This document shows positions 1 through 64,000 of a stretch of DNA of 64,000 nt, piece by piece; the stretch's first letter is position 1, and each line of letters opens with the position of its first letter. Origin of the DNA: Thiomicrospira sp. WB1 (lineage in GTDB: Bacteria > Pseudomonadota > Gammaproteobacteria > Thiomicrospirales > Thiomicrospiraceae); the NCBI RefSeq assembly GCF_001507535.1, contig NZ_LQBN01000002.1, forward strand, positions 496,001 through 560,000. Direction: 5' to 3'. The translations under genes were made by a program, and so were the position numbers. Under the pieces are notes generated by a model that did not search any database, was not told where the DNA came from, and was given only the letters and a program-made list of their open reading frames with translations.

Positions 1-43
1 CAGCCACATCGACCAAAAACTTGCGTTCAATCTCTCTCGCCAT
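1..43 (-). CDS. CYTH-domain protein, N-terminal fragment (runs off window)
   Basis: Only the first 14 codons lie in the window. They read MAREIERKFLVDVA, the N-terminal signature of the CYTH superfamily (inorganic triphosphatases and class IV adenylate cyclases), whose ExExK motif binds the triphosphate; here it appears as E-I-E-R-K. The ATG is at 43-41, with AGGTC about 8 bases upstream. It starts 29 bases after the cysM stop on the same strand, so the two are probably cotranscribed. Whether it is a triphosphatase or a cyclase cannot be told from this fragment. Confidence 0.8.
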   Translation of the reverse strand, partial: MAREIERKFLVDVA

Positions 44-72
44 AAAAACCAGACCTGTTGTTTCGCTGAAGG

Positions 73-984
73 TTATAAATCCCGTGATTGGGTAATGGAA
101 CCGGCCGGGTAAACACCCGTCGACAGATAACGATCACCGCGATCGCAAACAATGGTGACGATCGTCGCCCCCGGCGTTTCTTGGGCAATCTGAAGCGCAC
201 CCGCCATGGCGCCGCCCGACGAGACGCCGGAAAAAATGCCCTCTGTGGCCGCCATCTCCCGCATGGTCGACTCGGCCAGCGCCTGAGGCATGTCAATAAT
301 ACGATCCACCCGTCGCTCGTCATAAATCTCGGGCAAATAGGCTTGTGGCCAGCGCCGAATCCCCGGAATCGCTGCCCCTTCCTCGGGCTGCAAACCGATA
401 ATTTGAATATCCGGATTCTGTTCTTTCAGGTACATGGACGTGCCCATGATGGTTCCGGTCGTACCCATGGCACTGACAAAATGCGAGATACGGCCTTCTG
501 TCTGTTGCCATATTTCCGGCCCGGTCGTTTGGTAGTGCGCCATCGGATTGTCTGGGTTGGCAAACTGATCCAGCACATGACCCTCTCCCTGATGCTGTAA
601 GCGTGCCGCCAGATCCCTGGCCCCTTCCATGCCTTCTTCCTGGCTTACCAGTATCAATTCAGCGCCGTAGGCGGTCATGGCCGCACGCCGCTCCTGTGAC
701 ATATTGGCGGGCATAATCAGCTTCATCCGATAGTCGAGCATCGCTGCGACCATGGCCAGCGCGATGCCGGTATTGCCACTGGTGGCCTCAATCAGCGTGT
801 CACCCGGTCGAATTTCACCGCGCTTTTGCGCCTGATAAATCATGTTGAAGGCAGGCCGATCTTTGACGGAACCCGCCGGATTATTGCCTTCAAGTTTGGC
901 CAGCACCGTAGACCCGTTGTCAAATTCAGCCATCCGCTGCAATCTGATTAAGGGGGTATTTCCAACCGTATCCATCAATGTCAT
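73..984 (-). CDS. cysM: Cysteine synthase B (O-acetylserine sulfhydrylase B)
   Basis: PLP enzyme making L-cysteine from O-acetyl-L-serine and sulfide or thiosulfate in the cytoplasm. The PLP lysine is Lys41 in GNNPAGSVKDR; the phosphate-binding loop EATSGNTGIALAM and the QPEEGAAIPGIRRWP stretch match the CysM rather than the CysK branch. The reading frame extends 41 codons further upstream, but the ATG at 984 gives 303 residues, the length of E. coli CysM. It overlaps the stop of the upstream prenyltransferase as ATGA, with GGGGA just upstream, which indicates translational coupling. A CYTH gene follows 29 bases downstream. Confidence 0.95.
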   Translation of the reverse strand: MTLMDTVGNTPLIRLQRMAEFDNGSTVLAKLEGNNPAGSVKDRPAFNMIYQAQKRGEIRPGDTLIEATSGNTGIALAMVAAMLDYRMKLIMPANMSQERRAAMTAYGAELILVSQEEGMEGARDLAARLQHQGEGHVLDQFANPDNPMAHYQTTGPEIWQQTEGRISHFVSAMGTTGTIMGTSMYLKEQNPDIQIIGLQPEEGAAIPGIRRWPQAYLPEIYDERRVDRIIDMPQALAESTMREMAATEGIFSGVSSGGAMAGALQIAQETPGATIVTIVCDRGDRYLSTGVYPAGSITQSRDL

Positions 985-1895
985 ATCATTTTCCCCATCC
1001 ATAACCCTGTTGCCACCAACGCCGGTGTCAGCAACACCACGACCACATTCCAGCCTAGCACCGCTTTGAGACGTGTCAAATTCCGATGATCGCGCAGAAC
1101 GCGCCATCCCAGCGGTGCGGCCAACAGCATCGTGATGAATCCCAGGGCAGCCGAAGGCGGCAACACCTCGCTCAGAATCGCCGTCGCCAGAACGGCGTAC
1201 GCCAGTCCGAGGCTTTGCACAAACACGGTGGCACTGGCTTGCGTCCCCAATTGCATTGGCAGAGTGAGCCGCCCGACCCGCGCATCGGCGGCGACATCCG
1301 GAAACTGATTCAACAATAACAGGTTATTGACCAAAAAAAACATCATCAAAGCCAACAACAGCATGGCCATCGATATCTGTCCCTGCAACAAGAATTCAGT
1401 GCCCAGCATCATCACCGGACCGAATGCCAGTCCCGGAGCGATTAACATGGCAAAAGGCCGGCGCGTCAAATGCGAGGTATAAAAAACCACCAGCCCCAGA
1501 CCGGCCAGACCAAACCAGATCAGCTCCCCTTGTCGAGTCAAGGCCAGAAACAGACCCGCCGCAGCGATGAACCCAACCAAAAACCAACCGGCCCGCAACA
1601 CCCAGCCCACTGCATCAGGACAGGCCTGCAAGGCACCACTGCCACCACTGAACGGCGTTTTGGCGGTCAACCCATCCAAACCGGAGCGGGCGTCGTCGTA
1701 TTCATTCAGCCAATTCACACTGAGGTGTGCGGCCAGTGCCAGCGAAAAGACCAGCCCCCACTCAACAACTGGTGCAGACGGACCGATTGCAGAGAACGTC
1801 AACGCCATCACCATCACCGTCAACAGCAAAAATGGTGGCCGTGCTGACCGCCATAAGGCGTACACACGTGAACAAGCCACATTGGATGACATCAA
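981..1895 (-). CDS. UbiA-family membrane prenyltransferase (MenA-like)
   Basis: Polytopic membrane protein of 304 residues with about eight hydrophobic segments. Two Asp-rich motifs typical of UbiA enzymes are visible: NEYDDARSGLD in the first half and NQFPDVAADARVGR in the second; such motifs bind prenyl diphosphate through magnesium. The family attaches isoprenoid chains to aromatic acceptors in the inner membrane. The overall form is closest to MenA-like (dihydroxynaphthoate) members, but no other menaquinone gene is in the window, so the acceptor is not assigned. It precedes cysM with a 4-base overlap. Confidence 0.75.
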   Translation of the reverse strand: MMSSNVACSRVYALWRSARPPFLLLTVMVMALTFSAIGPSAPVVEWGLVFSLALAAHLSVNWLNEYDDARSGLDGLTAKTPFSGGSGALQACPDAVGWVLRAGWFLVGFIAAAGLFLALTRQGELIWFGLAGLGLVVFYTSHLTRRPFAMLIAPGLAFGPVMMLGTEFLLQGQISMAMLLLALMMFFLVNNLLLLNQFPDVAADARVGRLTLPMQLGTQASATVFVQSLGLAYAVLATAILSEVLPPSAALGFITMLLAAPLGWRVLRDHRNLTRLKAVLGWNVVVVLLTPALVATGLWMGKMI

Positions 1896-1986
1896 TCATG
1901 ACTCCCGGGCAGGTGTTGCCCACGCTTTGCCAGAAAAAGCAGGCCGGCGCAACAGACAGGGCCGCTGCGTTGAACCCTAGAACTCA

Positions 1987-2817
1987 TTATACCCCAGCCT
2001 CGCCCCAGCTTTTGTAACGATCCAGACGCTGATACCAGCCTTTCAACCAGCGAGTCTCATTGCGCTGAACAGGGGCCAGCTCCGTTCGTTTCTTCAAAAT
2101 TATTTTTGCCTGCTTCACAAACATAACCAGTTGTTGTCGCTGGGAACGAGACGAAAGAAACGCTTGGTTCGGCATGGCCTCCAGCACATCCAGCAACCCC
2201 CAGCCCTGACCCTGGTATCGCTCTCTTGCGTTTGCGCCGATGCCTTTAAAATTAGCATAGTCCAACAAGGCCAACAAGCCCGATTCAAACTGAGTGTAAA
2301 CCCTTACGCGCTGGCGCAATCGCTGCGACCGGGCAGGTGGCAACTCGCTCAATCGCATCGTCAGTTGCGATTGAAATCGTTTCACAATAAAGGCAGCCTG
2401 AATCGGCTTGGTCTGGGACAACCAGTGACGAAGTGTTTGCAGGGGTTCGGATGACCAGGCCTGGTAAAAATCAGCTCGGTCCCGCCAGGGGAAAGACGGG
2501 GAAGCGGCCTGCAACCATTCCGGCGCAGGATGATGGCGATCGACAAAACGCACCATCGACAAAAACGAGGGAGAAAACGGCGCCTCGCTCCCCGGCGGGA
2601 GCCAGATAAAATGCCCGATGCCAAAGGAAGGAAAGGCCTCGTTCGGACTCCAGTAGGTCAGATACGCCTCACGCCCACCGGTCTCATTCTGCTCAATGAG
2701 GAACGCCAGCTTGTTCAAATCCAGATGTGACAGCTCGGACAACGGTGTTGCCCGGGCACTGGTTACCATCAGCAGGCACAAGATCCCGCAGAGCAACCGG
2801 TGAGTCAAGGTGCGCAA
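1987..2817 (-). CDS. Secreted protein with lysozyme-like GIGH motif, function unknown
   Basis: A 276-residue protein with a clear signal peptide (basic start, hydrophobic LLCGILCLLMV, cleavage near SARA-TP). The mature N-terminus carries E-x-G-G followed by a Trp-rich segment and SFGIGHFIW, an arrangement reminiscent of lysozyme-fold proteins in which a Glu precedes a GxGH-type turn. The C-terminal 70 residues are basic. It may act on peptidoglycan in the periplasm, but catalytic residues are not proven. It contains one exact ACCAGGCCTGGT palindrome, read as Gln-Ala-Trp. The gene follows the GST gene by 18 bases on the same strand. Confidence 0.6.
   Translation of the reverse strand: MRTLTHRLLCGILCLLMVTSARATPLSELSHLDLNKLAFLIEQNETGGREAYLTYWSPNEAFPSFGIGHFIWLPPGSEAPFSPSFLSMVRFVDRHHPAPEWLQAASPSFPWRDRADFYQAWSSEPLQTLRHWLSQTKPIQAAFIVKRFQSQLTMRLSELPPARSQRLRQRVRVYTQFESGLLALLDYANFKGIGANARERYQGQGWGLLDVLEAMPNQAFLSSRSQRQQLVMFVKQAKIILKKRTELAPVQRNETRWLKGWYQRLDRYKSWGEAGV
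2454..2465. repeat. Iterated palindrome ACCAGGCCTGGT, copy 1 (in CDS)
   Basis: Exact 12-bp palindrome inside the secreted GIGH-motif gene, encoding Gln-Ala-Trp on the minus strand. It is one of ten exact copies in the window and contains two overlapping CCWGG sites and AGGCCT. Confidence 0.9.
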
Positions 2818-2835
2818 CCGCTCAGTAAGCGTTGA

Positions 2836-3510
2836 TCATTGACAGCGACCGGCCAGGTAGCCGCCATCCACATTGCGCAGCATGCCCAGATACATCTGTG
2901 GCAATTCCGGCACCACCGAGTTTTGCACGCATTCTTCAGCCAACAACGTTTCCGCCCACTTGCGCATTTTGGGCAGGTCGGTCAGGAAGTTGAGGTCACA
3001 GGCATCGGCCAGGTACGCCAAGCGCATGAAAAACGGCGCAAACGCGGCGTCAATCAAGCAAAAATCCTTGCCATTAAAAAAGCGCTTACCGGAATGGACT
3101 TCTTCGAGTTTGTGCAAACGGCCAGTCATCTGCTCTCGCACCTGCTCAAAATCGGCTTCACTGGTGGCATGCGCCAGCTTGAACAGATCAACATTCAAAT
3201 CGCCACCAAAGCTGATCCAGGCACGGTTCTTGGCTTTGATCAACGGGTCTTGCGGGTGCAGAGACGGCGGGGTCACTTCATCCACGTACTCCTGAATCAC
3301 CGAAGACTCAAACAGGACTTCCTTACCCACCTTCAATACCGGCACTTTTCCCAGAGGCGAAATCTGCTCAAACCATTCCGGCGGGTTACTCAAGTCAATG
3401 TAGGTGATGTCAAAATCCACCTCTTTTTTCTTGAGCACGATCACGGCTCTTTGCACAAATGGGCAGAGTTTAAAGCTGATCAGTTCCATTTTCTTCGCCG
3501 AGTTGGACAT
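2836..3510 (-). CDS. Glutathione S-transferase family protein
   Basis: A 224-residue cytoplasmic protein with an N-terminal thioredoxin fold (about residues 8-85) and an alpha-helical C-terminal domain. CPFVQRAVIVL near residue 16 is the active-site region with a Cys, GKVPVL is the cis-Pro loop, and FESSVIQEY binds glutathione in the family. The Cys type places it near the omega/beta-like and stringent-starvation-like GSTs, whose members perform glutathione-dependent thiol transfer. The substrate is unknown. It is transcribed ahead of the secreted GIGH-motif protein. Confidence 0.85.
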   Translation of the reverse strand: MSNSAKKMELISFKLCPFVQRAVIVLKKKEVDFDITYIDLSNPPEWFEQISPLGKVPVLKVGKEVLFESSVIQEYVDEVTPPSLHPQDPLIKAKNRAWISFGGDLNVDLFKLAHATSEADFEQVREQMTGRLHKLEEVHSGKRFFNGKDFCLIDAAFAPFFMRLAYLADACDLNFLTDLPKMRKWAETLLAEECVQNSVVPELPQMYLGMLRNVDGGYLAGRCQ

Positions 3511-3597
3511 GGGGCCGATTCCTCACGTTGAAATACAAAGCCTACATGATACAAACTCAGACGCTGGCGTCAAATCTGCGGCGTCAACCCAAGCACA

Positions 3598-4155
3598 TCA
3601 TTCTGCATCAAAATAACGTTGCGGTGTCTCAAACAGTGCCTTGCGCTGTGCTTCATTCAACGCTTCAATGGTGACCACGTCATAGCCCAGAGCCTTGTAA
3701 TCATTCAGCTGTGCCATGCCCGAGGGTGAAAACGTCACAAAATCAGGAAAATCGGAGGCGTCCAGGCCTTTGAGCCCGGCCACCGCGCCGCACACATGCA
3801 TGGAGACGCCCTGCTCCTCAACCAGACCGGAAAAGGTGGCGTGCAACGCCGATTCACGCTCCGCCGCCTCTTTGGACAGAGCCTGTTCCTCCGCCCCATG
3901 CGAAATCACCGCGATGTCAGCATCAGGGTAATGAGATTGCAGGCGCTCAATCTGGCGCCGCACATACTCTGCCAAACGCGGCAACGCGTCTGAATCCAAG
4001 GTTTCGATGTCAAACACCACACCGAAAGGTGCCTGTTCGGCTTCGATCAATGCCGCCACCTTGGGATGCGGATCAGGCATTGATTGGGCCTGAACGGGCA
4101 ACCAGACGAGAAAAGACAACAGAATAGAACACAAAACCTGAACGCACGCACGCAT
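3598..4155 (-). CDS. Exported DsrE-family protein
   Basis: A 185-residue protein with a signal peptide (MRACVQVLCSILLSFLVW, cleavage near QAQS), so periplasmic. The mature part has a DsrE-like alpha/beta fold, with a single conserved Cys in the strand-loop HVCGAVAGLKG and the C-terminal YDVVTIE strand. DsrE-like proteins are sulfur-transfer or sulfur-binding factors, which may hint at sulfur metabolism in the host; that is inference. The ATG at 4155 is chosen over an upstream in-frame start because GGAGGT lies 3 bases before it and it begins the signal peptide. Confidence 0.75.
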   Translation of the reverse strand: MRACVQVLCSILLSFLVWLPVQAQSMPDPHPKVAALIEAEQAPFGVVFDIETLDSDALPRLAEYVRRQIERLQSHYPDADIAVISHGAEEQALSKEAAERESALHATFSGLVEEQGVSMHVCGAVAGLKGLDASDFPDFVTFSPSGMAQLNDYKALGYDVVTIEALNEAQRKALFETPQRYFDAE

Positions 4156-4280
4156 AAGACCTCCCTGCCACAGCCTGAAAAACCGAACGCAAATCATATT
4201 CGGCCTTGCATTCAATTATGCGCTCAAATAAAAAGCATGGCGAATGCATTAGCAGGCACTGAAACGAATGCAGGCATGTC

Positions 4281-4538
4281 TCAGATTTTGTCGTCAAGCA
4301 CCAGTGATTCAAACTTTTTCAGCAAGGTGGCATGATCCTCTTCTCGTTCAGGATCGGTGATAATGCAATCCACCGGACAGACGCTGACACAGGTCGGTGT
4401 GTCATAATAACCGACACATTCGGTACACAGATCGGGGTCGATCTCATAGATTTTATCCCCGTAATAAATGGCTTCATTGGGGCATTCGGGCTCGCACATG
4501 TCGCAATTCGTGCACCCCTCAAGAATCTTCAGTGCCAC
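4281..4538 (-). CDS. yfhL: YfhL-type 2[4Fe-4S] ferredoxin
   Basis: An 85-residue ferredoxin. The first cluster motif is C9-x2-C12-x2-C15-x3-C19 (CTNCDMCEPEC), followed by NEAIYYGDKIYEID and the second motif C38-x2-C41-x8-C50-x3-C54, the spacing of YfhL/Alvin-type ferredoxins. The GTG at 4538 matches the start of E. coli YfhL (M-A-L); it follows the trhP stop by one base, with GAGG at the end of trhP as ribosome site. From knowledge of E. coli, YfhL supports TrhP in tRNA wobble-uridine hydroxylation, so this coupling is functionally meaningful. Confidence 0.9.
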   Translation of the reverse strand: MALKILEGCTNCDMCEPECPNEAIYYGDKIYEIDPDLCTECVGYYDTPTCVSVCPVDCIITDPEREEDHATLLKKFESLVLDDKI

Positions 4539-4539
4539 C

Positions 4540-6063
4540 TCAAACCTCTGCGTTTGCTGTTTTAGCTGATTTGGCCGTATCCGCCTGAGCCGCCGCGTCG
4601 CGCTTGAGGTCACCGCCCCAGGCTTCATTGCGCATCAACAGCCCATACTGTAATTGCGACACGTCAAATTCCTTGAACGGGTTGGGAATGTAGGCGACCC
4701 AGCCCGAACCGAGCGCACACTCAACCGGTTGATATTTTTTGTCCAGCAAGGCGTCCAAATGCCAGGTCACATTACCGGCCGGCGACATCAACTCGATGGA
4801 ATCGTTCAAACAGAATTTGTTTTTCACATCAATCTGCAGCCAGCTGCGTCCATCATGTTCCACCACATCCTGCACTTCGCCCACAAAACGTTGACGGTCG
4901 GACTTGGACACCCCATAGTCATAGTTCTGATACTCGGCGTGCACATGGCGGCGCAAAAACCCTTCGGTGTAACCACGACTGGCCAGGCCTTCAAGCTCGG
5001 TCAACAGGTTGGTATCAAACGGCTTGCCCGAGGCGGCGTCATCGATCGCCTTGCGATAGACCTGAGCGGTGCGGGCCACATAATAGTGCGATTTGGTACG
5101 CCCCTCGATTTTAAGCGAGTCCACCTGCATCTTGACCATCTCCGGGATCAACTCCACCGCACGCAGATCCTTGGAATTCATAATGTAGGTGCCATGCTCG
5201 TCTTCAAACGCGGGCATCAATTCACCCGGTCGACCGGCCTCCTCCAACAACATCGGCTCACTGACATTTGGTCCTTCGCCAAGCGTTGGTTCGGGAGGCA
5301 TCGGTGCCGCGGCCTCATCGCCAGATGCTTCAGTCGGTTGCGTCAGATCCTTTATCTGACCCACCGAATCAACCGGCACGCCCACAACATCACCGGCGTC
5401 ATTTTCCTGAGCCTGATAAGTGTTGTAGTGCCAACGACAGGCATTGGTGCAGGTTCCCTGATTGGCATCGCGTTTATTGATGTAGCCTGAAAGCAGACAG
5501 CGCCCGGAATAGGCAATGCACAAAGCGCCGTGGACAAACACTTCCAGTTCCATCCCCGGTACGGCTTCACCGATTTCTTTGATTTCTTTCATCGACAGTT
5601 CGCGCGACAGCACCACCCGGCTGATGCCCTGATCCTGCCAGAATTTCACCGTGGCCCAGTTAACCGCATTGGACTGAACCGACAGATGAATTTCCTGCTC
5701 GGGGTATTCGGCCCGTACCATCGCAATCAGGCCCGGATCAGACATAATCAGAGCGTCCGGTTTCATCGCAATGATCGGCGCGATGTCGCGCATGTAGGTC
5801 TTGATCTTGGCGTTGTGCGCCTGAATGTTACTGACCACGTAAAACTTTTTGCCCAGTTCATGCGCACGCTGAATGCCTTTTTCCAACGTGGCTTCGTCGA
5901 ATTCATTATTGCGCACACGCAGACTGTAGCGTGGCTGACCGGCATAAACCGCATCCGCCCCATAGGCAAACGCATATTCCATGTTTTTGAATGTGCCGGC
6001 GGGCGAGAGTAATTCCGGCTTGAATCCGGCCGGTTTCTGACGGGGGTTGTGTTCTGCTTCCAA
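4540..6063 (-). CDS. trhP: tRNA U34 hydroxylase, U32 peptidase family (TrhP/YegQ)
   Basis: A 507-residue protein required for 5-hydroxyuridine at tRNA position 34. The core runs from ELLSPAG and GADAVYAGQPRYSLRVRNNEF at the N-terminus to FVHGALCIAYSGRCLLS, the family's Cys-containing signature, and FEDEHGTYIMNSKDL. Start is a TTG at 6063 with AAGGA 8 bases before. An acidic, Pro-rich stretch around residues 230-258 and an Ala-rich tail of about 20 residues make it longer than the roughly 450-residue E. coli protein. It is followed after one base by the ferredoxin yfhL. Confidence 0.9.
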   Translation of the reverse strand: MEAEHNPRQKPAGFKPELLSPAGTFKNMEYAFAYGADAVYAGQPRYSLRVRNNEFDEATLEKGIQRAHELGKKFYVVSNIQAHNAKIKTYMRDIAPIIAMKPDALIMSDPGLIAMVRAEYPEQEIHLSVQSNAVNWATVKFWQDQGISRVVLSRELSMKEIKEIGEAVPGMELEVFVHGALCIAYSGRCLLSGYINKRDANQGTCTNACRWHYNTYQAQENDAGDVVGVPVDSVGQIKDLTQPTEASGDEAAAPMPPEPTLGEGPNVSEPMLLEEAGRPGELMPAFEDEHGTYIMNSKDLRAVELIPEMVKMQVDSLKIEGRTKSHYYVARTAQVYRKAIDDAASGKPFDTNLLTELEGLASRGYTEGFLRRHVHAEYQNYDYGVSKSDRQRFVGEVQDVVEHDGRSWLQIDVKNKFCLNDSIELMSPAGNVTWHLDALLDKKYQPVECALGSGWVAYIPNPFKEFDVSQLQYGLLMRNEAWGGDLKRDAAAQADTAKSAKTANAEV

Positions 6064-6138
6064 GGCAAAATCCTTCCGTTCCAGTGAAAAGAGTGCCCCC
6101 TGTTTTATACCAAGGGCTAGAGAACCGTGTATTCTACT

Positions 6139-6681
6139 TTATTTCACCGGAATGTGCGAAAGGGTTTGACACCAGAAATCCCTTTTATTTTCAAAGGATA
6201 ACCGGGCATTGGCCGGGCTGGTCGAGGGCACAACATGATAGTCAAGATGATCCGGCAGAGACTGATGCCTCATCACCCAACGTTGAAAGAGCTGTTGTGC
6301 CTTCTGACCGTTAAACAGCACCTGCTTTATCCCGCTGTGAATTTCAAAGAGGGCTTCAAAGTCATTCGCCTCCGGGGAAGTGATGGCCGCATCCAGACTG
6401 CCCGGACGCTCACAGGCCGCCAGCACATCCCAAAGCGCAATGCCATGAGCCTGCAGGGTTTGTTTTTTTTGCGACACCGACGCCTCGGCCAACCCCGGTT
6501 CGTTCAGGCAATCGGCCATAATGGGCCAGAAGGCATTGCGCGGGTGCGCATAATAAAACGCATCCGCCAATGAGCGCACACTGGGCATGGTGCCAAGGAC
6601 CAAGACCCGATCCTTGCCAGACAAAATGGGCGCGAACCCTTCACAGTAATGCGCGGACGACGAACGGGCTGGTTCAGTCAT
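6139..6681 (-). CDS. Family 6 type uracil/hypoxanthine-DNA glycosylase (HDG-like)
   Basis: A 180-residue member of the uracil-DNA glycosylase superfamily. GTMPSVRS and FYYAHPRNAFWPIM form the active-site and pyrimidine-blocking region, and the C-terminal PSTSPANAR is the DNA-intercalating motif. The Asn in HPRNAFW is the residue typical of the hypoxanthine-DNA glycosylase group, which removes deaminated adenine from DNA. It overlaps the end of the upstream exported-protein gene by 8 bases. A Mug-type glycosylase is the alternative, but the NAFW motif favours family 6. Confidence 0.8.
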   Translation of the reverse strand: MTEPARSSSAHYCEGFAPILSGKDRVLVLGTMPSVRSLADAFYYAHPRNAFWPIMADCLNEPGLAEASVSQKKQTLQAHGIALWDVLAACERPGSLDAAITSPEANDFEALFEIHSGIKQVLFNGQKAQQLFQRWVMRHQSLPDHLDYHVVPSTSPANARLSFENKRDFWCQTLSHIPVK

Positions 6682-7159
6682 GCCCGGCCAAAACGTTCAT
6701 GCTCAGAAAGACCTGCAGCGCTTCGCGGCTGGCAAACGTGTACTCAGCCACCAACTGACCGTCCTTCAACTCGAACACAGACACGCTCTCATGCGTACGC
6801 GGCCAGTCTGCCAGACGCTGACTGTCTCGCACCAGCGCAATCGGAAAGGCGTAATCCTGCATCGCCGGCACCGCCATCCACTTGGAAATCAGAGACGGCA
6901 TGCCGGAAATATCGGCCACATACAACAATCGGTGCGCTGAGACATCATGAAGTTTCAATTGATTGAAAGCCCCTTTGACCCAGTCGTTGCCATCCATATG
7001 GTGTGAATACACCACCCACTGAGTGTCATCGTCCAGTGTGTGCGTTTTCCCCCACTGATCTTCAAAAACCTGCGGCGACCATTGCACTGGCGCCGCAAAC
7101 GCACCAAGACTTACGCTTAGCAGCACGCTAAGCCAAAACAAACGTTTTCCTGAATTCAT
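6674..7159 (-). CDS. Exported thioredoxin-like protein of unknown function
   Basis: A 161-residue protein with a signal peptide (LFWLSVLLSVSLGAFA-AP). The mature part (SPQVFEDQWGKTHTLDDDTQWVVYS) resembles the opening of YtfJ-like and AhpC/TSA-type thioredoxin folds, but no CxxC is present and the usual active Cys is missing, so redox catalysis is unlikely by that route. It is probably periplasmic. It shares 8 bases with the glycosylase gene downstream and sits beyond the terminator of the peroxiredoxin gene, so it needs its own promoter. Confidence 0.6.
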   Translation of the reverse strand: MNSGKRLFWLSVLLSVSLGAFAAPVQWSPQVFEDQWGKTHTLDDDTQWVVYSHHMDGNDWVKGAFNQLKLHDVSAHRLLYVADISGMPSLISKWMAVPAMQDYAFPIALVRDSQRLADWPRTHESVSVFELKDGQLVAEYTFASREALQVFLSMNVLAGHD

Positions 7160-7188
7160 ATTGCCTTCCTCTCATTCTTTACGGACAC

Positions 7189-7218
7189 AAAAAACCCGGT
7201 GCTTTCCGACACCGGGTT
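7189..7218 (-). terminator. Rho-independent terminator of the peroxiredoxin gene
   Basis: On the minus strand a 9-bp stem (7218-7210 with 7201-7193, AACCCGGTG/CACCGGGTT) with an 8-base loop is followed by a run of six T. It lies 41 bases past the peroxiredoxin stop and separates that gene from the exported thioredoxin-like gene. Confidence 0.9.
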
Positions 7219-7258
7219 CAAAGCAAAAGCGCCTCAAAGCGACGAGACGCACCTAGGC

Positions 7259-7912
7259 TTACAATGATTTTTTACAGAAATAAAAGTCCACACACTCATA
7301 CTCGTCCGAGGCCAGACGTTTCTTGGCTTCGTTGATGTCAGACGGCGGCGGCACAATCACCTTGTCGCCCGGCTGCCAGGCTTCTGGGGTCGCAACGCCG
7401 TGCTCATCTGTGGTCTGAAGCGCTTTGACCACGCGCACAAATTCATCCATTGAACGACCGTTGCTCATCGGGTAATACATCATGGCACGCAAGACCCCGT
7501 CCGGATCAATGATAAACGTCGCCCGCACCGCCGATGTATCGGCCGCCCCGGGGTGAATCATGCCGTAGGCCTGCGCCACTTTCATATCCAGGTCGGCAAT
7601 GATGGGGAACTCGATATCAATGCCGAACTTCTCTTTAATGTTCAGTACCCAGGCATTATGCGAATGATGCGAGTCAATCGACAAGCCCAGCAATTCACAG
7701 TTTAATTCGTCAAACTGCGGCTTACGCTCCTGAAATGCCATGAATTCAGTGGTGCAGACCGGGGTGAAGTCAGCCGGGTGCGAAAACAGAATCAACCATT
7801 TTCCTTGGTAATCACTGAGCGATTTGCGGCCATGAGTGGTGACCGCATTAAAGGCCGGTGCGGGTTCATTCAAGCGAGGCAATGATACGGTTTGAACGTC
7901 TTGGTTTTCCAT
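7259..7912 (-). CDS. Peroxiredoxin, Prx6 (1-Cys) type
   Basis: A 217-residue cytoplasmic thiol peroxidase that reduces hydrogen peroxide and organic peroxides. The peroxidatic Cys53 is in HPADFTPVCTTEF, with the active-site Arg in AVRATFIIDPDG. The C-terminal dimerisation domain (WQPGDKVIVPPPSD) is typical of the Prx6/archaeal AhpC group; the tail carries two more Cys (YECVDFYFCKK) that could serve as resolving residues. The ATG at 7912 is preferred to one ten codons upstream because AGGAGA lies at suitable distance. It is monocistronic, with its own terminator. Confidence 0.9.
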   Translation of the reverse strand: MENQDVQTVSLPRLNEPAPAFNAVTTHGRKSLSDYQGKWLILFSHPADFTPVCTTEFMAFQERKPQFDELNCELLGLSIDSHHSHNAWVLNIKEKFGIDIEFPIIADLDMKVAQAYGMIHPGAADTSAVRATFIIDPDGVLRAMMYYPMSNGRSMDEFVRVVKALQTTDEHGVATPEAWQPGDKVIVPPPSDINEAKKRLASDEYECVDFYFCKKSL

Positions 7913-8078
7913 GATGTCGTCTCCTGTTGAGTGGTCATGCAATCAAAGTCATTAGCGCACCAACATAAGCTTTTTTTATTTAAGAGCAAGCTCAGTTAAT
8001 GTGAGTGCTACTTTAGCAACCCGTTACAATTAATTCTAATGAATTATTTTTTAATATTTGATAGCTAATCCCTATCAA

Positions 8079-9452
8079 CTAATCATTCAACGCATAATAG
8101 GTCGCATCCTCTCGCTCGGGGCCGACCACCACCTCACCCCAAAGGTCATAGGCGTCGGCTGCGGTGATGCGCGCCTGAACAAAATCACCTGGTTCCAGGT
8201 CATACGCCTGTGGCAAAAACACCAAGCCGTCAATCTCCGGCGCATCCGCCTGTGATCGGGCAATGGCCCCCTCTTCATCCACTTCATCCACCAGCACTTG
8301 CAGCGTTTGGCCCACTTTTTCCTGCATTTTTTCGGCACTGATGCGCTGCTGCAACTGCATGAACCGGTCAAACCGATCCTGCTTGATGTCATCCGGCACT
8401 GGCTCGGCCAGATCATTGGCTACCGCGCCATCGACCGGTGAATACTGAAAACAACCCACCCGATCCAAACGAGCGGTTTCAATGAACTCCAACAGGTTCT
8501 GAAACTGGGCTTCGGTCTCGCCCGGAAAACCGACAATAAAAGTCGAACGAATCACCAGATCGGGCACTTCTTCCCGCCAGCGGTTGATCCGCTCCAGCAT
8601 TTTGTCCATATTGCCCGGACGTTTCATCGCCTTGAGAATCTCGGGATCGGCGTGTTGCAAAGGCATGTCAAGATACGGCAATATTTTGCCTTCGGCCATT
8701 AATGGCAGCACCTCTTCCACATTGGGGTAAGGATAGACATAATGCAAGCGCACCCAGACGTTGTCCGTCCCGCCAAGCTCGCCCAAGGCTTCGCTCAAAC
8801 CAAACATCGAGCTCTTGGTGGGCCGCCCCTCAGCAAAATCGGTTTTGTGTTTGACGTCCACGCCATAGGCGGCCGTATCCTGCGATACCACCAGAATTTC
8901 CTTGACCCCGGCCTCTTTCAGGCGTCGCGCTTCCGAGACGACTTCGCCCACCGGGCGACTCACCAGATTGCCACGCATGGAAGGGATAATGCAGAAGGTG
9001 CAGCGATGATTACAGCCCTCGGAGATTTTCAAATAGGCAAAGTGCCGCGGCGTCAATTTAACGCCCTGCGGCGGCACCAGATCCAGATAAGGGTTGTGCT
9101 CGGGAGGCGCCACCGCCTGATGCACGGCTTCCACCACCTGTTCATACGCCGCGGGCCCGGAAACGGCCAACACGTCCGGATGCACCGCCTCAATCACCCC
9201 GTCCTTGGCCCCCAGACAGCCGGTGACAATCACTTTGCCGTTTTCAACCAGGGCATCGCCGATGGTATTGAGCGATTCTTCCACCGCCGCATCAATGAAG
9301 CCGCAGGTGTTAACGATCACCGCATCCGCGCCCTCGTAATCATTGGTCAGATGATACCCTTCGCTTCGTAGCTGAGTGAGGATACGCTCTGAGTCAACCG
9401 TGGCTTTGGGGCAGCCCAGGCTGACAATGCCGATGGTCGGTTGGTGTGTCAT
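8079..9452 (-). CDS. rimO: Ribosomal protein S12 methylthiotransferase RimO
   Basis: A 457-residue radical-SAM enzyme that methylthiolates an Asp of ribosomal protein S12. The UPF0004 domain has three Cys for one [4Fe-4S] cluster (C14, C50, C79), the radical-SAM motif is C147-x3-C151-x2-C154, and a C-terminal TRAM domain starts near residue 385. [12 protein letters not shown] and [10 protein letters not shown] distinguish RimO from MiaB. AAGGAC lies upstream of the ATG. Between it and the sialidase-like gene is an ACCAGGCCTGGT palindrome. Confidence 0.96.
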
Positions 9453-9489
9453 AAATGTCCTTTTTTGGTGTCTGTCGAAGTGCTTTTTT

Positions 9490-9501
9490 ACCAGGCCTGG
9501 T
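9490..9501. repeat. Iterated palindrome ACCAGGCCTGGT, copy 2 (intergenic)
   Basis: Exact copy between rimO and the sialidase-like gene. On the minus strand its first base is the last base of the sialidase-like stop codon (TAA-CCAGGCCTGG). A run of six T precedes it on the plus strand. Confidence 0.9.
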
Positions 9502-10607
9502 TAGTTTTGCAGCAACATGGCTTCATCCATTGTCAGTTTCAGACCGCTTTGCATGGTGTCGATCCAGATGTGACCGGGACGTTGCTCAAAGGCACGTGGG
9601 TAGGCAAGCCAGGCACCCTGACAATAGGCCAGTGTCACCGGATCGGTCCAGCTCTGAGCGTCGTCATCGCTCAGACGAGCCACCAGTTCGGCCCGATACC
9701 AGGACGCGGTGCGTTGTGAAAACTGACCACTGATGCGTGCCGCCGATTCGCCGCTGCTCGGGCGCAGCGGATTATACAACATCAGAATGCGACCGCTTTG
9801 CAGGCGCAACAGGTAGGCCGGTGAGCTGCTGGCGGTCATGCCGGGTTCCATGTGGGTCCAGGTCAACCCCTCGTCTTCGGAGTAGGCATTGTAAAACCAG
9901 TCATGATTGGTACGAAGGCAGTACCAGAGACGCCCGTCTTTGAGCGGCAGCAAACAGCCTTCATAAACGCCGTCATGATGGCCCTGCCCACCCAGATCGA
10001 TCCAATTGCTGGCCTGCCAGCTGTGCCCGTCATCATCCGATACGTAGCTGAGGCTGTAGTGACGGCCTGCGGTGTAATCCAGATTTTGAGCCGACAGCAC
10101 CAGCCGCCCGCTCGCGGTCTGCACCAGACTAAAGCTGGCGCCGCAATAGCCGGTTTGAATGGTCTGGGGCTCGGACCAGGTGCGTCCATGGTCCTCACTG
10201 CGCATCACACACAACGGCAGCCTAGTGTTACGCGTCGGCCGATTCTTACTTTTCAACCAACGAAAATGCGCCTGCGCCGTGTTCAAGAAAGCCAGCACAA
10301 CGGTCCCGGAACGCGTTACCGCCAGACTGTGTGTGGGCTGAACCTTGAACGCGCCCTGCTCGGAAAACAAAGAGACACGCTGCCAGGTTCGGCCTTCATC
10401 CGATGACCGATGCGCCGACCATTCGGACACCCGCAACAAAGCCCCATCCTGAGTTCGCACAAAATGACCACTGCCTTCAACAGAGAGGGGCGAGGTCTCA
10501 GGGTGTCGATACACCGGGGCGTCCGTTTTGGGCGCAAGCGCAAACTCCAGAGTGATCGAATCATCCTTAATCAGATGCGGCATCGCCGCCAGCACAGCAT
10601 CACTCAT
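9501..10607 (-). CDS. Sialidase-like (BNR/Asp-box) protein without signal peptide
   Basis: A 368-residue six-bladed propeller candidate. Five Asp-box motifs (S-x-D-x-G-x-T-W type) are visible: SSDEGRTW, RSEDHGRTW, SDDDGHSW, SEDEGLTW and the degenerate SDDDAQSW. This is the exo-sialidase/neuraminidase fold. There is no signal peptide, so it appears cytoplasmic. Arg residues that could bind carboxylate occur (FVRTQDG, WLAYPRAFEQRPG), but the triad cannot be verified. The ATG at 10607 follows the hemJ stop after one base; a TTG seven codons upstream is an alternative. The substrate is unknown, and no sialic-acid genes accompany it. Confidence 0.7.
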   Translation of the reverse strand: MSDAVLAAMPHLIKDDSITLEFALAPKTDAPVYRHPETSPLSVEGSGHFVRTQDGALLRVSEWSAHRSSDEGRTWQRVSLFSEQGAFKVQPTHSLAVTRSGTVVLAFLNTAQAHFRWLKSKNRPTRNTRLPLCVMRSEDHGRTWSEPQTIQTGYCGASFSLVQTASGRLVLSAQNLDYTAGRHYSLSYVSDDDGHSWQASNWIDLGGQGHHDGVYEGCLLPLKDGRLWYCLRTNHDWFYNAYSEDEGLTWTHMEPGMTASSSPAYLLRLQSGRILMLYNPLRPSSGESAARISGQFSQRTASWYRAELVARLSDDDAQSWTDPVTLAYCQGAWLAYPRAFEQRPGHIWIDTMQSGLKLTMDEAMLLQN

Positions 10608-10608
10608 A

Positions 10609-11031
10609 TCAGAACGGCTTGATTTCAACCAGAATCAGAATCACGATGGTCAGCAGCAACGGAATTTCGTTGGCCCAACGGTAATAAATCCCGGAGTGAT
10701 CCAAGTGCCCGGCTTGCATTTCTTTCATTCGGCGCTTGGTCCACAGGTGGTACGCCAGCATAAGAATCACAAACACAATCTTGGCGTGTAGCCAGCCCAT
10801 GCCCTCGGCCATTGGAAAGTACGCCAGCCACAGCCAAATGCCGGTGCCGATGGCAATCATCATCATAATGGTCATAAATTTATACAGCTTCTCAGCCATA
10901 ATTGCCAGACGACGCACGTCCTCCCCGGCGGCCTGCCCTTCGACATAGTGCACAAAAATCCGCGGCAGATAAAAAATCCCGGCCATCCAAGCCATCACAA
11001 ACAGAATATGAAACGTTTTCAGCCAAAGCAT
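10609..11031 (-). CDS. hemJ: Protoporphyrinogen IX oxidase HemJ
   Basis: A 140-residue protein with four membrane helices. LKTFHILFVMAWMAGIFYLPRIFVHY is the HemJ signature (quoted here as LKTFHILFVMAW and GIFYLPRIFVHY), with the conserved His8 and a conserved Lys in WLHAKIVFV. HemJ converts protoporphyrinogen IX to protoporphyrin IX in the heme pathway at the inner membrane, passing electrons to the respiratory chain. It is cotranscribed with the sialidase-like gene one base downstream and divergent from slyD. Confidence 0.88.
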   Translation of the reverse strand: MLWLKTFHILFVMAWMAGIFYLPRIFVHYVEGQAAGEDVRRLAIMAEKLYKFMTIMMMIAIGTGIWLWLAYFPMAEGMGWLHAKIVFVILMLAYHLWTKRRMKEMQAGHLDHSGIYYRWANEIPLLLTIVILILVEIKPF

Positions 11032-11050
11032 TGAGATGTGTCTCCATGGT

Positions 11051-11079
11051 TATACATCGTTATTGAGAACCTGTATGAT
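11051..11079 (+). promoter_or_regulatory. Candidate sigma-70 promoter for slyD
   Basis: TATACA at 11051-11056 and TATGAT at 11074-11079 are spaced by 17 bases, 35 bases before the slyD start and inside the divergent gap with hemJ. The -35 matches four of six consensus bases. Confidence 0.5.
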
Positions 11080-11113
11080 ACCGACTCCATTGATAAAAAG
11101 AAGGACCTCCAAC

Positions 11114-11608
11114 ATGAAAATTGCACAAGACACGGTCGGCCAGATCCATTATTCCTTGACCGATGCCGAAGGCAACCTGATTGACAAATCCCAGGGCGAG
11201 CCACTGGCCTACCTGCACGGTCATTCCAACCTGATTCCCGGCCTGGAAAAAGAACTGGAAGGCAAAGCGGCTGGCGATCAGTTCAGCGCGACCATTCCCG
11301 CTGCCGAAGCCTATGGCGAAGTCATGGACGAAATGATTCAGGCCGGTGTGCCCAAAAACCTGTTCCAGGGCGTCGACAACCTGGAAGTCGGCATGCGTTT
11401 TGAAGCGCAAACCGAACAAGGCCCTCAATCCGTTGCCATCGCCTCCATCGAAGACGAAACCGTGACCGTGGATGCCAACCACCCGCTGGCGGGCAAAGAC
11501 CTGACCTTTGAAATTGAAGTGGTGGACGTGCGAGCGGCCAACGACGAAGAAATCGAACACGGCCATGCTCACGGCGCTGGCGGTGTACAGCACGAAGAAG
11601 AAGCCTGA
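11114..11608 (+). CDS. slyD: SlyD-type FKBP peptidyl-prolyl isomerase
   Basis: A 164-residue cytoplasmic prolyl isomerase and chaperone. The FKBP domain (LIDKSQGEPLAYLHG, LIPGLEKELEGKAAGD) is split by the insert-in-flap domain, about residues 70-120, and the chain ends with a short His-rich metal-binding tail (HGHAHGAGGVQH). SlyD-like proteins also deliver nickel in some bacteria. The ATG at 11114 is chosen because GAAGGACC precedes it and the sequence MKIAQDTVG matches the family start; an earlier in-frame codon has no support. A 32-bp perfect palindrome follows the stop. Confidence 0.93.
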   Translation: MKIAQDTVGQIHYSLTDAEGNLIDKSQGEPLAYLHGHSNLIPGLEKELEGKAAGDQFSATIPAAEAYGEVMDEMIQAGVPKNLFQGVDNLEVGMRFEAQTEQGPQSVAIASIEDETVTVDANHPLAGKDLTFEIEVVDVRAANDEEIEHGHAHGAGGVQHEEEA

Positions 11609-11629
11609 ACCCTCAGCGCTTGATTCCAA

Positions 11630-11661
11630 TGGTTTTTTAACCAGGCCTGGTTAAAAAACCA
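11630..11661. repeat. Extended 32-bp palindrome containing ACCAGGCCTGGT, copy 3
   Basis: The core is at 11640-11651. Symmetry extends without mismatch through A/T tracts and GG/CC on both sides to 32 bp. It sits between the convergent slyD and ycgN stops. If transcribed it can form a hairpin with a GGCC loop, but the stem is flanked by A rather than U, unlike a standard terminator. Confidence 0.9.
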
Positions 11662-11673
11662 ATCCCATCCGAC

Positions 11674-12144
11674 CTAATCTGGGTCCGGAATCACATAATC
11701 CTCATAATCCAATCCCGGCTGGTCCACCACCACCGCAATGCCATGCAATCCCTGATGCGCCTGCTTCACCGAACGGCGATCCCCTGTCTTTAACGGATGC
11801 CACTTGGGCAAATCCCGGCCCTGCGCCACACATCGATAGCCACAGGTATCCGGCAACCAGTCAAATTGCTCGACTCTTTCCGGTGTCAAAGCGACACAGC
11901 CCGGCACATTGACCGACCGGTTGGCATAATCCGAACAGGCCGCCGTCTCGGGATCGGACCATTCACACACCACACGGGTATACACCAACTCGCCCGTGTC
12001 TTCGTCTTCCAACTTGGTCAGACAGCACAAGCCACAGCCATCACACAGCGATTCCCACTGCTGGGGGCTCATTTCCGTCAAAGACAACCGCTGCCAAAAA
12101 GGACGTTGAGGGGCAGGGTCAGATTTTTTCGAACAAGAGGTCAT
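11674..12144 (-). CDS. YcgN-family (UPF0260) cysteine-cluster protein
   Basis: A 156-residue soluble protein. The motif CDGCGLCC (residues 34-41) is the mark of the YkgJ/YcgN Cys-cluster family, thought to bind zinc or an iron-sulfur centre. Further conserved Cys are in RVVCEWSD, TAACSDYANR and the C-terminal DTCGYRCV. LTPERVEQFDWLPDTC is typical of the YcgN branch. The molecular role is not known. It is convergent to slyD, with a palindrome between the two stops. Confidence 0.85.
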   Translation of the reverse strand: MTSCSKKSDPAPQRPFWQRLSLTEMSPQQWESLCDGCGLCCLTKLEDEDTGELVYTRVVCEWSDPETAACSDYANRSVNVPGCVALTPERVEQFDWLPDTCGYRCVAQGRDLPKWHPLKTGDRRSVKQAHQGLHGIAVVVDQPGLDYEDYVIPDPD

Positions 12145-12265
12145 GACTATCTCTTTTTATTTCAATGGCTTGCATGTCTTTTTATTTTGGCACAGTTATT
12201 GATGTGTATTCCCTGAAAAGCCCAAACTCGTCAAAGAATTGACACAGTCACACAAGGAGCGTTTT

Positions 12266-12721
12266 ATGGGTCAGAAAATGGACACATCACAAAAAGTCGT
12301 CACCTGTCTGGACTATATTGATCAGCGTCTGGAAGACACGTCCGAACAAACCATTCAGATTGCAGAGATGATCATCGACGACATCAAAGAACTCACCGCC
12401 GGCTACCCGCAGGCATTGAAAGACAACAATCTGCAGGCGCATGCCGACAAAGTGCGCGACACCCAAATGAAATGGGTCAATCAGTTGCAGGACATCATTC
12501 TGGAGCAAACGCAGCGTGACTTGAATGGTCAGGTGATTCAGGCGTTGCAGAAATTCGCACAGAACCTGAACCAGACACAACCGCACCCGCAGCTGGACTT
12601 TGACCTACCTAGTGTCGTGCAACGTCGGGACGAGAATCTGGCACACGAATATCTGACTCAGGATGAAATCGAGTTGTTGATGGCCGCTGACAACGCACCG
12701 GCCCAGTCCATGCATCACTGA
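12266..12721 (+). CDS. Minimal CheZ-like protein (putative CheY-P phosphatase)
   Basis: A 151-residue, almost wholly helical protein. Residues 83-98 read QRDLNGQVIQALQKFA, close to the CheZ active-site helix (QDLTGQVI in E. coli, whose catalytic Asp and Gln fall at D85 and Q89 here). The C-terminus carries LTQDEIELLM at 130-139, like the CheY-binding peptide at the start of FliM (LSQDEIDALL) and functionally like the C-terminal CheY-binding helix of CheZ. It is much shorter than E. coli CheZ (214 residues). AAGGAGC lies 6 bases before the ATG. The assignment is inferred from motifs; a structural role in the flagellar switch is the alternative. Confidence 0.6.
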   Translation: MGQKMDTSQKVVTCLDYIDQRLEDTSEQTIQIAEMIIDDIKELTAGYPQALKDNNLQAHADKVRDTQMKWVNQLQDIILEQTQRDLNGQVIQALQKFAQNLNQTQPHPQLDFDLPSVVQRRDENLAHEYLTQDEIELLMAADNAPAQSMHH

Positions 12722-12735
12722 GCGGCACGTTTTTG

Positions 12736-12747
12736 ACCAGGCCTGGT
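12736..12747. repeat. Iterated palindrome ACCAGGCCTGGT, copy 4 (intergenic)
   Basis: Exact copy between the convergent CheZ-like gene and secF. One base is shared with the secF stop codon (minus strand TAA-CCAGGCCTGG). On the plus strand it is followed by TTATTTTTT, so it could also act as a weak terminator in that direction. Confidence 0.9.
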
Positions 12748-13751
12748 TATTTTTTAGCCGAGGCCTCGGCTTCTCTGGCTTCGCGCTTGGCTTCTTCTTC
12801 CAGGAAAATCCGGTGCAATTCTTCTTCCTGCGCCGAGGCATCCTCGCCTTCTTTCACCGGTTTCATCAGATCTTCTTTGGACACACCCAGCGCCAACGCG
12901 ATGGAGCTGGCCACAAAGATCGACGAATAGGTCCCGACCAATACCCCGACGATCAAGGCCAAGGCAAACCCATAAATCACCTCGCCCCCAATCGCGATCA
13001 GTGCTGCCAACACCAGTAATGTGGTCAAAGAGGTCATAATGGTCCGAGCCAACATCTGGTTGATGGACAGATTGGTCACTTGCACCGGGGTGCCATCACG
13101 CACCGTGCGGAAATTTTCCCGCACCCGGTCAAACACAACGATGGTGTCGTTCAGCGAGTAACCGATCACCGCAAGGATCGCCGCGAGCACGGTCAGATCA
13201 AACTGAACCTGAGTCCAGGCAAATACCCCGACCGTAATGGTGACGTCATGCACCAGCGCCGCCACCGAGCCCAGCGAAAAACGAAACTCAAAACGCAGCG
13301 CCACATAGATCAGAACCCCGATCAGCGCATAAATCAATGACAAGGCCCCATCTTCGGTCAACTCATCCCCGACCTGCGGCCCGACAAACTCGACCCGACG
13401 CAGCTCAAAGGCATCCGAATGTTTCTCGGCCAACATGTCCATCACATTGTTGGAAATCTGAGCCGAGCTTTCTTCCGGGCGCGGGGCAATGCGAATCAAT
13501 ACCTCTTTGGCCGAGCCGAAATTCTGTACGGTGGCACGCTCATAACCGTTGTTCTGTAATGCCGCTCGAATTTCATCGACTTCGGCCGCCTCTTCATAGG
13601 CCAGTTCCACCAGCGTACCGCCAGTGAAATCAATGCCAAAATTCAACCCCTTGATCGCCACACCGGCAATTGAGGCAACCAGCAACAACAGGGACAGAAC
13701 CAGTGCCTGCCCTCGAAACCGCATAAAATTGTAACGTTCTTCGTTTTGCAC
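12747..13751 (-). CDS. secF: Protein translocase subunit SecF
   Basis: A 334-residue inner-membrane RND-type subunit which, with SecD and YajC, uses the proton gradient to pull proteins through SecYEG. Visible are the N-terminal helix, GLNFGIDFTGGTLVEL, and the transmembrane motif VIGYSLNDTIVVFDRVREN. The chain ends in a charged extension of about 35 residues rich in Glu, Lys and Ala beyond the last helix. It lies 85 bases after secD in the same direction and shares its stop region with a palindrome. Confidence 0.97.
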   Translation of the reverse strand: MQNEERYNFMRFRGQALVLSLLLLVASIAGVAIKGLNFGIDFTGGTLVELAYEEAAEVDEIRAALQNNGYERATVQNFGSAKEVLIRIAPRPEESSAQISNNVMDMLAEKHSDAFELRRVEFVGPQVGDELTEDGALSLIYALIGVLIYVALRFEFRFSLGSVAALVHDVTITVGVFAWTQVQFDLTVLAAILAVIGYSLNDTIVVFDRVRENFRTVRDGTPVQVTNLSINQMLARTIMTSLTTLLVLAALIAIGGEVIYGFALALIVGVLVGTYSSIFVASSIALALGVSKEDLMKPVKEGEDASAQEEELHRIFLEEEAKREAREAEASAKK

Positions 13752-13836
13752 GAACCCATTCCTTTCATTGCTCGGCGCCTGTCACAGGCCCCGAAAAAAT
13801 GCATGACAGATGCGCCGGGGGAAGCCCCTCAGCGCA

Positions 13837-15714
13837 TCAGATCGATAATTTCTGTACCGGTTTGTTGCCATAAAGCACATTGATCACAGCGCGCGTGCCC
13901 AAAATGGCAGTGAACATGGACGTCAGGATCCCGATGCTCAAGGTGATGGCAAAGCCTTTGATCGGCCCGGTGCCGAAACTGAACAGCACAATCGCCGCCA
14001 GCAACGTGGTGATGTTGGCATCCGCGATGGTCACAAAGGCCTTTTCGTAACCGGCGTGAATCGCAGTCTGTATCGACGAGTGACGCAATTCCTCCCGAAT
14101 GCGCTCAAAAATCAGTACATTGGCGTCAACCGCCATCCCCACGGTCAATACAATCCCGGCAATGCCTGGCAATGTCAGCGTGGCCTGCAGCAGCGACAGC
14201 ACCGCCACAATGATCACCAGATTCAGCGTCAACGCCACATTGGCCACCAGGCCAAACACTTTATAACGCATCGCCATCACCACCAGCACCAGGGCAAAGC
14301 CGATCACCACGGAAAGGAAGCCCTGATTGATGTTGTCCTGCCCCATGCTCGGGCCAATGGTGCGCTCTTCGACGATTTCCATGGGGGCGGCCAACGCCCC
14401 GGCGCGTAACAGCAGCGCCAGATCCTGTGCTTCCTGCGGACTGTCCAGCCCCGTGATCTGGAAGCGGTTGGCAAACTGGCCGCGGATCACCGCCGCATTG
14501 ATCACATCTTTGGTGGTGGTGCGTTTTTTGATGGTTTCGCCGTCTTTTTCAATCGTGTCCACTCGGTTTTCAATGAACACCACCGCCATGCGGTTGCCGA
14601 TGTTGTCCTTGGTGGTGGCCAGCATTTTTCGGCCCCCGGCCCCATCCAGCGTGACCGAGACTTGCGGCGAGCCCGCTTCCTGATCAATCCCGGATTTGGC
14701 GTCGATCACGTTGTCGCCACTGACGATAATGCTACGCTTGAGCAAAATCGGGCGGCCATCCCGGAAGTGATACAGGCGTGCCCCATTCGGCGCATAGCCG
14801 GTTCGTTCGGCTCGACGGGCATCGCCCTTTTCCTCCACCAGACGGAACTCAAGGGTTGCGGTGGCTCCCAGAATCTCTTTGGCTTTGGCCGTGTCCTGAA
14901 CACCGGGCAACTGCACCACGATCCGACGATCGCCCTGCTGCTGTATGACCGGCTCGGCCACGCCCAATTCATTGATACGGTTGCGCAGGGTGGTAATATT
15001 CTGCTTCAAGGCGTATTTGCGTGTCTCAGACTTGACCTGTGCCAGCAGCGGCAAAGCAATTTCCCCGGTTTCCTCATTCGCTCGAGGCTCGAAGGTCTGA
15101 GGAAATTCCGCTGCAATCACATTCAACGTCTGCGTCACCTCTTCGGGGTTGCGTAAACGCAGCAACAAACGATCGGATTTGTGTGTCAGCCCAAGATAAC
15201 GGATGCGCTCTTCTCGCAAAACCGATTTCAATTCATCCACATACCGTTCATAGGTTTTGGACAGCGCCGCTTCCATGTCGACGTCCATCAGGAAATGAAC
15301 CCCGCCGCGCAAATCCAGCCCCAGATACATTGGCTGTGCACCCAGCGCACTGAGAAAATCCGGCGTCGCCGGTGCCAGGTTCAACGCCACCACAGCCTGA
15401 CGCCCCAGCGTCTCTTTCAGCAGTGACCGCGCCTTTAATTGATCGTCTGTGGAATGAAAACGCAACAGAAACTGCTCAGGCTGGCGTTCAAACGCCTTGG
15501 GCTCGATGCCGGCCTGTGAAAGCGTGGCATTGATCTGATCCACGGTGGACTGGTCAAATTCAACCGTTTTGACGGGAGAAACCTGGACCGCGGGGTCATC
15601 CCCAAACAGGTTGGGCGCCGCATAAATGGCACTGAGCGTAATCGCTGCGGCCAGGAGCAGATATTTCCATATCGGATAGGTGTTGCTGATGACTTTTTGT
15701 CTGGATTCAAACAT
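13837..15714 (-). CDS. secD: Protein translocase subunit SecD
   Basis: A 625-residue partner of SecF with an N-terminal helix, a large periplasmic P1 domain and five C-terminal helices. Family motifs include LGLDLRGGVHFLMDVD, RNRINELGVAEPVIQQQG, and VGMAVDANVLIFERIREEL with the Asp used in proton-driven movement. It follows yajC after 132 bases that contain a strong terminator, so expression may depend on readthrough or a separate promoter. Confidence 0.97.
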   Translation of the reverse strand: MFESRQKVISNTYPIWKYLLLAAAITLSAIYAAPNLFGDDPAVQVSPVKTVEFDQSTVDQINATLSQAGIEPKAFERQPEQFLLRFHSTDDQLKARSLLKETLGRQAVVALNLAPATPDFLSALGAQPMYLGLDLRGGVHFLMDVDMEAALSKTYERYVDELKSVLREERIRYLGLTHKSDRLLLRLRNPEEVTQTLNVIAAEFPQTFEPRANEETGEIALPLLAQVKSETRKYALKQNITTLRNRINELGVAEPVIQQQGDRRIVVQLPGVQDTAKAKEILGATATLEFRLVEEKGDARRAERTGYAPNGARLYHFRDGRPILLKRSIIVSGDNVIDAKSGIDQEAGSPQVSVTLDGAGGRKMLATTKDNIGNRMAVVFIENRVDTIEKDGETIKKRTTTKDVINAAVIRGQFANRFQITGLDSPQEAQDLALLLRAGALAAPMEIVEERTIGPSMGQDNINQGFLSVVIGFALVLVVMAMRYKVFGLVANVALTLNLVIIVAVLSLLQATLTLPGIAGIVLTVGMAVDANVLIFERIREELRHSSIQTAIHAGYEKAFVTIADANITTLLAAIVLFSFGTGPIKGFAITLSIGILTSMFTAILGTRAVINVLYGNKPVQKLSI

Positions 15715-15788
15715 CTTGGATTACCATTGCCTGCCAGGCAGGCCATACGAAAGAAACCGCGCCGAGGCCGGTGCGGTGTGCTTTAAAC

Positions 15789-15827
15789 AAAAAAGGGCCG
15801 GGTATGACGGCGTCACAACCCTGCCCT
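15789..15827 (-). terminator. Terminator or attenuator between yajC and secD
   Basis: Minus-strand hairpin with outer stem AGGGC/GCCCT (15827-15823 with 15798-15794) and an inner TGAC/GTCA stem, followed by six T. It starts 20 bases after the yajC stop and lies inside the normally continuous yajC-secD-secF unit. Confidence 0.8.
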
Positions 15828-15846
15828 AACTTGCAAACGTTTCGAC

Positions 15847-16182
15847 TTACTCTGCCTGACCCTTCAGGGTTCCTTTCGGCAGTTCGCGTGCCACATTCTG
15901 ACGCTCGACCTTGACCGTCACATTGGGCGCGATTTCCAAGTCAATAAAGCTTTCATCCAGCTCACGAATTTTCCCGGCCAGACCACCGTACGTCACCACT
16001 TCCGCACCTTTTGACAAGGCTTCCACCAGTTTTTTGTGCTCTTTGACTTTTTTCTGTTGCGGACGGATCAACAGAAAATAAAAGACCACAAACAGCAAAA
16101 TCAGTGGAATCAGGGCTTCAAACCCACTGCCGGACGCGGCGGCTCCATTTTCTGCCATGGCATCGGAAATAAAAAAGCTCAT
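15847..16182 (-). CDS. yajC: Preprotein translocase accessory subunit YajC
   Basis: A 111-residue protein with a single membrane helix (ALIPLILLFVVFYFLLIRPQQKK, here given as LLFVVFYFLLIRPQQKK) and a short cytoplasmic domain with VVTYGGLAGKI. It is part of the SecDF-YajC complex. The ATG at 16182, preceded by AGAGGTG, is chosen over an in-frame codon 14 residues upstream. It lies between tgt and secD in the conserved export/queuosine cluster. Confidence 0.93.
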   Translation of the reverse strand: MSFFISDAMAENGAAASGSGFEALIPLILLFVVFYFLLIRPQQKKVKEHKKLVEALSKGAEVVTYGGLAGKIRELDESFIDLEIAPNVTVKVERQNVARELPKGTLKGQAE

Positions 16183-16286
16183 TGTTACACCTCTTCTTAT
16201 CAAAAGTTCGCAATATTGTGGCACAAAGCGGCCACAAATTCTAAAAATATTATCCGCTCCCTGCGGACGGACTGAAAGCCCCGGCT

Positions 16287-18535
<2,249 letters not shown>

Positions 18536-18636
18536 GACGCACTCCTGTTGAAACCGTTGAGATCGCGGCATTATATCGCAAACCGCGCGGCAGAACACCC
18601 GCAGGCCCAAGCAAACAACCGGTCTCTTGAAAAATA

Positions 18637-18648
18637 ACCAGGCCTGGT
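18637..18648. repeat. Iterated palindrome ACCAGGCCTGGT, copy 5 (intergenic)
   Basis: Exact copy in the divergent gap between queA and the DUF3087 gene, so upstream of both. The flanks are A/T-rich (AAAATA before, CAAAAG after). It is the only exact intergenic copy not near a stop codon of an adjacent gene. Confidence 0.9.
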
Positions 18649-18709
18649 CAAAAGCATGATCGAAGTTGCTAAAATACCGACAGCCTAGATAAAGACAAAG
18701 GACGACCCT

Positions 18710-19243
18710 ATGTTCTCAATTCAACCGATGGACCCGCCGACGTATCGACGCAAAACCCGAAACGCCACCCTGATCATTATGGCGATGTTCATTGTCATCG
18801 GCATGATCACCGCTACCACGTTTGTGGAATATTTAAAGCCTTATAACAACAACCTGATTGTTCTGAACATTCTGGGCGCTTTGCTGGGATTGGTGATCAC
18901 CTTTTTCATTGTGAAATGGTTTTTTGCCGACAAACCCTGGATGCAGGAAGTGATGTATGCCTGGCGGCTCAAGCGCAACCTGATGAAAATCTCAAACGCG
19001 CATGAAACGCTGCAGGAAGCAGCCACAAACGGTGACACGCAAGCGATGAAAATCCTTCGCTTTTATCACCTGGGGCTGACACAGATGCACAAACTGGAAA
19101 ACAATTACCACGCTCTGACCGACCTCAAAGCCGAAAAAGAAGAACTGGAAAAACAAATGCAGGCCGCATCACTGGACCTGGACCAGGCTCGCTTTGACGC
19201 GGATCAACTTCGCCCTTACCTGACGAAACAAACCGACGAATAA
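18710..19243 (+). CDS. DUF3087-like inner-membrane protein
   Basis: A 177-residue protein with two hydrophobic helices ([14 protein letters not shown] and [17 protein letters not shown]) and a helical, charged C-terminal cytoplasmic domain with coiled-coil character ([20 protein letters not shown]). The layout, with an N-terminal [15 protein letters not shown], agrees with the uncharacterised DUF3087 family of gammaproteobacteria. AAAGGACG lies ahead of the ATG. The function is unknown. Confidence 0.75.
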
Positions 19244-19257
19244 ATGGCCGTTCGCGT

Positions 19258-19455
19258 TTAGATGTCATCAAACCAGCGCATTTTGCTGGTCGCACACGCA
19301 CTGTTGCCATAGGCCTTGTCCCAGTCTATGGTTTTAAAAAACCAGATTCGGGTAAACCACTGACTGAAGGTCACACGCGCGTTGGGATCCCCGGAAAAAC
19401 TGTAACAACTGGTGAAATTTTCATTGGTGCCTAAATACGTCTTTTGTAGGAACTG
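19258..19455 (-). pseudogene. C-terminal remnant of an unknown protein
   Basis: An open minus-strand frame of 65 codons ends in TAA at 19260-19258. It contains a protein-like segment (FSGDPNARVTFSQW, TRIWFFKTIDWDKAYGN, MRWFDDI), rich in Trp and Phe and with two Cys. No ATG, GTG or TTG start is in frame, and the frame is closed upstream by a TGA within an inverted repeat. This suggests the 3' end of a gene whose 5' part is lost, next to a tRNA pair. I cannot name the parent family. Chance openness is possible. Confidence 0.4.
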
Positions 19456-19472
19456 TCATTCTAATGACAGTT
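19451..19472. repeat. 10-bp inverted repeat with 2-bp spacer
   Basis: AACTGTCATT and AATGACAGTT are perfect arms separated by CT. It coincides with the 5' limit of the broken reading frame. It resembles an operator or an element end, but no gene is positioned to be controlled by it. Confidence 0.6.
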
Positions 19473-19661
19473 GGCCAGCAAATGATTATTTTCAGGTGTT
19501 GCGGTCATTATCTGCATTCAGAATATCGAAATATTCCCCCACAGGACATTACCTTGTTACCCTTCACAGCCATCATCGAATGATGCAACAATTATGATAA
19601 GGATTTTTACAAAAAAAGCGTGATTTTGCGATTTTTTCGTAGAGAAATACAGAAAAGAGAA
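19473..19661. other. A/T-rich stretch without genes
   Basis: Together with the remnant this makes the longest gene-free stretch in the window (19244-19661). It holds a short CATCAT/ATGATG repeat near 19571 and a run of seven A at 19612, and is visibly more A/T-rich than its surroundings. I see no supported gene in it. Confidence 0.5.
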
Positions 19662-19738
19662 TGGTACGACTGAGTGGATTCGAACCACCGACCTCCACCA
19701 TGTCAAGGTGGCGCTCTAACCAACTGAGCTACAGTCGT
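19662..19738 (-). tRNA. tRNA-Val (anticodon GAC)
   Basis: Cloverleaf on the minus strand: acceptor ACGACTG/CAGTCGT, D arm with GCTC...GAGC, anticodon stem CCACC/GGTGG with loop TTGACAT giving GAC, and T loop TTCGAAT. Discriminator A and a genomically encoded CCA are included in the coordinates. Confidence 0.93.
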
Positions 19739-19754
19739 ATAACAGAATTTGGAT

Positions 19755-19841
19755 TGGTACCAGTGGGCGGACTCGAACCGCCACGCCGATTAAGGCATCG
19801 GATTTTGAATCCGACGTGTCTACCAATTTCACCACACTGGC
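19755..19841 (-). tRNA. tRNA-Leu (anticodon CAA)
   Basis: Class II tRNA on the minus strand: acceptor GCCAGTG/CACTGGT, anticodon stem TCGGA/TCCGA with loop TTCAAAA giving CAA, a long variable arm (about 15 bases) and T loop TTCGAGT. CCA is encoded. It lies 16 bases upstream of tRNA-Val, so both are probably processed from one transcript. Confidence 0.93.
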
Positions 19842-19923
19842 TTGATCATTCCGTTAGGAATGCGCGCATTATAGGGAGCGACAGCACGCAAGTCAACCGT
19901 TTCTGAGGTTTTTTGACATTCGC

Positions 19924-21135
19924 TCAATCCAGTTTTGAGCGAATGTCCTGAACGCGACGCACCCAGGGTGAAATGTCAAATTGCTGTTTGTAACGTTCGG
20001 CCGCCTGGTCGGCTTCATTGCGGTTGTCATACCCCCCACTGAGCAACACAAAGTAGGTTTCGCCATTGCGTAACAGCGGTACCACTTTGGCGCCTTGCAA
20101 GCCCTTTTGTTCCATCAAGCGTTCGACCGAACGCTGATTCGACATGCTCGCCAACTGCAGCGTGTAGTGCTGATCCGGCAGTTCTTTCAGCCAGCGAATA
20201 GGCTCGGGCTCGGAAGATTGATTGGTGGGCGCCTGTTCTTTTTTGGGCGCCTGGGGCGCTGTCGGATTACTGGGCTGACCCACAAGGCGGATCACAGGCT
20301 GGTCCAAGCGGGAAACTTTGGGCGATTGAGGCTCGGCCACCGTCGCTTCCTGATTGTCTGTCTCTGACGGTTTTTTTTCTGGTTTTGATTGCTCAGAGGT
20401 GGCCGGTACAGAGGCCTGTGCCCCCGCCTGACCATTCAGGCGATCAATCAGTGTCGCCAGTTTGTGATCGATCCCCTGGGTGTACTCTTTCAGTTTTTGC
20501 TCCAACACCGCAATGGTCACCACCTGATCCGACCCGCTCAAGGTTTGCGATGCCGAGCGCTGCCCAGTCGGTGAAGCGTTTGCTTGTGGCTGGCGGGCCA
20601 GCGCTTGATCCAACCCCTGCTGGGTTGCTTTGAGTTGCTTTACCTCTTGTTCCAGGGTGGCAACCTGCTCCTGCAACTGTGTAAACACCTCTGACTGCCC
20701 GCCTGTGGCTGCGGCTTTTTCCACATCCGCCACTTTGACTTCCAATGCGGCCAGGCGGTCACGGGAACTGTCAACGGAACTGACCACTTTTTGCAATTCA
20801 TTATGAATGCTGGTGTAGCCGATATAGAGCACGCCCAGAATGGTAAACAGCAGTGAGAGCATGATCACCACGCCAAAAAACGACACCTTTTGGCTTTTGG
20901 TGCGTTGACTGGCGCGGGAAGGCGATGACTGGGGTTTGTTTTCTCGACTCGGCATAACATCCTCTGCGGCTTGAAGCCAATCACTTAATGAATGTTCCGG
21001 CTGGCCCTGAGCAGAACCGCCACTCCCGGCGGTCAAGGCCGGACCTCGATCGGACGAACGCTGCTGAGCCTGATCTTCGATGGCTTTGAGCAGTTCTGCC
21101 CGCTCTTTTTCAAATTCGGAAATGGTTTGCGCCAT
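19924..21135 (-). CDS. SPOR-domain membrane protein
   Basis: A 403-residue bitopic protein. It has a cytoplasmic N-terminus with an acidic helix, one membrane helix (FFGVVIMLSLLFTILGVLYIG), a periplasmic coiled coil (about residues 115-180), a Pro/Gln-rich linker, and a C-terminal SPOR domain (about residues 330-400: HYTLQLASMSNQRSVERLM, YFVLLSGGYDNRNEADQA). SPOR domains bind glycan strands stripped of stem peptides at division sites, so a septal role is likely. The tRNA pair lies downstream. Confidence 0.85.
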   Translation of the reverse strand: MAQTISEFEKERAELLKAIEDQAQQRSSDRGPALTAGSGGSAQGQPEHSLSDWLQAAEDVMPSRENKPQSSPSRASQRTKSQKVSFFGVVIMLSLLFTILGVLYIGYTSIHNELQKVVSSVDSSRDRLAALEVKVADVEKAAATGGQSEVFTQLQEQVATLEQEVKQLKATQQGLDQALARQPQANASPTGQRSASQTLSGSDQVVTIAVLEQKLKEYTQGIDHKLATLIDRLNGQAGAQASVPATSEQSKPEKKPSETDNQEATVAEPQSPKVSRLDQPVIRLVGQPSNPTAPQAPKKEQAPTNQSSEPEPIRWLKELPDQHYTLQLASMSNQRSVERLMEQKGLQGAKVVPLLRNGETYFVLLSGGYDNRNEADQAAERYKQQFDISPWVRRVQDIRSKLD

Positions 21136-21267
21136 GCTTTGTGCTCAGGTCACGCCAATCAGGGGTTGCAAATATAGCCAAACATCGGCCAGCTTTAAGC
21201 TTTATCACTTCAAGTTATTGTAGAATGTTGACTGGCAATTGCAAAGCGAAGTTTACAGGAATTGATC

Positions 21268-21405
21268 ATGCACAACATCGGGATGGAAGAAGTCGGATCA
21301 GCGCTGCTGCTGACACTGGGATTTGTCGGCGTCAGCGCACTTGTGGTCGCCCTGGTGGTCTGGGGGCTCTACAAAGCCTTCAAAAACCGTGACGAGTCAC
21401 GTTAA
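21268..21405 (+). CDS. Small single-helix membrane protein (45 aa)
   Basis: The ATG at 21268 has AGGA 8 bases before it. The product is 45 residues: a short acidic N-terminus, one membrane helix (LLLTLGFVGVSALVVALVVW) and a basic tail (YKAFKNRDESR). It is divergent from the SPOR gene, and its stop overlaps the end of the convergent MATE gene by 4 bases. No function is recognised; its size and layout resemble small subunits or regulators of membrane complexes. Confidence 0.55.
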   Translation: MHNIGMEEVGSALLLTLGFVGVSALVVALVVWGLYKAFKNRDESR

Positions 21406-22805
21406 ACCAACACCCCTTTTTTGACCAGGCCTGCTTTCAGATGCCAGAGTTTCCACTGCAGCAGACCTGCGGCCAGAATCAACCCGAACACGATCCCCAG
21501 CCAGAAGCCTCCCACGCCCTGCGGCGGCAGCCACCAGTCGGTAAAGGCCATAATGTAACCGCCGCCCATGCCCAGCCCCCAATAACTGACAAAGGTGACC
21601 AGCATGGTGGTTTTCGTATGATGCAACCCTCTGAGAATCCCGGCCGACGTCACCTGAATGGCATCAAACACCTGATAAGCCGCCGCCAGCAGCAGAAGCC
21701 ACAATGCGATCGCTATCACGGCCGGGTCCTGGGTGTAAAAAGCCGCAATCTGCTCACGCGCACTGAAGGTCACCAGCGCCACCACGCTGCTGAATAGCAC
21801 CGCAACCGCCAGTCCGGTACGCACACTCAAGCGCATGGCGGTCAAACTGCCTTGCCCGAATGCGGTGCCCACCCGAACCGTGACCGCCAGCGACAGACTT
21901 AACGGAATCATAAACGCCATGGAGGTGTAGCTCATCACCACCTGATTGGCGGCAATCACCTCCGTTCCCAGTTTGGCAATGAACACGGCAATCAAACTGA
22001 ACAGCGTGACTTCGAACAAAAGCGCGAGCATATTGGGCACACCCAGTGACAGAATGTCCGCCATGCCTTGACGCCAGCGATAACGAAACCAGTCACTGGC
22101 CTGCCAGGCGGTGAGCGGACGTGTTTTGGGGTGGCGGCGCACAAACCAGATGCCAACCCCGAGCATGCCCCACATAACCAGTGTGGAAGCGATACCACAC
22201 CCGGCGGCACCAAACGCCGGAACGGGCCCCCAGCCATAAATAAACACCGCATTCAACGGAACATTCACAAGCAATGCGAGCACACTGATTGCCATAGTGG
22301 GCCAGGTGAGAGACAGTCCTTCCCAGAAAAAACGCAACGCCAGATAAAGCGCCAGGCCCGGCAGGCCAAGGGCGACATAGATCAGATAATCCTGAGTCAG
22401 TTGATAAACGCTGGGCGACAACGACAGTTGATCCAACACCCATTGCGGTTGCATCAACACCACCATGGCCAACAGTCCGAGCGGCACGGACAACCAGAGC
22501 CCCTGTTGCAAATAACGCCGGATCGCAGTTGGATCATCCTGACCAAAACGTTTGGAAACCAAGGGGGTCAGCGCAAGCAAAATACCCATCGGCACCATCA
22601 GGACCGGGAACATCAAGCTCGATCCCAGACCGATGGCTGCTAGATCATCCGTGCCCACATGCCCCGACATCACCGTGTCAATCACACCCAGCCCGGTGAT
22701 CGCCAACTGAGCAATCAAAATCGGCACCGCCAACTTGAGCAGCACCCGTGCCTCCAGCGCGTAGCCGGCCCAGGTCAGCTTTTGCGCTTCGGCCTCGGCC
22801 TGCAT
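21402..22805 (-). CDS. MATE-family multidrug efflux transporter (NorM-like)
   Basis: A 467-residue protein with twelve hydrophobic helices in two homologous halves. LAVPILIAQLAITGLGVIDTVMSG at the start of the first half (quoted: AQLAITGLGVIDTVMSG) and MIPLSLSLAVTVRVGTAFGQG in the second are typical of NorM-type sodium- or proton-driven drug/cation antiporters. The start codon overlaps the stop of the small membrane gene upstream (TGATG), giving an operon nudF - membrane protein - MATE. Confidence 0.9.
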   Translation of the reverse strand: MQAEAEAQKLTWAGYALEARVLLKLAVPILIAQLAITGLGVIDTVMSGHVGTDDLAAIGLGSSLMFPVLMVPMGILLALTPLVSKRFGQDDPTAIRRYLQQGLWLSVPLGLLAMVVLMQPQWVLDQLSLSPSVYQLTQDYLIYVALGLPGLALYLALRFFWEGLSLTWPTMAISVLALLVNVPLNAVFIYGWGPVPAFGAAGCGIASTLVMWGMLGVGIWFVRRHPKTRPLTAWQASDWFRYRWRQGMADILSLGVPNMLALLFEVTLFSLIAVFIAKLGTEVIAANQVVMSYTSMAFMIPLSLSLAVTVRVGTAFGQGSLTAMRLSVRTGLAVAVLFSSVVALVTFSAREQIAAFYTQDPAVIAIALWLLLLAAAYQVFDAIQVTSAGILRGLHHTKTTMLVTFVSYWGLGMGGGYIMAFTDWWLPPQGVGGFWLGIVFGLILAAGLLQWKLWHLKAGLVKKGVLV

Positions 22806-23188
22806 CAGTCTTTCTTGTCGGATTCGTTCGAATCGCCCCTGGAAGAGGGTGGCTCTTTTTGCCAGGCCTGGTGTAAGGACTCGGGCATGTCATCCGACAA
22901 TTGCTCCGCGCTGTCAGGGAGCATTTCGATCGCTTGCGGCCATAAAAAAATCAACAGCAATTTAAGCACCCAATAAATCATGGCGTATATCACCACCGCA
23001 AAGATCAACACCACCGGCAATCCCAGCAGCAGATCCACAAACAACGCCTGACCGCTTAATACGGTCTGCCAAAACGCTTTTTGAATAAAGGCAAAATGCA
23101 ACCAGTACACCACGCCCGACAAACTGACCAACAAAACCCCGATGTGCCAGGGCGACAGAATCCGACTGTTACGAAACAAACAAAACAT
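22805..23188 (-). CDS. Small membrane protein of unknown function
   Basis: A 127-residue protein with two or three hydrophobic segments (ILSPWHIGVLLVSLSGVVYW, FVDLLLGLPVVLIFAVVIYAM) and a hydrophilic acidic C-terminus. The ATG at 23188, seven bases past the nudF stop with AGGGTGA before it, is preferred; a GTG two codons upstream is possible. The tail contains CCAGGCCTGGT read as Gln-Ala-Trp. It is translationally coupled to the MATE gene. No family is recognised. Confidence 0.6.
   Translation of the reverse strand: MFCLFRNSRILSPWHIGVLLVSLSGVVYWLHFAFIQKAFWQTVLSGQALFVDLLLGLPVVLIFAVVIYAMIYWVLKLLLIFLWPQAIEMLPDSAEQLSDDMPESLHQAWQKEPPSSRGDSNESDKKD
22862..22872. repeat. Near-exact iterated palindrome (11 of 12)
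   Basis: GCCAGGCCTGGT in the small membrane-protein gene; only the first base differs from the exact motif. Read as Gln-Ala-Trp on the minus strand. Confidence 0.75.
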
Positions 23189-23195
23189 ATTCACC

Positions 23196-23828
23196 CTAAC
23201 GGCGTGGCGCCGATTCCTCCAGACGTTGAAAAAACAACCACTGCAAAGCCACAATGGTACTGGCGACATTAAAGCGCCCCGAACGCAGCCGGTCTTCCGC
23301 CTGCTCAAACTTCATCGGTACCAGTCGAATGTCTTCGTGCTCCTCTTTTGCCCCCGCCAGTGCAGGCAACTCGGAAAAATCAATTTCCGCCGCATATAGA
23401 TGCAAAACTTCATCGCTGCCGCCCGGGCTGGGGTAGAACTGACAGACGTATTCAAAGTCCTGCACCGTCACCCCGGCTTCTTCCTGCGTTTCGCGCGCGC
23501 ATGCCTGCTGCGCTGATTCACCCGAATCGATCATGCCTGCCACCGGTTCCAGCAACCAGGCTTTTTCCGACTGATGTCGGGCGTGCTTCAGGGCGCCAGC
23601 GCGACATTGCTCGATCAAGAGAACCTGACGTGACGCACAATCATAGAGCAACACCAGAACCGCCTGACCTCGCCCGAACAATTCACGTTCCAACGTCTCT
23701 GACCAACCCCCTTGAAAACGCTGGTGCTGAAATCGCACACGATCAATCCGAAAGAATCCTTCAAAGGCGGGTTCAATCGACTCGATGCGCAAACGATACT
23801 GAAATGGGTCAGAGCGATTATCCGACAT
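23196..23828 (-). CDS. nudF: ADP-ribose pyrophosphatase, Nudix family
   Basis: A 210-residue enzyme. The Nudix box G-x5-E-x7-RE-x2-EE-x-G is complete in GMIDSGESAQQACARETQEEAG (given as GMIDSGESA and ARETQEEAGV). A Pro-rich FYPSPGGSDE loop downstream of the box is characteristic of ADP-ribose pyrophosphatases, which cleave ADP-ribose to AMP and ribose-5-phosphate. The gene overlaps the 3' end of alr by 11 bases. Confidence 0.92.
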   Translation of the reverse strand: MSDNRSDPFQYRLRIESIEPAFEGFFRIDRVRFQHQRFQGGWSETLERELFGRGQAVLVLLYDCASRQVLLIEQCRAGALKHARHQSEKAWLLEPVAGMIDSGESAQQACARETQEEAGVTVQDFEYVCQFYPSPGGSDEVLHLYAAEIDFSELPALAGAKEEHEDIRLVPMKFEQAEDRLRSGRFNVASTIVALQWLFFQRLEESAPRR

Positions 23829-24984
23829 GACTTGTCACTTCCTGCGAGGTTGAGATTAGGGCTGTTTCCGCGACCTGTCGGGGCACTCGCGGGGTGACGC
23901 CACACAATAATTCATAACCGATGGTGCCACACCACTGCGCCACCTCATCCACCGCCAGCCCCTGCCCCCATAAAATGGCGGCATCCCCGACGCTGACCCG
24001 ATCCTGCAAGTCGGTGACGTCCACTGTGATCATATCCATCGACACGCGCCCGACCAGCGGCACCTTGCAACCATGAATCAACACCGGGGTCCCGGAAGGC
24101 GCATGACGGGGGTAACCATCGCCGTAACCAATGGAGACCACCGCAAGCAGGGTTGGGCGTTGCGCCTGCCAGGTCAGACCATAACCGACGCCGCTTCCGG
24201 CCTCGATCCAGCGCAGACGCGTGACTTCGGCCATCAGCGTCATGGTGGGCGCCAATGACGTGCCCGAACGGGCGCTGGCGCCATAGAGCATAATGCCCGG
24301 CCGTACCCAGTCATAATGCGTTTTGGGATACGTTTGAACGCCAGCGGAATTGGCCAGACTGCGCTGCCCGTCGACGGTCTGACTTAATTGATCAAACAGA
24401 GCACACTGTTTTTGGGTAAACATCTGCCCATTGTCTTCATCCGCGCACGCCAAATGCGACATCAGATGCATGGAAATCTCAGCGGGCAACGAGCGCAACC
24501 ATTCCACCACCGTCTCGGCTTCGCCCGGTTCAAATCCCAAACGCTGCATGCCGGTATCAAATTTTAACCACAAATCCAACTCAGGCTGCGTATCGCAGGG
24601 CAGGTCAGCATGCTCAAGCCAGTGTGCCAGCCACTGCAACTGTTCATGGCTGTGCACCACACATTCCAGTCGGTTGCGCCAGATCAGTGGCCATTCCTGC
24701 CATGAAAACACACCTTCGAGCACCACAATCGGGTGCTCGCAGCCCGCCTCTCTCAAGCGCAAGGCTTCATCCAGACAGGCCACGCCAAACCCATCGGCTT
24801 GCTTCAAGAACTCCGCGACGCGCTCAAGCCCATGGCCATAGCCATCGGCCTTGATCACGGCCCAGACATTGGATTGCCCCACCCGCTCCCGCACACGGGC
24901 CAAATTGTGCGCAAAGGCCGGAGGGTGAATCACCGCCCGCACCGGACGAAATTGCGTGATGGTCAGGGCTTCAGTAGTACTCAT
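23818..24984 (-). CDS. alr: Alanine racemase
   Basis: A PLP enzyme interconverting L- and D-alanine for peptidoglycan. PLP Lys45 is in AVIKADGYGHG, the catalytic Tyr is in GVGYGLTW, and GRVSMDMITVDVT is the conserved C-terminal strand. The frame stays open far upstream into dnaB, but the ATG at 24984, overlapping the dnaB end by 14 bases, gives 388 residues and a normal N-terminus. The order dnaB-alr is conserved in gammaproteobacteria. nudF follows with overlap. Confidence 0.95.
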   Translation of the reverse strand: MSTTEALTITQFRPVRAVIHPPAFAHNLARVRERVGQSNVWAVIKADGYGHGLERVAEFLKQADGFGVACLDEALRLREAGCEHPIVVLEGVFSWQEWPLIWRNRLECVVHSHEQLQWLAHWLEHADLPCDTQPELDLWLKFDTGMQRLGFEPGEAETVVEWLRSLPAEISMHLMSHLACADEDNGQMFTQKQCALFDQLSQTVDGQRSLANSAGVQTYPKTHYDWVRPGIMLYGASARSGTSLAPTMTLMAEVTRLRWIEAGSGVGYGLTWQAQRPTLLAVVSIGYGDGYPRHAPSGTPVLIHGCKVPLVGRVSMDMITVDVTDLQDRVSVGDAAILWGQGLAVDEVAQWCGTIGYELLCGVTPRVPRQVAETALISTSQEVTSHVG

Positions 24985-26413
24985 CGGCTTGATCGTCCAT
25001 GGCCGTAAAGTTTTCAAATCGAGTGTAGTGGCCGAGGAAGGCCAGTGGAATATTGGCCAGCGCCCCGTTACGATGCTTGCCCAGAATGATTTCGGCTTTG
25101 CCTTTGTCGGCCGAGTCCGGGTTATAAACTTCATCGCGATAGATAAAAATAATCAGATCCGCATCCTGCTCAATCGCGCCGGATTCACGCAAGTCGGCCA
25201 TTTTAGGGCGTTTGTCCGGTCGTTGTTCCAGGTTACGACTCAATTGCGACAACGCCACCACCGGCACATTGATTTCCTTGGCAATGGCTTTGAGGCCTCG
25301 GGAAATCTCGGAAATTTCATTCACTCGGTTATCGGTCTGAATCGAGCCGCGCATCAACTGCAGATAATCCACCACGATCATGCCCAGTCCGGTGACAAAT
25401 TCGTGCGGTTCGCGCGACCCGTCCAGCACACTGGGGTGCTGTTCCGCTTCTTTGAGTTGCTGATCACGCACGTCTTTGTCAATGCGACGCACCCGGGCGC
25501 GCAGATCATTGATCATCAGCGCAGGCGTGTCATCAATAAAAATTTTGGCCTGCGACATCTGATTCATGGCAAGGGTAATCTTGCCCCAGTCCTCGTCTTC
25601 CAGCGCGTTCCCCTTACGGATCTTTTCCGCATCCACGCGACCGACCGAACTGAACATTCGCATGACCAGCTGCTCCCCGGGCATTTCCATACTGAACACC
25701 GCCACCGGGGCTTTTTCCTTGATGGCCACGTTCTCAGCCATATTCATACAGAAGGACGTTTTCCCCATCGACGGACGTCCGGCCACAATCACCAGGTCGC
25801 CCTTCTGAAGACCGGACGTGACTTCATCAAACTCACTCCAGCTGGTGGCCAGACCGGTAATGCCGTCACTGTCCATACGCTGCTGCAAGGTCACCAGTGC
25901 GTCATTAAGCAAATGCTTGATGGTTTGATAATCACGTTGATTGCCACTGCCCTGCTCGGCGATTTTCAGTATGCGGCTTTCAGCCGCATCCAAAATGGCC
26001 GTGACCTCTTTTCCTTGCGGAAAATAGCTCTGTTCGCTGATTTCGTTGGAGGCCTGAATCAGGGCACGTAGAATCGATTTGTCACGCACCACCTGCGCAT
26101 AAAAGGTAATGTTGGCGGCGCCGGGAGTGTTGTCCACCAATTCCATCAGATAGCTTTTGCCACCAATGGTTTCCAGCTCTCCGCTGGCTTGCAACTGGGC
26201 AATCACAGTCACCAGATCAAAGGGTTTTTCAGCCTGACTCAATGCCAGAATGCTTTCAAACACTCGCTGATGCTGCTGAGTATAAAAATCCGAGGGCGTG
26301 AGAATACCGCTGACATCCGTAAGCTTGTCGTTGTCCAACAACAAACCGCCGATCACAGACTGTTCGGCATCAATGGAGTGGGGAGGGGTTTTAAATTCAG
26401 GCGACTGACTCAT
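24971..26413 (-). CDS. dnaB: Replicative DNA helicase DnaB
   Basis: A 480-residue hexameric 5'-3' helicase of the replication fork. The N-terminal DnaG-binding domain (PHSIDAEQSVIGGLL) is followed by the RecA-like motor with Walker A GRPSMGKTS at 212-220 and Walker B MIVVDYLQLM at about 345-354. Between the conserved RARVRRI and Walker B there are about 33 residues where E. coli has about 9, a charged insertion at 312-343. The gene sits after the rplI terminator and is translationally overlapped by alr. Confidence 0.96.
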   Translation of the reverse strand: MSQSPEFKTPPHSIDAEQSVIGGLLLDNDKLTDVSGILTPSDFYTQQHQRVFESILALSQAEKPFDLVTVIAQLQASGELETIGGKSYLMELVDNTPGAANITFYAQVVRDKSILRALIQASNEISEQSYFPQGKEVTAILDAAESRILKIAEQGSGNQRDYQTIKHLLNDALVTLQQRMDSDGITGLATSWSEFDEVTSGLQKGDLVIVAGRPSMGKTSFCMNMAENVAIKEKAPVAVFSMEMPGEQLVMRMFSSVGRVDAEKIRKGNALEDEDWGKITLAMNQMSQAKIFIDDTPALMINDLRARVRRIDKDVRDQQLKEAEQHPSVLDGSREPHEFVTGLGMIVVDYLQLMRGSIQTDNRVNEISEISRGLKAIAKEINVPVVALSQLSRNLEQRPDKRPKMADLRESGAIEQDADLIIFIYRDEVYNPDSADKGKAEIILGKHRNGALANIPLAFLGHYTRFENFTAMDDQADEYY

Positions 26414-26472
26414 AATCGGCCATTATAACCAGTCCATACAAGACTTGCTTGCCCAAAAAAACAAACGTGCAT

Positions 26473-26500
26473 AAAAAAAGCGAGGCAGTACCTCGCTTTT
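26473..26500 (-). terminator. Rho-independent terminator after rplI
   Basis: Minus-strand stem AGCGAGG/CCTCGCT (26497-26491 with 26485-26479), 5-base loop, then seven T. It ends the rpsF-rpsR-DUF2232-rplI unit, so dnaB needs its own promoter within 26414-26472. Confidence 0.92.
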
Positions 26501-26524
26501 GATCACAACCGAATGGTGGCGTGA

Positions 26525-26974
26525 TTATTCTGCGGCTTTGACGTCCACCGTGATGGAAGCCACCACATCGGAGTGCAAATCCACATCAAACTCGAAAGTG
26601 CCGACAAAGCGCACAGGCCCTTCCGGCATACGAATCTGTTTGCGTTCCACTTCAAAACCAGCTTTGTTCAGCGCGTCAGCAATGTCTGCCGTGCCCACAG
26701 AACCAAACAGTTTGCCTTCGTCACCGGCGACCATCTCAATGGTCACAACCGTGCCATTCATCTGCTCGTAGGTGCTCTGTGCAGCGGCCAGAACTTCCGC
26801 CGCCTGTTTTTCCAACTCGGCACGACGCGCTTCAAACTCTGCCACATTTTCTTTGGTGGCTGGCTTGGCTTTGCCTTGGGGAATCAAAAAGTTACGGGCG
26901 TACCCGGCTTTGACCGCAACCTGGTCGCCCAAGCCACCCAGGTTTTGAATTTTTTCCAATAAAATCACATTCAT
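26525..26974 (-). CDS. rplI: 50S ribosomal protein L9
   Basis: 149 residues, the family's usual length. The N-terminal domain begins [19 protein letters not shown] with [16 protein letters not shown], the 23S rRNA-binding signature; a long connecting helix and the C-terminal domain follow. It is the last gene of the ribosomal unit before the terminator. Confidence 0.98.
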
Positions 26975-27001
26975 GGCTACTAAACCTCTAATCTAAAAGT
27001 T

Positions 27002-27013
27002 ACCAGGCCTGGT
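27002..27013. repeat. Iterated palindrome ACCAGGCCTGGT, copy 6 (intergenic)
   Basis: Exact copy two bases past the stop codon of the DUF2232 gene and 27 bases before the rplI start. Confidence 0.9.
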
Positions 27014-27014
27014 C

Positions 27015-27899
27015 TCAGGCCTGTGTCCAACGGTTGCGGATATCCATCCATGTATCCACCAACCCAACCGTGGCCAAAATCAATATTACTTGAGGAAACA
27101 GCATCAACATTACATACAAACCAAACAGCCAGGCTTTGCTCATCGCCTTCAGATCAATGGCGTGATGTATCACAGACAAGCCCTGAAACATCAATCCCAC
27201 CATCAACACCGCCGCCAGATCCTGAAGAATCAGAGATGGCGTCAGAAGACTGCCGATGGCCGCCACTGCCGCGAGCACCGCCAGCGAAGCCGGCAGGCGC
27301 ACCTGATAAAAGTCTTCCCGAAACTTACCCGGAAAATACAATGCGCTCTGCCACCACCGCGCCAGAAGCAGCACCACAACCCAAAGCGTGACCAAAAACA
27401 TGGCCAGCAACATGGTTGCAACCTGCGAAACCTGCTCAATGGTCGCCGCCGGCAGCGATGCACCGGCCTGGTCCATCAAAGGCGCCAGGTAGTTTTCCAT
27501 CACGGACTGCCACCAGGCAACGGTATCCCCCACCATCAGGTGGAAGGCGAGCACCACACCCGCGGCCAACATAACGGCCAGATGAATCGGCGTTGCCAGC
27601 TTCTGCGTCTGGCGCAATGCCCACGCCAGCAACCAGACCGGCAGCATGTACTCCATGACCGCCACCAGGCCTGGCCAAAACTGTCCCATCGTAAACTGAT
27701 GGAGCGCCAGCGTGGCCAGTACAGCAATCGCCAAAGTTTTCAGGCCATCCGTTTCACCGACGCGCAGTGTCACCAGTGCAATCACAGCGCCCAGCAAAAT
27801 GCCCAAAGGCGTCAGCCAAACCGTCAAAACGGCCAGAATCAGCGTGGCAATCCACGCCTGCGTCGGGCCTCGCATGACATAATTGGCTAAGCTGAGCAT
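27015..27899 (-). CDS. DUF2232-like polytopic membrane protein
   Basis: A 294-residue protein with eight or more hydrophobic segments, e.g. WIATLILAVLTVWLTPLGIL and AVLMVGLMFQGLSVIHHAI. Its place between rpsR and rplI is where gammaproteobacteria often carry a DUF2232 membrane protein. The C-terminal FQGLSVIHH and LPQ-type segments agree with that family, whose function is unknown. It carries a near-exact palindrome at 27664. Confidence 0.75.
   Translation of the reverse strand: MLSLANYVMRGPTQAWIATLILAVLTVWLTPLGILLGAVIALVTLRVGETDGLKTLAIAVLATLALHQFTMGQFWPGLVAVMEYMLPVWLLAWALRQTQKLATPIHLAVMLAAGVVLAFHLMVGDTVAWWQSVMENYLAPLMDQAGASLPAATIEQVSQVATMLLAMFLVTLWVVVLLLARWWQSALYFPGKFREDFYQVRLPASLAVLAAVAAIGSLLTPSLILQDLAAVLMVGLMFQGLSVIHHAIDLKAMSKAWLFGLYVMLMLFPQVILILATVGLVDTWMDIRNRWTQA
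27664..27674. repeat. Near-exact iterated palindrome (11 of 12)
   Basis: ACCAGGCCTGGC in the DUF2232-like gene. On the minus strand it is read in a different frame from the other coding copies (Pro-Gly-Leu rather than Gln-Ala-Trp). Confidence 0.75.
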
Positions 27900-27942
27900 G
27901 GGCGTCCTCTTAGTTGAGCAATCGGTTAATGCTGAATCTCAC

Positions 27943-28170
27943 TCACTTATGCTGATCTGAATAAGGCAGCAATGCCAAATAACGGGCACGCTTGATCGCA
28001 CGGGACAACTGGCGCTGATATTTCGCGCTGGTCCCGGTAATACGACTTGGCACAATTTTACCGGTTTCGGTAATGTAACTTTTCAGCGTATCCAAATCTT
28101 TATAATCAATCTCTTTCACCCCTTCAACGGTGAAACGACAGAATTTCTTTCTTCCGAATCCTCTGGCCAT
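27943..28170 (-). CDS. rpsR: 30S ribosomal protein S18
   Basis: 75 residues. [20 protein letters not shown] at the start and [23 protein letters not shown], the rRNA-binding signature, identify S18. Its ATG overlaps the rpsF stop by one base (TAATG). S18 and S6 form a heterodimer on the platform of the small subunit. Confidence 0.98.
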
Positions 28171-28514
28171 TACTTGCCTCCTCGACGCTTGTCTTCTTTT
28201 TCGCTCATCATCGGCGATGCTTCTGTGACGGCCTCTTTACGCTTGAGGGTCATGTTACGCAAAACCGCATCATTGTAGTAGAAAAGGTTTTCCAGTTCGG
28301 CCAGGGTATCGGCGTCGCATTCGATATTCATCAGAATATAATGCGCTTTGTGTACCTTGTTGATCAGGTAAGCCATCTGACGACGACCCCAGTCTTCAAG
28401 ACGGTGAATCGCGCCTTGGTTTTCTTCAATCAGAGCGCGATAACGCTCGATCATGGCTGGCACCTGTTCGCTTTGATCAGGGTGCACCATAAATACGACT
28501 TCATAATGACGCAT
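28170..28514 (-). CDS. rpsF: 30S ribosomal protein S6
   Basis: 114 residues. [21 protein letters not shown] and [20 protein letters not shown] are typical of S6. The C-terminus is acidic then basic ([10 protein letters not shown]), as in species where RimK may add Glu residues. AAGGAGA precedes the ATG. It is the first gene of the unit, with a strong promoter 110 bases upstream. Confidence 0.98.
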
Positions 28515-28545
28515 TCGAGTTCTCCTTATGGATTAAAAAAGCCTC

Positions 28546-28561
28546 CTCAAACCCGGTTGAG
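28546..28561 (-). promoter_or_regulatory. rpsF leader hairpin, candidate S6:S18 autoregulatory element
   Basis: In the rpsF 5' leader, CTCAA/TTGAG arms enclose a loop with CCGGGT. Many bacterial rpsF leaders bind the S6:S18 complex through an exposed CCG. The position, about 30 bases before the start, fits, but the fold has only five pairs. Confidence 0.35.
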
Positions 28562-28627
28562 TGAAGCAAGGAAGATCAACCACATAGCGCACACCTTTCA
28601 GGGCACACAAAATGGTCGAAAGCGGGG

Positions 28628-28655
28628 ATTATAGCGTTTTTGCAGAAAAGTGCAA
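28628..28655 (-). promoter_or_regulatory. Sigma-70 promoter of the rpsF unit
   Basis: On the minus strand TTGCAC (28655-28650) and a consensus TATAAT (28633-28628) are separated by 16 bases. Start is expected near 28621, giving a leader of about 105 bases before rpsF. Confidence 0.85.
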
Positions 28656-28684
28656 CCGGGACCCAAAAGACCCCGGCCATTGCA

Positions 28685-30601
28685 TTACAAACGCGGTTTG
28701 ATGGTTTTGTAGTTTTCTTTGCGATGAATGTCCGCATCGGCCACCATGGCAGACAAACGCGCCTGCATTTCCGCCGTGGCAGACAAATTGGTCAAAGCCG
28801 TGCGCAATTGGGTCCGGGTTTCTTCGGCCTGTGGCATCTCGCCCGTGCGTGCACCCAACACCTCAATCACAACGGAGTCGCCCGTGGGCAATGCAAAGGT
28901 GGTGTAGCTGGCCTGATTTTGTTCCGGTTTCGGCGCTTTGAAGATGGCTTCCACCAAAGGGGGGAGCATTTGGCCATGGTCACGCCCCATCCAGCCTACC
29001 GGATGGTATTCAATCACATCGGTTTCCATCTGCGCGCTCATTTCCTGCCCGTCCCTCAGAGAGCGGACCAGCTCTGAGGCCATGTCAGCAGACGCCTGAC
29101 GCGCTTTTTGTGAGGTCAACTGCTGACGGATGGTTGAGGCAACTTCTTCCAATGGCTTTTGCGCTTTCGGCATGACGTCATTGACTCTCAGCACTACGGC
29201 CTTGGTTTCATCCAGCTGAATGGATTCACTGTTCAGCCCCTGGTTTTTAACCTCATCGGAAAAGGCCGTATTGATGACCTTGCGATCTCCCAGCACCGGG
29301 CCGTCTGCACCATTGCGAGAAACCGGGTCGGTGGTCACGATCTCAAGTCCCAGTGCTTCGGCTGCGGGGGCCAGCGTATCCGGCTGCTCGTACGCCAGAG
29401 TATTCAACGTTTCCAATTGCTCGTAATAACGCTGTTCGGCCTGCATCTTACGGTAAGCGCTTTCAACCTCGTCACGAATCGTACTGTAGGCAGGCGTCTG
29501 ACTTTCTTCGATCGCCGTCACCTGAATCAAGTGGTAGCCAAATTCGGTTTTTACCGGTTCAGACAGCTCGCCTTTTGCCAGAGAAAAGACCGCTTTATCA
29601 AATTCTGGGACCATCAACCCCTGTTGAAATAACCCCAGATCACCGCCCGCGCTGGCCGAACCGGGATCTTCGGAGTTTTCTTCGGCCACTTGTGCAAATT
29701 CGGCCCCATCTTTGATTTGTTGACGCAGACGCTGAATGGTTTCAAGTGCTTCCTGCTCGCTTCGTTCTTCGTTGACTTGGATCAGGATGTGACTGGCCTG
29801 ACGCTCTTCCGGCTGCGTAAACAGATCCTGGTTGTTGTCATAAAAACGTTTGAGTTCGGTCTCATCCACCTCGAGACTTTGCGCAATCTTGGCCTGACTC
29901 AGGGTGACATAGGACATCACCACCTGCTCGGGACGGACAAATTCTTCGCTGTGGGCGCGGTAATAATCCGAAACATCCTCGTCGGTCACCGTGACCTGTT
30001 TCATCAACGGACGGTGATCAATGCGCAAATAGTTCACGTCACGTTCCTGCGCTTGAAGTGTCATCAAGGCATTGACCTGGCTATCCGCCACCAAAGCGGA
30101 ACTCATGGTTAACTGACGATTCTGGGTTTCAATCAGGTGCTGGCGTTGTTGTTGCTCAAATCGCGCCACATTCAAACCATTGCGCATCAGAATATTCTGA
30201 TAGGTCTGCTGGTCAAACTCACCATCCTTATGGAAAACCTCAGCCGATTGAATCGTCGCCGACAACTGCTGATCCGACACGATCATGTTGTGCGCCTGAG
30301 CCCATTGGCGTACCACAACGGATTCCAGCAATGCATCCATGACCTGTTCACGCAACTCGGCATCGTCCACCACCTGATCATACATCTCACCGAACTGATT
30401 TTTCAGGCGGTTTTTTTGCTGCTGATAGAGCGTCAGAAATTCGCGTGCGGTGACATCTTCGCCGTTGACTTCAGCAACCGTCACCACTTTGTCGCCTTTG
30501 GCATACTGATCAATGCCGAACAAGGCAAAGGTTAAAATAATCAGCCCCACAATGACCCAGGCAATCCAACCCTGAGCATGATCCCGAATGCTTTGTAACA
30601 T
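28685..30601 (-). CDS. ppiD: Periplasmic chaperone PpiD (SurA_N and PPIC domains)
   Basis: A 638-residue protein anchored by an N-terminal helix (WIAWVIVGLIILTFALFGI). A SurA-like chaperone region (residues 30-200) is followed by a parvulin domain at about 262-360 (EERQASHILIQV, DPGSASAGGDLGLFQQG, VKTEFGYHLIQV) and a long C-terminal part. PpiD assists proteins leaving the Sec channel. It stands alone between the rpsF promoter and the divergent CheY-like gene. Confidence 0.93.
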   Translation of the reverse strand: MLQSIRDHAQGWIAWVIVGLIILTFALFGIDQYAKGDKVVTVAEVNGEDVTAREFLTLYQQQKNRLKNQFGEMYDQVVDDAELREQVMDALLESVVVRQWAQAHNMIVSDQQLSATIQSAEVFHKDGEFDQQTYQNILMRNGLNVARFEQQQRQHLIETQNRQLTMSSALVADSQVNALMTLQAQERDVNYLRIDHRPLMKQVTVTDEDVSDYYRAHSEEFVRPEQVVMSYVTLSQAKIAQSLEVDETELKRFYDNNQDLFTQPEERQASHILIQVNEERSEQEALETIQRLRQQIKDGAEFAQVAEENSEDPGSASAGGDLGLFQQGLMVPEFDKAVFSLAKGELSEPVKTEFGYHLIQVTAIEESQTPAYSTIRDEVESAYRKMQAEQRYYEQLETLNTLAYEQPDTLAPAAEALGLEIVTTDPVSRNGADGPVLGDRKVINTAFSDEVKNQGLNSESIQLDETKAVVLRVNDVMPKAQKPLEEVASTIRQQLTSQKARQASADMASELVRSLRDGQEMSAQMETDVIEYHPVGWMGRDHGQMLPPLVEAIFKAPKPEQNQASYTTFALPTGDSVVIEVLGARTGEMPQAEETRTQLRTALTNLSATAEMQARLSAMVADADIHRKENYKTIKPRL

Positions 30602-30715
30602 AATTTATACCGACCTTCGCGATTGTGACAGCGCCTGCGCGCCACCTGAAAAACTTGAGTAAACCATCGAATTTAGCGTATTGTATCGTATTCCATTCTC
30701 AATTGGTGAGCCCCG

Positions 30716-31078
30716 ATGCCTCGGCCCAAAATTCTTTACGTTGATGACGCCCTTTCCATGCGAAAACTGGTTGATCTGGTCCTGCAAAAAACCTGCGACG
30801 TGACGCTGGCAGAACATGGTCAGGCCGCTTTGGACGCGCTGGACAAAACAAGGTTCGACCTGATCATCAGCGACGTCAACATGCCGGTTATGGACGGTCT
30901 AACCTTTCTCAAAGCCGCCCGAGAACGAAAAGACACGCACTTTACGCCCATTCTGATGATGACCACCGAAACCGGGGATGAAATGAAAGCACAAGGCAGG
31001 GCACTGGGCGCGACCGGCTGGCTGGTCAAACCCTTTGACCCTGAAACCCTGCCCAAGCTGATTCAAAAGCTGATTTAA
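30716..31078 (+). CDS. Single-domain response regulator, CheY-like
   Basis: A 120-residue receiver domain without output domain. The acidic pocket is D10/D11 (LYVDDA), the phospho-accepting Asp is D53 in ISDVNMPVMDG, Thr/Ser follows in LMMTTETGD, and the conserved Lys is in WLVKPFDP. The MRKLV and TTETGDEMK stretches match the CheY group linked to chemotaxis. It is alone, divergent from ppiD and convergent to purA. The CheZ-like protein at 12.3 kb is a possible partner by inference. Confidence 0.85.
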   Translation: MPRPKILYVDDALSMRKLVDLVLQKTCDVTLAEHGQAALDALDKTRFDLIISDVNMPVMDGLTFLKAARERKDTHFTPILMMTTETGDEMKAQGRALGATGWLVKPFDPETLPKLIQKLI

Positions 31079-31112
31079 CCCCGGATTATTCACAAACCGG
31101 GCCACTCACGAC

Positions 31113-32447
<1,335 letters not shown>

Positions 32448-32474
32448 TCAAATAGTTGGTTTGGACTGCCGTTG

Positions 32475-33644
32475 TTATTTTTTCCGACGCCATTCGCCTG
32501 CTTCACAGACGAGCTTTTGCGCATCGTCCGGCAGCGCATCCACTGTGTTAAAGCGCTTGACTACCATTCCCTTGGCTCGGAGGGCACTTACCGCCTCGGC
32601 CAGGCCTGCATCCGGCTCAATCGGTGCGTACACCACTTCACGGGTCAACGCCGCCGGCGTGGGCAGCCAGTCAAGCGCACTGCGCAAATCCAGGCTAAAG
32701 CCGGTCGCAGGTTTACAGGCACCAAAAACCGAGCCGATGTCGTCATAACGACCGCCGCGCGCAATCGGGATCAGTTTCTGTTCCGCCAGATACGCGGTAA
32801 AAATCAGACCGGTGTGATACTGATAGCCACGAAGATCGCTCAAATCCATGTGCAGCGTCACATTGGGCACCTGCTCAAAGTAGGCAACCACCGCGCTCAA
32901 GCGTTCGAAATGAGAGGTCAGAGCCGGACAATGTTGGCTCATCGCTTTGCCTTTGTCCAAAACGTCCAAAGCGCTCCCCATCAATGACGGCAATTCAACA
33001 AACGCTGTTTTCATCGCCCTTGACAACGCCAAGCCTTCAACAAAGGCGTCATATTCTGGCAGCGCCTTACGCAGCAGAATATCGACCATTTCATTTTTCT
33101 GTTCCGTCGACAGCTGTGCCTCGCGCATGAGTGTATCCACTACCGACACATGGCCCAGGCTAAGGGTAACCGACTGATCCGTCATAGACGCCAGGGCATT
33201 CAGCATCAGATCAATCACTTCAATGTCACTGTCGACCCCGTCATGCCCGAACAATTCGGCCCCGACTTCAATCGGGCTTCGTGAGCCTTTGGCTTTGTTG
33301 TTGCGCGTTTTCAGCACCTCGCCCACGTAGCACAAACGCAACACCGATTCGTCCTTGAGTCGGTTGGTGGCAATGCGCGCCACCTGAGGCGTCATATCCG
33401 CACGCACGCCCATCATCTTGCCGCTTTCCTGATCCGTGAAGCGACAGGTGTCGACAGCAAGGTGCTCGCCCTTGCCTGTCAACAGCGAATCGGTAAATTC
33501 AGCAATGGGCGGCACCACCAGTTCATAGCCGCTTAACTCGAACAGATCCAGCAACTGACGCCGATAATGCTCTAATTTCCGAGCGGCATCCGGCAATAAA
33601 TCCTCAATCCCTTCCGGTGTAAACCAAGTAGCTTGTTTTGACAC
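32475..33644 (-). CDS. hisZ: ATP phosphoribosyltransferase regulatory subunit HisZ
   Basis: A 389-residue paralogue of histidyl-tRNA synthetase lacking the anticodon domain. TPEGIEDLLPDAARKLEHYR and the class II motif 2 region (VRADMTPQVARIA) are visible, while the ATP and His-specific residues are altered. HisZ activates short-form HisG in histidine synthesis. Start is GTG with AGGA 9 bases before. Its position between DUF2065 and purA is a common gammaproteobacterial order. Confidence 0.93.
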   Translation of the reverse strand: MSKQATWFTPEGIEDLLPDAARKLEHYRRQLLDLFELSGYELVVPPIAEFTDSLLTGKGEHLAVDTCRFTDQESGKMMGVRADMTPQVARIATNRLKDESVLRLCYVGEVLKTRNNKAKGSRSPIEVGAELFGHDGVDSDIEVIDLMLNALASMTDQSVTLSLGHVSVVDTLMREAQLSTEQKNEMVDILLRKALPEYDAFVEGLALSRAMKTAFVELPSLMGSALDVLDKGKAMSQHCPALTSHFERLSAVVAYFEQVPNVTLHMDLSDLRGYQYHTGLIFTAYLAEQKLIPIARGGRYDDIGSVFGACKPATGFSLDLRSALDWLPTPAALTREVVYAPIEPDAGLAEAVSALRAKGMVVKRFNTVDALPDDAQKLVCEAGEWRRKK

Positions 33645-33702
33645 AACAATGTTTCCTGTTAAATTTTAAGTGGCCCGATCGGACCGTTTAAGTCCTTTTT
33701 TA

Positions 33703-33714
33703 ACCAGGCCTGGT
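33703..33714. repeat. Iterated palindrome ACCAGGCCTGGT, copy 7 (intergenic)
   Basis: Exact copy 8 bases past the DUF2065 stop and upstream of hisZ. It is flanked by T6 on one side and A5 on the other, almost extending the symmetry. Confidence 0.9.
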
Positions 33715-33721
33715 AAAAAGA

Positions 33722-33910
33722 TTAGGCAAACACCCATAACAACAACAGACCGACACTCAAACTGATCAGACCGACAAGGCGAAGCTTAGCATCTTCCATC
33801 TTTACCAATTCCGCCATGGTATTGCGCCAGACACCCGGTGCGATGAACGGCAGCAACCCTTCCAGTATCAGAACCAGCGCCAACGCACTGAGTAACAAAG
33901 ACCCATCCAT
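33722..33910 (-). CDS. DUF2065 (YjeT-type) small membrane protein
   Basis: A 62-residue protein with two helices (LLLSALALVLILEGLLPFIAP and LVGLISLSVGLLLLWVF, separated by a short loop with WRNTM). LVLILEGLLPFIAPGVWR is the YjeT/DUF2065 signature. The ATG at 33910 with AGGAG 9 bases before is chosen; the frame extends upstream without support. It normally lies between hflC and purA or hisZ, as here. The function is unknown. Confidence 0.9.
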   Translation of the reverse strand: MDGSLLLSALALVLILEGLLPFIAPGVWRNTMAELVKMEDAKLRLVGLISLSVGLLLLWVFA

Positions 33911-33956
33911 TTCGCTTGACTCCTGTTTACGCAGGCCCAACCGCCGGGACGCTGAC

Positions 33957-33981
33957 AAAAAAAAGGTGGCCGAAACCACCT
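33957..33981 (-). terminator. Rho-independent terminator after hflC
   Basis: Minus-strand stem AGGTGG/CCACCT (33981-33976 with 33969-33964), 6-base loop, then eight T. It lies between hflC and DUF2065 and splits the hfl genes from hisZ-purA. Confidence 0.9.
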
Positions 33982-33999
33982 GATTTGAGTGCCTGACGT

Positions 34000-34854
34000 T
34001 TATTCAGGCTGCTTGAAGAATTTAAAGAAGTCTGACTGAGAATCCACAATCATGACATCAGACTTGTCTTTGAATGACTTCTGATAGGCGTCCAAACTGT
34101 GATAGAACGCATAGAAATCGGCGTCTTTCTGATAGGCATTGGCATAGATCTCGGTGGATTCGGCATCGCCTTCCCCTCGAATGATCTCCGCTTCACGGAA
34201 CGCATCGGCCAAAATCACCGTACGCTGACGATCGGCATCCGCTCGGATACGCTCGGCGGCTTCGGCCCCCTGGGAGCGCAAATCCTTGGCCACACGGTGA
34301 CGCTCAGCTTCCATTCGACGGAACACCGAATCACTGACGTCCTGAGGCAAGTCCACCCGTTTGATGCGCACATCTGCAATCGCGATCCCAAACTCACTCA
34401 CTGCCTTGGCGGTCTCTTTGGTGATGTCACGCACGATGACTTTACGATCCTGTGAGATCACCTCTTGCACGGTTCGCTCACTGAATTGAGAGCGCAAGCC
34501 ATCTTTGATGATTTGTGCCAGACGCATGTTTGCCAGATTAAAGTCGCCGTTCATGGAGGTGTAAAACTTCTCGGCGTCTTCAATCTGCCACTTCACAAAG
34601 GAATCCACCAGCAGGTTTTTCTTTTCACTGGTCAGGTAACGCTCGGGGTTGGCATCCAGCGTCTGCAGACGTGCATCAAATTTACGCACGTTGTTCACAA
34701 ACGGGGTTTTGAAATGCAGCCCCGGCCCGATGTCCGCTTTGACGATTTCACCGAAACGGAACATCAGTGCCGTTTGCCCTTCCTGAACCGTGTACAACGC
34801 ATTGGCCCCGACAAACAGAACCGCCGCCAGAAAAATGGATAAGATCGATTTCAT
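34000..34854 (-). CDS. hflC: HflC, subunit of the HflKC membrane complex
   Basis: A 284-residue SPFH/band-7 protein with an N-terminal helix (LSIFLAAVLFVGANALYTV) and a periplasmic domain (FRFGEIVKADIGPGLHFKTPF; DVRIKRVDLPQDVSDSVF). HflK and HflC form a cage around FtsH protease hexamers and modulate membrane-protein turnover. It starts one base after hflK. Confidence 0.96.
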   Translation of the reverse strand: MKSILSIFLAAVLFVGANALYTVQEGQTALMFRFGEIVKADIGPGLHFKTPFVNNVRKFDARLQTLDANPERYLTSEKKNLLVDSFVKWQIEDAEKFYTSMNGDFNLANMRLAQIIKDGLRSQFSERTVQEVISQDRKVIVRDITKETAKAVSEFGIAIADVRIKRVDLPQDVSDSVFRRMEAERHRVAKDLRSQGAEAAERIRADADRQRTVILADAFREAEIIRGEGDAESTEIYANAYQKDADFYAFYHSLDAYQKSFKDKSDVMIVDSQSDFFKFFKQPE

Positions 34855-34855
34855 T

Positions 34856-36088
34856 TTAACGAAGCTCCCTGGTTCTTAGGATGTCGCGAATATTGCTTCG
34901 CTGAGTGGCATTGTTGCGCGTGTTATTGCGGTTGCCATCATTGGACTGCTGTGAGCCGTTGCTTTGATTCTGGTTACCGTCCTGCGGCGTGCGGAAAGGC
35001 ACGCTGGTCTGGTTACCCATCATCTTATCCAATGGCAGATAAAGCAGGTTGGTGCCACTCTCAGCCCCGACAAACACCTTGGAAGTCTGACCCAACACCT
35101 GCGCAATCGCGTCGATGTACAAACGTTTGCGTGTCACTTCCGGCGCCTTTTCGTATTCGGTCTGCACGCTGGCAAAACGGCTGGCACGACCGGTGGCCTC
35201 AGCAATCACTCGGTCATAATAAGCACGCGACTCTTCCAGCATTCGCGCGGCCTGACCACGCGCCTTCGGCAGGATATCATTGGCATAGGCTTCAGCTTCG
35301 TTGATCAGGCGCTCACGGTCTTCTCGCGCCTTGACCACATCGGAAAAGGCGGCCTGAACCTGCTCGGGGGGCTGGGCATCCTGCAGGTTGATGGAGGTCA
35401 CCATCAAGCCCGCCTGATAGTCATCCAGTTTTTCCTGCGCCAGGGCCTGCACTTTGGAGACGACTTCATTACGCCCTTCGGTCAGAACAAAGTCCATGTT
35501 GTTGCGACCGACGACTTCACGCAAGGCACTTTCGACCATGTCTTTCAGCGTTTTGTCTGGATCCGACACCTGATAGAGATATTTCTGCGCGTCCGCCACC
35601 CGATATTGCACCGCGAGGCGAATGTCGACAATGTTTTCATCCTTGGTCAGCATCAGCGCTTCGCTGGGAACCGTACCGTTGCGATTGGCCGCATCCGAGC
35701 GATAACCAATTTCAGCGGTACGAATTCGGTCCACGTTCACAAGCGTGACGGTTTCAATCGGCCAGGGCAGATGCCAGTGCAGACCGGGCATAGTCTGTTC
35801 TTTGTAGGCGCCAAACTGCTTGACCACACCACGTTGAGGTGAATCGACCGTATAGAGACCACTGAGCAGCCAGATCACAGCCAGAACGACCACACCCAAC
35901 ACCATCATTTTGGGGTTAAATTGGCCACCACCGCCGGCATTGAAAGATTCCAGCACTTGCTTGATCTTTTCGATCGGGTCCGAATCGTTATCAGGCCGAT
36001 TCGGACCATTGGGACGATTGCCGTTGCCAGACCCGTTGGAATTCCCCCAAGGGTCTTGACCAGGTTTTCCCGGCTCATTCCACGCCAT
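34856..36088 (-). CDS. hflK: HflK, subunit of the HflKC membrane complex
   Basis: A 410-residue SPFH protein. The N-terminal 40 residues are Gly/Asn/Pro-rich (NSNGSGNGNRPNGPNRPD), followed by one membrane helix (MVLGVVVLAVIWLLSGLYTV), the band-7 domain (VKQFGAYKEQTMPGLHWHLP) and a Gln/Asn-rich tail. It partners HflC around FtsH. It precedes hflC by one base and follows hflX. Confidence 0.96.
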   Translation of the reverse strand: MAWNEPGKPGQDPWGNSNGSGNGNRPNGPNRPDNDSDPIEKIKQVLESFNAGGGGQFNPKMMVLGVVVLAVIWLLSGLYTVDSPQRGVVKQFGAYKEQTMPGLHWHLPWPIETVTLVNVDRIRTAEIGYRSDAANRNGTVPSEALMLTKDENIVDIRLAVQYRVADAQKYLYQVSDPDKTLKDMVESALREVVGRNNMDFVLTEGRNEVVSKVQALAQEKLDDYQAGLMVTSINLQDAQPPEQVQAAFSDVVKAREDRERLINEAEAYANDILPKARGQAARMLEESRAYYDRVIAEATGRASRFASVQTEYEKAPEVTRKRLYIDAIAQVLGQTSKVFVGAESGTNLLYLPLDKMMGNQTSVPFRTPQDGNQNQSNGSQQSNDGNRNNTRNNATQRSNIRDILRTRELR

Positions 36089-36181
36089 GCTCTTCTCCAG
36101 TATTTGAAATCAGTAAAGCATTTTAAATTTTATCGGGACAAATGTCATCCATAATTCGTGCGCGGCGCGACGAATTCACAC

Positions 36182-37483
36182 TCAGGAGGAAACCACTTGA
36201 TAGGCAAGGATTTCAGGCCACTGTTGAATCTGACGCGACTCCTGATCGGTGACATGCATACGAAAACAGCTGTGTCCAGCCTCGTCGAACGACTCCTCCA
36301 GAATCGTACCCAGTTGATACAGTTCACTGCGGCGCTTGCCCGCGGTCACATCCAGCGTGAGCGACACAGTCTGATAGCGCCCATGAAAATGCGCACCGAT
36401 GGCATCACTCAACAGCGACAGACCGCTTTCTTTGGCCGCCGAAATCCATATTTCACAGGGCAGCCCATCTTCTCCGTGACGCACTTTGGGCTCATTGGCT
36501 GGCGGCTCAAGCCGGTCAATTTTGTTAAACACCACCAGTTGTGGCACATCCGCGGCACCGACTTCTTCAATCACCTCGGCCACATCGGCCATTTTTTCTG
36601 CGCGATGCGGATCGGCCACATCAACCAGATGAATCAGCAAATCCGCTTCACTGGTCTCTTCCAGAGTGGAGCGAAACGCGGCCACCAAATCATGCGGAAT
36701 GTGACGGATAAATCCCACCGTGTCTGCAAATATAACCGGCCCGGCGCCGGGCAAATGCACCTTGCGCAAGGTGGAATCCAGGGTGGCAAACAAGCGGTCT
36801 TCGGCATACACATGCGCCTGCGTCAACCAATTAAAGAGCGTGGATTTACCAGCATTGGTGTAGCCCACAATCGCCACCGTGGGCAAATCCGATTTCTTGC
36901 GCGATTGTCGGCCCAGCTGGCGCTGCTTGCGTACTTTCTCAATGCGCGCTTCCAGTTGCTTGATTTTGCCCTGAACCAGACGACGGTCGGTCTCAAGCTG
37001 AGTTTCCCCCGGGCCTCTTGCGCCGATCCCGCCCTGGCGGTCCAGATGCGTCCAGCCTTTCACCAAACGTGTGGCCATCCGTTTGAGCTGTGCCAGCTCA
37101 ACCTGTAGCTTACCTTCATGTGAACGGGCCCGTTGCGCAAAAATATCCAGAATCAACCCCACGCGATCCAGAACCTGTATCTTGAGCTGGTCACTTAAAT
37201 TACGCTCCTGCGCCGGACTGAGCGCATGATTGACAATCACCACATCCGCCTCGGTCGAGGCAATGGCGGACTGAATTTCATCCACCTTGCCTTTGCCCAC
37301 AAAATATTTGGGATCGGGCTTGTCGCGCTTGGCGGTGATCAGGGTCTGCACATCGGCACCGGCGGAATCGACAAGCTCATAAAGCTCATCCAGCTCTTCA
37401 CGATCCGATTCATGATAAAAATCTACATGAACCAGCACGGCACGGTCTAACTGCTGGCGTTCGAGCTTTCCAAATAATTCCAT
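36182..37483 (-). CDS. hflX: GTPase HflX
   Basis: A 433-residue ribosome-associated GTPase that splits stalled ribosomes. The N-terminal HflX domain (ADVVIVNHALSPAQERNL, GGIGARGPGETQLETDRR) is followed by the G domain: G1 GYTNAGKSTLFN, G3 DTVGFIRHIP, G4 NKID. The order hfq-hflX-hflK-hflC is the classic one. Confidence 0.96.
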   Translation of the reverse strand: MELFGKLERQQLDRAVLVHVDFYHESDREELDELYELVDSAGADVQTLITAKRDKPDPKYFVGKGKVDEIQSAIASTEADVVIVNHALSPAQERNLSDQLKIQVLDRVGLILDIFAQRARSHEGKLQVELAQLKRMATRLVKGWTHLDRQGGIGARGPGETQLETDRRLVQGKIKQLEARIEKVRKQRQLGRQSRKKSDLPTVAIVGYTNAGKSTLFNWLTQAHVYAEDRLFATLDSTLRKVHLPGAGPVIFADTVGFIRHIPHDLVAAFRSTLEETSEADLLIHLVDVADPHRAEKMADVAEVIEEVGAADVPQLVVFNKIDRLEPPANEPKVRHGEDGLPCEIWISAAKESGLSLLSDAIGAHFHGRYQTVSLTLDVTAGKRRSELYQLGTILEESFDEAGHSCFRMHVTDQESRQIQQWPEILAYQVVSS

Positions 37484-37554
37484 GTCTATTCAGTCAGGTG
37501 GTATGAAAAAAGAAAAAAGGCAGGAAAATGGGACCCTAACCGGCCACCATCAAA

Positions 37555-37576
37555 GTGCCGGAAGATTTTCCGGCAC
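37555..37576 (-). terminator. Hairpin after hfq, weak terminator
   Basis: Perfect 7-bp stem GTGCCGG/CCGGCAC with an 8-base loop, followed on the minus strand by only three T. It probably allows partial readthrough from hfq into hflX. Confidence 0.55.
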
Positions 37577-37592
37577 GAAAAAGGCATCGAAC

Positions 37593-37847
37593 TCACTCGT
37601 CGTCGGATGCACCTTGTTCATAGGCTTTTGGTTCGCGCGACGGCACAATGGTCGAAATGGCATGTTTGTAAACCATTTGCGTCACATTGCTGCGCAGCAG
37701 GACCACAAACTGATCAAAGGAGTCGACGCGCCCCTGAAGCTTGACGCCATTGACCAGGTAGATCGCAATATTAATGCGTTCTTTGCGTAGCGCGTTCAAA
37801 TATGGGTCCTGAATGGGCAAAGCTTTGGCTGGCTTTTTATTATCCAT
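37593..37847 (-). CDS. hfq: RNA chaperone Hfq
   Basis: 84 residues. Sm1 motif ([20 protein letters not shown] region, with [20 protein letters not shown]) and Sm2 motif ([14 protein letters not shown]) are intact, and the C-terminal tail is short and acidic, unlike the long tail of E. coli. Hfq pairs small RNAs with mRNAs. A promoter candidate lies 136 bases upstream, in the 210-base gap after miaA. Confidence 0.98.
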
Positions 37848-37982
37848 GTTACTTTCCTGTTCGTTTATTTTTTATATGGCATCCGTTACTCACGATCCAG
37901 GCCCGCTGAATCACAAGCCTGGCACTGAGGTTTATCACCGACATGGCCTTAGCATCCATCCCGGCAACGAATGATGAATGAA

Positions 37983-38009
37983 ATCATACCACAGTCACTT
38001 TGCAGTCAA
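37983..38009 (-). promoter_or_regulatory. Candidate sigma-70 promoter of hfq
   Basis: On the minus strand TTGACT (38009-38004) and TATGAT (37988-37983) are spaced by 15 bases, slightly short, in the miaA-hfq gap. It would give hfq a leader of about 130 bases. Confidence 0.55.
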
Positions 38010-38057
38010 AAAGAAAGTATCCGCCTGACAATGCGTTCATGACTTTGCGCCTGCTTT

Positions 38058-39041
38058 TTAAGCGTCACATCGCTGCTCAAGGTGCGCCAGCGTCTGCGCC
38101 ACCTGCTCGCTCAACGACTGTTCGAATGGGTCAAGCGTCAGCAGATCGGATTCTTTTCGCAACCAGGTTAACTGGCGCTTGGCCAGTTGCCGTGTGGCGG
38201 TTTTGGCTTTGGCGACAAACGTCTCGTAATCGATCTCGCCCTGCCAGTATGCCCAGGCCTGGCGATACCCGACGCTGCGGATTGCGGGCAGGTCGGCATG
38301 CAACCCGGGTTGGGCAAATAAATGCTCAGTCTCTTTCACAAACCCGGCTTCCAGCATCTGGTCAAAGCGCTGCTCGATCACCTGATGCAATCGCTTGCGA
38401 TCCGACGGGATCAGCCCCACTTTGACCAACTTCCAGGCATCGCACGCCTGGTTGCGTGCGTTTTGCTGATGCACACTCAAGGGGGTGCCGGTTAATTCAT
38501 ACACCTCCAACGCACGAATCAAGCGCTGCGCATCGTTGACATGAATGCGTGCGGCCGCGGCCGGATCCACCACCATCAAGCGGGCATGTTGACCCTGAGG
38601 GTCTTTTTGCCAGGCCTGATGGAGCGAACGGCGCAACGACGGATCGGCCTCAGGCAAATCCGCCAGACCATTTTGCAACGCATGGAAATACATCATCGTG
38701 CCCCCCACCAGCACGGGCAGCCGGCCGTTTGCCCAAATATGCGCGATCGACTGGGAGGCATCTTCCAGAAACTCGGAAACGGAATATGACTGGGTGGGGG
38801 GCAGAATATCCACCAGATGATGCGCTACCTGCGTGCGTTCCTGCTCAGACGGTTTGGCGGTGCCAATGTCCATGCCCTCATAAATCAGCGCCGAATCCAC
38901 ACTGATCAACTCGACCGGAAGTTCCTCGGCCAGCGCCATGGAAAGCGCACTCTTACCGGAAGCTGTCGGCCCCATCAACGCGAGTACACAGCGTTGTTCA
39001 ATCAGCGAGGTCAGCCAGTCGGGGTGTCTGAAATCACGCAC
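38058..39041 (-). CDS. miaA: tRNA dimethylallyltransferase
   Basis: A 327-residue enzyme adding dimethylallyl to A37 of tRNAs reading UNN codons. The P-loop GPTASGKSALSMAL, the catalytic Asp region (ELISVDSALIYEGMDIGTAKP, quoted as VDSALIYEGMDIGTAKP), and YRQAWAYWQG identify it. Start is a GTG one base after the mutL stop, with the purine-rich end of mutL as ribosome site. It carries CCAGGCCTGG at 38253, read as Gln-Ala-Trp. Confidence 0.96.
   Translation of the reverse strand: MRDFRHPDWLTSLIEQRCVLALMGPTASGKSALSMALAEELPVELISVDSALIYEGMDIGTAKPSEQERTQVAHHLVDILPPTQSYSVSEFLEDASQSIAHIWANGRLPVLVGGTMMYFHALQNGLADLPEADPSLRRSLHQAWQKDPQGQHARLMVVDPAAAARIHVNDAQRLIRALEVYELTGTPLSVHQQNARNQACDAWKLVKVGLIPSDRKRLHQVIEQRFDQMLEAGFVKETEHLFAQPGLHADLPAIRSVGYRQAWAYWQGEIDYETFVAKAKTATRQLAKRQLTWLRKESDLLTLDPFEQSLSEQVAQTLAHLEQRCDA
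38253..38262. repeat. Core palindrome CCAGGCCTGG
   Basis: The central ten bases of the iterated palindrome in miaA, encoding part of Arg-Gln-Ala-Trp. A second partial copy (CAGGCCTGGC on the minus strand) lies near 38610 in the same gene, also Gln-Ala-Trp. Confidence 0.7.
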
Positions 39042-39042
39042 G

Positions 39043-40950
39043 CTACTGCCCCCTCATGAACAGCCGATCCAGCTCATCCATGTTCAGCTGCACCCAAGTG
39101 GGGCGCCCATGGTTGCATTGGGCCGAGCGCTCGGTTCGTTCCATGTCACGCAGCAAGGCGTTCATCTCCTCCAACGTCAACTGGCGATTGGCTCGAACCG
39201 AGCCATGACAGGCCATGGTACTCAGCAGTCGATCAATCAGGGTCTCCGACAAATCCGTGTGACCCTGTTGCGCCAATTCCCCCAGCATGTCCACAAACAG
39301 GCTGGCCACATCGGTTTTGGCCAGCAAACTGGGTACTTCTGTCAACTTGATCTGCTCCGGCCCGAACACTTCGGCCCGAAACCCTAAGCGCTCAAACTCC
39401 GAATTAAAATTTTCCCACACGCGCAGGTCAGAGGCTTCCAGTCGCACCACCACCGGTACCAGCAACGGTTGCGTCACCAAGCGGGCCTGAGCCCACTGCT
39501 GCTTCAAACGCTCATACACAATGCGCTCATGCGCGGCATGCATGTCGACCAGCACCAGCCCCTGCTCATTTTCAGACAACACAAACACCCCATGAATCTG
39601 TGCTTTGGCATACCCCAGGTAATTCTGCGACACATCGCTTGGCGCGGCGAAAGCTGACGGCGCATTTTGAGCGGGCAACACATCCGCCCCCGGTGCCACC
39701 TGATAATAGGCCAGGGATTCTTTGACACCTGATGAGGAACTGCCGGAAAATGGCGCAGGCTGTTGAAACGCCATGGAGGCCTGATGCCCTTGTTCGGACC
39801 AGGCTTCGGATGACACGCCCGCCTGAGATCGCGGATCGGGCATCGCCTGTGACGTCGAACGGTTGGACTCCCCGGACAAGTCACGCCCCACCAGCGGTTT
39901 GGACACGGCGTCCCGCACCGTCCGGCGCAAAAAATCATAGACACGACGCCCTTCAGCAAAGCGCACCTCATACTTAGCCGGATGCACGTTCACATCAACG
40001 CTGTCGGCGGGAATCTGCAAAAACAGGACATAAGCAGGATGACGGCCGTGATACATCACGTCGGCATAAGCCTGCTTGACCGCATAGGACAGCAGTCGGT
40101 CACGCACAATGCGCCCATTGACAAACAGGTACTGCATGTCAGCCTGAGCCCGGTTAAAGCTGGGCTGCGCGACCCAGCCCGACAGTTGCATGGACTGGGC
40201 ATCAAACGCCAGCTTGAGCGCATTATCCACAAACGGGGCGCCCATTAGATGACTCAGTCGCTGGCGCTCACTCACCTCATCGGTCACTGGTGCCACCTGA
40301 CGCACGGTTTTTTGATTGTGGACCAACTTAATCGCCACATCCGGGCGCGATAACATCACTCGTCGCACCAGTTGTTCGATGTGACTGAATTCGGTGCGTT
40401 CCTGACGCAGGAATTTTTTGCGGGCAGGCGTGTTATAAAACAGATCACGCACCTCAACCCGCGTTCCCTGCGGATGCGCCACGGGCTCCGGTTCGCCCCA
40501 TTGACCATTGCCATCCACCTGTATTTTCCAGGCAGCACTTTGGTTCGCGGTACGGCTGGTCAAGGCACAACGTGAAACCGAACTGATACTGGCCAGTGCC
40601 TCCCCTCGAAACCCGAGCGTGCGCACCCCGACCAAATCTTCCGGTGTGTGAATTTTACTGGTGGCGTGGCGACTGACGGCGAGTTGCAGCTGGGCTTTGG
40701 GAATTCCCGCCCCGTCATCGGTGACTTGAATGGCTTTGTGCCCGCCTGCTTCGATGGCCACACTGATGGATGAGGCCCCGGCGTCGAGCGCATTTTCAAG
40801 CAACTCTTTCACAACGGACGCGGGCCGTTCAACCACTTCCCCCGCCGCGATCTGATCGGCCAGGTGCGAGGGCAGAACCGCAATCTCGGAACCGGGTGTC
40901 GGGCTGTTCAGCTCAGCGTCGTTCAAGGGGCATCTGTGAAAGGTTGGCAA
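39043..40950 (-). CDS. mutL: DNA mismatch repair protein MutL
   Basis: A 635-residue GHKL ATPase linking MutS to downstream strand removal. N-terminal ATP-site motifs IAAGEVVERPASVVKELLENALDAGA (in part: AAGEVVERPAS, ELLENALDAGA), DDGAGI and LGFRGEALASI are complete; the C-terminal dimerisation domain starts near residue 450 after a Ser/Gln-rich linker. The C-terminal region lacks an evident endonuclease DQHAAxE motif (it has DMHAAHERI), as in GATC-directed systems. The start is uncertain: I give a TTG at 40950, with a second TTG at 40926. Confidence 0.94.
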   Translation of the reverse strand: MPTFHRCPLNDAELNSPTPGSEIAVLPSHLADQIAAGEVVERPASVVKELLENALDAGASSISVAIEAGGHKAIQVTDDGAGIPKAQLQLAVSRHATSKIHTPEDLVGVRTLGFRGEALASISSVSRCALTSRTANQSAAWKIQVDGNGQWGEPEPVAHPQGTRVEVRDLFYNTPARKKFLRQERTEFSHIEQLVRRVMLSRPDVAIKLVHNQKTVRQVAPVTDEVSERQRLSHLMGAPFVDNALKLAFDAQSMQLSGWVAQPSFNRAQADMQYLFVNGRIVRDRLLSYAVKQAYADVMYHGRHPAYVLFLQIPADSVDVNVHPAKYEVRFAEGRRVYDFLRRTVRDAVSKPLVGRDLSGESNRSTSQAMPDPRSQAGVSSEAWSEQGHQASMAFQQPAPFSGSSSSGVKESLAYYQVAPGADVLPAQNAPSAFAAPSDVSQNYLGYAKAQIHGVFVLSENEQGLVLVDMHAAHERIVYERLKQQWAQARLVTQPLLVPVVVRLEASDLRVWENFNSEFERLGFRAEVFGPEQIKLTEVPSLLAKTDVASLFVDMLGELAQQGHTDLSETLIDRLLSTMACHGSVRANRQLTLEEMNALLRDMERTERSAQCNHGRPTWVQLNMDELDRLFMRGQ

Positions 40951-40996
40951 ATCATAGCGGGATTATACGATGCCCCCGGCAAGGTTTCAAAGTCAA

Positions 40997-42508
40997 CTAC
41001 AGCGATGCCAGAATCGTGTCCGATACCGGAATCTTCAAGCGCTTGCCGACAAACAACCGGTCTGCTTTTTTGATGTGGTTGATTTTTTTAAGCTGGCGCG
41101 TGCTCAACTGGTAGTTGGCCGCGATTTCGGACAAGGTATCCCCTGGACGCACTCGATACTGGACATAAAGCTGTTCGCCCCAGCGCGGCTGGTGTCCATG
41201 CTGCGACACAAAACGGGTCAAGCCTTTGACCAAGGCCTCTCCCACCTGATTATGAAACCAGGGGGATTGCAGATTTTTCAAGTCGTTGGCGTTGGAAATG
41301 AAAGCGGTTTCAAGAAGAACCGATGGCATGTCAATCGATTTCAGCACCGCAAAATCGGCGGTTTGAACCCGTCGTTTGTGCATGTGCACCTTAGCGCCCA
41401 ACTGGCTGAGCAGCGCATTGGCCAGTTTTCGACTGGCTCGAATGTTCGCAGCCCGACTCAGACCGGTCATGACATAGGCTCGATCCGCCCGGGTTTTCAG
41501 ACGCACATCCTGCAACGTATCACCACCGCTGCGCTTGAGCAGCGATGAAACGCGGGCACTGGCCCCCCGTGAGGCCAGAATATAGGCCGAACCGCCTCGA
41601 ACACGCTCATCCCCAAATGCATCGGCGTGCAATGAAATAAAAATGTCCGCGTCCTGCTTTTGTGCCAGTCGCACCCGTTCTTTCAACGGCAAAAAACGGT
41701 CATCCGTTCGTGTCAGGACCGCACGCATGCCGGGGGCCGCATCGATGTGTTTTTTAATGCGCTTGGCCATGGACAGAATCACGTGTTTCTCATAAACGCC
41801 ATTTTGAGCAATGGCACCGGTATCAAACCCACCATGCCCCGGATCAAGCGCCACCACCAGCTCATGCGAGCTGGGAGCTTGGTCTAACAGTGTGCGAGTG
41901 GCTTGATGTCGCGGCGCAGGCTGCTTGGACACCGCTTGAGCTAATTTGGAAGCAGAGTGCTCAGCCGCTTTGGCATTTGACTGGGCGTGATCTGATTTCT
42001 TACGCTCAGCTGCAGCCAATTGTTTGGGCGCATCCTGACGATTCATGGCAAGAACCGGGTATTTCAAATCCACCACCACTCGTTCGTCCATGCCTTTTCG
42101 AGCCGCCAGCGTAAAATATTTATAAAACAGGGCTTCCTTCAAGTCCAGGACCACCCGTGTGCGGTTAGTCTGATGTTTGACCCGAATGCGTTTGAGCCGT
42201 TTGTCTTCATAAGCCTGTCGCTGAAAGCCCAAGTGACTGTCGGCCCCATAAAAATCCAGCACGATCCGCGCCGGATTATCCAGTGTCCAGACCTTAAAAC
42301 GCTGATTCTGTTTGATTTCAAACACCACCCGCGTATGCGACTCGCCCTGTCCGATGCGCACTTTGGTCAAGGTCGTGTCTGCCATCACCTGAGAGGACAA
42401 CGACAAAAGCCCTAGCAAAGCCATCACCATCACCAACCATCGCTTAAAACGACCGTTTGACTTGTGGGGACGCGCTGACCCGGCATGTAAAAACAGATTA
42501 TTTTGCAT
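40997..42508 (-). CDS. N-acetylmuramoyl-L-alanine amidase (AMIN, Amidase_3, LysM)
   Basis: A 503-residue periplasmic enzyme that cuts the stem peptide from MurNAc during cell separation. A long-leader signal region (WLVMVMALLGLLSLSSQVMA) is followed by an AMIN domain (TKVRIGQGESHTRVVFEI), a Pro/Ala linker, the zinc catalytic domain (VVALDPGHGGFDTGA ... SLHADAF ... LLETAFISN) and a C-terminal LysM (YRVRPGDTLSEIAANYQLS). The ATG at 42508 has GGTGAGG just before it. This is the AmiB position between tsaE and mutL. Confidence 0.93.
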   Translation of the reverse strand: MQNNLFLHAGSARPHKSNGRFKRWLVMVMALLGLLSLSSQVMADTTLTKVRIGQGESHTRVVFEIKQNQRFKVWTLDNPARIVLDFYGADSHLGFQRQAYEDKRLKRIRVKHQTNRTRVVLDLKEALFYKYFTLAARKGMDERVVVDLKYPVLAMNRQDAPKQLAAAERKKSDHAQSNAKAAEHSASKLAQAVSKQPAPRHQATRTLLDQAPSSHELVVALDPGHGGFDTGAIAQNGVYEKHVILSMAKRIKKHIDAAPGMRAVLTRTDDRFLPLKERVRLAQKQDADIFISLHADAFGDERVRGGSAYILASRGASARVSSLLKRSGGDTLQDVRLKTRADRAYVMTGLSRAANIRASRKLANALLSQLGAKVHMHKRRVQTADFAVLKSIDMPSVLLETAFISNANDLKNLQSPWFHNQVGEALVKGLTRFVSQHGHQPRWGEQLYVQYRVRPGDTLSEIAANYQLSTRQLKKINHIKKADRLFVGKRLKIPVSDTILASL

Positions 42509-42612
42509 AACCTCACCTGACTGGTTTGTAACGGAGAAAGTAAAACCATTTCCCCTAAAACAAACTTCGTGCCAGAAAGTGTCAAAAAATCGGTTTTCCA
42601 TGCCCGACCTCT

Positions 42613-43164
42613 TCAATTCACCGTTGCCGTAGTGGGCATACACGCCAGCCACTGCTTGCCTGATTCGGTATGGGCTTGCAATGAAAGGACACGTCCTTTT
42701 TCCGGATTTTCGACCTCTGCCAGAGCCAATTCACAGACCAGGTCCGGCTGGGGCAGAACCCCTTCGCCTTTGTCCGGCCACTCCACCAGCGCCAACGACG
42801 GCGGCTTCAACAGATCACGAATGCCCAGAAACTCGAGTTCTTCCGGGTCGGCGAGCCGATAACAATCAAAGTGCACAAACGTCACCGCCGTGGCCTCGGC
42901 ATGCGGTTGCTCAATGCGAACCGGGTAGGTTTCGACCAACGTAAACGTCGGGCTTTTGACTTTTTGCCCGGGTAAAAACCATTGCACAAACGCCCGCACA
43001 AACGTGGATTTCCCCGCCCCCAAATCGCCCTGAAAGGACACGCTGAGTGCCTGCTGCGTCGCATCCGGCGACGACTGACACCACCGCTGATACGCCTGTG
43101 CCAGTTGTTGGGCAAAATCATGGGTCTGGGAGGCATCTTTTAACCAGGCCTGGTCAATTTTCAT
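42613..43164 (-). CDS. tsaE: tRNA threonylcarbamoyladenosine ATPase TsaE
   Basis: A 183-residue P-loop ATPase working with TsaB and TsaD in t6A37 synthesis. The Walker A is GDLGAGKSTFVRAF, then SPTFTLVETYP and HFDCYRLADPEELEFLGI, all family hallmarks. Codons 4-8 contain an exact ACCAGGCCTGGT palindrome (Asp-Gln-Ala-Trp-Leu). It is divergent from queG. Confidence 0.95.
   Translation of the reverse strand: MKIDQAWLKDASQTHDFAQQLAQAYQRWCQSSPDATQQALSVSFQGDLGAGKSTFVRAFVQWFLPGQKVKSPTFTLVETYPVRIEQPHAEATAVTFVHFDCYRLADPEELEFLGIRDLLKPPSLALVEWPDKGEGVLPQPDLVCELALAEVENPEKGRVLSLQAHTESGKQWLACMPTTATVN
43143..43154. repeat. Iterated palindrome ACCAGGCCTGGT, copy 8 (in tsaE)
   Basis: Exact copy at the very start of tsaE, codons 4-8, read as Gln-Ala-Trp. 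Flanked by TTTTA and CAATTTT. Confidence 0.9.
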
Positions 43165-43417
43165 GTTCGAACACTCTTAAAACTTGCGTGAAATGGATTG
43201 CATCTCGGCGCGCGATGAAAAAACAACTAAAAATGGCTCAATACCGCATAACTGCGTTGAAACATTTGGCCTGGGCTTGCCCGGCCTGCCTGTTTCGCCT
43301 AATCAGCGAATTTTTTCTCATTGTCATCTCATCCCTGACTCCAACCAGGGACTCTGTTAGAATTTTGCGTGATCCCTTCACCAATGTCCAATCGCCTATT
43401 TCATATACGACTCATTT

Positions 43418-44653
43418 ATGACGCCAACCGCCCCTGACATCGATTACTCGGCGCTTAGCCGACAAATCAAAGCCGCAGCGCACAAGCTGGGCTTTGCAGA
43501 TCTGGGCATCACCACGCCCGATCTTTCGCAATGGGAGCCTTTTTTCGAGGCTTGGTTGGCAAACAACTATCACGGCAAGATGGCGTATATGGCACGCCAT
43601 GGCCACAAACGCACGCGGCCTGCGGAACTGGTGCCAGGCACGGTGCGCATTATCAGCGTCCGCCTGAACTACTTTGACCGGGACGCGGCCCACCCGGTCC
43701 GGATACTGCAGGCCCCCGAACGCGGCTATGTTTCGCGCTATGCACTCAGCCGCGATTACCACAAACTGATGCGCAAGCGCCTGAAACAACTGGCCAGTGA
43801 GATTGAAACCCTGATTGAGCAGACTGGGTTGGCCCAGTCATTTCCTGACCCACACTGGCGCCCTTTCTGTGATTCCGCGCCAGTGCTGGAGCGCCCCCTG
43901 GCTCAAAAAGCCGGTCTGGGCTTTACCGGTAAAAACAGCTTGCTGATTCACCCCCGCGCCGGTTCCTGGTTTTTTCTGGGTGAATTATTCACCAACCTGC
44001 CTTTGCCGATCGACGCCCCCGTGACCAAACAAGGCTGCGGTCCCTGCCAGGCCTGTCTTCAGGAATGCCCAACCGGGGCCATCGTGGACAATGCCGTGGT
44101 CGATGCGCGACGCTGCATTTCCTACCTCACCATCGAATACGACGGCGTGATTCCGGAACCGTTGCGCAGCCAGATGGGCAACCGGATCTACGGGTGCGAC
44201 GACTGCCAGTTGGTCTGCCCCTGGAACCGCTTCACCGTGGCGAGTGAAGAACCTGATTTTGCGCCGCGCGCGCCCATGGACAATGCGCAACTGCTTGATC
44301 TATGGCAGTGGACGCCCGGTGACTTTTACCGTTTCTTTGAAGGCTCCGCCATTCGACGCATCGGGTTTGAACAATGGCAACGCAACCTGTGTGTCGCACT
44401 GGGCAATGCATTGGAAAACAAGACACTTTCCAAAGCGATTTTAAACGCCTTGGACGCCACATCCCCCGTGTCCGAACTGCTGGCGCCACACCTGAAGTGG
44501 GCGCTGCAGCGTCACCGGGCAATTGTGGACGGCACCCTTTGCCCCACCCCCTATTTTCGGCGTCCCGGCCACCCCAATCAGGTCCGGCAATATGTGCTAC
44601 CCCCACGCATTCCGGTTCGCGCCGCTCAAAGGCGATCGAAAATCGACCCCTGA
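43418..44653 (+). CDS. queG: Epoxyqueuosine reductase QueG
   Basis: A 411-residue cobalamin-dependent enzyme for the last step of queuosine synthesis. The catalytic Asp is D152 in CDSAPVLERPLA; GFTGKNSLLIHPRAGSWFFLGEL lines the cofactor site (in part GFTGKNSLLIHPRAGSW); two [4Fe-4S] motifs follow (C207-C210-C213-C217 and C233/C260-C263-C267). queA and tgt occur at 17 kb, so three steps of the pathway are in the window. Its end overlaps dgt by 28 bases, tail to tail. Confidence 0.96.
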   Translation: MTPTAPDIDYSALSRQIKAAAHKLGFADLGITTPDLSQWEPFFEAWLANNYHGKMAYMARHGHKRTRPAELVPGTVRIISVRLNYFDRDAAHPVRILQAPERGYVSRYALSRDYHKLMRKRLKQLASEIETLIEQTGLAQSFPDPHWRPFCDSAPVLERPLAQKAGLGFTGKNSLLIHPRAGSWFFLGELFTNLPLPIDAPVTKQGCGPCQACLQECPTGAIVDNAVVDARRCISYLTIEYDGVIPEPLRSQMGNRIYGCDDCQLVCPWNRFTVASEEPDFAPRAPMDNAQLLDLWQWTPGDFYRFFEGSAIRRIGFEQWQRNLCVALGNALENKTLSKAILNALDATSPVSELLAPHLKWALQRHRAIVDGTLCPTPYFRRPGHPNQVRQYVLPPRIPVRAAQRRSKIDP

Positions 44654-46011
44654 GTGGCGCTGAAAAACTTATTGTACAAACGCGAGGCGTAGGTGTTGGT
44701 CATCCCCGCGATGTAATCACAAATCACCCGTTGTTTGGCACGGACGGTGTCAGCGCGCTCGTATTTGGCGAAGGTGTTGCGTGGCAGAAGTGCCTGGGGG
44801 TTGGCTCTCAGCGACTTGAACAACTCCAGCACAATCAACTGCCCTTTGTATTCCATGCCTTTGACCTCGGGCAGGGTAATCACATGGGTGTAAACAAACC
44901 GCTTTAGCAGCTCCAGGACCGCCATTTCACCCTCGCCCAAATGTGCCTGGTAACGCAACAGAGGGTGTTCGAAATCCGGATGCTCGTCAATGCGGATGCT
45001 CTCGATCATAATCCCGACCATCTGACTGATGGCGTGTTTTCGATCTTTGGAGCGCGGGCTGAACAAGCGCTCGGTCATGGTCTCATCCCATAATCGATGC
45101 TGCTGAAACACCTCACTGTGAACCACCTCGTCACACCACAGGTCTTTGGGCACCATCCCCATGGCCACCGCATCTTCCAAGTCGTGAATGCCATAGGCAA
45201 TGTCATCGGCCAATTCCATGATGGTGGTGTCCAGTGCTTTGTGCCCGGTTCGGTCAAACCCGTCCGACACCTTTGTCAGTCGGGTAAAGGCCTCGCGGTC
45301 GGATTCACTGAAAGGCGCCAACACCCATTCGAACACTTCCGCCTCCTCTCGATACAGACTTTTAGGCGGATGCCATTCGCGCATGCTCAAGGTGCGAAAA
45401 TCACTCACTTCCGGTTCGGCACAGCGGGTCATGTAGCCCGGCCAGGTCTGAATGACCGAATCATAAAGCGCCGGGTATTTCAGAACCCCCAGCGTGGCGC
45501 GCCGCGACAGGTCAATGCCGTTTTTCGGTGTGTATTCACCCAGTTTTGCAAGAATACGCAGGGTCTGGGCATTGCCTTCAAACCCTCCGTGCTCTCGCAT
45601 CATATAGTTCAACGCGGTCTCCCCGCCGTGGCCGTAGGGCGGATGCCCCAGGTCATGCGCCAGGCAAACCGCTTCAATCAGGTAAAACGACGGCAACCAG
45701 TCCAGCCAGTCAGGCGTCTGGCCCTGTTGCTCGGATTCCAGTGCCACCGTCACCAGTTGCTCGACCAATCCCGAGCCGATTTGCGCCACTTCCATGGAGT
45801 GAGTCAAGCGAGTACGGTAGAAATCCGACTCGTTCAACCCGAATATCTGGGTTTTGGCCTGCAATCGTCGAAACGAGGCGGAGTGAATCACCCGAGCACG
45901 GTCACGCTGATACACAATTCGAGGCGAACGCGCTTCTTTGTCTTCCAGCCAGTCGGTGTAACGCTGGGTCCAGGCACGCATTTCCTGTTCAACCTGTGAT
46001 GAATCGGTCAT
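44626..46011 (-). CDS. dgt: Deoxyguanosinetriphosphate triphosphohydrolase-like protein
   Basis: A 461-residue HD-domain enzyme hydrolysing dNTPs to nucleoside and triphosphate. The HD motif is in AHDLGHPPYGHGGE, with the first His in RTRLTHSMEVAQ and the last Asp in MELADDIAYGIHD. FRRLQAKTQIF is the dNTP-binding segment. AAAGGA precedes the ATG. It is divergent from proS and overlaps queG at the 3' end. Confidence 0.92.
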   Translation of the reverse strand: MTDSSQVEQEMRAWTQRYTDWLEDKEARSPRIVYQRDRARVIHSASFRRLQAKTQIFGLNESDFYRTRLTHSMEVAQIGSGLVEQLVTVALESEQQGQTPDWLDWLPSFYLIEAVCLAHDLGHPPYGHGGETALNYMMREHGGFEGNAQTLRILAKLGEYTPKNGIDLSRRATLGVLKYPALYDSVIQTWPGYMTRCAEPEVSDFRTLSMREWHPPKSLYREEAEVFEWVLAPFSESDREAFTRLTKVSDGFDRTGHKALDTTIMELADDIAYGIHDLEDAVAMGMVPKDLWCDEVVHSEVFQQHRLWDETMTERLFSPRSKDRKHAISQMVGIMIESIRIDEHPDFEHPLLRYQAHLGEGEMAVLELLKRFVYTHVITLPEVKGMEYKGQLIVLELFKSLRANPQALLPRNTFAKYERADTVRAKQRVICDYIAGMTNTYASRLYNKFFSATQGSIFDRL

Positions 46012-46080
46012 CCAAGCATCCTTTGTTAGTTGATTGCACAGAGTTTAACGCGACTCCGATCATAAGTCAGCCGCGAATGG

Positions 46081-46109
46081 CTGATGCCGGCCTCGAGACA
46101 TGATAAAAT
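46081..46109 (+). promoter_or_regulatory. Candidate sigma-70 promoter of proS
   Basis: CTGATG (46081-46086) and TGATAAAAT, an extended -10 with TAAAAT at 46104-46109, are spaced by 17 bases, 65 bases before proS. Confidence 0.5.
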
Positions 46110-46173
46110 TCCTGCATTTGAATCACCGAGCCATTTACGACTCATCAACATCGCCAAAGGAAGACACCGTTCT

Positions 46174-47889
46174 ATGAAAACCTCTGCCCTGTTACTTGCC
46201 ACCACGCGAGAAACCCCGGCTGACGCCGTGGTGATCAGCCACCAGCTTATGCTTCGTGCCGGGTTGGTCCGCCCCCTGGCAGGTGGTCTCTACAACTGGC
46301 TGCCACTGGGTTTAAGAGTGCTGCGCAAGGTTGAGCAGATCATCCGCGAGGAAATGGACCGGGCCAATGCTCAGGAACTGCTGATGCCCGTGGTCCAGCC
46401 GATGGAGCTGTGGGATGAGTCCGGACGCGGCCCCGACTATGGCCCGGAGCTGTTGCGCTTCAAGGATCGCCACCAGCGGGATTTTGTGCTCGGCCCCACG
46501 CACGAAGAAATCATCACCGATCTGGTGCGCAAGGAAATTCGCAGTTACAAACAGCTGCCGGCCAATTTTTATCAGATTCAGACAAAATTCCGCGACGAAA
46601 TCCGCCCGCGTTTCGGGGTGATGCGAGCCCGCGAATTCACCATGAAAGACGCCTACTCGTTTCACATGGACACCGACTGCCTGCAGAAAACCTATGAAGT
46701 CATGTTTGACACCTACAGCCGGATCTTTGCCCGACTGGGGCTGGACTTCAGGGCCGTGCAGGCTGACACCGGTGCCATCGGTGGCGAAGGCTCGCATGAA
46801 TTCCACGTTCTGGCCGACTCAGGTGAAGACGCCATCGCCTTTTCCGATCAGTCAGATTATGCGGCCAACGTGGAACTGGCCGAAGCGGTTGCCCCCAACC
46901 GCGATCGCCCGGCCCCGTCCGTGGATATGGAAAAAATCGCCACACCGGAGCAACGCAGCATTGACGAGGTTTGCGGCTTCATGCAGGTAAAAAAGAAACA
47001 GGTGGCCAAAACACTGGTGGTCGAAGGCGCCAGCGAACAACAGCCATTGGTTGCACTGGTCTTGCGCGGCGATCATGCCCTCAATGAGCTCAAAGCGGAA
47101 AAACACCCGTTGGTCAAAGCGCCGCTGACCTTCGCCGAAGACCAGGCGATTCGTGATGCATTGGGCTGTGCGCCCGGCTCACTGGGGCCGATCAATCTCT
47201 CGATTCCCGTACTGGTGGATCGCAGCGCGGAAAAGATGGCGGATTTTGTCTGCGGAGCCAATGAAGACGGCCATCACTTTAGCGGTGCCAACTGGGAACG
47301 TGATGCTCAATTTGATGAAATCGTGGATTTGCGCAATGTGATCAAAGGCGACCCGAGCCCCGACGGTCAGGGCAAACTGAGCATTGCCCGTGGCATCGAA
47401 GTGGGGCATATCTTCCAACTGGGCAACAAATACTCACAGGCGCTCAACGCCACGGTGCTCAACGAACACTCACGCGCGCAGGTGTTGGAAATGGGCTGTT
47501 ATGGCATCGGCGTCAGCCGGGTGGTCGCCGCTGCGATCGAACAGAACCACGATGACAAGGGCATCATCTGGCCGGAACCCATCGCACCGTTTTCGGTCTG
47601 CATTGTGCCCATGCAGATGCACAAATCCCCCCGCGTGGAAGCCGCCGCCAATGAGTTGTATCAGACCCTGAAAGATCAAGGGGTTGAAGTGCTGTTTGAT
47701 GACCGCAAGGAACGCCCCGGCGTCATGTTCAACGACATGGAACTGATCGGCATTCCTCACCGCATCGTGATTGGGGAGCGCGGTCTGGACAAAGGCATGA
47801 TTGAATACAAGCATCGCCGCGATGACCAGGCGCAGGACATTCCGGCCGACACCTTCATGTCCTTCCTGCTGGCGCAGCTCAACCGCTGA
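46174..47889 (+). CDS. proS: Prolyl-tRNA synthetase
   Basis: 571 residues, matching E. coli length. Class II motifs are visible: motif 2 around [25 protein letters not shown] (in part [20 protein letters not shown]), the [17 protein letters not shown] motif 3, and the C-terminal anticodon domain ([16 protein letters not shown]). The editing insertion between motifs 2 and 3 (residues 230-400) is present. The ATG at 46174 is preferred over one 30 codons upstream because GGAAG lies before it and the start [15 protein letters not shown] fits. Confidence 0.97.
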
Positions 47890-47905
47890 TCCGCTTAGCG
47901 GAATA

Positions 47906-47935
47906 CGGTTTTTTACCAGGCCTGGTAAAAAACCG
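47906..47935. repeat. Extended 30-bp palindrome containing ACCAGGCCTGGT, copy 9
   Basis: The core is at 47915-47926, and perfect symmetry runs through T6/A6 tracts to CGG/CCG. It lies between the convergent stops of proS and the diguanylate cyclase gene, as copy 3 does between slyD and ycgN. Confidence 0.9.
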
Positions 47936-47949
47936 ACCCCTCCAACGCA

Positions 47950-49449
47950 TCAGCCGGCACACACCTGGTTGCGACCGCCGTGCTTGGCGTCATAAAGCAG
48001 TTTGTCCACACGATCCTGCAGGCTTTTAAGATCATCACCCGGCTGAATCATCGTCACCCCAAAACTGAGTGTCATGCGAACGCCCTCGACCCAGGTTTTT
48101 TCCTGAGCCAGCGCGCGCAATTTTTCTGCCACGTCTCTGGCATCGGCCAGTGCCACGCCTTCCAGAATCAAGGCAAATTCCTCTCCGCCCCAGCGGATCA
48201 GGGCATCTCCATCACGCACATTCTGTCGCACAAACACCGCCAGTTCTGACAGGATCTGATCACCCACCAAGTGGCCGCATTCGTCGTTGATTTCCTTGAA
48301 ATAATCGATATCAAAAAACAGTAACGCACAGGAAGTGTGACGTTCCCGAGCCAGCAAACGCCGCAGGCGTTTTTTAAAATACCGACGATTGAAGCACTGC
48401 GTCAGTTCATCCCGTTCATTGCTCTGCTGAAACGCCCGGTTTTGTTTTCGTAAATGTCGGAGTTTGCGTTCACTGCGAATCGAAGCCAGTTGAAACCGTC
48501 TTAACAGAATATGCAGCAACACCAGCATCAAAAAGAGCGCAATCACATTCATGCCCACTTGCGCATAAAGCTCCTGATAATGATGGTTATACCGCTCGGT
48601 GATGTCTTTGACCACTTGCACCCGGACCACATCCTGGCCCAGGTAGTTGGGCAGCGTTAAATCGGAAATAAAAACAAAGGTACGCTCCCCTTGGTGGATC
48701 AAACCGGTCGGCTCGGAGACACCAATGGCCAATTGATCAAACACCGGGTCACGCTTGATCACAGCATAGTCACCAATCGTGCCAAACGACACCGAGCGCA
48801 CCAGGTGCGACAGCTTTCCCTGGGGGACCAGCAAGCGACTCGACACTTGATAATGCTCAGCCAAATCCGTGGTGAAATACACCGGTTCAATCCCAAACTC
48901 CAACACCCCCAGCGGCTGGCCCGACGAAACCATTGGCACACTGACCCGGTAGGTAATGCCATTTTTCCCTGCTTCAAAACCGTGCTGCACCTCACCGCTT
49001 CGGTTGGCTTTTGCCATCATCGGTCGGATCTGAGTCAGGTCGTCACCCCAGGATGCAGGCTTGTGAAGACGCAACAACGTCACATTACGCTCGTTGAACA
49101 GATGCATCACATATAACTGCGGCATTTCTTCACGAAGCGCCTGATAATCGCTCTTTAACAAGGCATACAAGCCATCGTGATCTTGAGTACGTATGCGTTG
49201 AAGCAATTCAGGGCGGCTTTCGTAGAGGTGAGCGATTTGTGTGTATCGACTCTGAACACTTTTTTGCACATGCTCAAAATGCCGATGGACTTGTTTGGAA
49301 AGATTCTGGATCTCAAGGCGAAACAATTCTTCGGTCAAACGAAGGGTCTGGGTTAAATGAAGCACCAGCGCAATCGTTCCAATCAGCGCCACTGGCCAAA
49401 AGAATCGTCGATAAACCCGTCTTAAGTTTTTTGAGAGCGAAGGCTTCAT
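47950..49449 (-). CDS. Membrane-bound diguanylate cyclase with periplasmic sensor
   Basis: A 499-residue protein. An N-terminal helix (FFWPVALIGTIALVLHL), a periplasmic Cache-like sensor (about residues 40-290, with YRVSVPMVSSGQPLGVLEFG), a second helix (VIALFLMLVLLHILL) and a cytoplasmic GGDEF domain are visible. The active site is RWGGEEFALIL with substrate motif FFDIDYFKEINDECGH; an RxxD inhibition site (RQNVRDGD region) lies five residues before the A-site, as usual. It makes cyclic di-GMP. A PilZ protein is encoded 1.2 kb away. Confidence 0.88.
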   Translation of the reverse strand: MKPSLSKNLRRVYRRFFWPVALIGTIALVLHLTQTLRLTEELFRLEIQNLSKQVHRHFEHVQKSVQSRYTQIAHLYESRPELLQRIRTQDHDGLYALLKSDYQALREEMPQLYVMHLFNERNVTLLRLHKPASWGDDLTQIRPMMAKANRSGEVQHGFEAGKNGITYRVSVPMVSSGQPLGVLEFGIEPVYFTTDLAEHYQVSSRLLVPQGKLSHLVRSVSFGTIGDYAVIKRDPVFDQLAIGVSEPTGLIHQGERTFVFISDLTLPNYLGQDVVRVQVVKDITERYNHHYQELYAQVGMNVIALFLMLVLLHILLRRFQLASIRSERKLRHLRKQNRAFQQSNERDELTQCFNRRYFKKRLRRLLARERHTSCALLFFDIDYFKEINDECGHLVGDQILSELAVFVRQNVRDGDALIRWGGEEFALILEGVALADARDVAEKLRALAQEKTWVEGVRMTLSFGVTMIQPGDDLKSLQDRVDKLLYDAKHGGRNQVCAG

Positions 49450-49494
49450 GGCTTTATAATACTCCGATCAATACAAAATACCATAGGAACGCGT

Positions 49495-49737
49495 GTGGAT
49501 ATTTGGCAAAAACTGTTTCTTTACCTGGGGGCCGCAAACGCGGCGGTGATTCTGCTGGTGGTGCTGATCGTGCTTTCCAATGCCGAAAACGGTCAACTGA
49601 CGGTCGAAGGCGTCTCGCATCTGCAACCGCAAATGGAATCTTTCTACGCCATCTTTAAATGGTTCGTGTATGTCTGGCTCGCCAGTGCCCTGGTGGTCTT
49701 TGCCCGCTTTTTAATGCGCCTGTTCGGACGCCGCTGA
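49495..49737 (+). CDS. Small two-helix membrane protein
   Basis: An 80-residue protein with two membrane helices (LYLGAANAAVILLVVLIVLS and FKWFVYVWLASALVVFARF) and a basic tail. Start is GTG with AGGA before it. Its stop overlaps the ATG of the GTPase gene (TGATG), so it is coupled to it. No family is recognised. Confidence 0.6.
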   Translation: MDIWQKLFLYLGAANAAVILLVVLIVLSNAENGQLTVEGVSHLQPQMESFYAIFKWFVYVWLASALVVFARFLMRLFGRR

Positions 49738-50696
49738 TGCTCAACCCCATCCAATGGTATCCCGGCCACATGCACAAGGCCCAGAAAGAAGTTCGGGAAC
49801 AACTGCCTGAAATCGATCTGGTGATCGAAGTGCTGGATGCCCGCATTCCCTACAGCAGCCAAAATCCAATGCTGGCTCAGTTGTATGGGGATCGCCCGGT
49901 GATCAAGCTGTTTAACAAATCCGACCTGGCAGATCCGGCGCTTACGGAACGCTGGCAAGCGTATTATCAACCGGACAAATCCGTCCGCACCCTGCCCGTC
50001 AACAGCAAAGACACACAGATTCGCACCAAGCTGCTTCAACAGATCGAGGCACTGTTGCCCCTGCCAGACAACTCGGTCAAAAAACGCCGCCTGCTGATTC
50101 TGGGCATCCCCAATGTGGGCAAATCCACCTTAATCAACACCCTGTGCGAGCGCACCATTGCCAAAACTGGCAATGAGCCCGCGGTGACTCGATTGATCCA
50201 GCGGATTCAGCTGAATGCGCGCAACACCTTGTTTGACACGCCCGGCATGCTCTGGCCCAATATCGATAACGCCCACTCAGGCTATCGCCTGGCCATTACC
50301 GGCGGCATCAAGGAGACCGCCTTTGAACTGCCGGACATTGCCACCTATGCCAGTGAGTATCTGCTCAACACCTATCCCGAGCGTCTGATGGCACGTTTCA
50401 GTTTGTCGGAACTGCCAAACCATACCCCTTACCCGGATCTCGAAGTGCTGGAACAAATCGGTCGCCAGCGTGGCTGCCTGGTCAGCGGCGGGCAGGTAGA
50501 TCTGGACAAAGCTTCGCGTATATTAATCAGTGAGTTGCGTGAAGGACTGCTTGGCCCCATTACCTGGGAAACCCCGGAAATGATGCAACAGGAAAAAGCC
50601 GAGGTGGAACAGATACGGGAAGAAAAAGCGGCGAAAAAAGCCGCCCGAAAAGAAGCACGCGACGCGCGCAAACGTCAGCGCAAGAAAAACCGCTGA
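49737..50696 (+). CDS. Circularly permuted ribosome-assembly GTPase (RbgA/YlqF type)
   Basis: A 319-residue GTPase with permuted motifs: G4 NKSDLAD comes first, then G1 GIPNVGKSTLIN and G3 DTPGMLWP. WYPGHMHKAQKEVRE at the start and LDARIPYSSQNPML are signatures of the RbgA/YlqF group, which helps late large-subunit assembly. The C-terminal 40 residues are very basic (KKAARKEARDARKRQRKKN). Coupled to the small membrane gene upstream. Confidence 0.93.
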   Translation: MLNPIQWYPGHMHKAQKEVREQLPEIDLVIEVLDARIPYSSQNPMLAQLYGDRPVIKLFNKSDLADPALTERWQAYYQPDKSVRTLPVNSKDTQIRTKLLQQIEALLPLPDNSVKKRRLLILGIPNVGKSTLINTLCERTIAKTGNEPAVTRLIQRIQLNARNTLFDTPGMLWPNIDNAHSGYRLAITGGIKETAFELPDIATYASEYLLNTYPERLMARFSLSELPNHTPYPDLEVLEQIGRQRGCLVSGGQVDLDKASRILISELREGLLGPITWETPEMMQQEKAEVEQIREEKAAKKAARKEARDARKRQRKKNR

Positions 50697-50698
50697 GT

Positions 50699-51571
50699 TC
50701 ATTCACTGGATCGCTTATCGTCGGTACGGCCTCCCGCTGATTGTGCGATGGCCTCTTGCGCCATCTCCAACGCCTCTCGCGCCGTATGCCCCTGGTGCAT
50801 CAGATCATACGCCATTTGCTGAGCATCGGTCAGGAAACGTCCTTCAAAGTCTGCGATCAAACGCTGCCAATCGGCCTGATCAGCGCCAGCGCTGGGTGAA
50901 TGCACCAGTAATTTAGCCAGGGTATTCCAACTGCGCGCCTGCAAACTTAATTCCTGCCAGGCCTGTTTGAGCGCCTCCACTTCCTGGCGGGTCTCGGTCA
51001 GCTGCTGGTCCGCGGGCAATCGACTTTGCCAGAGTTGATCCAGCCGCGCAAAAACGCGTTCCACCCACTGCTGATTCAGTTCGGCCTCGGCCACCGCCAA
51101 ACTCAAGGCCATGCTGGCTTCCTGAAAATCCGCGGTGTTTTGCGACAAGGGGGAAGCGGTTTCATCAAAATCAAACTCACTCAATTTGGCCACGGCCATG
51201 GATGACTGTGCCGTTGCCTGATCGGTCATCACCAGGCGATGATGCGCCAGCAACTGCTCACTGGAAATCTGAGTGATGTGACACCCACACAACCAACTCC
51301 CTTGTTCATCCGGTTGCAGATGGACCACCTGGACACTGTCGAGCTCAAACTGCTCGCCATTGAGATCGTTGCGGATTCGAAGACTCAGGCTTTGACCGGG
51401 CAAAAACCAATCGGCTTCCGGCAAACGAAAACTTAAACCGGTCAAATTCACATCCACGCCGGAAAAACCCTGGTCGAATCCCTCTTCTTCAAGCGTGGTC
51501 ACTTTAAAAGGACGCACGAACCGGACGGACTGGCGCTGTTCGAGATTCAACTGTTCCATGAAATCATCCAT
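50699..51571 (-). CDS. PilZ-domain protein with helical C-terminal region
   Basis: A 290-residue cytoplasmic protein. The N-terminal PilZ domain has RQSVRF and, 22 residues on, DVNLTGLSF, the two loops that bind cyclic di-GMP (RxxxR and D/NxSxxG; here Thr replaces Ser). The C-terminal 170 residues are helical with coiled-coil character. A diguanylate cyclase is encoded 1.2 kb away. Its output is unknown. It is the last gene of the DUF2066-hda-tlpA series. CAGGCCTGGC near 50956 encodes Gln-Ala-Trp. Confidence 0.75.
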   Translation of the reverse strand: MDDFMEQLNLEQRQSVRFVRPFKVTTLEEEGFDQGFSGVDVNLTGLSFRLPEADWFLPGQSLSLRIRNDLNGEQFELDSVQVVHLQPDEQGSWLCGCHITQISSEQLLAHHRLVMTDQATAQSSMAVAKLSEFDFDETASPLSQNTADFQEASMALSLAVAEAELNQQWVERVFARLDQLWQSRLPADQQLTETRQEVEALKQAWQELSLQARSWNTLAKLLVHSPSAGADQADWQRLIADFEGRFLTDAQQMAYDLMHQGHTAREALEMAQEAIAQSAGGRTDDKRSSE

Positions 51572-51576
51572 CCGGT

Positions 51577-51861
51577 TTATTGCCGTTTGTTGGCCGCCCG
51601 CTCAATCTGACGGGCAAACCCCATGGCCTCACAGTCGCTCTGGGGGACCCAGCCAAGGCAGGTGCGCACTTTCATCGACTGATAATTGCGCCAGATCGGC
51701 ATGACAGTCAGCACGCCCCAAAGACGCCTGGAAACAGACCAGCCGATCGGCGATGGTTGGCTGACCCACCAGCGGTTATTTACCCCAAAATGCCGGGTTT
51801 TGAAAATCAAATGGACGGCCAGTCGCCAATAACGCTTGCCATACTGCCACTGCTGACGCAT
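51577..51861 (-). CDS. Small basic Trp-rich protein, unknown
   Basis: 94 residues, with eight Trp and many Arg, one Cys pair (CLGW and DCEAMG), no signal peptide and only one moderately hydrophobic stretch. AGGAGG lies 5 bases before the ATG at 51861. It sits between the TlpA-like gene (9-base gap) and the PilZ gene (5-base gap), so it is almost certainly translated with them. I do not recognise a family. Confidence 0.6.
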   Translation of the reverse strand: MRQQWQYGKRYWRLAVHLIFKTRHFGVNNRWWVSQPSPIGWSVSRRLWGVLTVMPIWRNYQSMKVRTCLGWVPQSDCEAMGFARQIERAANKRQ

Positions 51862-51870
51862 GCTCACCTC

Positions 51871-52365
51871 CTAACGGTCACCGTATTTTTCCAGAAACTG
51901 ATTCAGCATCGCCTCGTCAACGCGCCCGGTACGTGCAGCAATCACTTTTCCGGCCGGAGAGACCATATAGGTGGTTGGCAGACCGCGCAATGGCCCAAAC
52001 GGTGTGGTCTTATTATCAATGGGTTCTGGCAGACGTACGATCGGAAACTGAATATTCTCCTGCTTGAGGTAGGCTCGCACTTTATCAATGGGCGCGTCTT
52101 CATAATTCACACCCAACACCACCGCATCCTTGTCTTTGTGTGCTTGGTGAAAAAACCCCAGTTCCGGCATCTCTTCGCGACATGGCGGACACCAGGTCGC
52201 CCAAAAATTCACCACCACCCATTTTCCCTTGAAATCAGACAGTGCGACCGGATTACCATCAAGGTCTTTGAACTGAATGTCCAGTTCAGCTTTTGCGGGA
52301 AAGACCAGCATGAACAGCATCAAAACACCTAAAACACGGGACCATAGGGGGTTCATTTTTTGCAT
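51871..52365 (-). CDS. TlpA/ResA-like thiol-disulfide oxidoreductase
   Basis: A 164-residue protein with a signal peptide ([18 protein letters not shown]) and a periplasmic thioredoxin fold. The active site is WATWCPPC in [20 protein letters not shown], the cis-Pro is in LPTTYMV. This TlpA/ResA type usually reduces periplasmic disulfides, for example in cytochrome c assembly. The ATG at 52365 with AAGGAAA is preferred to one ten codons upstream. Confidence 0.88.
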
Positions 52366-52387
52366 CGATTTTTCCTTGTGATTGAGA

Positions 52388-53104
52388 TTATGCAATGGCC
52401 GACTGAGTCAGCACCTGCTTGACAAAAGGCAAGGTGACACGGCGTTTTTCCATGACACTCGCCTGCTCAAGTATTTTCAACACCGACATCAGTTCCTGCA
52501 AGTCCTTGGAAAACTGTCGAACCAGGTAGTTGCCCACGTCAATCGGTAATTCGAACCCCATTTTCCGGGCATGTTTTTGCAAAGCCTGTACCAGCGACTT
52601 GGGCTCGTCCAGAATCGGCACGCGAATCGGCAACACCGACATCAGTGATTGAGAGAGCTCTGGCCGATCCGTCGGCCACTGCGATAGATCGCTTTCACCC
52701 GACAGAACCACTGAGTGCCCCAGAGAACGAGCCCGGCCCAAAAGGTGGATTAAAGATTCATCCCACTCGGGGTTGCCAACGACCTGCTCCACATCATCCA
52801 GACAAATCAAGTGCGTTTTTTCCAAGCCATATAAGACATCGGCAATCAACGGCAATTCTGGATCCGCCAAGGGCAAGAAAACACTCTGTTGACGTTGTTG
52901 ACTCATGAGTCGACAGGCCGCTTGAAGCAGGTGGGTTTTCCCCGCGCCTTTGGGTCCTTGAAGGTAAAAGGTTTCCCCTTGACTTTTTTGCAAAGCTGTC
53001 TGAAATCGCGCCAGAGCCATCTCTGTCTGAGGGTCGGGCGAGACAAAGGTGTCAAAACTGACCGCCTCTCGCAATCCCATTTTCAAAGGCAACTGAATAA
53101 ACAT
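52388..53104 (-). CDS. hda: DnaA-related initiation regulator Hda
   Basis: A 238-residue AAA+ protein that, with the beta clamp, stimulates hydrolysis of DnaA-ATP after initiation. The N-terminal MFIQLPLKMGL contains the clamp-binding QLPLKM. Walker A is GPKGAGKTHLLQ and Walker B is HLICLDDVEQV. The ATG at 53104 overlaps nothing and follows the DUF2066 stop by 10 bases; this neighbourhood (DUF2066 and divergent purM) is conserved in gammaproteobacteria. Confidence 0.92.
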   Translation of the reverse strand: MFIQLPLKMGLREAVSFDTFVSPDPQTEMALARFQTALQKSQGETFYLQGPKGAGKTHLLQAACRLMSQQRQQSVFLPLADPELPLIADVLYGLEKTHLICLDDVEQVVGNPEWDESLIHLLGRARSLGHSVVLSGESDLSQWPTDRPELSQSLMSVLPIRVPILDEPKSLVQALQKHARKMGFELPIDVGNYLVRQFSKDLQELMSVLKILEQASVMEKRRVTLPFVKQVLTQSAIA

Positions 53105-53114
53105 TTCTCCAACC

Positions 53115-54446
53115 TCACTCGCGTTCGCCAGCCGTGGCCTCATCGATATAGGGCAATATTTCCGGCGCCGTCTCCACAGCGGGCTCCGTGGTCAAATCGT
53201 CACCCTGTGCCTCGTCACTCCTTGTATTGTCCGTTGTTTGCGGCGCTAAATTCTGCAAATCGTTTGTCAGCTCTTCTTGGTGCCAGCGCACAAAAATCTC
53301 GCCACTGATGGCATTATCCGACAGCATCTCCACCGAGGTCACCCCTTGGAGATAGGCCAATAGTGCTTCATACGTTCCCTGATAAACCAACTCAAACGTT
53401 GCCTTCCCCGCCTCCGTCGTCACCAGACGGCTGTCGTGTATGACCGGTTTGAGCGCTGTCAGCGCTTGCTCGACCTGAAACAGTTGCTGCACAGAGCTGA
53501 GCGCCTCCACACGAAGAGTCACACTACCGATGTATTGTGCCTGATCTCGATACGGGCGTGAGTAATAAGCGGCCACAGCCGCCATCATGTCACGAAACAG
53601 GCCGGTCAAGGCTTGAGGGGTGCGGTCTTCAGCCTGCTGCTGCGCCTCAAGCATCACCTGACCTTCCTTACTGAACAGCTGCCAGTTCAATTCAGACGGC
53701 TGGCTGGCATACTGGCGGAGCTGATAAGCCAGCAGATAATCGCTGTCACTGGTTTGCAGACGATCGGCCACCACACCGGAACGACGGCGCTGAAAATCCG
53801 GGTACACCCAAAGCCCTTCGCCAAAGGAGCCTTGACCCCGGGGGGCGGCAAGCGTCATGGGCAGCGCCATTTCTTCAACCCGGTTATACCAATCGAGCTG
53901 AGGCAAATACTGCAGGTTTTGGGCGTCCAGTTTCAGCAACTGGCCCGCCCGGTTTTGCGAGCCATACACCAGCGTGCTCGGGCGTGCTTCCAAAGGCCAA
54001 AGCACCAGGCCTTTTTGTTCAAACGCCTCGTAGAACTTATCGTCATCAAACGTGAAAATGAGCCTTTGACCGACGGTCACACCATCCTGTCGATAGGGCT
54101 CGAAACGATATTGTTTCAACCAGGCGCGCGCGGACTGCAAAAATGTGTCCGCCTGCTCAGAACTCAAAAAGCCACTGTCGCCTGTCAATCGAACCAGTTC
54201 AATTTTCAGAGCGGTTTCCAGATAGGGGCCAATCGAATCCGGTGAGACCTCCTCGCCTCGCAAGATCAGCGTGACGTCAAACAGGTTTTGACGGAACGTC
54301 TCGGCTGATTGAGATGTCGGGGCCGAGGATGTCGGCGCTTGAGTGTCCGATTCAGCAAGGATCGCACCCGAGAACAGCAGCAAACCGGAAACCCAGGCAC
54401 TCATCAACCCGGCCCTGAAGGCAAAAGGTTTTACAAAACTTCTCAT
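53115..54446 (-). CDS. DUF2066-like exported protein
   Basis: A 443-residue protein with a signal peptide ([20 protein letters not shown]). It is recognised as DUF2066 from its place between divergent purM and hda and from features such as the Arg-Leu-Thr-Gly-Asp segment ([10 protein letters not shown]) near residue 90. The C-terminus is acidic and low-complexity. The function is unknown. The ATG at 54446 is chosen to start the signal peptide. Confidence 0.75.
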
Positions 54447-54563
54447 AATTTGTCCGTGTTTTTTGGTTACAATATGGTAAATCATTTCCACCGTCTTGGC
54501 CTGACATTTTCCGGGGCGGAGGACACTCAAATCAACGTTCCAACGCACACGACTAACATCATT

Positions 54564-55619
54564 ATGACCAAACACTCCCCTTCAACGCCCTCTTCCATCA
54601 GCTACAAAGACGCCGGTGTTGACATCGATGCCGGCAACGCGCTGGTCGATGCCATCAAGCCCATTGCCAAAGCCACCAGTCGCCCTGAAGTTACCGCATC
54701 ACTGGGCGGATTCGGTGCTCTGTTTGAATTGCCGATTGACCGCTACAAACAGCCCATGCTGGTTTCCGGTACCGATGGGGTCGGCACCAAGCTGATGCTG
54801 GCCATTGAAAGCGGTAAGCACGACCAGGTCGGCATCGACCTGGTGGCGATGTGCGTCAACGACCTGATTGTACAGGGGGCCGAGCCGCTGTTTTTCCTGG
54901 ATTATTACGCCACGGGAAAATTAGAACTCGACACGGCCCGTGACGTCGTTAAAGGCATCGGCGAAGGCTGTCAGCAAGCAGGCTGCGCGCTCATCGGTGG
55001 CGAAACCGCTGAAATGCCGGGCATGTATCCACAAGGAGACTATGACCTGGCCGGGTTCTGTGTGGGCATTGTGGAAAAATCGAAACTCATCGACGGAACC
55101 AAAGTAAAAGCCGGGGATGTGCTTCTGGGCCTGGGCGCTTCCGGCCCCCACTCCAACGGCTACTCATTGATTCGAAAAATCATCGAAGTCAGTGGCGCCC
55201 AGCTTGATCAGGACTGTGACGGTCAACCGCTGATTGACGCACTGATGGCGCCGACACGCATTTACGTGAAACCCGTCCTGACCCTTCTGGAACAGGTCGA
55301 TGTCCACGCCCTGTCCCACATCACCGGGGGCGGATTGTTGGAAAACCTGCCCCGAGTGATGCCTGCCAATACGCAAGCACGCGTTGATACGCAAAGCTGG
55401 ACCAGACCGGCTGTGTTTGACTGGCTTCAGACCCACGGCAACGTGGACTTTCACGAAATGCACCGCACCTTTAACTGCGGGATCGGCATGGTCATTGTTG
55501 TGCCGCAAAATCAGGCACAACAAGCCACCGAGCTTCTTCGTGACTGTGGCGAAACCGTCACCACCATCGGCCACATTGAACACAGCGATGAGGCCAACCC
55601 AGGTGTCATTCTGAACTAA
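54564..55619 (+). CDS. purM: Phosphoribosylformylglycinamidine cyclo-ligase
   Basis: A 351-residue ATP-dependent enzyme making aminoimidazole ribotide, the fifth step of purine synthesis. [31 protein letters not shown], and [11 protein letters not shown] are family hallmarks. The ATG at 54564 has no clear ribosome site, but it gives the usual N-terminus; earlier in-frame codons lie inside the divergent gene. purN follows after 15 bases. Confidence 0.96.
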
Positions 55620-55634
55620 GCCAAAGGAGAGCGT

Positions 55635-56324
55635 GTGGCCGATTCCGATAAATTCCCCATTGCGGTTCTGATCTCCGGGCGCGGCACCAATCTCAAAGCG
55701 CTCATGGACTATCAGGACAATGCGCTCTATGAGATCGCCGTTGTGGTCAGCAACAATCCGAATGCCGAGGGACTGGAAATTGCTCAGTACGAAGGCATCT
55801 CAACCGAAGTGGTGGACAACAAAGACTATGACGAGCGCGAACAATACGATCAGGCACTGATCGACACCCTGGCGCCCTATTCTGTGAGTGCTGTGATCAT
55901 GGCCGGGTTCATGCGGATTCTGACCAAATCGTTCATCGATGCGTACGAAGGGCGGATGCTCAACATTCATCCCTCTCTGTTGCCCAAATACCCGGGCCTT
56001 CACACTCACGAACGAGCACTGGAAGCGGGCGACAGCGAACACGGCCTGAGCATCCATTTTGTTACCGAAGAGCTGGATGGTGGCCCACTGGTTCTGCAGG
56101 CCTCTTTACCCGTCACCGATGAAGATACCGCAGACACCTTAAAAGAACGTGTTCAAAAAATGGAACACGAAGCCTATCCACTGGCCGTGAACCTGTTGGC
56201 GCGCGGTGATTTTTCCTATCAAAATCACCAGGCCTGCTTTCGAGATCAGCCGCTCAAAGGGCCGATTATGTTGAACAAGCTGCAAAGCCTTATGCAACAA
56301 CACCAGAGCAGTCATGAACAATGA
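55635..56324 (+). CDS. purN: Phosphoribosylglycinamide formyltransferase
   Basis: A 229-residue formyl-THF-dependent transferase of purine synthesis. LISGRGTNLKALMD is the phosphate-binding loop and MLNIHPSLLPKYPG the signature with the catalytic His; the catalytic Asp lies in SIHFVTEELDGGPLV. Start is GTG with AAAGGAG before it. Its end overlaps the DUF3108 gene by 11 bases. The order purM-purN-DUF3108 is common. Confidence 0.96.
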   Translation: MADSDKFPIAVLISGRGTNLKALMDYQDNALYEIAVVVSNNPNAEGLEIAQYEGISTEVVDNKDYDEREQYDQALIDTLAPYSVSAVIMAGFMRILTKSFIDAYEGRMLNIHPSLLPKYPGLHTHERALEAGDSEHGLSIHFVTEELDGGPLVLQASLPVTDEDTADTLKERVQKMEHEAYPLAVNLLARGDFSYQNHQACFRDQPLKGPIMLNKLQSLMQQHQSSHEQ

Positions 56325-57075
56325 ATGGTTAACCGGACCGGGCAAAGCGCTTGCCTGCCTGGTTTTGTGCCCATTGCTTTTGTTGCTTACCCCCGCATCC
56401 CATGCTCAGCCCTGGCCCAACTTTTCAGCCACGTTTGATGTCAAGGTCATGGGGTTTACCGTTGGCCAGGCGCACCACGCCTTTTACTGTGTTCAAAACG
56501 ACTGTCATCTGACGTCCACGGCCGCCCCATCCAGCTGGGCCAAGGCCTTCATCAACGAAGAAACCGTCGACAAAATCGATTTAACTTATCATCCACCTTC
56601 CGAATTGACTTGGCAACGCTCGGTGCAACAACTCACACGCTTTTATGACGACCGAGTGCATCGACGCCAAACCGAAATTGTCCGCCAAACCGCCACATCC
56701 GAGATTGTCTCACCGGACAAGAACAAAAGTTTTCCCAGTCACCCCCACGCCTATGACCAGATTTCTCTGGCCTATGCCCTGGGATTTTATGCCCGTCGTC
56801 ACCAGCAAGCCGATCACCCCCTGCCCGAGTTTGCTCTACAGCGAGACAAGGCGCAAACCCCGATCCACATAAATCAAGCCTTTCAACCCCGAACGCTTGA
56901 CCTGCCCTTTTCTGACGACGTGACAACTCTGTATTTTTCCCTGCTTAGTGATAAAATCCGTATCGAGCTGTGGCTGATGCCCCAAAAGGCCTATTTCCCT
57001 GCAAAAGTTCGCGTTGAAAAAGCCGAACAAGGCCGTACCATAGAATTAATGCTTAATAAGCCCCCAAAATTATGA
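56314..57075 (+). CDS. DUF3108-like exported protein
   Basis: A 253-residue protein with a signal peptide ([21 protein letters not shown]). The mature part starts with the [19 protein letters not shown] type of strand pair that marks DUF3108, a family of periplasmic beta-rich proteins next to purMN. Two Cys (FYCVQNDC) could form a disulfide. It overlaps purN by 11 and dcd by 4 bases. The function is unknown. Confidence 0.78.
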
Positions 57076-57698
57076 AACTCAGCGATCGAGATATTCTCCA
57101 ACATTTAAAAATTGGCAAGATTGGCATTGAACCGATGCCTGACCCGGAAAAAATCAAAGGCATCAGCGTTGACCTTCGGCTCGCCAGAAAATTTCGTGTT
57201 TTTAATGATCACACAGCCCCCTACATTGACTTGAGTGGTCACAGTGAAGACCGTCAGGCCATTCTCGACAAGATCATGGGAGAAGAAATCGTCATTGACG
57301 ACGGTCAGGCTTTTTTTCTGCATCCCGGCGAATTGGCACTGGCGTCAACGCACGAATCGGTCCGCATCCCCGACGACCTGGTCGGCTGGTTGGATGGGCG
57401 CTCGAGTCTGGCGCGCCTCGGTTTAATGGTGCATGTGACCGCTCACCGGATCGACCCGGGCTGGGAAGGGCAAATTGTTTTGGAAATTTTCAACAACGGT
57501 AAGCTGCCCCTGGCCTTACGCCCGGGCATGGATATCTGTGCAATCAACTTTGAAACCCTCTCAAGCGCCGCGATCAAACCCTACAACAAGCGTGAAGACG
57601 CCAAATACCGAAACCAGGAAGGGCCCACTGCGAGTCGAATCACACAGGATACGCAAAACAAGCCGCGCGACGAACGCCAGCTTGACCTTTTATCCTGA
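57072..57698 (+). CDS. dcd: dCTP deaminase
   Basis: A 208-residue homotrimeric enzyme converting dCTP to d[14 protein letters not shown]-like N-terminus ([20 protein letters not shown]), [11 protein letters not shown] and [17 protein letters not shown] with the catalytic Glu of the family are present. The start ATG overlaps the DUF3108 stop (ATGA). An exact palindrome lies between it and apbC. Confidence 0.96.
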
Positions 57699-57719
57699 CG
57701 GCCCTTTTACATCACCCAA

Positions 57720-57741
57720 ATTTGACCAGGCCTGGTCAAAT
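57720..57741. repeat. Iterated palindrome ACCAGGCCTGGT, copy 10 (22 bp with flanks)
   Basis: Exact core at 57725-57736, extended to a 22-bp perfect palindrome by TTTG/CAAA arms and an outer A-T pair. It lies between dcd and apbC, both transcribed rightwards. Confidence 0.9.
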
Positions 57742-57767
57742 CATCTGCCGAAAACGGAGTCTCTTGC

Positions 57768-58892
57768 ATGAATATTCTCAAGAAATTGTTTGGCGACGGC
57801 ATTGACGACGCGCTGCAAGCCGACATTGCCGCAGCCCTGAACCAAGTTCGCCTGGCGAATCTGCCCGCTTCCAGTGTGCATGAAGGTTTGCTGCAAAACG
57901 CTCAACTCAAAAAAGGTCAACTGACCCTCCAGGTGGCGTTACCTTTTGCTGGAAAAAGTTTATGGGATGCCGTGGCTGAACAAATCCGCCAACCTCTGCT
58001 CGGTCACGAGGCCATCAAAGAGATCAAGATCGAATTCACTACTGAGATCAAGCCACACGAAACCGCAGGCAATAAATCGCCCTTAACCGGGGTCAAAAAC
58101 ATCATCGCCGTGGCGTCTGGCAAAGGAGGTGTTGGCAAATCCACCACCAGCGTCAATCTGGCCTTGGCGCTCAAACAGGAAGGCGCGCGTGTCGGGTTGT
58201 TGGATGCCGACATCTACGGCCCGAGCATTCCAACGATGTTAGGCGTTCACAGCAAACCCGAGACCAAAGACGGCAAGCAGATGGAACCGGTGGAAGCCTA
58301 TGGTCTGCAGGTCATGTCAATTGGGTTTCTGATCAAGCCCGAAGACCCCATGATCTGGCGCGGACCGATTGTCACCTCCACCTTGATGCAACTGCTGAAC
58401 GAGACACGCTGGCAGGATCTGGATGTTCTGGTGATTGATTTGCCTCCCGGCACGGGCGATGTGCAACTGACCATGGCGCAGCAGATTCCGGTGACGGGTG
58501 GCCTCATTGTCACCACGCCTCAGGAGGTTGCACTCATTGATGCACGCAAAGGCCTGCGCATGTTTGAAAAGGTCAATATCCCGATCTTGGGGGTGGTGGA
58601 AAACATGAGCACTCACATCTGTGAGAACTGTGGCCATGAAGAAGCGATCTTCGGCGAAGGCGGAGGCCAGGCCTTGGCACAGAGTGCGGAAGTGCCTTAT
58701 TTAGGTGGACTGCCTCTGGCTCGGCACATTCGCGAGGAAGCCGACCAGGGCCACCCGACCGTGATTGAGGCCCCAAGTGGTGCGGCCGCGCAGCAATATC
58801 GTCACATCGCTCACCAGATCGGCACGCATCTGGCACAACAAAAACGCAGTTACGCCCATGCCTTCCCCAACATTCAAGTCGAAAATTCTTGA
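57768..58892 (+). CDS. apbC: Iron-sulfur cluster carrier ATPase ApbC (Mrp)
   Basis: A 374-residue P-loop protein that carries and delivers [4Fe-4S] clusters. An N-terminal MIP18-like domain (about residues 5-90) precedes the deviant Walker A ASGKGGVGKSTTSVNLALAL (at about 120). The Cys pair is in HICENCGHEE. The order dcd-apbC is typical. It ends 9 bases from the convergent histidine kinase gene. Confidence 0.95.
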   Translation: MNILKKLFGDGIDDALQADIAAALNQVRLANLPASSVHEGLLQNAQLKKGQLTLQVALPFAGKSLWDAVAEQIRQPLLGHEAIKEIKIEFTTEIKPHETAGNKSPLTGVKNIIAVASGKGGVGKSTTSVNLALALKQEGARVGLLDADIYGPSIPTMLGVHSKPETKDGKQMEPVEAYGLQVMSIGFLIKPEDPMIWRGPIVTSTLMQLLNETRWQDLDVLVIDLPPGTGDVQLTMAQQIPVTGGLIVTTPQEVALIDARKGLRMFEKVNIPILGVVENMSTHICENCGHEEAIFGEGGGQALAQSAEVPYLGGLPLARHIREEADQGHPTVIEAPSGAAAQQYRHIAHQIGTHLAQQKRSYAHAFPNIQVENS

Positions 58893-58901
58893 TACAGTGG
58901 G

Positions 58902-60479
58902 CTATTTGGCGCAGTTAAAAATAATTTTGGGCGGCAGAATGACTCGAAATGTCGTCCCTTGTTCGTAGCTGCTCTGGACTTCGATGCGCCCTTTGTGGGC
59001 GTTCACAAAATTCGCCACCGAGGGCAGGCCCTGTCCTGACCCTTTTGCTTTGGTGGTAAAGCCATGATTGTATATCTGACTGAGATAGGCGCGAGGAATG
59101 CCCTCGGCCGTATCATGCACCTCGATCACAAATCGACCACTCTCGTCCAATCGCGTTTTAATCTGAATGCTTTTCTCTGCTTTATTGCTTACCTCTAACG
59201 CTTCCGCCGCATTCTGAACCAGGTTCATCAATGCCTGATAAAGCTGACTGCGAGAAATCTGCAAAAAACAGGCTTTATCCGTTTCGCCCATCATGACTTG
59301 CATGGAAACCCCTAACTCATCCAGCATTGCCTGACATGACTGGCGCAGATTATCGATCAGAGCAAACACGTTCACCGTGTCATCCATATCCGCCGAGGTG
59401 CCAGCCTGGCTGATGTCTGTTTGTTTTTCGCTCAAGGTATCGATCAACCCTGTCAGATCGTTCGCCAGCGCCACATCGGTCTTTGCAAAATAGTGTTCCA
59501 ACGTTTCCATTAACGAATGATAGAGCGCTTGCACAAACTGCAGCGCCATAGCCAGGTCACCGCTGTCGGTGTTGATATTTTGTTCAGGCTGGTCCATCCA
59601 CTGCTCAATCAATTGAACGGTGGCACGAAATTGCTCAACACCCTGACTAAGCACCGAGCGAGTTGCATTCATACTGTTAAGCGTGTTGCCCAAATCATGA
59701 ACCAATTCCTTTTTAGCACGCGACAGGCCTTCCTGAAAGTGGGCGTATTCATCCACCTGTACCTGTTTCTTTTGCTCGGTGATGTCTTTGGCAACCCAGA
59801 AATAAAATAACTCACCCTCTGCGTCCGTTTTGGATTGAACCTGAGCCAGCGCCCAGCGTTGCTCACCGGCCGCATTAAAATACCGGGTTTCGCCCTCGAA
59901 ATTGGCAAAGTATTGAGTGACACCCAAACGATCATTGGTCCATAACACCACATCGTTGATCGAGCGACCGATCAGCTGAGAGGCCTGCCAACCGGTTTCC
60001 AGCGTTGCACGCTTATTCACCGAGCGGATTTTTTGATCGGCATCAAATTGAATGACACTAAACAGGCTGTTCAGCAAATCCGCACCGCATCGGCATGCCT
60101 CTTCAGCATGGCGCATGGCATCCTGATTTGATAGGCAGGATTGAGCCTGATCAAGCCATTGACGCAATTCCAGGGCCGAGGGAAGGCGCGTCACCCATAA
60201 CAGCCCCTGGTGCGGCAGCTGCCCTCGCAAAGCTTCAATGTCCGTGTCAGGGATGTTGGGCGACCAGACCAGACAAAACAACGCGGGTTGAATGCGATAC
60301 CAGGCAGTCAGTCGCTCATACAGCTGTGCCGATGCGTCGGTTGCCAGCAACAACACCTCACTCGCCCGAATCTGAGCATCCGTCAAAAGCTCATCACGCC
60401 CATACACAGCTTGAGGACACACTTGTGCACACCGTTGGTTAAAGGCTTCCAACTCACTCACCACGCGCACGGTGGCCAT
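58902..60479 (-). CDS. PAS-domain sensor histidine kinase with N-terminal pseudo-receiver
   Basis: A 525-residue soluble kinase without membrane helices. Residues 1-115 look like a receiver fold without a clear phospho-Asp. A PAS domain spans about 135-235 (QFDADQKIRSVNKRAT, FYFWVAKDITE), followed by the His box VHDLGNTLNSM (His261), the N box NLVQNAAEALE (Asn423), D-x3-G (DTAEGI, 456) and GFTTKAKGSGQGLP (473-486). AAGGAGG 7 bases before the ATG is a strong ribosome site. It is the last gene of the partner-switching operon. Confidence 0.82.
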   Translation of the reverse strand: MATVRVVSELEAFNQRCAQVCPQAVYGRDELLTDAQIRASEVLLLATDASAQLYERLTAWYRIQPALFCLVWSPNIPDTDIEALRGQLPHQGLLWVTRLPSALELRQWLDQAQSCLSNQDAMRHAEEACRCGADLLNSLFSVIQFDADQKIRSVNKRATLETGWQASQLIGRSINDVVLWTNDRLGVTQYFANFEGETRYFNAAGEQRWALAQVQSKTDAEGELFYFWVAKDITEQKKQVQVDEYAHFQEGLSRAKKELVHDLGNTLNSMNATRSVLSQGVEQFRATVQLIEQWMDQPEQNINTDSGDLAMALQFVQALYHSLMETLEHYFAKTDVALANDLTGLIDTLSEKQTDISQAGTSADMDDTVNVFALIDNLRQSCQAMLDELGVSMQVMMGETDKACFLQISRSQLYQALMNLVQNAAEALEVSNKAEKSIQIKTRLDESGRFVIEVHDTAEGIPRAYLSQIYNHGFTTKAKGSGQGLPSVANFVNAHKGRIEVQSSYEQGTTFRVILPPKIIFNCAK

Positions 60480-60490
60480 AACATGCCTCC

Positions 60491-61744
60491 TTATTGACGA
60501 ACGTTGAGCGGAAAACGCACTTCCGTGCGCATTCCCGTTTCAGGGCCATCACTGGTCAGAACAATTTTGCCACCGACATGCGACGCAAACTGTGCCACCA
60601 TGGTCAGACCCATCCCTGCATGCCCAGGTTTACTGGTGTATCCCGCACCAAAAAAATGGTCGATGCGATCAGGGGCGGCGCCGATGCCATTATCAATCAC
60701 ATTGAGGACAAAGCTTTGGTCTTCAACGCCCATTTTTATTTGAATTTTTCCCTTGTGACCGGGCACGATTGCTTCTTGGCTCTGTAGCGCTTCCTCGGCA
60801 TTGTATAGCAGCGCTGAAATAGCGAGTACCAACCGTGAAAAATAAGTATGCAGCGTCTGATGGTCGGACACAGACAGCTCCCATTGGATATCAACCTTCT
60901 CACGGGGTCGCGTCAAATTCGGCATTAACGCTTCCAGCTGCTCAATCAGGTCTCGCACTGAAAACACCGACACCTGATCACTTTCAACCGACAGACGTTG
61001 CAATGCATTGATTAACTTTGATAATTGACGCGCTTCCCCCAGCACCGTGCCGGTCACTTCATCAAAGTTGGCCTGTTGCGATGAATCCACGTCAAATTGG
61101 GAGGAAAGATAAGCCAGCAGCCCGGATTGAGCATTCATCTTGTCAGCCATGTCAGACAACAAGCTCTGAGTGACTTCATAATGGGCGGCTTCATACAGGT
61201 TGGATTCTGCTTTTTGCTGCAATTTGGTTCGCAAACGACTTAATTCGCGGTCTCTGGCCCAGGCCTGGCAGAAATTACGGGCAATTTGGACCACCTCTTC
61301 CGGCTGAAATGGCTTGCGCACAAACAACACGTCTTCTTGCAAAACCTCGGAAATATTGTCCATATCAACGTCGGTATACGCCGTCACAATCACGATATAC
61401 ACACGCGAGTCGAGTTTACGTAAGGCTTCTGCGGTCTGCAGACCATTCATCCCTGGGGGCATACGCATGTCGATAAAGGCCACACGAACCGGGGCAGACG
61501 AATGTAACTGGGCGGAAAAAACATCAATGGCTTCATCGCCCTGCTGTGCCGTCAAAAGCGTAAAAGGCAATTGACTGTTGGATGACAACAGACTTTTGGG
61601 CCGCGCTTCCACCAATTCGGCCAGGGTTTGCAGGGCCGACTCCGTATCACCCCGTTCACAAAAAAGATTTTGATACGCGGTAATTTGCCGAGGGTCGTCA
61701 TCCACCACCATAATGGTCGGCGTTGGATCAATGGGTCTTGGCAT
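60491..61744 (-). CDS. Receiver-linked GHKL ATPase, degenerate histidine kinase
   Basis: A 417-residue protein. The receiver has acidic residues D15-D17 (VVDDDP), phospho-Asp D92 in FIDMRMPPGMNG and Lys144 in RKPF, with an unusual 30-residue insertion after the first helix. The C-terminal ATPase domain has the N box YNAEEAL and G boxes DNGIGAAP and GYTSKPGHAGMGL. In the dimerisation helix, where MAHEINNPL is expected, the sequence is MADKMNAQSGL: Asp201 stands in place of the phospho-accepting His. It carries CCAGGCCTGG at 61259 (Gln-Ala-Trp). Confidence 0.75.
   Translation of the reverse strand: MPRPIDPTPTIMVVDDDPRQITAYQNLFCERGDTESALQTLAELVEARPKSLLSSNSQLPFTLLTAQQGDEAIDVFSAQLHSSAPVRVAFIDMRMPPGMNGLQTAEALRKLDSRVYIVIVTAYTDVDMDNISEVLQEDVLFVRKPFQPEEVVQIARNFCQAWARDRELSRLRTKLQQKAESNLYEAAHYEVTQSLLSDMADKMNAQSGLLAYLSSQFDVDSSQQANFDEVTGTVLGEARQLSKLINALQRLSVESDQVSVFSVRDLIEQLEALMPNLTRPREKVDIQWELSVSDHQTLHTYFSRLVLAISALLYNAEEALQSQEAIVPGHKGKIQIKMGVEDQSFVLNVIDNGIGAAPDRIDHFFGAGYTSKPGHAGMGLTMVAQFASHVGGKIVLTSDGPETGMRTEVRFPLNVRQ
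61259..61268. repeat. Core palindrome CCAGGCCTGG
   Basis: Central ten bases of the iterated palindrome in the receiver-linked ATPase gene, encoding Cys-Gln-Ala-Trp on the minus strand. Confidence 0.7.
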
Positions 61745-63434
61745 GCGGGCGCTCCCAACGATAAATGGCCGTCACTTTTCTTCCCTGTTCATCAAATTCA
61801 AACTGGTGACACAAAGAGCGCACCAGTTTTATGCCTCGACCGGCATAACGATGAACCTCTCCGTCCGGCTGCGCCATGACATGATCACAGACGCCCTCAC
61901 CGTCGTGCGTCACGGTGATATGAATATCTGCCTGATCCGCCGAGACAGGGGACTGCTTAATCTGTATGCCGATGCCACCTTGATTTAATTGAGCCAAACG
62001 CCTCTGTTTGAGCTCTGCGTAATGCAGAAAGCCCTGCGCATCCTGTTTAAGGGCCGAATCCAAGCATAACAGACCGTGCTCCAGCGCATTCATATAGAGT
62101 TCGGTGATCACCATAAACAAATCGTCCTTAAACGGCACCAAAGGCTGGGTACCACTGATGGCATCCACCACGGTTTCCACTGGCTTGTCAGCCTGTCGTA
62201 ACTGATGGGTACCAAAATAAAAACTCAGTTCCCAAGAAGACGGATCACGCAATTGTTCCGCCAAAACACGTGCCGTGATCATGTCGGTTTTTTCAATCAC
62301 ACGGGCAATGTCGAGTTTGACAATGCTGACATCATCGTCGAACTCGCCATCACCACAAAAGTCCTCGGCGGCCTCAACCAACGAAGGGATATGAAGCCGG
62401 TGCCCCTGTAGCGCCTGGACCAGGCGTTCAAGTCCGAACATGTCTCCTTGCGCGTTCACCGCTTCCACCACGCCATCCGTGTAAAAGACAAACTGCTCAT
62501 GCCCCTCAAGCATAAAAGACTTCAACTCAGGATGCCAATGCTCGTTTTCCACCACCCCAAGCGGTAAGGAATTAGACATCAGTCTTCGAACGTTGGGCGT
62601 AATGCCGTCAAAGACCAGGATCGGCTGCATCCCCCCGTTAAACACATGCGCTTTGCGCTTTTTGGGACTGACCTCGACAACCAGACAGCCGAAAAAAATG
62701 TGGTCGGGCAATATTTTTTTGAGCTTTCGATTGATTTCCAGAAGGATTTCTTTGATGTTGCGTCCTGCGGACACCATCGAATAAAACGTTTCGGCCACCG
62801 GGATTGCGCCGATGGCCGCAGGCAATCCATGGCCAGTAAAATCGCCCAGAAGCGTGATCACGTGACCGGAAGGTGTCACCGAAGAAAAAAACACATCGCC
62901 GTTGAAAATAGAGGCCGCCGAAATATGAACATCCAGGCCAGGCACCAATTGTCGCGGTCCATAGACAAACTTATCAAAAATCCGCTGAGCGGATTGATGC
63001 TCCCAGGCCAGATTTGAGTGCACCTGTGCCAACATTTCTTTGGACTGTTTCAGGTCATTATAAAAATCAAGGTTACGCAAAAGCGAATCCACCTTGGCCA
63101 GAAACAGTTCTTCCACAAAAGGTTTCTGCAAGAAATCATCGGCCCCGGCCTGCAAAATGCCCTGTAAACGCTGAGCGCCGACGACCGCCGTGATGACAAA
63201 CACCGGATAGAACTGCTCGTCACTGCAGGCTTTGATGTGTTGCACCAACTCGGCACCAGACAAATCGGGCAAAGCAATTTCGGTAATGGTTAAGTGTGGG
63301 GCATGGTCATCAAACAGGCGAATGGCTTCGTGCCCGTTCTGTGCTTGAAGCACGTCGTAGCCATGCATTTCTAACAACAACTTTAGGTAAAGCCGGTTGG
63401 AGTTGGAAGGATCGGCGATCAGAATGCTGGCCAT
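61728..63434 (-). CDS. Receiver - PP2C phosphatase (SpoIIE) - ATPase (RsbW-like) regulator
   Basis: A 568-residue three-domain protein. In the N-terminal receiver (1-120) the phospho-Asp position is Glu52 (LTITEIALPDLSG) although Lys104 is kept. The PP2C/SpoIIE domain (about 165-378) has metal-binding Asp in FNGD180, LLGD198FTGHG, FYTD320G and DD367D. The C-terminal GHKL domain has N449 (ELYMNALEHG) and GRGIKL. This architecture is that of P. aeruginosa HsbR, which acts on an STAS protein. It shares 17 bases with the downstream gene. Confidence 0.82.
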   Translation of the reverse strand: MASILIADPSNSNRLYLKLLLEMHGYDVLQAQNGHEAIRLFDDHAPHLTITEIALPDLSGAELVQHIKACSDEQFYPVFVITAVVGAQRLQGILQAGADDFLQKPFVEELFLAKVDSLLRNLDFYNDLKQSKEMLAQVHSNLAWEHQSAQRIFDKFVYGPRQLVPGLDVHISAASIFNGDVFFSSVTPSGHVITLLGDFTGHGLPAAIGAIPVAETFYSMVSAGRNIKEILLEINRKLKKILPDHIFFGCLVVEVSPKKRKAHVFNGGMQPILVFDGITPNVRRLMSNSLPLGVVENEHWHPELKSFMLEGHEQFVFYTDGVVEAVNAQGDMFGLERLVQALQGHRLHIPSLVEAAEDFCGDGEFDDDVSIVKLDIARVIEKTDMITARVLAEQLRDPSSWELSFYFGTHQLRQADKPVETVVDAISGTQPLVPFKDDLFMVITELYMNALEHGLLCLDSALKQDAQGFLHYAELKQRRLAQLNQGGIGIQIKQSPVSADQADIHITVTHDGEGVCDHVMAQPDGEVHRYAGRGIKLVRSLCHQFEFDEQGRKVTAIYRWERPHAKTH

Positions 63435-63475
63435 ATTGGAATCAAGCTGCTCTGGTCGTCATATTGAAAAACGCA

Positions 63476-63796
63476 TCAACTCACTTGGCGGGCGGGGGAA
63501 TTTATGGCAAACAATTGGTCAAATTTTGACACTTTAAACACACGGTAGAGGGTGGTATTCACATTTTCCAGTGCCACACTGACCGATCGGTCGCTGACTT
63601 TCTCGCGCAACAACAACAACATGCCCAGTGCGGAGCTGTCCAGGTGGTCAGCCTGGGAAAAATCAATGATAATCGCAACGGCGGTATCAAGGTAATCGGA
63701 AATGACTTGATTAAAGTGATCATAACAACCGATATCAAAATGACCCTTGACCTGCAAACGAACTTCACCACCGGTCACTGTTGTTGATAATCCCAT
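63476..63796 (-). CDS. STAS-domain anti-anti-sigma-like protein
   Basis: A 106-residue STAS protein like SpoIIAA, RsbV and HsbA. The phosphorylation motif is HLDSSALGMLLLLRE with Ser54/Ser55. In partner switching the unphosphorylated form binds an ATPase-type anti-sigma partner. GGGAGGAG lies 8 bases before the ATG. It is 41 bases upstream of the PP2C-ATPase gene and the first gene of the operon, so the pair is likely the switch module. Confidence 0.85.
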   Translation of the reverse strand: MGLSTTVTGGEVRLQVKGHFDIGCYDHFNQVISDYLDTAVAIIIDFSQADHLDSSALGMLLLLREKVSDRSVSVALENVNTTLYRVFKVSKFDQLFAINSPARQVS

Positions 63797-63852
63797 AGAA
63801 GGCGCTCCTCCCTGTCTTCATGCTCTTTTACGTGCCGCAACGGTTGATTTTG

Positions 63853-63861
63853 ATTGTATCA
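63853..63861 (-). promoter_or_regulatory. Candidate extended -10 promoter of the STAS operon
   Basis: On the minus strand TGATACAAT (63861-63853) forms an extended -10, about 60 bases before the STAS start. No good -35 is visible. Confidence 0.45.
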
Positions 63862-63944
63862 CCCTTTTCTTATAAACGGGCAGAGGACTCAGGCCAAGTC
63901 AATAAAAATTTTCAATCGCTGCACAGGTAAAGACTAGGGCTGAC

Positions 63945-63962
63945 GCCCCTTTGAAATGGGGC
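63945..63962. terminator. Short GC hairpin near window end
   Basis: GCCCC/GGGGC with an 8-base loop, followed on the plus strand by CTTTATAA. It could end a gene lying beyond the window or be incidental; no gene is supported in 63862-64000. Confidence 0.3.
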
Positions 63963-64000
63963 CTTTATAAGCGATTGGTTTGCGTCCGCTCCCAGCTTGA

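Follow-up and report, generated by a model that had tools for sequence, protein, structure and literature searches.

A short, divergent CheZ paralogue beside ycgN in Thiomicrospira sp. WB1, most likely a second CheY-P phosphatase

Why should a swimming bacterium carry two CheY-P phosphatases? This question is raised by a short gene of Thiomicrospira sp. WB1, which lies in the stretch of 64,000 nucleotides analysed here (the window; Table 1) and encodes a CheZ-like protein, P0001. An earlier note on this DNA had described a helical protein of 151 residues, one third shorter than CheZ, with DLNGQ at residues 85-89 and LTQDEIELLM at residues 130-139, and had taken it for a stripped-down CheY-P phosphatase. 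The description was confirmed. The open reading frame begins with ATG and encodes 151 residues, AlphaFold predicts helices, both motifs are in place, and the protein is 33% shorter than the 227-residue CheZ of the same genome. In this study, we present evidence that P0001 is a minimal CheZ paralogue, the second in its genome, which most likely dephosphorylates CheY-P alongside the normal CheZ.

Table 1. Positions of the short CheZ-like gene, its parts and related features (window coordinates unless a locus is named)
Feature	Coordinates	Strand	Evidence or remark
sigma54-like element TTGGCAC-N5-TTGAT, -12 box TTGA and not TTGC	12187..12203	+	window match, orthologues
Inverted repeat GTCAAAGAATTGAC, resembling the FleQ consensus GTCaNTAAAtTGAC	12230..12243	+	consensus quoted in PMC6120874
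Short CheZ-like protein P0001, 151 aa	12266..12721	+	ORF; Pfam CheZ E=6e-4; kept in 40/59 family genomes
Predicted first hairpin helix, residues 7-52	12284..12421	+	AlphaFold model; hhalign with canonical CheZ
Predicted second hairpin helix, residues 56-103, bearing the catalytic pair	12431..12574	+	AlphaFold model
DLNGQ, residues 85-89	12518..12532	+	ungapped alignment to 1kmi; conservation
LTQDEIELLM, residues 130-139, putative CheY-docking tail like FliM/CheZ	12653..12682	+	conservation
Putative CheY-binding peptide of P0001, EYLTQDEIELLMA
Orphan CheY-like receiver, possible substrate	30716..31078	+	Pfam Response_reg E=7e-25; loose co-occurrence
Short canonical-locus CheZ	L080:5089-5547, L081:4666-5121	-	G023, G035

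The host genome (2.28 Mb in six contigs) is close to Hydrogenovibrio halophilus, with 86-88% protein identity. The P0001 gene stands alone between a ycgN-type gene, whose start is about 120 bases away, and secF, both on the opposite strand. The neighbours, named from their sequences, encode RimO, SlyD/FKBP, a YcgN-type Fe-S protein, SecF, SecD, YajC and Tgt. The remark in the earlier note that no flagellar or chemotaxis genes are nearby is thus correct for the neighbourhood, but it is misleading, since a chemotaxis system including a normal CheZ is encoded elsewhere in the genome. On a different contig a single block (L036; genes likewise named from sequences) holds flhA, flhF, fliA, cheY, the gene of the 227-residue CheZ, cheA and cheW, and FliM is encoded on that contig at a separate position. 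Because the genome has this full flagellar and chemotaxis set with a normal CheZ, P0001 is regarded as a second CheZ.

Among 59 genomes of the family, the short gene is present in 40, belonging to the genera Hydrogenovibrio, Thiomicrorhabdus and Thiomicrospira; a normal CheZ is found in 56 and FliM in 54. The short gene mostly adjoins ycgN, a closeness kept across genera. Genomes without it have the ycgN neighbourhood with the short gene missing from it, so that its absence is real and the gene dispensable; G016, the only complete genome that has neither FliM nor CheZ, lacks it as well. A class-wide sample of 369 genomes gave one further weak match outside the family, a canonical CheZ beside cheY. 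Neither plasmid nor phage collections contained a match to the short gene, and a plasmid or phage origin was rejected on this ground. In the open-access literature searched, a short CheZ-like protein was not found described. In two genomes (G012, G018) the canonical CheZ match falls within reading frames that are 308-313 aa long and continue through a stop, and CheZ may there be extended or broken.

Homology of P0001 to CheZ was assessed with profiles in both directions. Pfam CheZ (PF04344) is its top match (E=6e-4), at 20.2 bits and therefore under the curated gathering cut-off of 30.7 bits; the three short-family relatives for which scores are given are likewise under the cut-off, and the best-scoring relative reaches 28.2 bits. 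Scanned singly, 29 of 30 relatives match Pfam CheZ (best 2.2e-6), and any other Pfam family matches at most ten of the 30. A profile of the short family, searched against 591 ORFs, found its own members and canonical CheZ proteins only, the latter with E-values of 1e-8, 2e-6, 3e-5, 0.002 and 0.013. By hhalign, the short family and the canonical CheZ of the Thiomicrospiraceae are aligned over the hairpin (E=5e-5, probability 68%), the first helix pairing as LEYIDxRLETTSEQTIxIAE with LEYVIQTTEEASNKTLDxAE of the family's canonical CheZ. D85 and Q89 fall without a gap on D143 and Q147 of E. coli CheZ (1kmi), in a profile alignment that by itself has an E-value of 0.11. The D-x-x-x-Q pair is present in P0001 and in 31 of 41 family members. 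The AXXFQ motif is absent from P0001, where E80 Q81 T82 Q83 R84 precede D85. A single-sequence search of PDB sequences with P0001 returned no CheZ, and the FliM domain (PF02154) is not among its Pfam matches. The profile search proposed in the earlier note was thus positive for CheZ, though below the cut-off, and negative for the FliM domain. As P0001 lies under the Pfam cut-off and lacks the N-terminal helix and AXXFQ, we call it a CheZ-like paralogue and not a standard CheZ; judged by its sequence, it is a divergent paralogue.

An AlphaFold2 monomer model of P0001, built on 17 sequences and of low overall confidence (pLDDT 65, pTM 0.42), predicts a helical hairpin, whose pLDDT is mostly 72-91 as far as residue 80 and falls to about 60 thereafter, followed by a low-confidence linker (residues 104-130) and a helix at residues 132-141. 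The N-terminal helix (E. coli residues 1-34) is missing, the predicted hairpin starting at residue 7. In this model, P0001 is laid out like a CheZ from which the N-terminal helix has been removed; its hairpin spans about 97 residues. Foldseek against the PDB placed 1kmi at rank 29 (E=4.6); because a two-helix hairpin matches everything weakly, this search says nothing on the fold. Structure prediction, also proposed earlier, therefore yielded the helical hairpin of the monomer, while the fold search was not significant. The outcome named as speaking against the CheZ idea, no CheZ profile match and a fold without the bundle, did not occur, profile matches and predicted hairpin both being positive.

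FliM and CheZ hold CheY through helices, and CheZ itself ends in such a CheY-binding helix. A FliM-like tail on a CheZ is therefore not a new combination, a point missed by the earlier note. LTQDEIELLM resembles the N-terminus of the host's own FliM (MDDILSQDEVDALLKG) at least as much as the tail of its own CheZ (SQADVDAMLDDLGI), and the predicted tail motif is kept in 29 of 41 family members. In the first orthologue alignment of 30 sequences, Q89 is found in all 30 and D85 in 27 (the other three have E), I135 in 27 and L138 in 29. Such conservation weighs more than shuffle statistics: of 200,000 shuffles of the P0001 composition, 1% contained D[LMI]xGQ, 0.006% the tail pattern and none both. 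The host's own CheA (L036:10526-12538, plus strand) holds two copies of a similar stretch, EGEITDDEFEALL; its linker has two near-identical repeats LELPEGVDPEGEITDDEFEALLxQRDQL with FliM-like, putative CheY-docking motifs, and relatives of this CheA (L080, L081) carry two or three copies. We infer that these repeats may dock CheY.

The strongest evidence for function is that evolution retains or discards the catalytic pair and the tail as a unit. Both are intact in 29 of 41 sequences and both broken in ten; two have the pair only and none the tail only. In broken pairs D is replaced by E, S or V, and Q by E or Y. The tail pattern was written after inspection of the alignment, and partial remnants (LNPQEFELLMG in L154, LEPQERDLLLG in L155 and L158) were classed with the broken tails. 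Fisher's test gives 6e-8 for the association among the 41 sequences, uncorrected for shared ancestry, and this overstates the case, because by parsimony the tree requires about four changes, of which well-supported branches force at least two, i.e. a handful of events and not forty. The lack of tail-only sequences fits a CheY phosphatase, in which a docking tail would not be selected without the catalytic pair.

The ten relatives without the pair still keep the hairpin, so that some other role is possible. P0001 might be a non-catalytic modulator that tunes signalling through mixed dimers with full-length CheZ, or by holding CheY with its tail. We consider this unlikely, even though these ten relatives remain open frames after loss of D or Q, the residues beside the active site are not those of CheZ (EQTQR versus AXXFQ), and nearly all genomes have a normal CheZ at their disposal. 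If the pair were dispensable, it should be lost with the tail kept, a combination that does not occur among the 41 sequences; moreover, the branches of many broken forms are long, as relaxed constraint would lead one to expect. Two syntenic or homologous copies, L071 (G017) and L153 (G015), have lost pair and tail with their frames open, and their hairpin may keep another role.

Alternatively, P0001 could be a phosphatase for a receiver other than flagellar CheY, e.g. the lone CheY-like receiver of the window, and insulate a second pathway. The earlier note had pointed out this receiver, correctly according to Pfam, and had proposed it as partner. Its orthologue (E<=1e-34) is commoner in genomes with the short gene (30 of 40) than in those without (5 of 19; Fisher 6e-4), an association that may stem from shared descent. 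However, five genomes have the orphan CheY without the short gene (G020, G038, G046, G048, G057), and ten have the short gene without the orphan CheY, among them four with pair and tail intact (G023, G035, G040, G044). Across the 59 genomes the orphan CheY is neither necessary nor sufficient and was rejected as obligate partner; a strict partnership does not hold, and a substrate outside the flagellar system is quite improbable. At 58902-63796 of the window, on the minus strand, a STAS protein, a receiver-SpoIIE phosphatase, a receiver-HATPase protein and a PAS histidine kinase (Pfam) resemble a partner-switching pathway.

That P0001 is an unrelated helical protein, with DxxxQ and tail arising by chance or other selection, is extremely improbable: two-helix hairpins do match many profiles weakly (HBD, GIT1_C and RFX among the relatives) and Foldseek gave no significant match, but CheZ is the sole family matched by nearly all members, the reverse search yields CheZ only, the motif register is ungapped and the conserved tail is lost together with the pair, and chance motifs were rejected on the reverse search, this joint loss and the shuffles.

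According to the preferred reading, a second CheY-P phosphatase, P0001 would be a shortened CheZ that lost the N-terminal helix and part of its hairpin length. The protein would dimerise, the helical hairpins of two copies forming a four-helix bundle. The flexible linker would allow the C-terminal helix to dock on the face of the presumably served CheY that is used by FliM and CheZ. D85 and Q89 would thereby reach the active site of CheY, and Q89 may there position water for attack on the phospho-aspartate. P0001 would act alongside the normal CheZ, probably raising or relocating CheY-P turnover, since it lacks AXXFQ, which in another species has been connected with the placement of CheZ. Of the stripped-down CheY-P phosphatase suggested earlier, a shortened CheZ relative with catalytic pair and putative tail remains; it appears as a second, dispensable CheZ and not as the phosphatase of the organism.

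Upstream of the gene, a sigma54-like element and an inverted repeat were found, the latter resembling a FleQ consensus (PMC6120874). TGGCAY-N5-TTG(A/T/G) occurs upstream of 24 of 31 orthologues at fixed spacing, and GTCAA...TTGAC upstream of many. In five of ten genomes the strict sigma54-like element occurs once per genome, always upstream of the short gene and nowhere else. The -12 box of the orthologues reads TTGA, TTGT or TTGG, as opposed to TTGC or GTGC in those promoters of the same genomes that are probably flagellar, and the latter were not distinguished by FleQ-like sites. For control of the short gene by the flagellar programme, these elements are no more than a lead. In the Thiomicrospira clade (L024, L026, L030, L033-L035, L064) sigma54-like element and palindrome are absent, and several members show a different TATGCTAGATTGT-type element upstream.

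Lacking the polar-placement motif and the N-terminal helix of CheZ, P0001 could be a dedicated second CheZ that dephosphorylates CheY-P at another place or time, e.g. close to the motor or during a phase controlled by FleQ/sigma54, and decays to a non-catalytic hairpin in several lineages. This extension is possible, though doubtful. If true, these bacteria would have two separately controlled CheY-P sinks. P0001 offers a minimal CheZ from nature, about 150 residues long, with about forty natural variants (intact, tailless and catalytically broken), which could reveal whether catalytic pair and tail are required.

E. coli CheZ consists of an N-terminal helix (1-34), a hairpin (35-168), a linker (169-199) and a C-terminal helix (199-214), with the active motif DXXXQ; AXXFQ is conserved beside the active site in proteobacterial CheZ (PMC7750401). 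Like E. coli CheZ (PF04344, 1KMI), P0001 has a predicted hairpin whose second helix bears D-x-x-x-Q, then a disordered linker and, at the C-terminus, a putative CheY-binding helix. It differs in the missing N-terminal helix and AXXFQ, a hairpin of about 97 versus about 134 residues, about 12 residues beyond the tail, and a stand-alone gene beside ycgN which coexists with a normal CheZ and whose product scores under the Pfam cut-off. The N-terminal CheY-binding peptide of FliM has the same pattern as the P0001 tail; in P0001 the motif is at the C-terminus of a CheZ-like hairpin, and the FliM domain is missing.

In two Thiomicrospira genomes (G023, G035), cheY and cheA flank a cheZ gene whose product has only 151-152 residues, indicating that a CheZ this short is viable. 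These proteins share with P0001 the length, an active site (in them DLHGQ) and a C-terminal tail. Unlike P0001, they are encoded at the canonical locus, have a tail of CheZ type (...SSQQEADDLLAQLGL) and lie over the Pfam cut-off with 61 and 53 bits. BLASTP of P0001 against them gives 18 bits only, and the short paralogue is present in both genomes as well (L024, L026). Their canonical-locus CheZ is apparently a separate shortening, and within the family CheZ seems to have been reduced to about 150 residues on more than one occasion. In Azorhizobium caulinodans, chemotaxis is still restored by CheZ from which much of the N-terminus has been deleted (PMC7750401). The hairpin of this CheZ, like that of P0001, is shorter than in E. 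coli, and the N-terminus is dispensable for chemotaxis; unlike P0001, the protein has 236 aa, a long N-terminal region and AXXFQ, and is the CheZ of its chemotaxis system.
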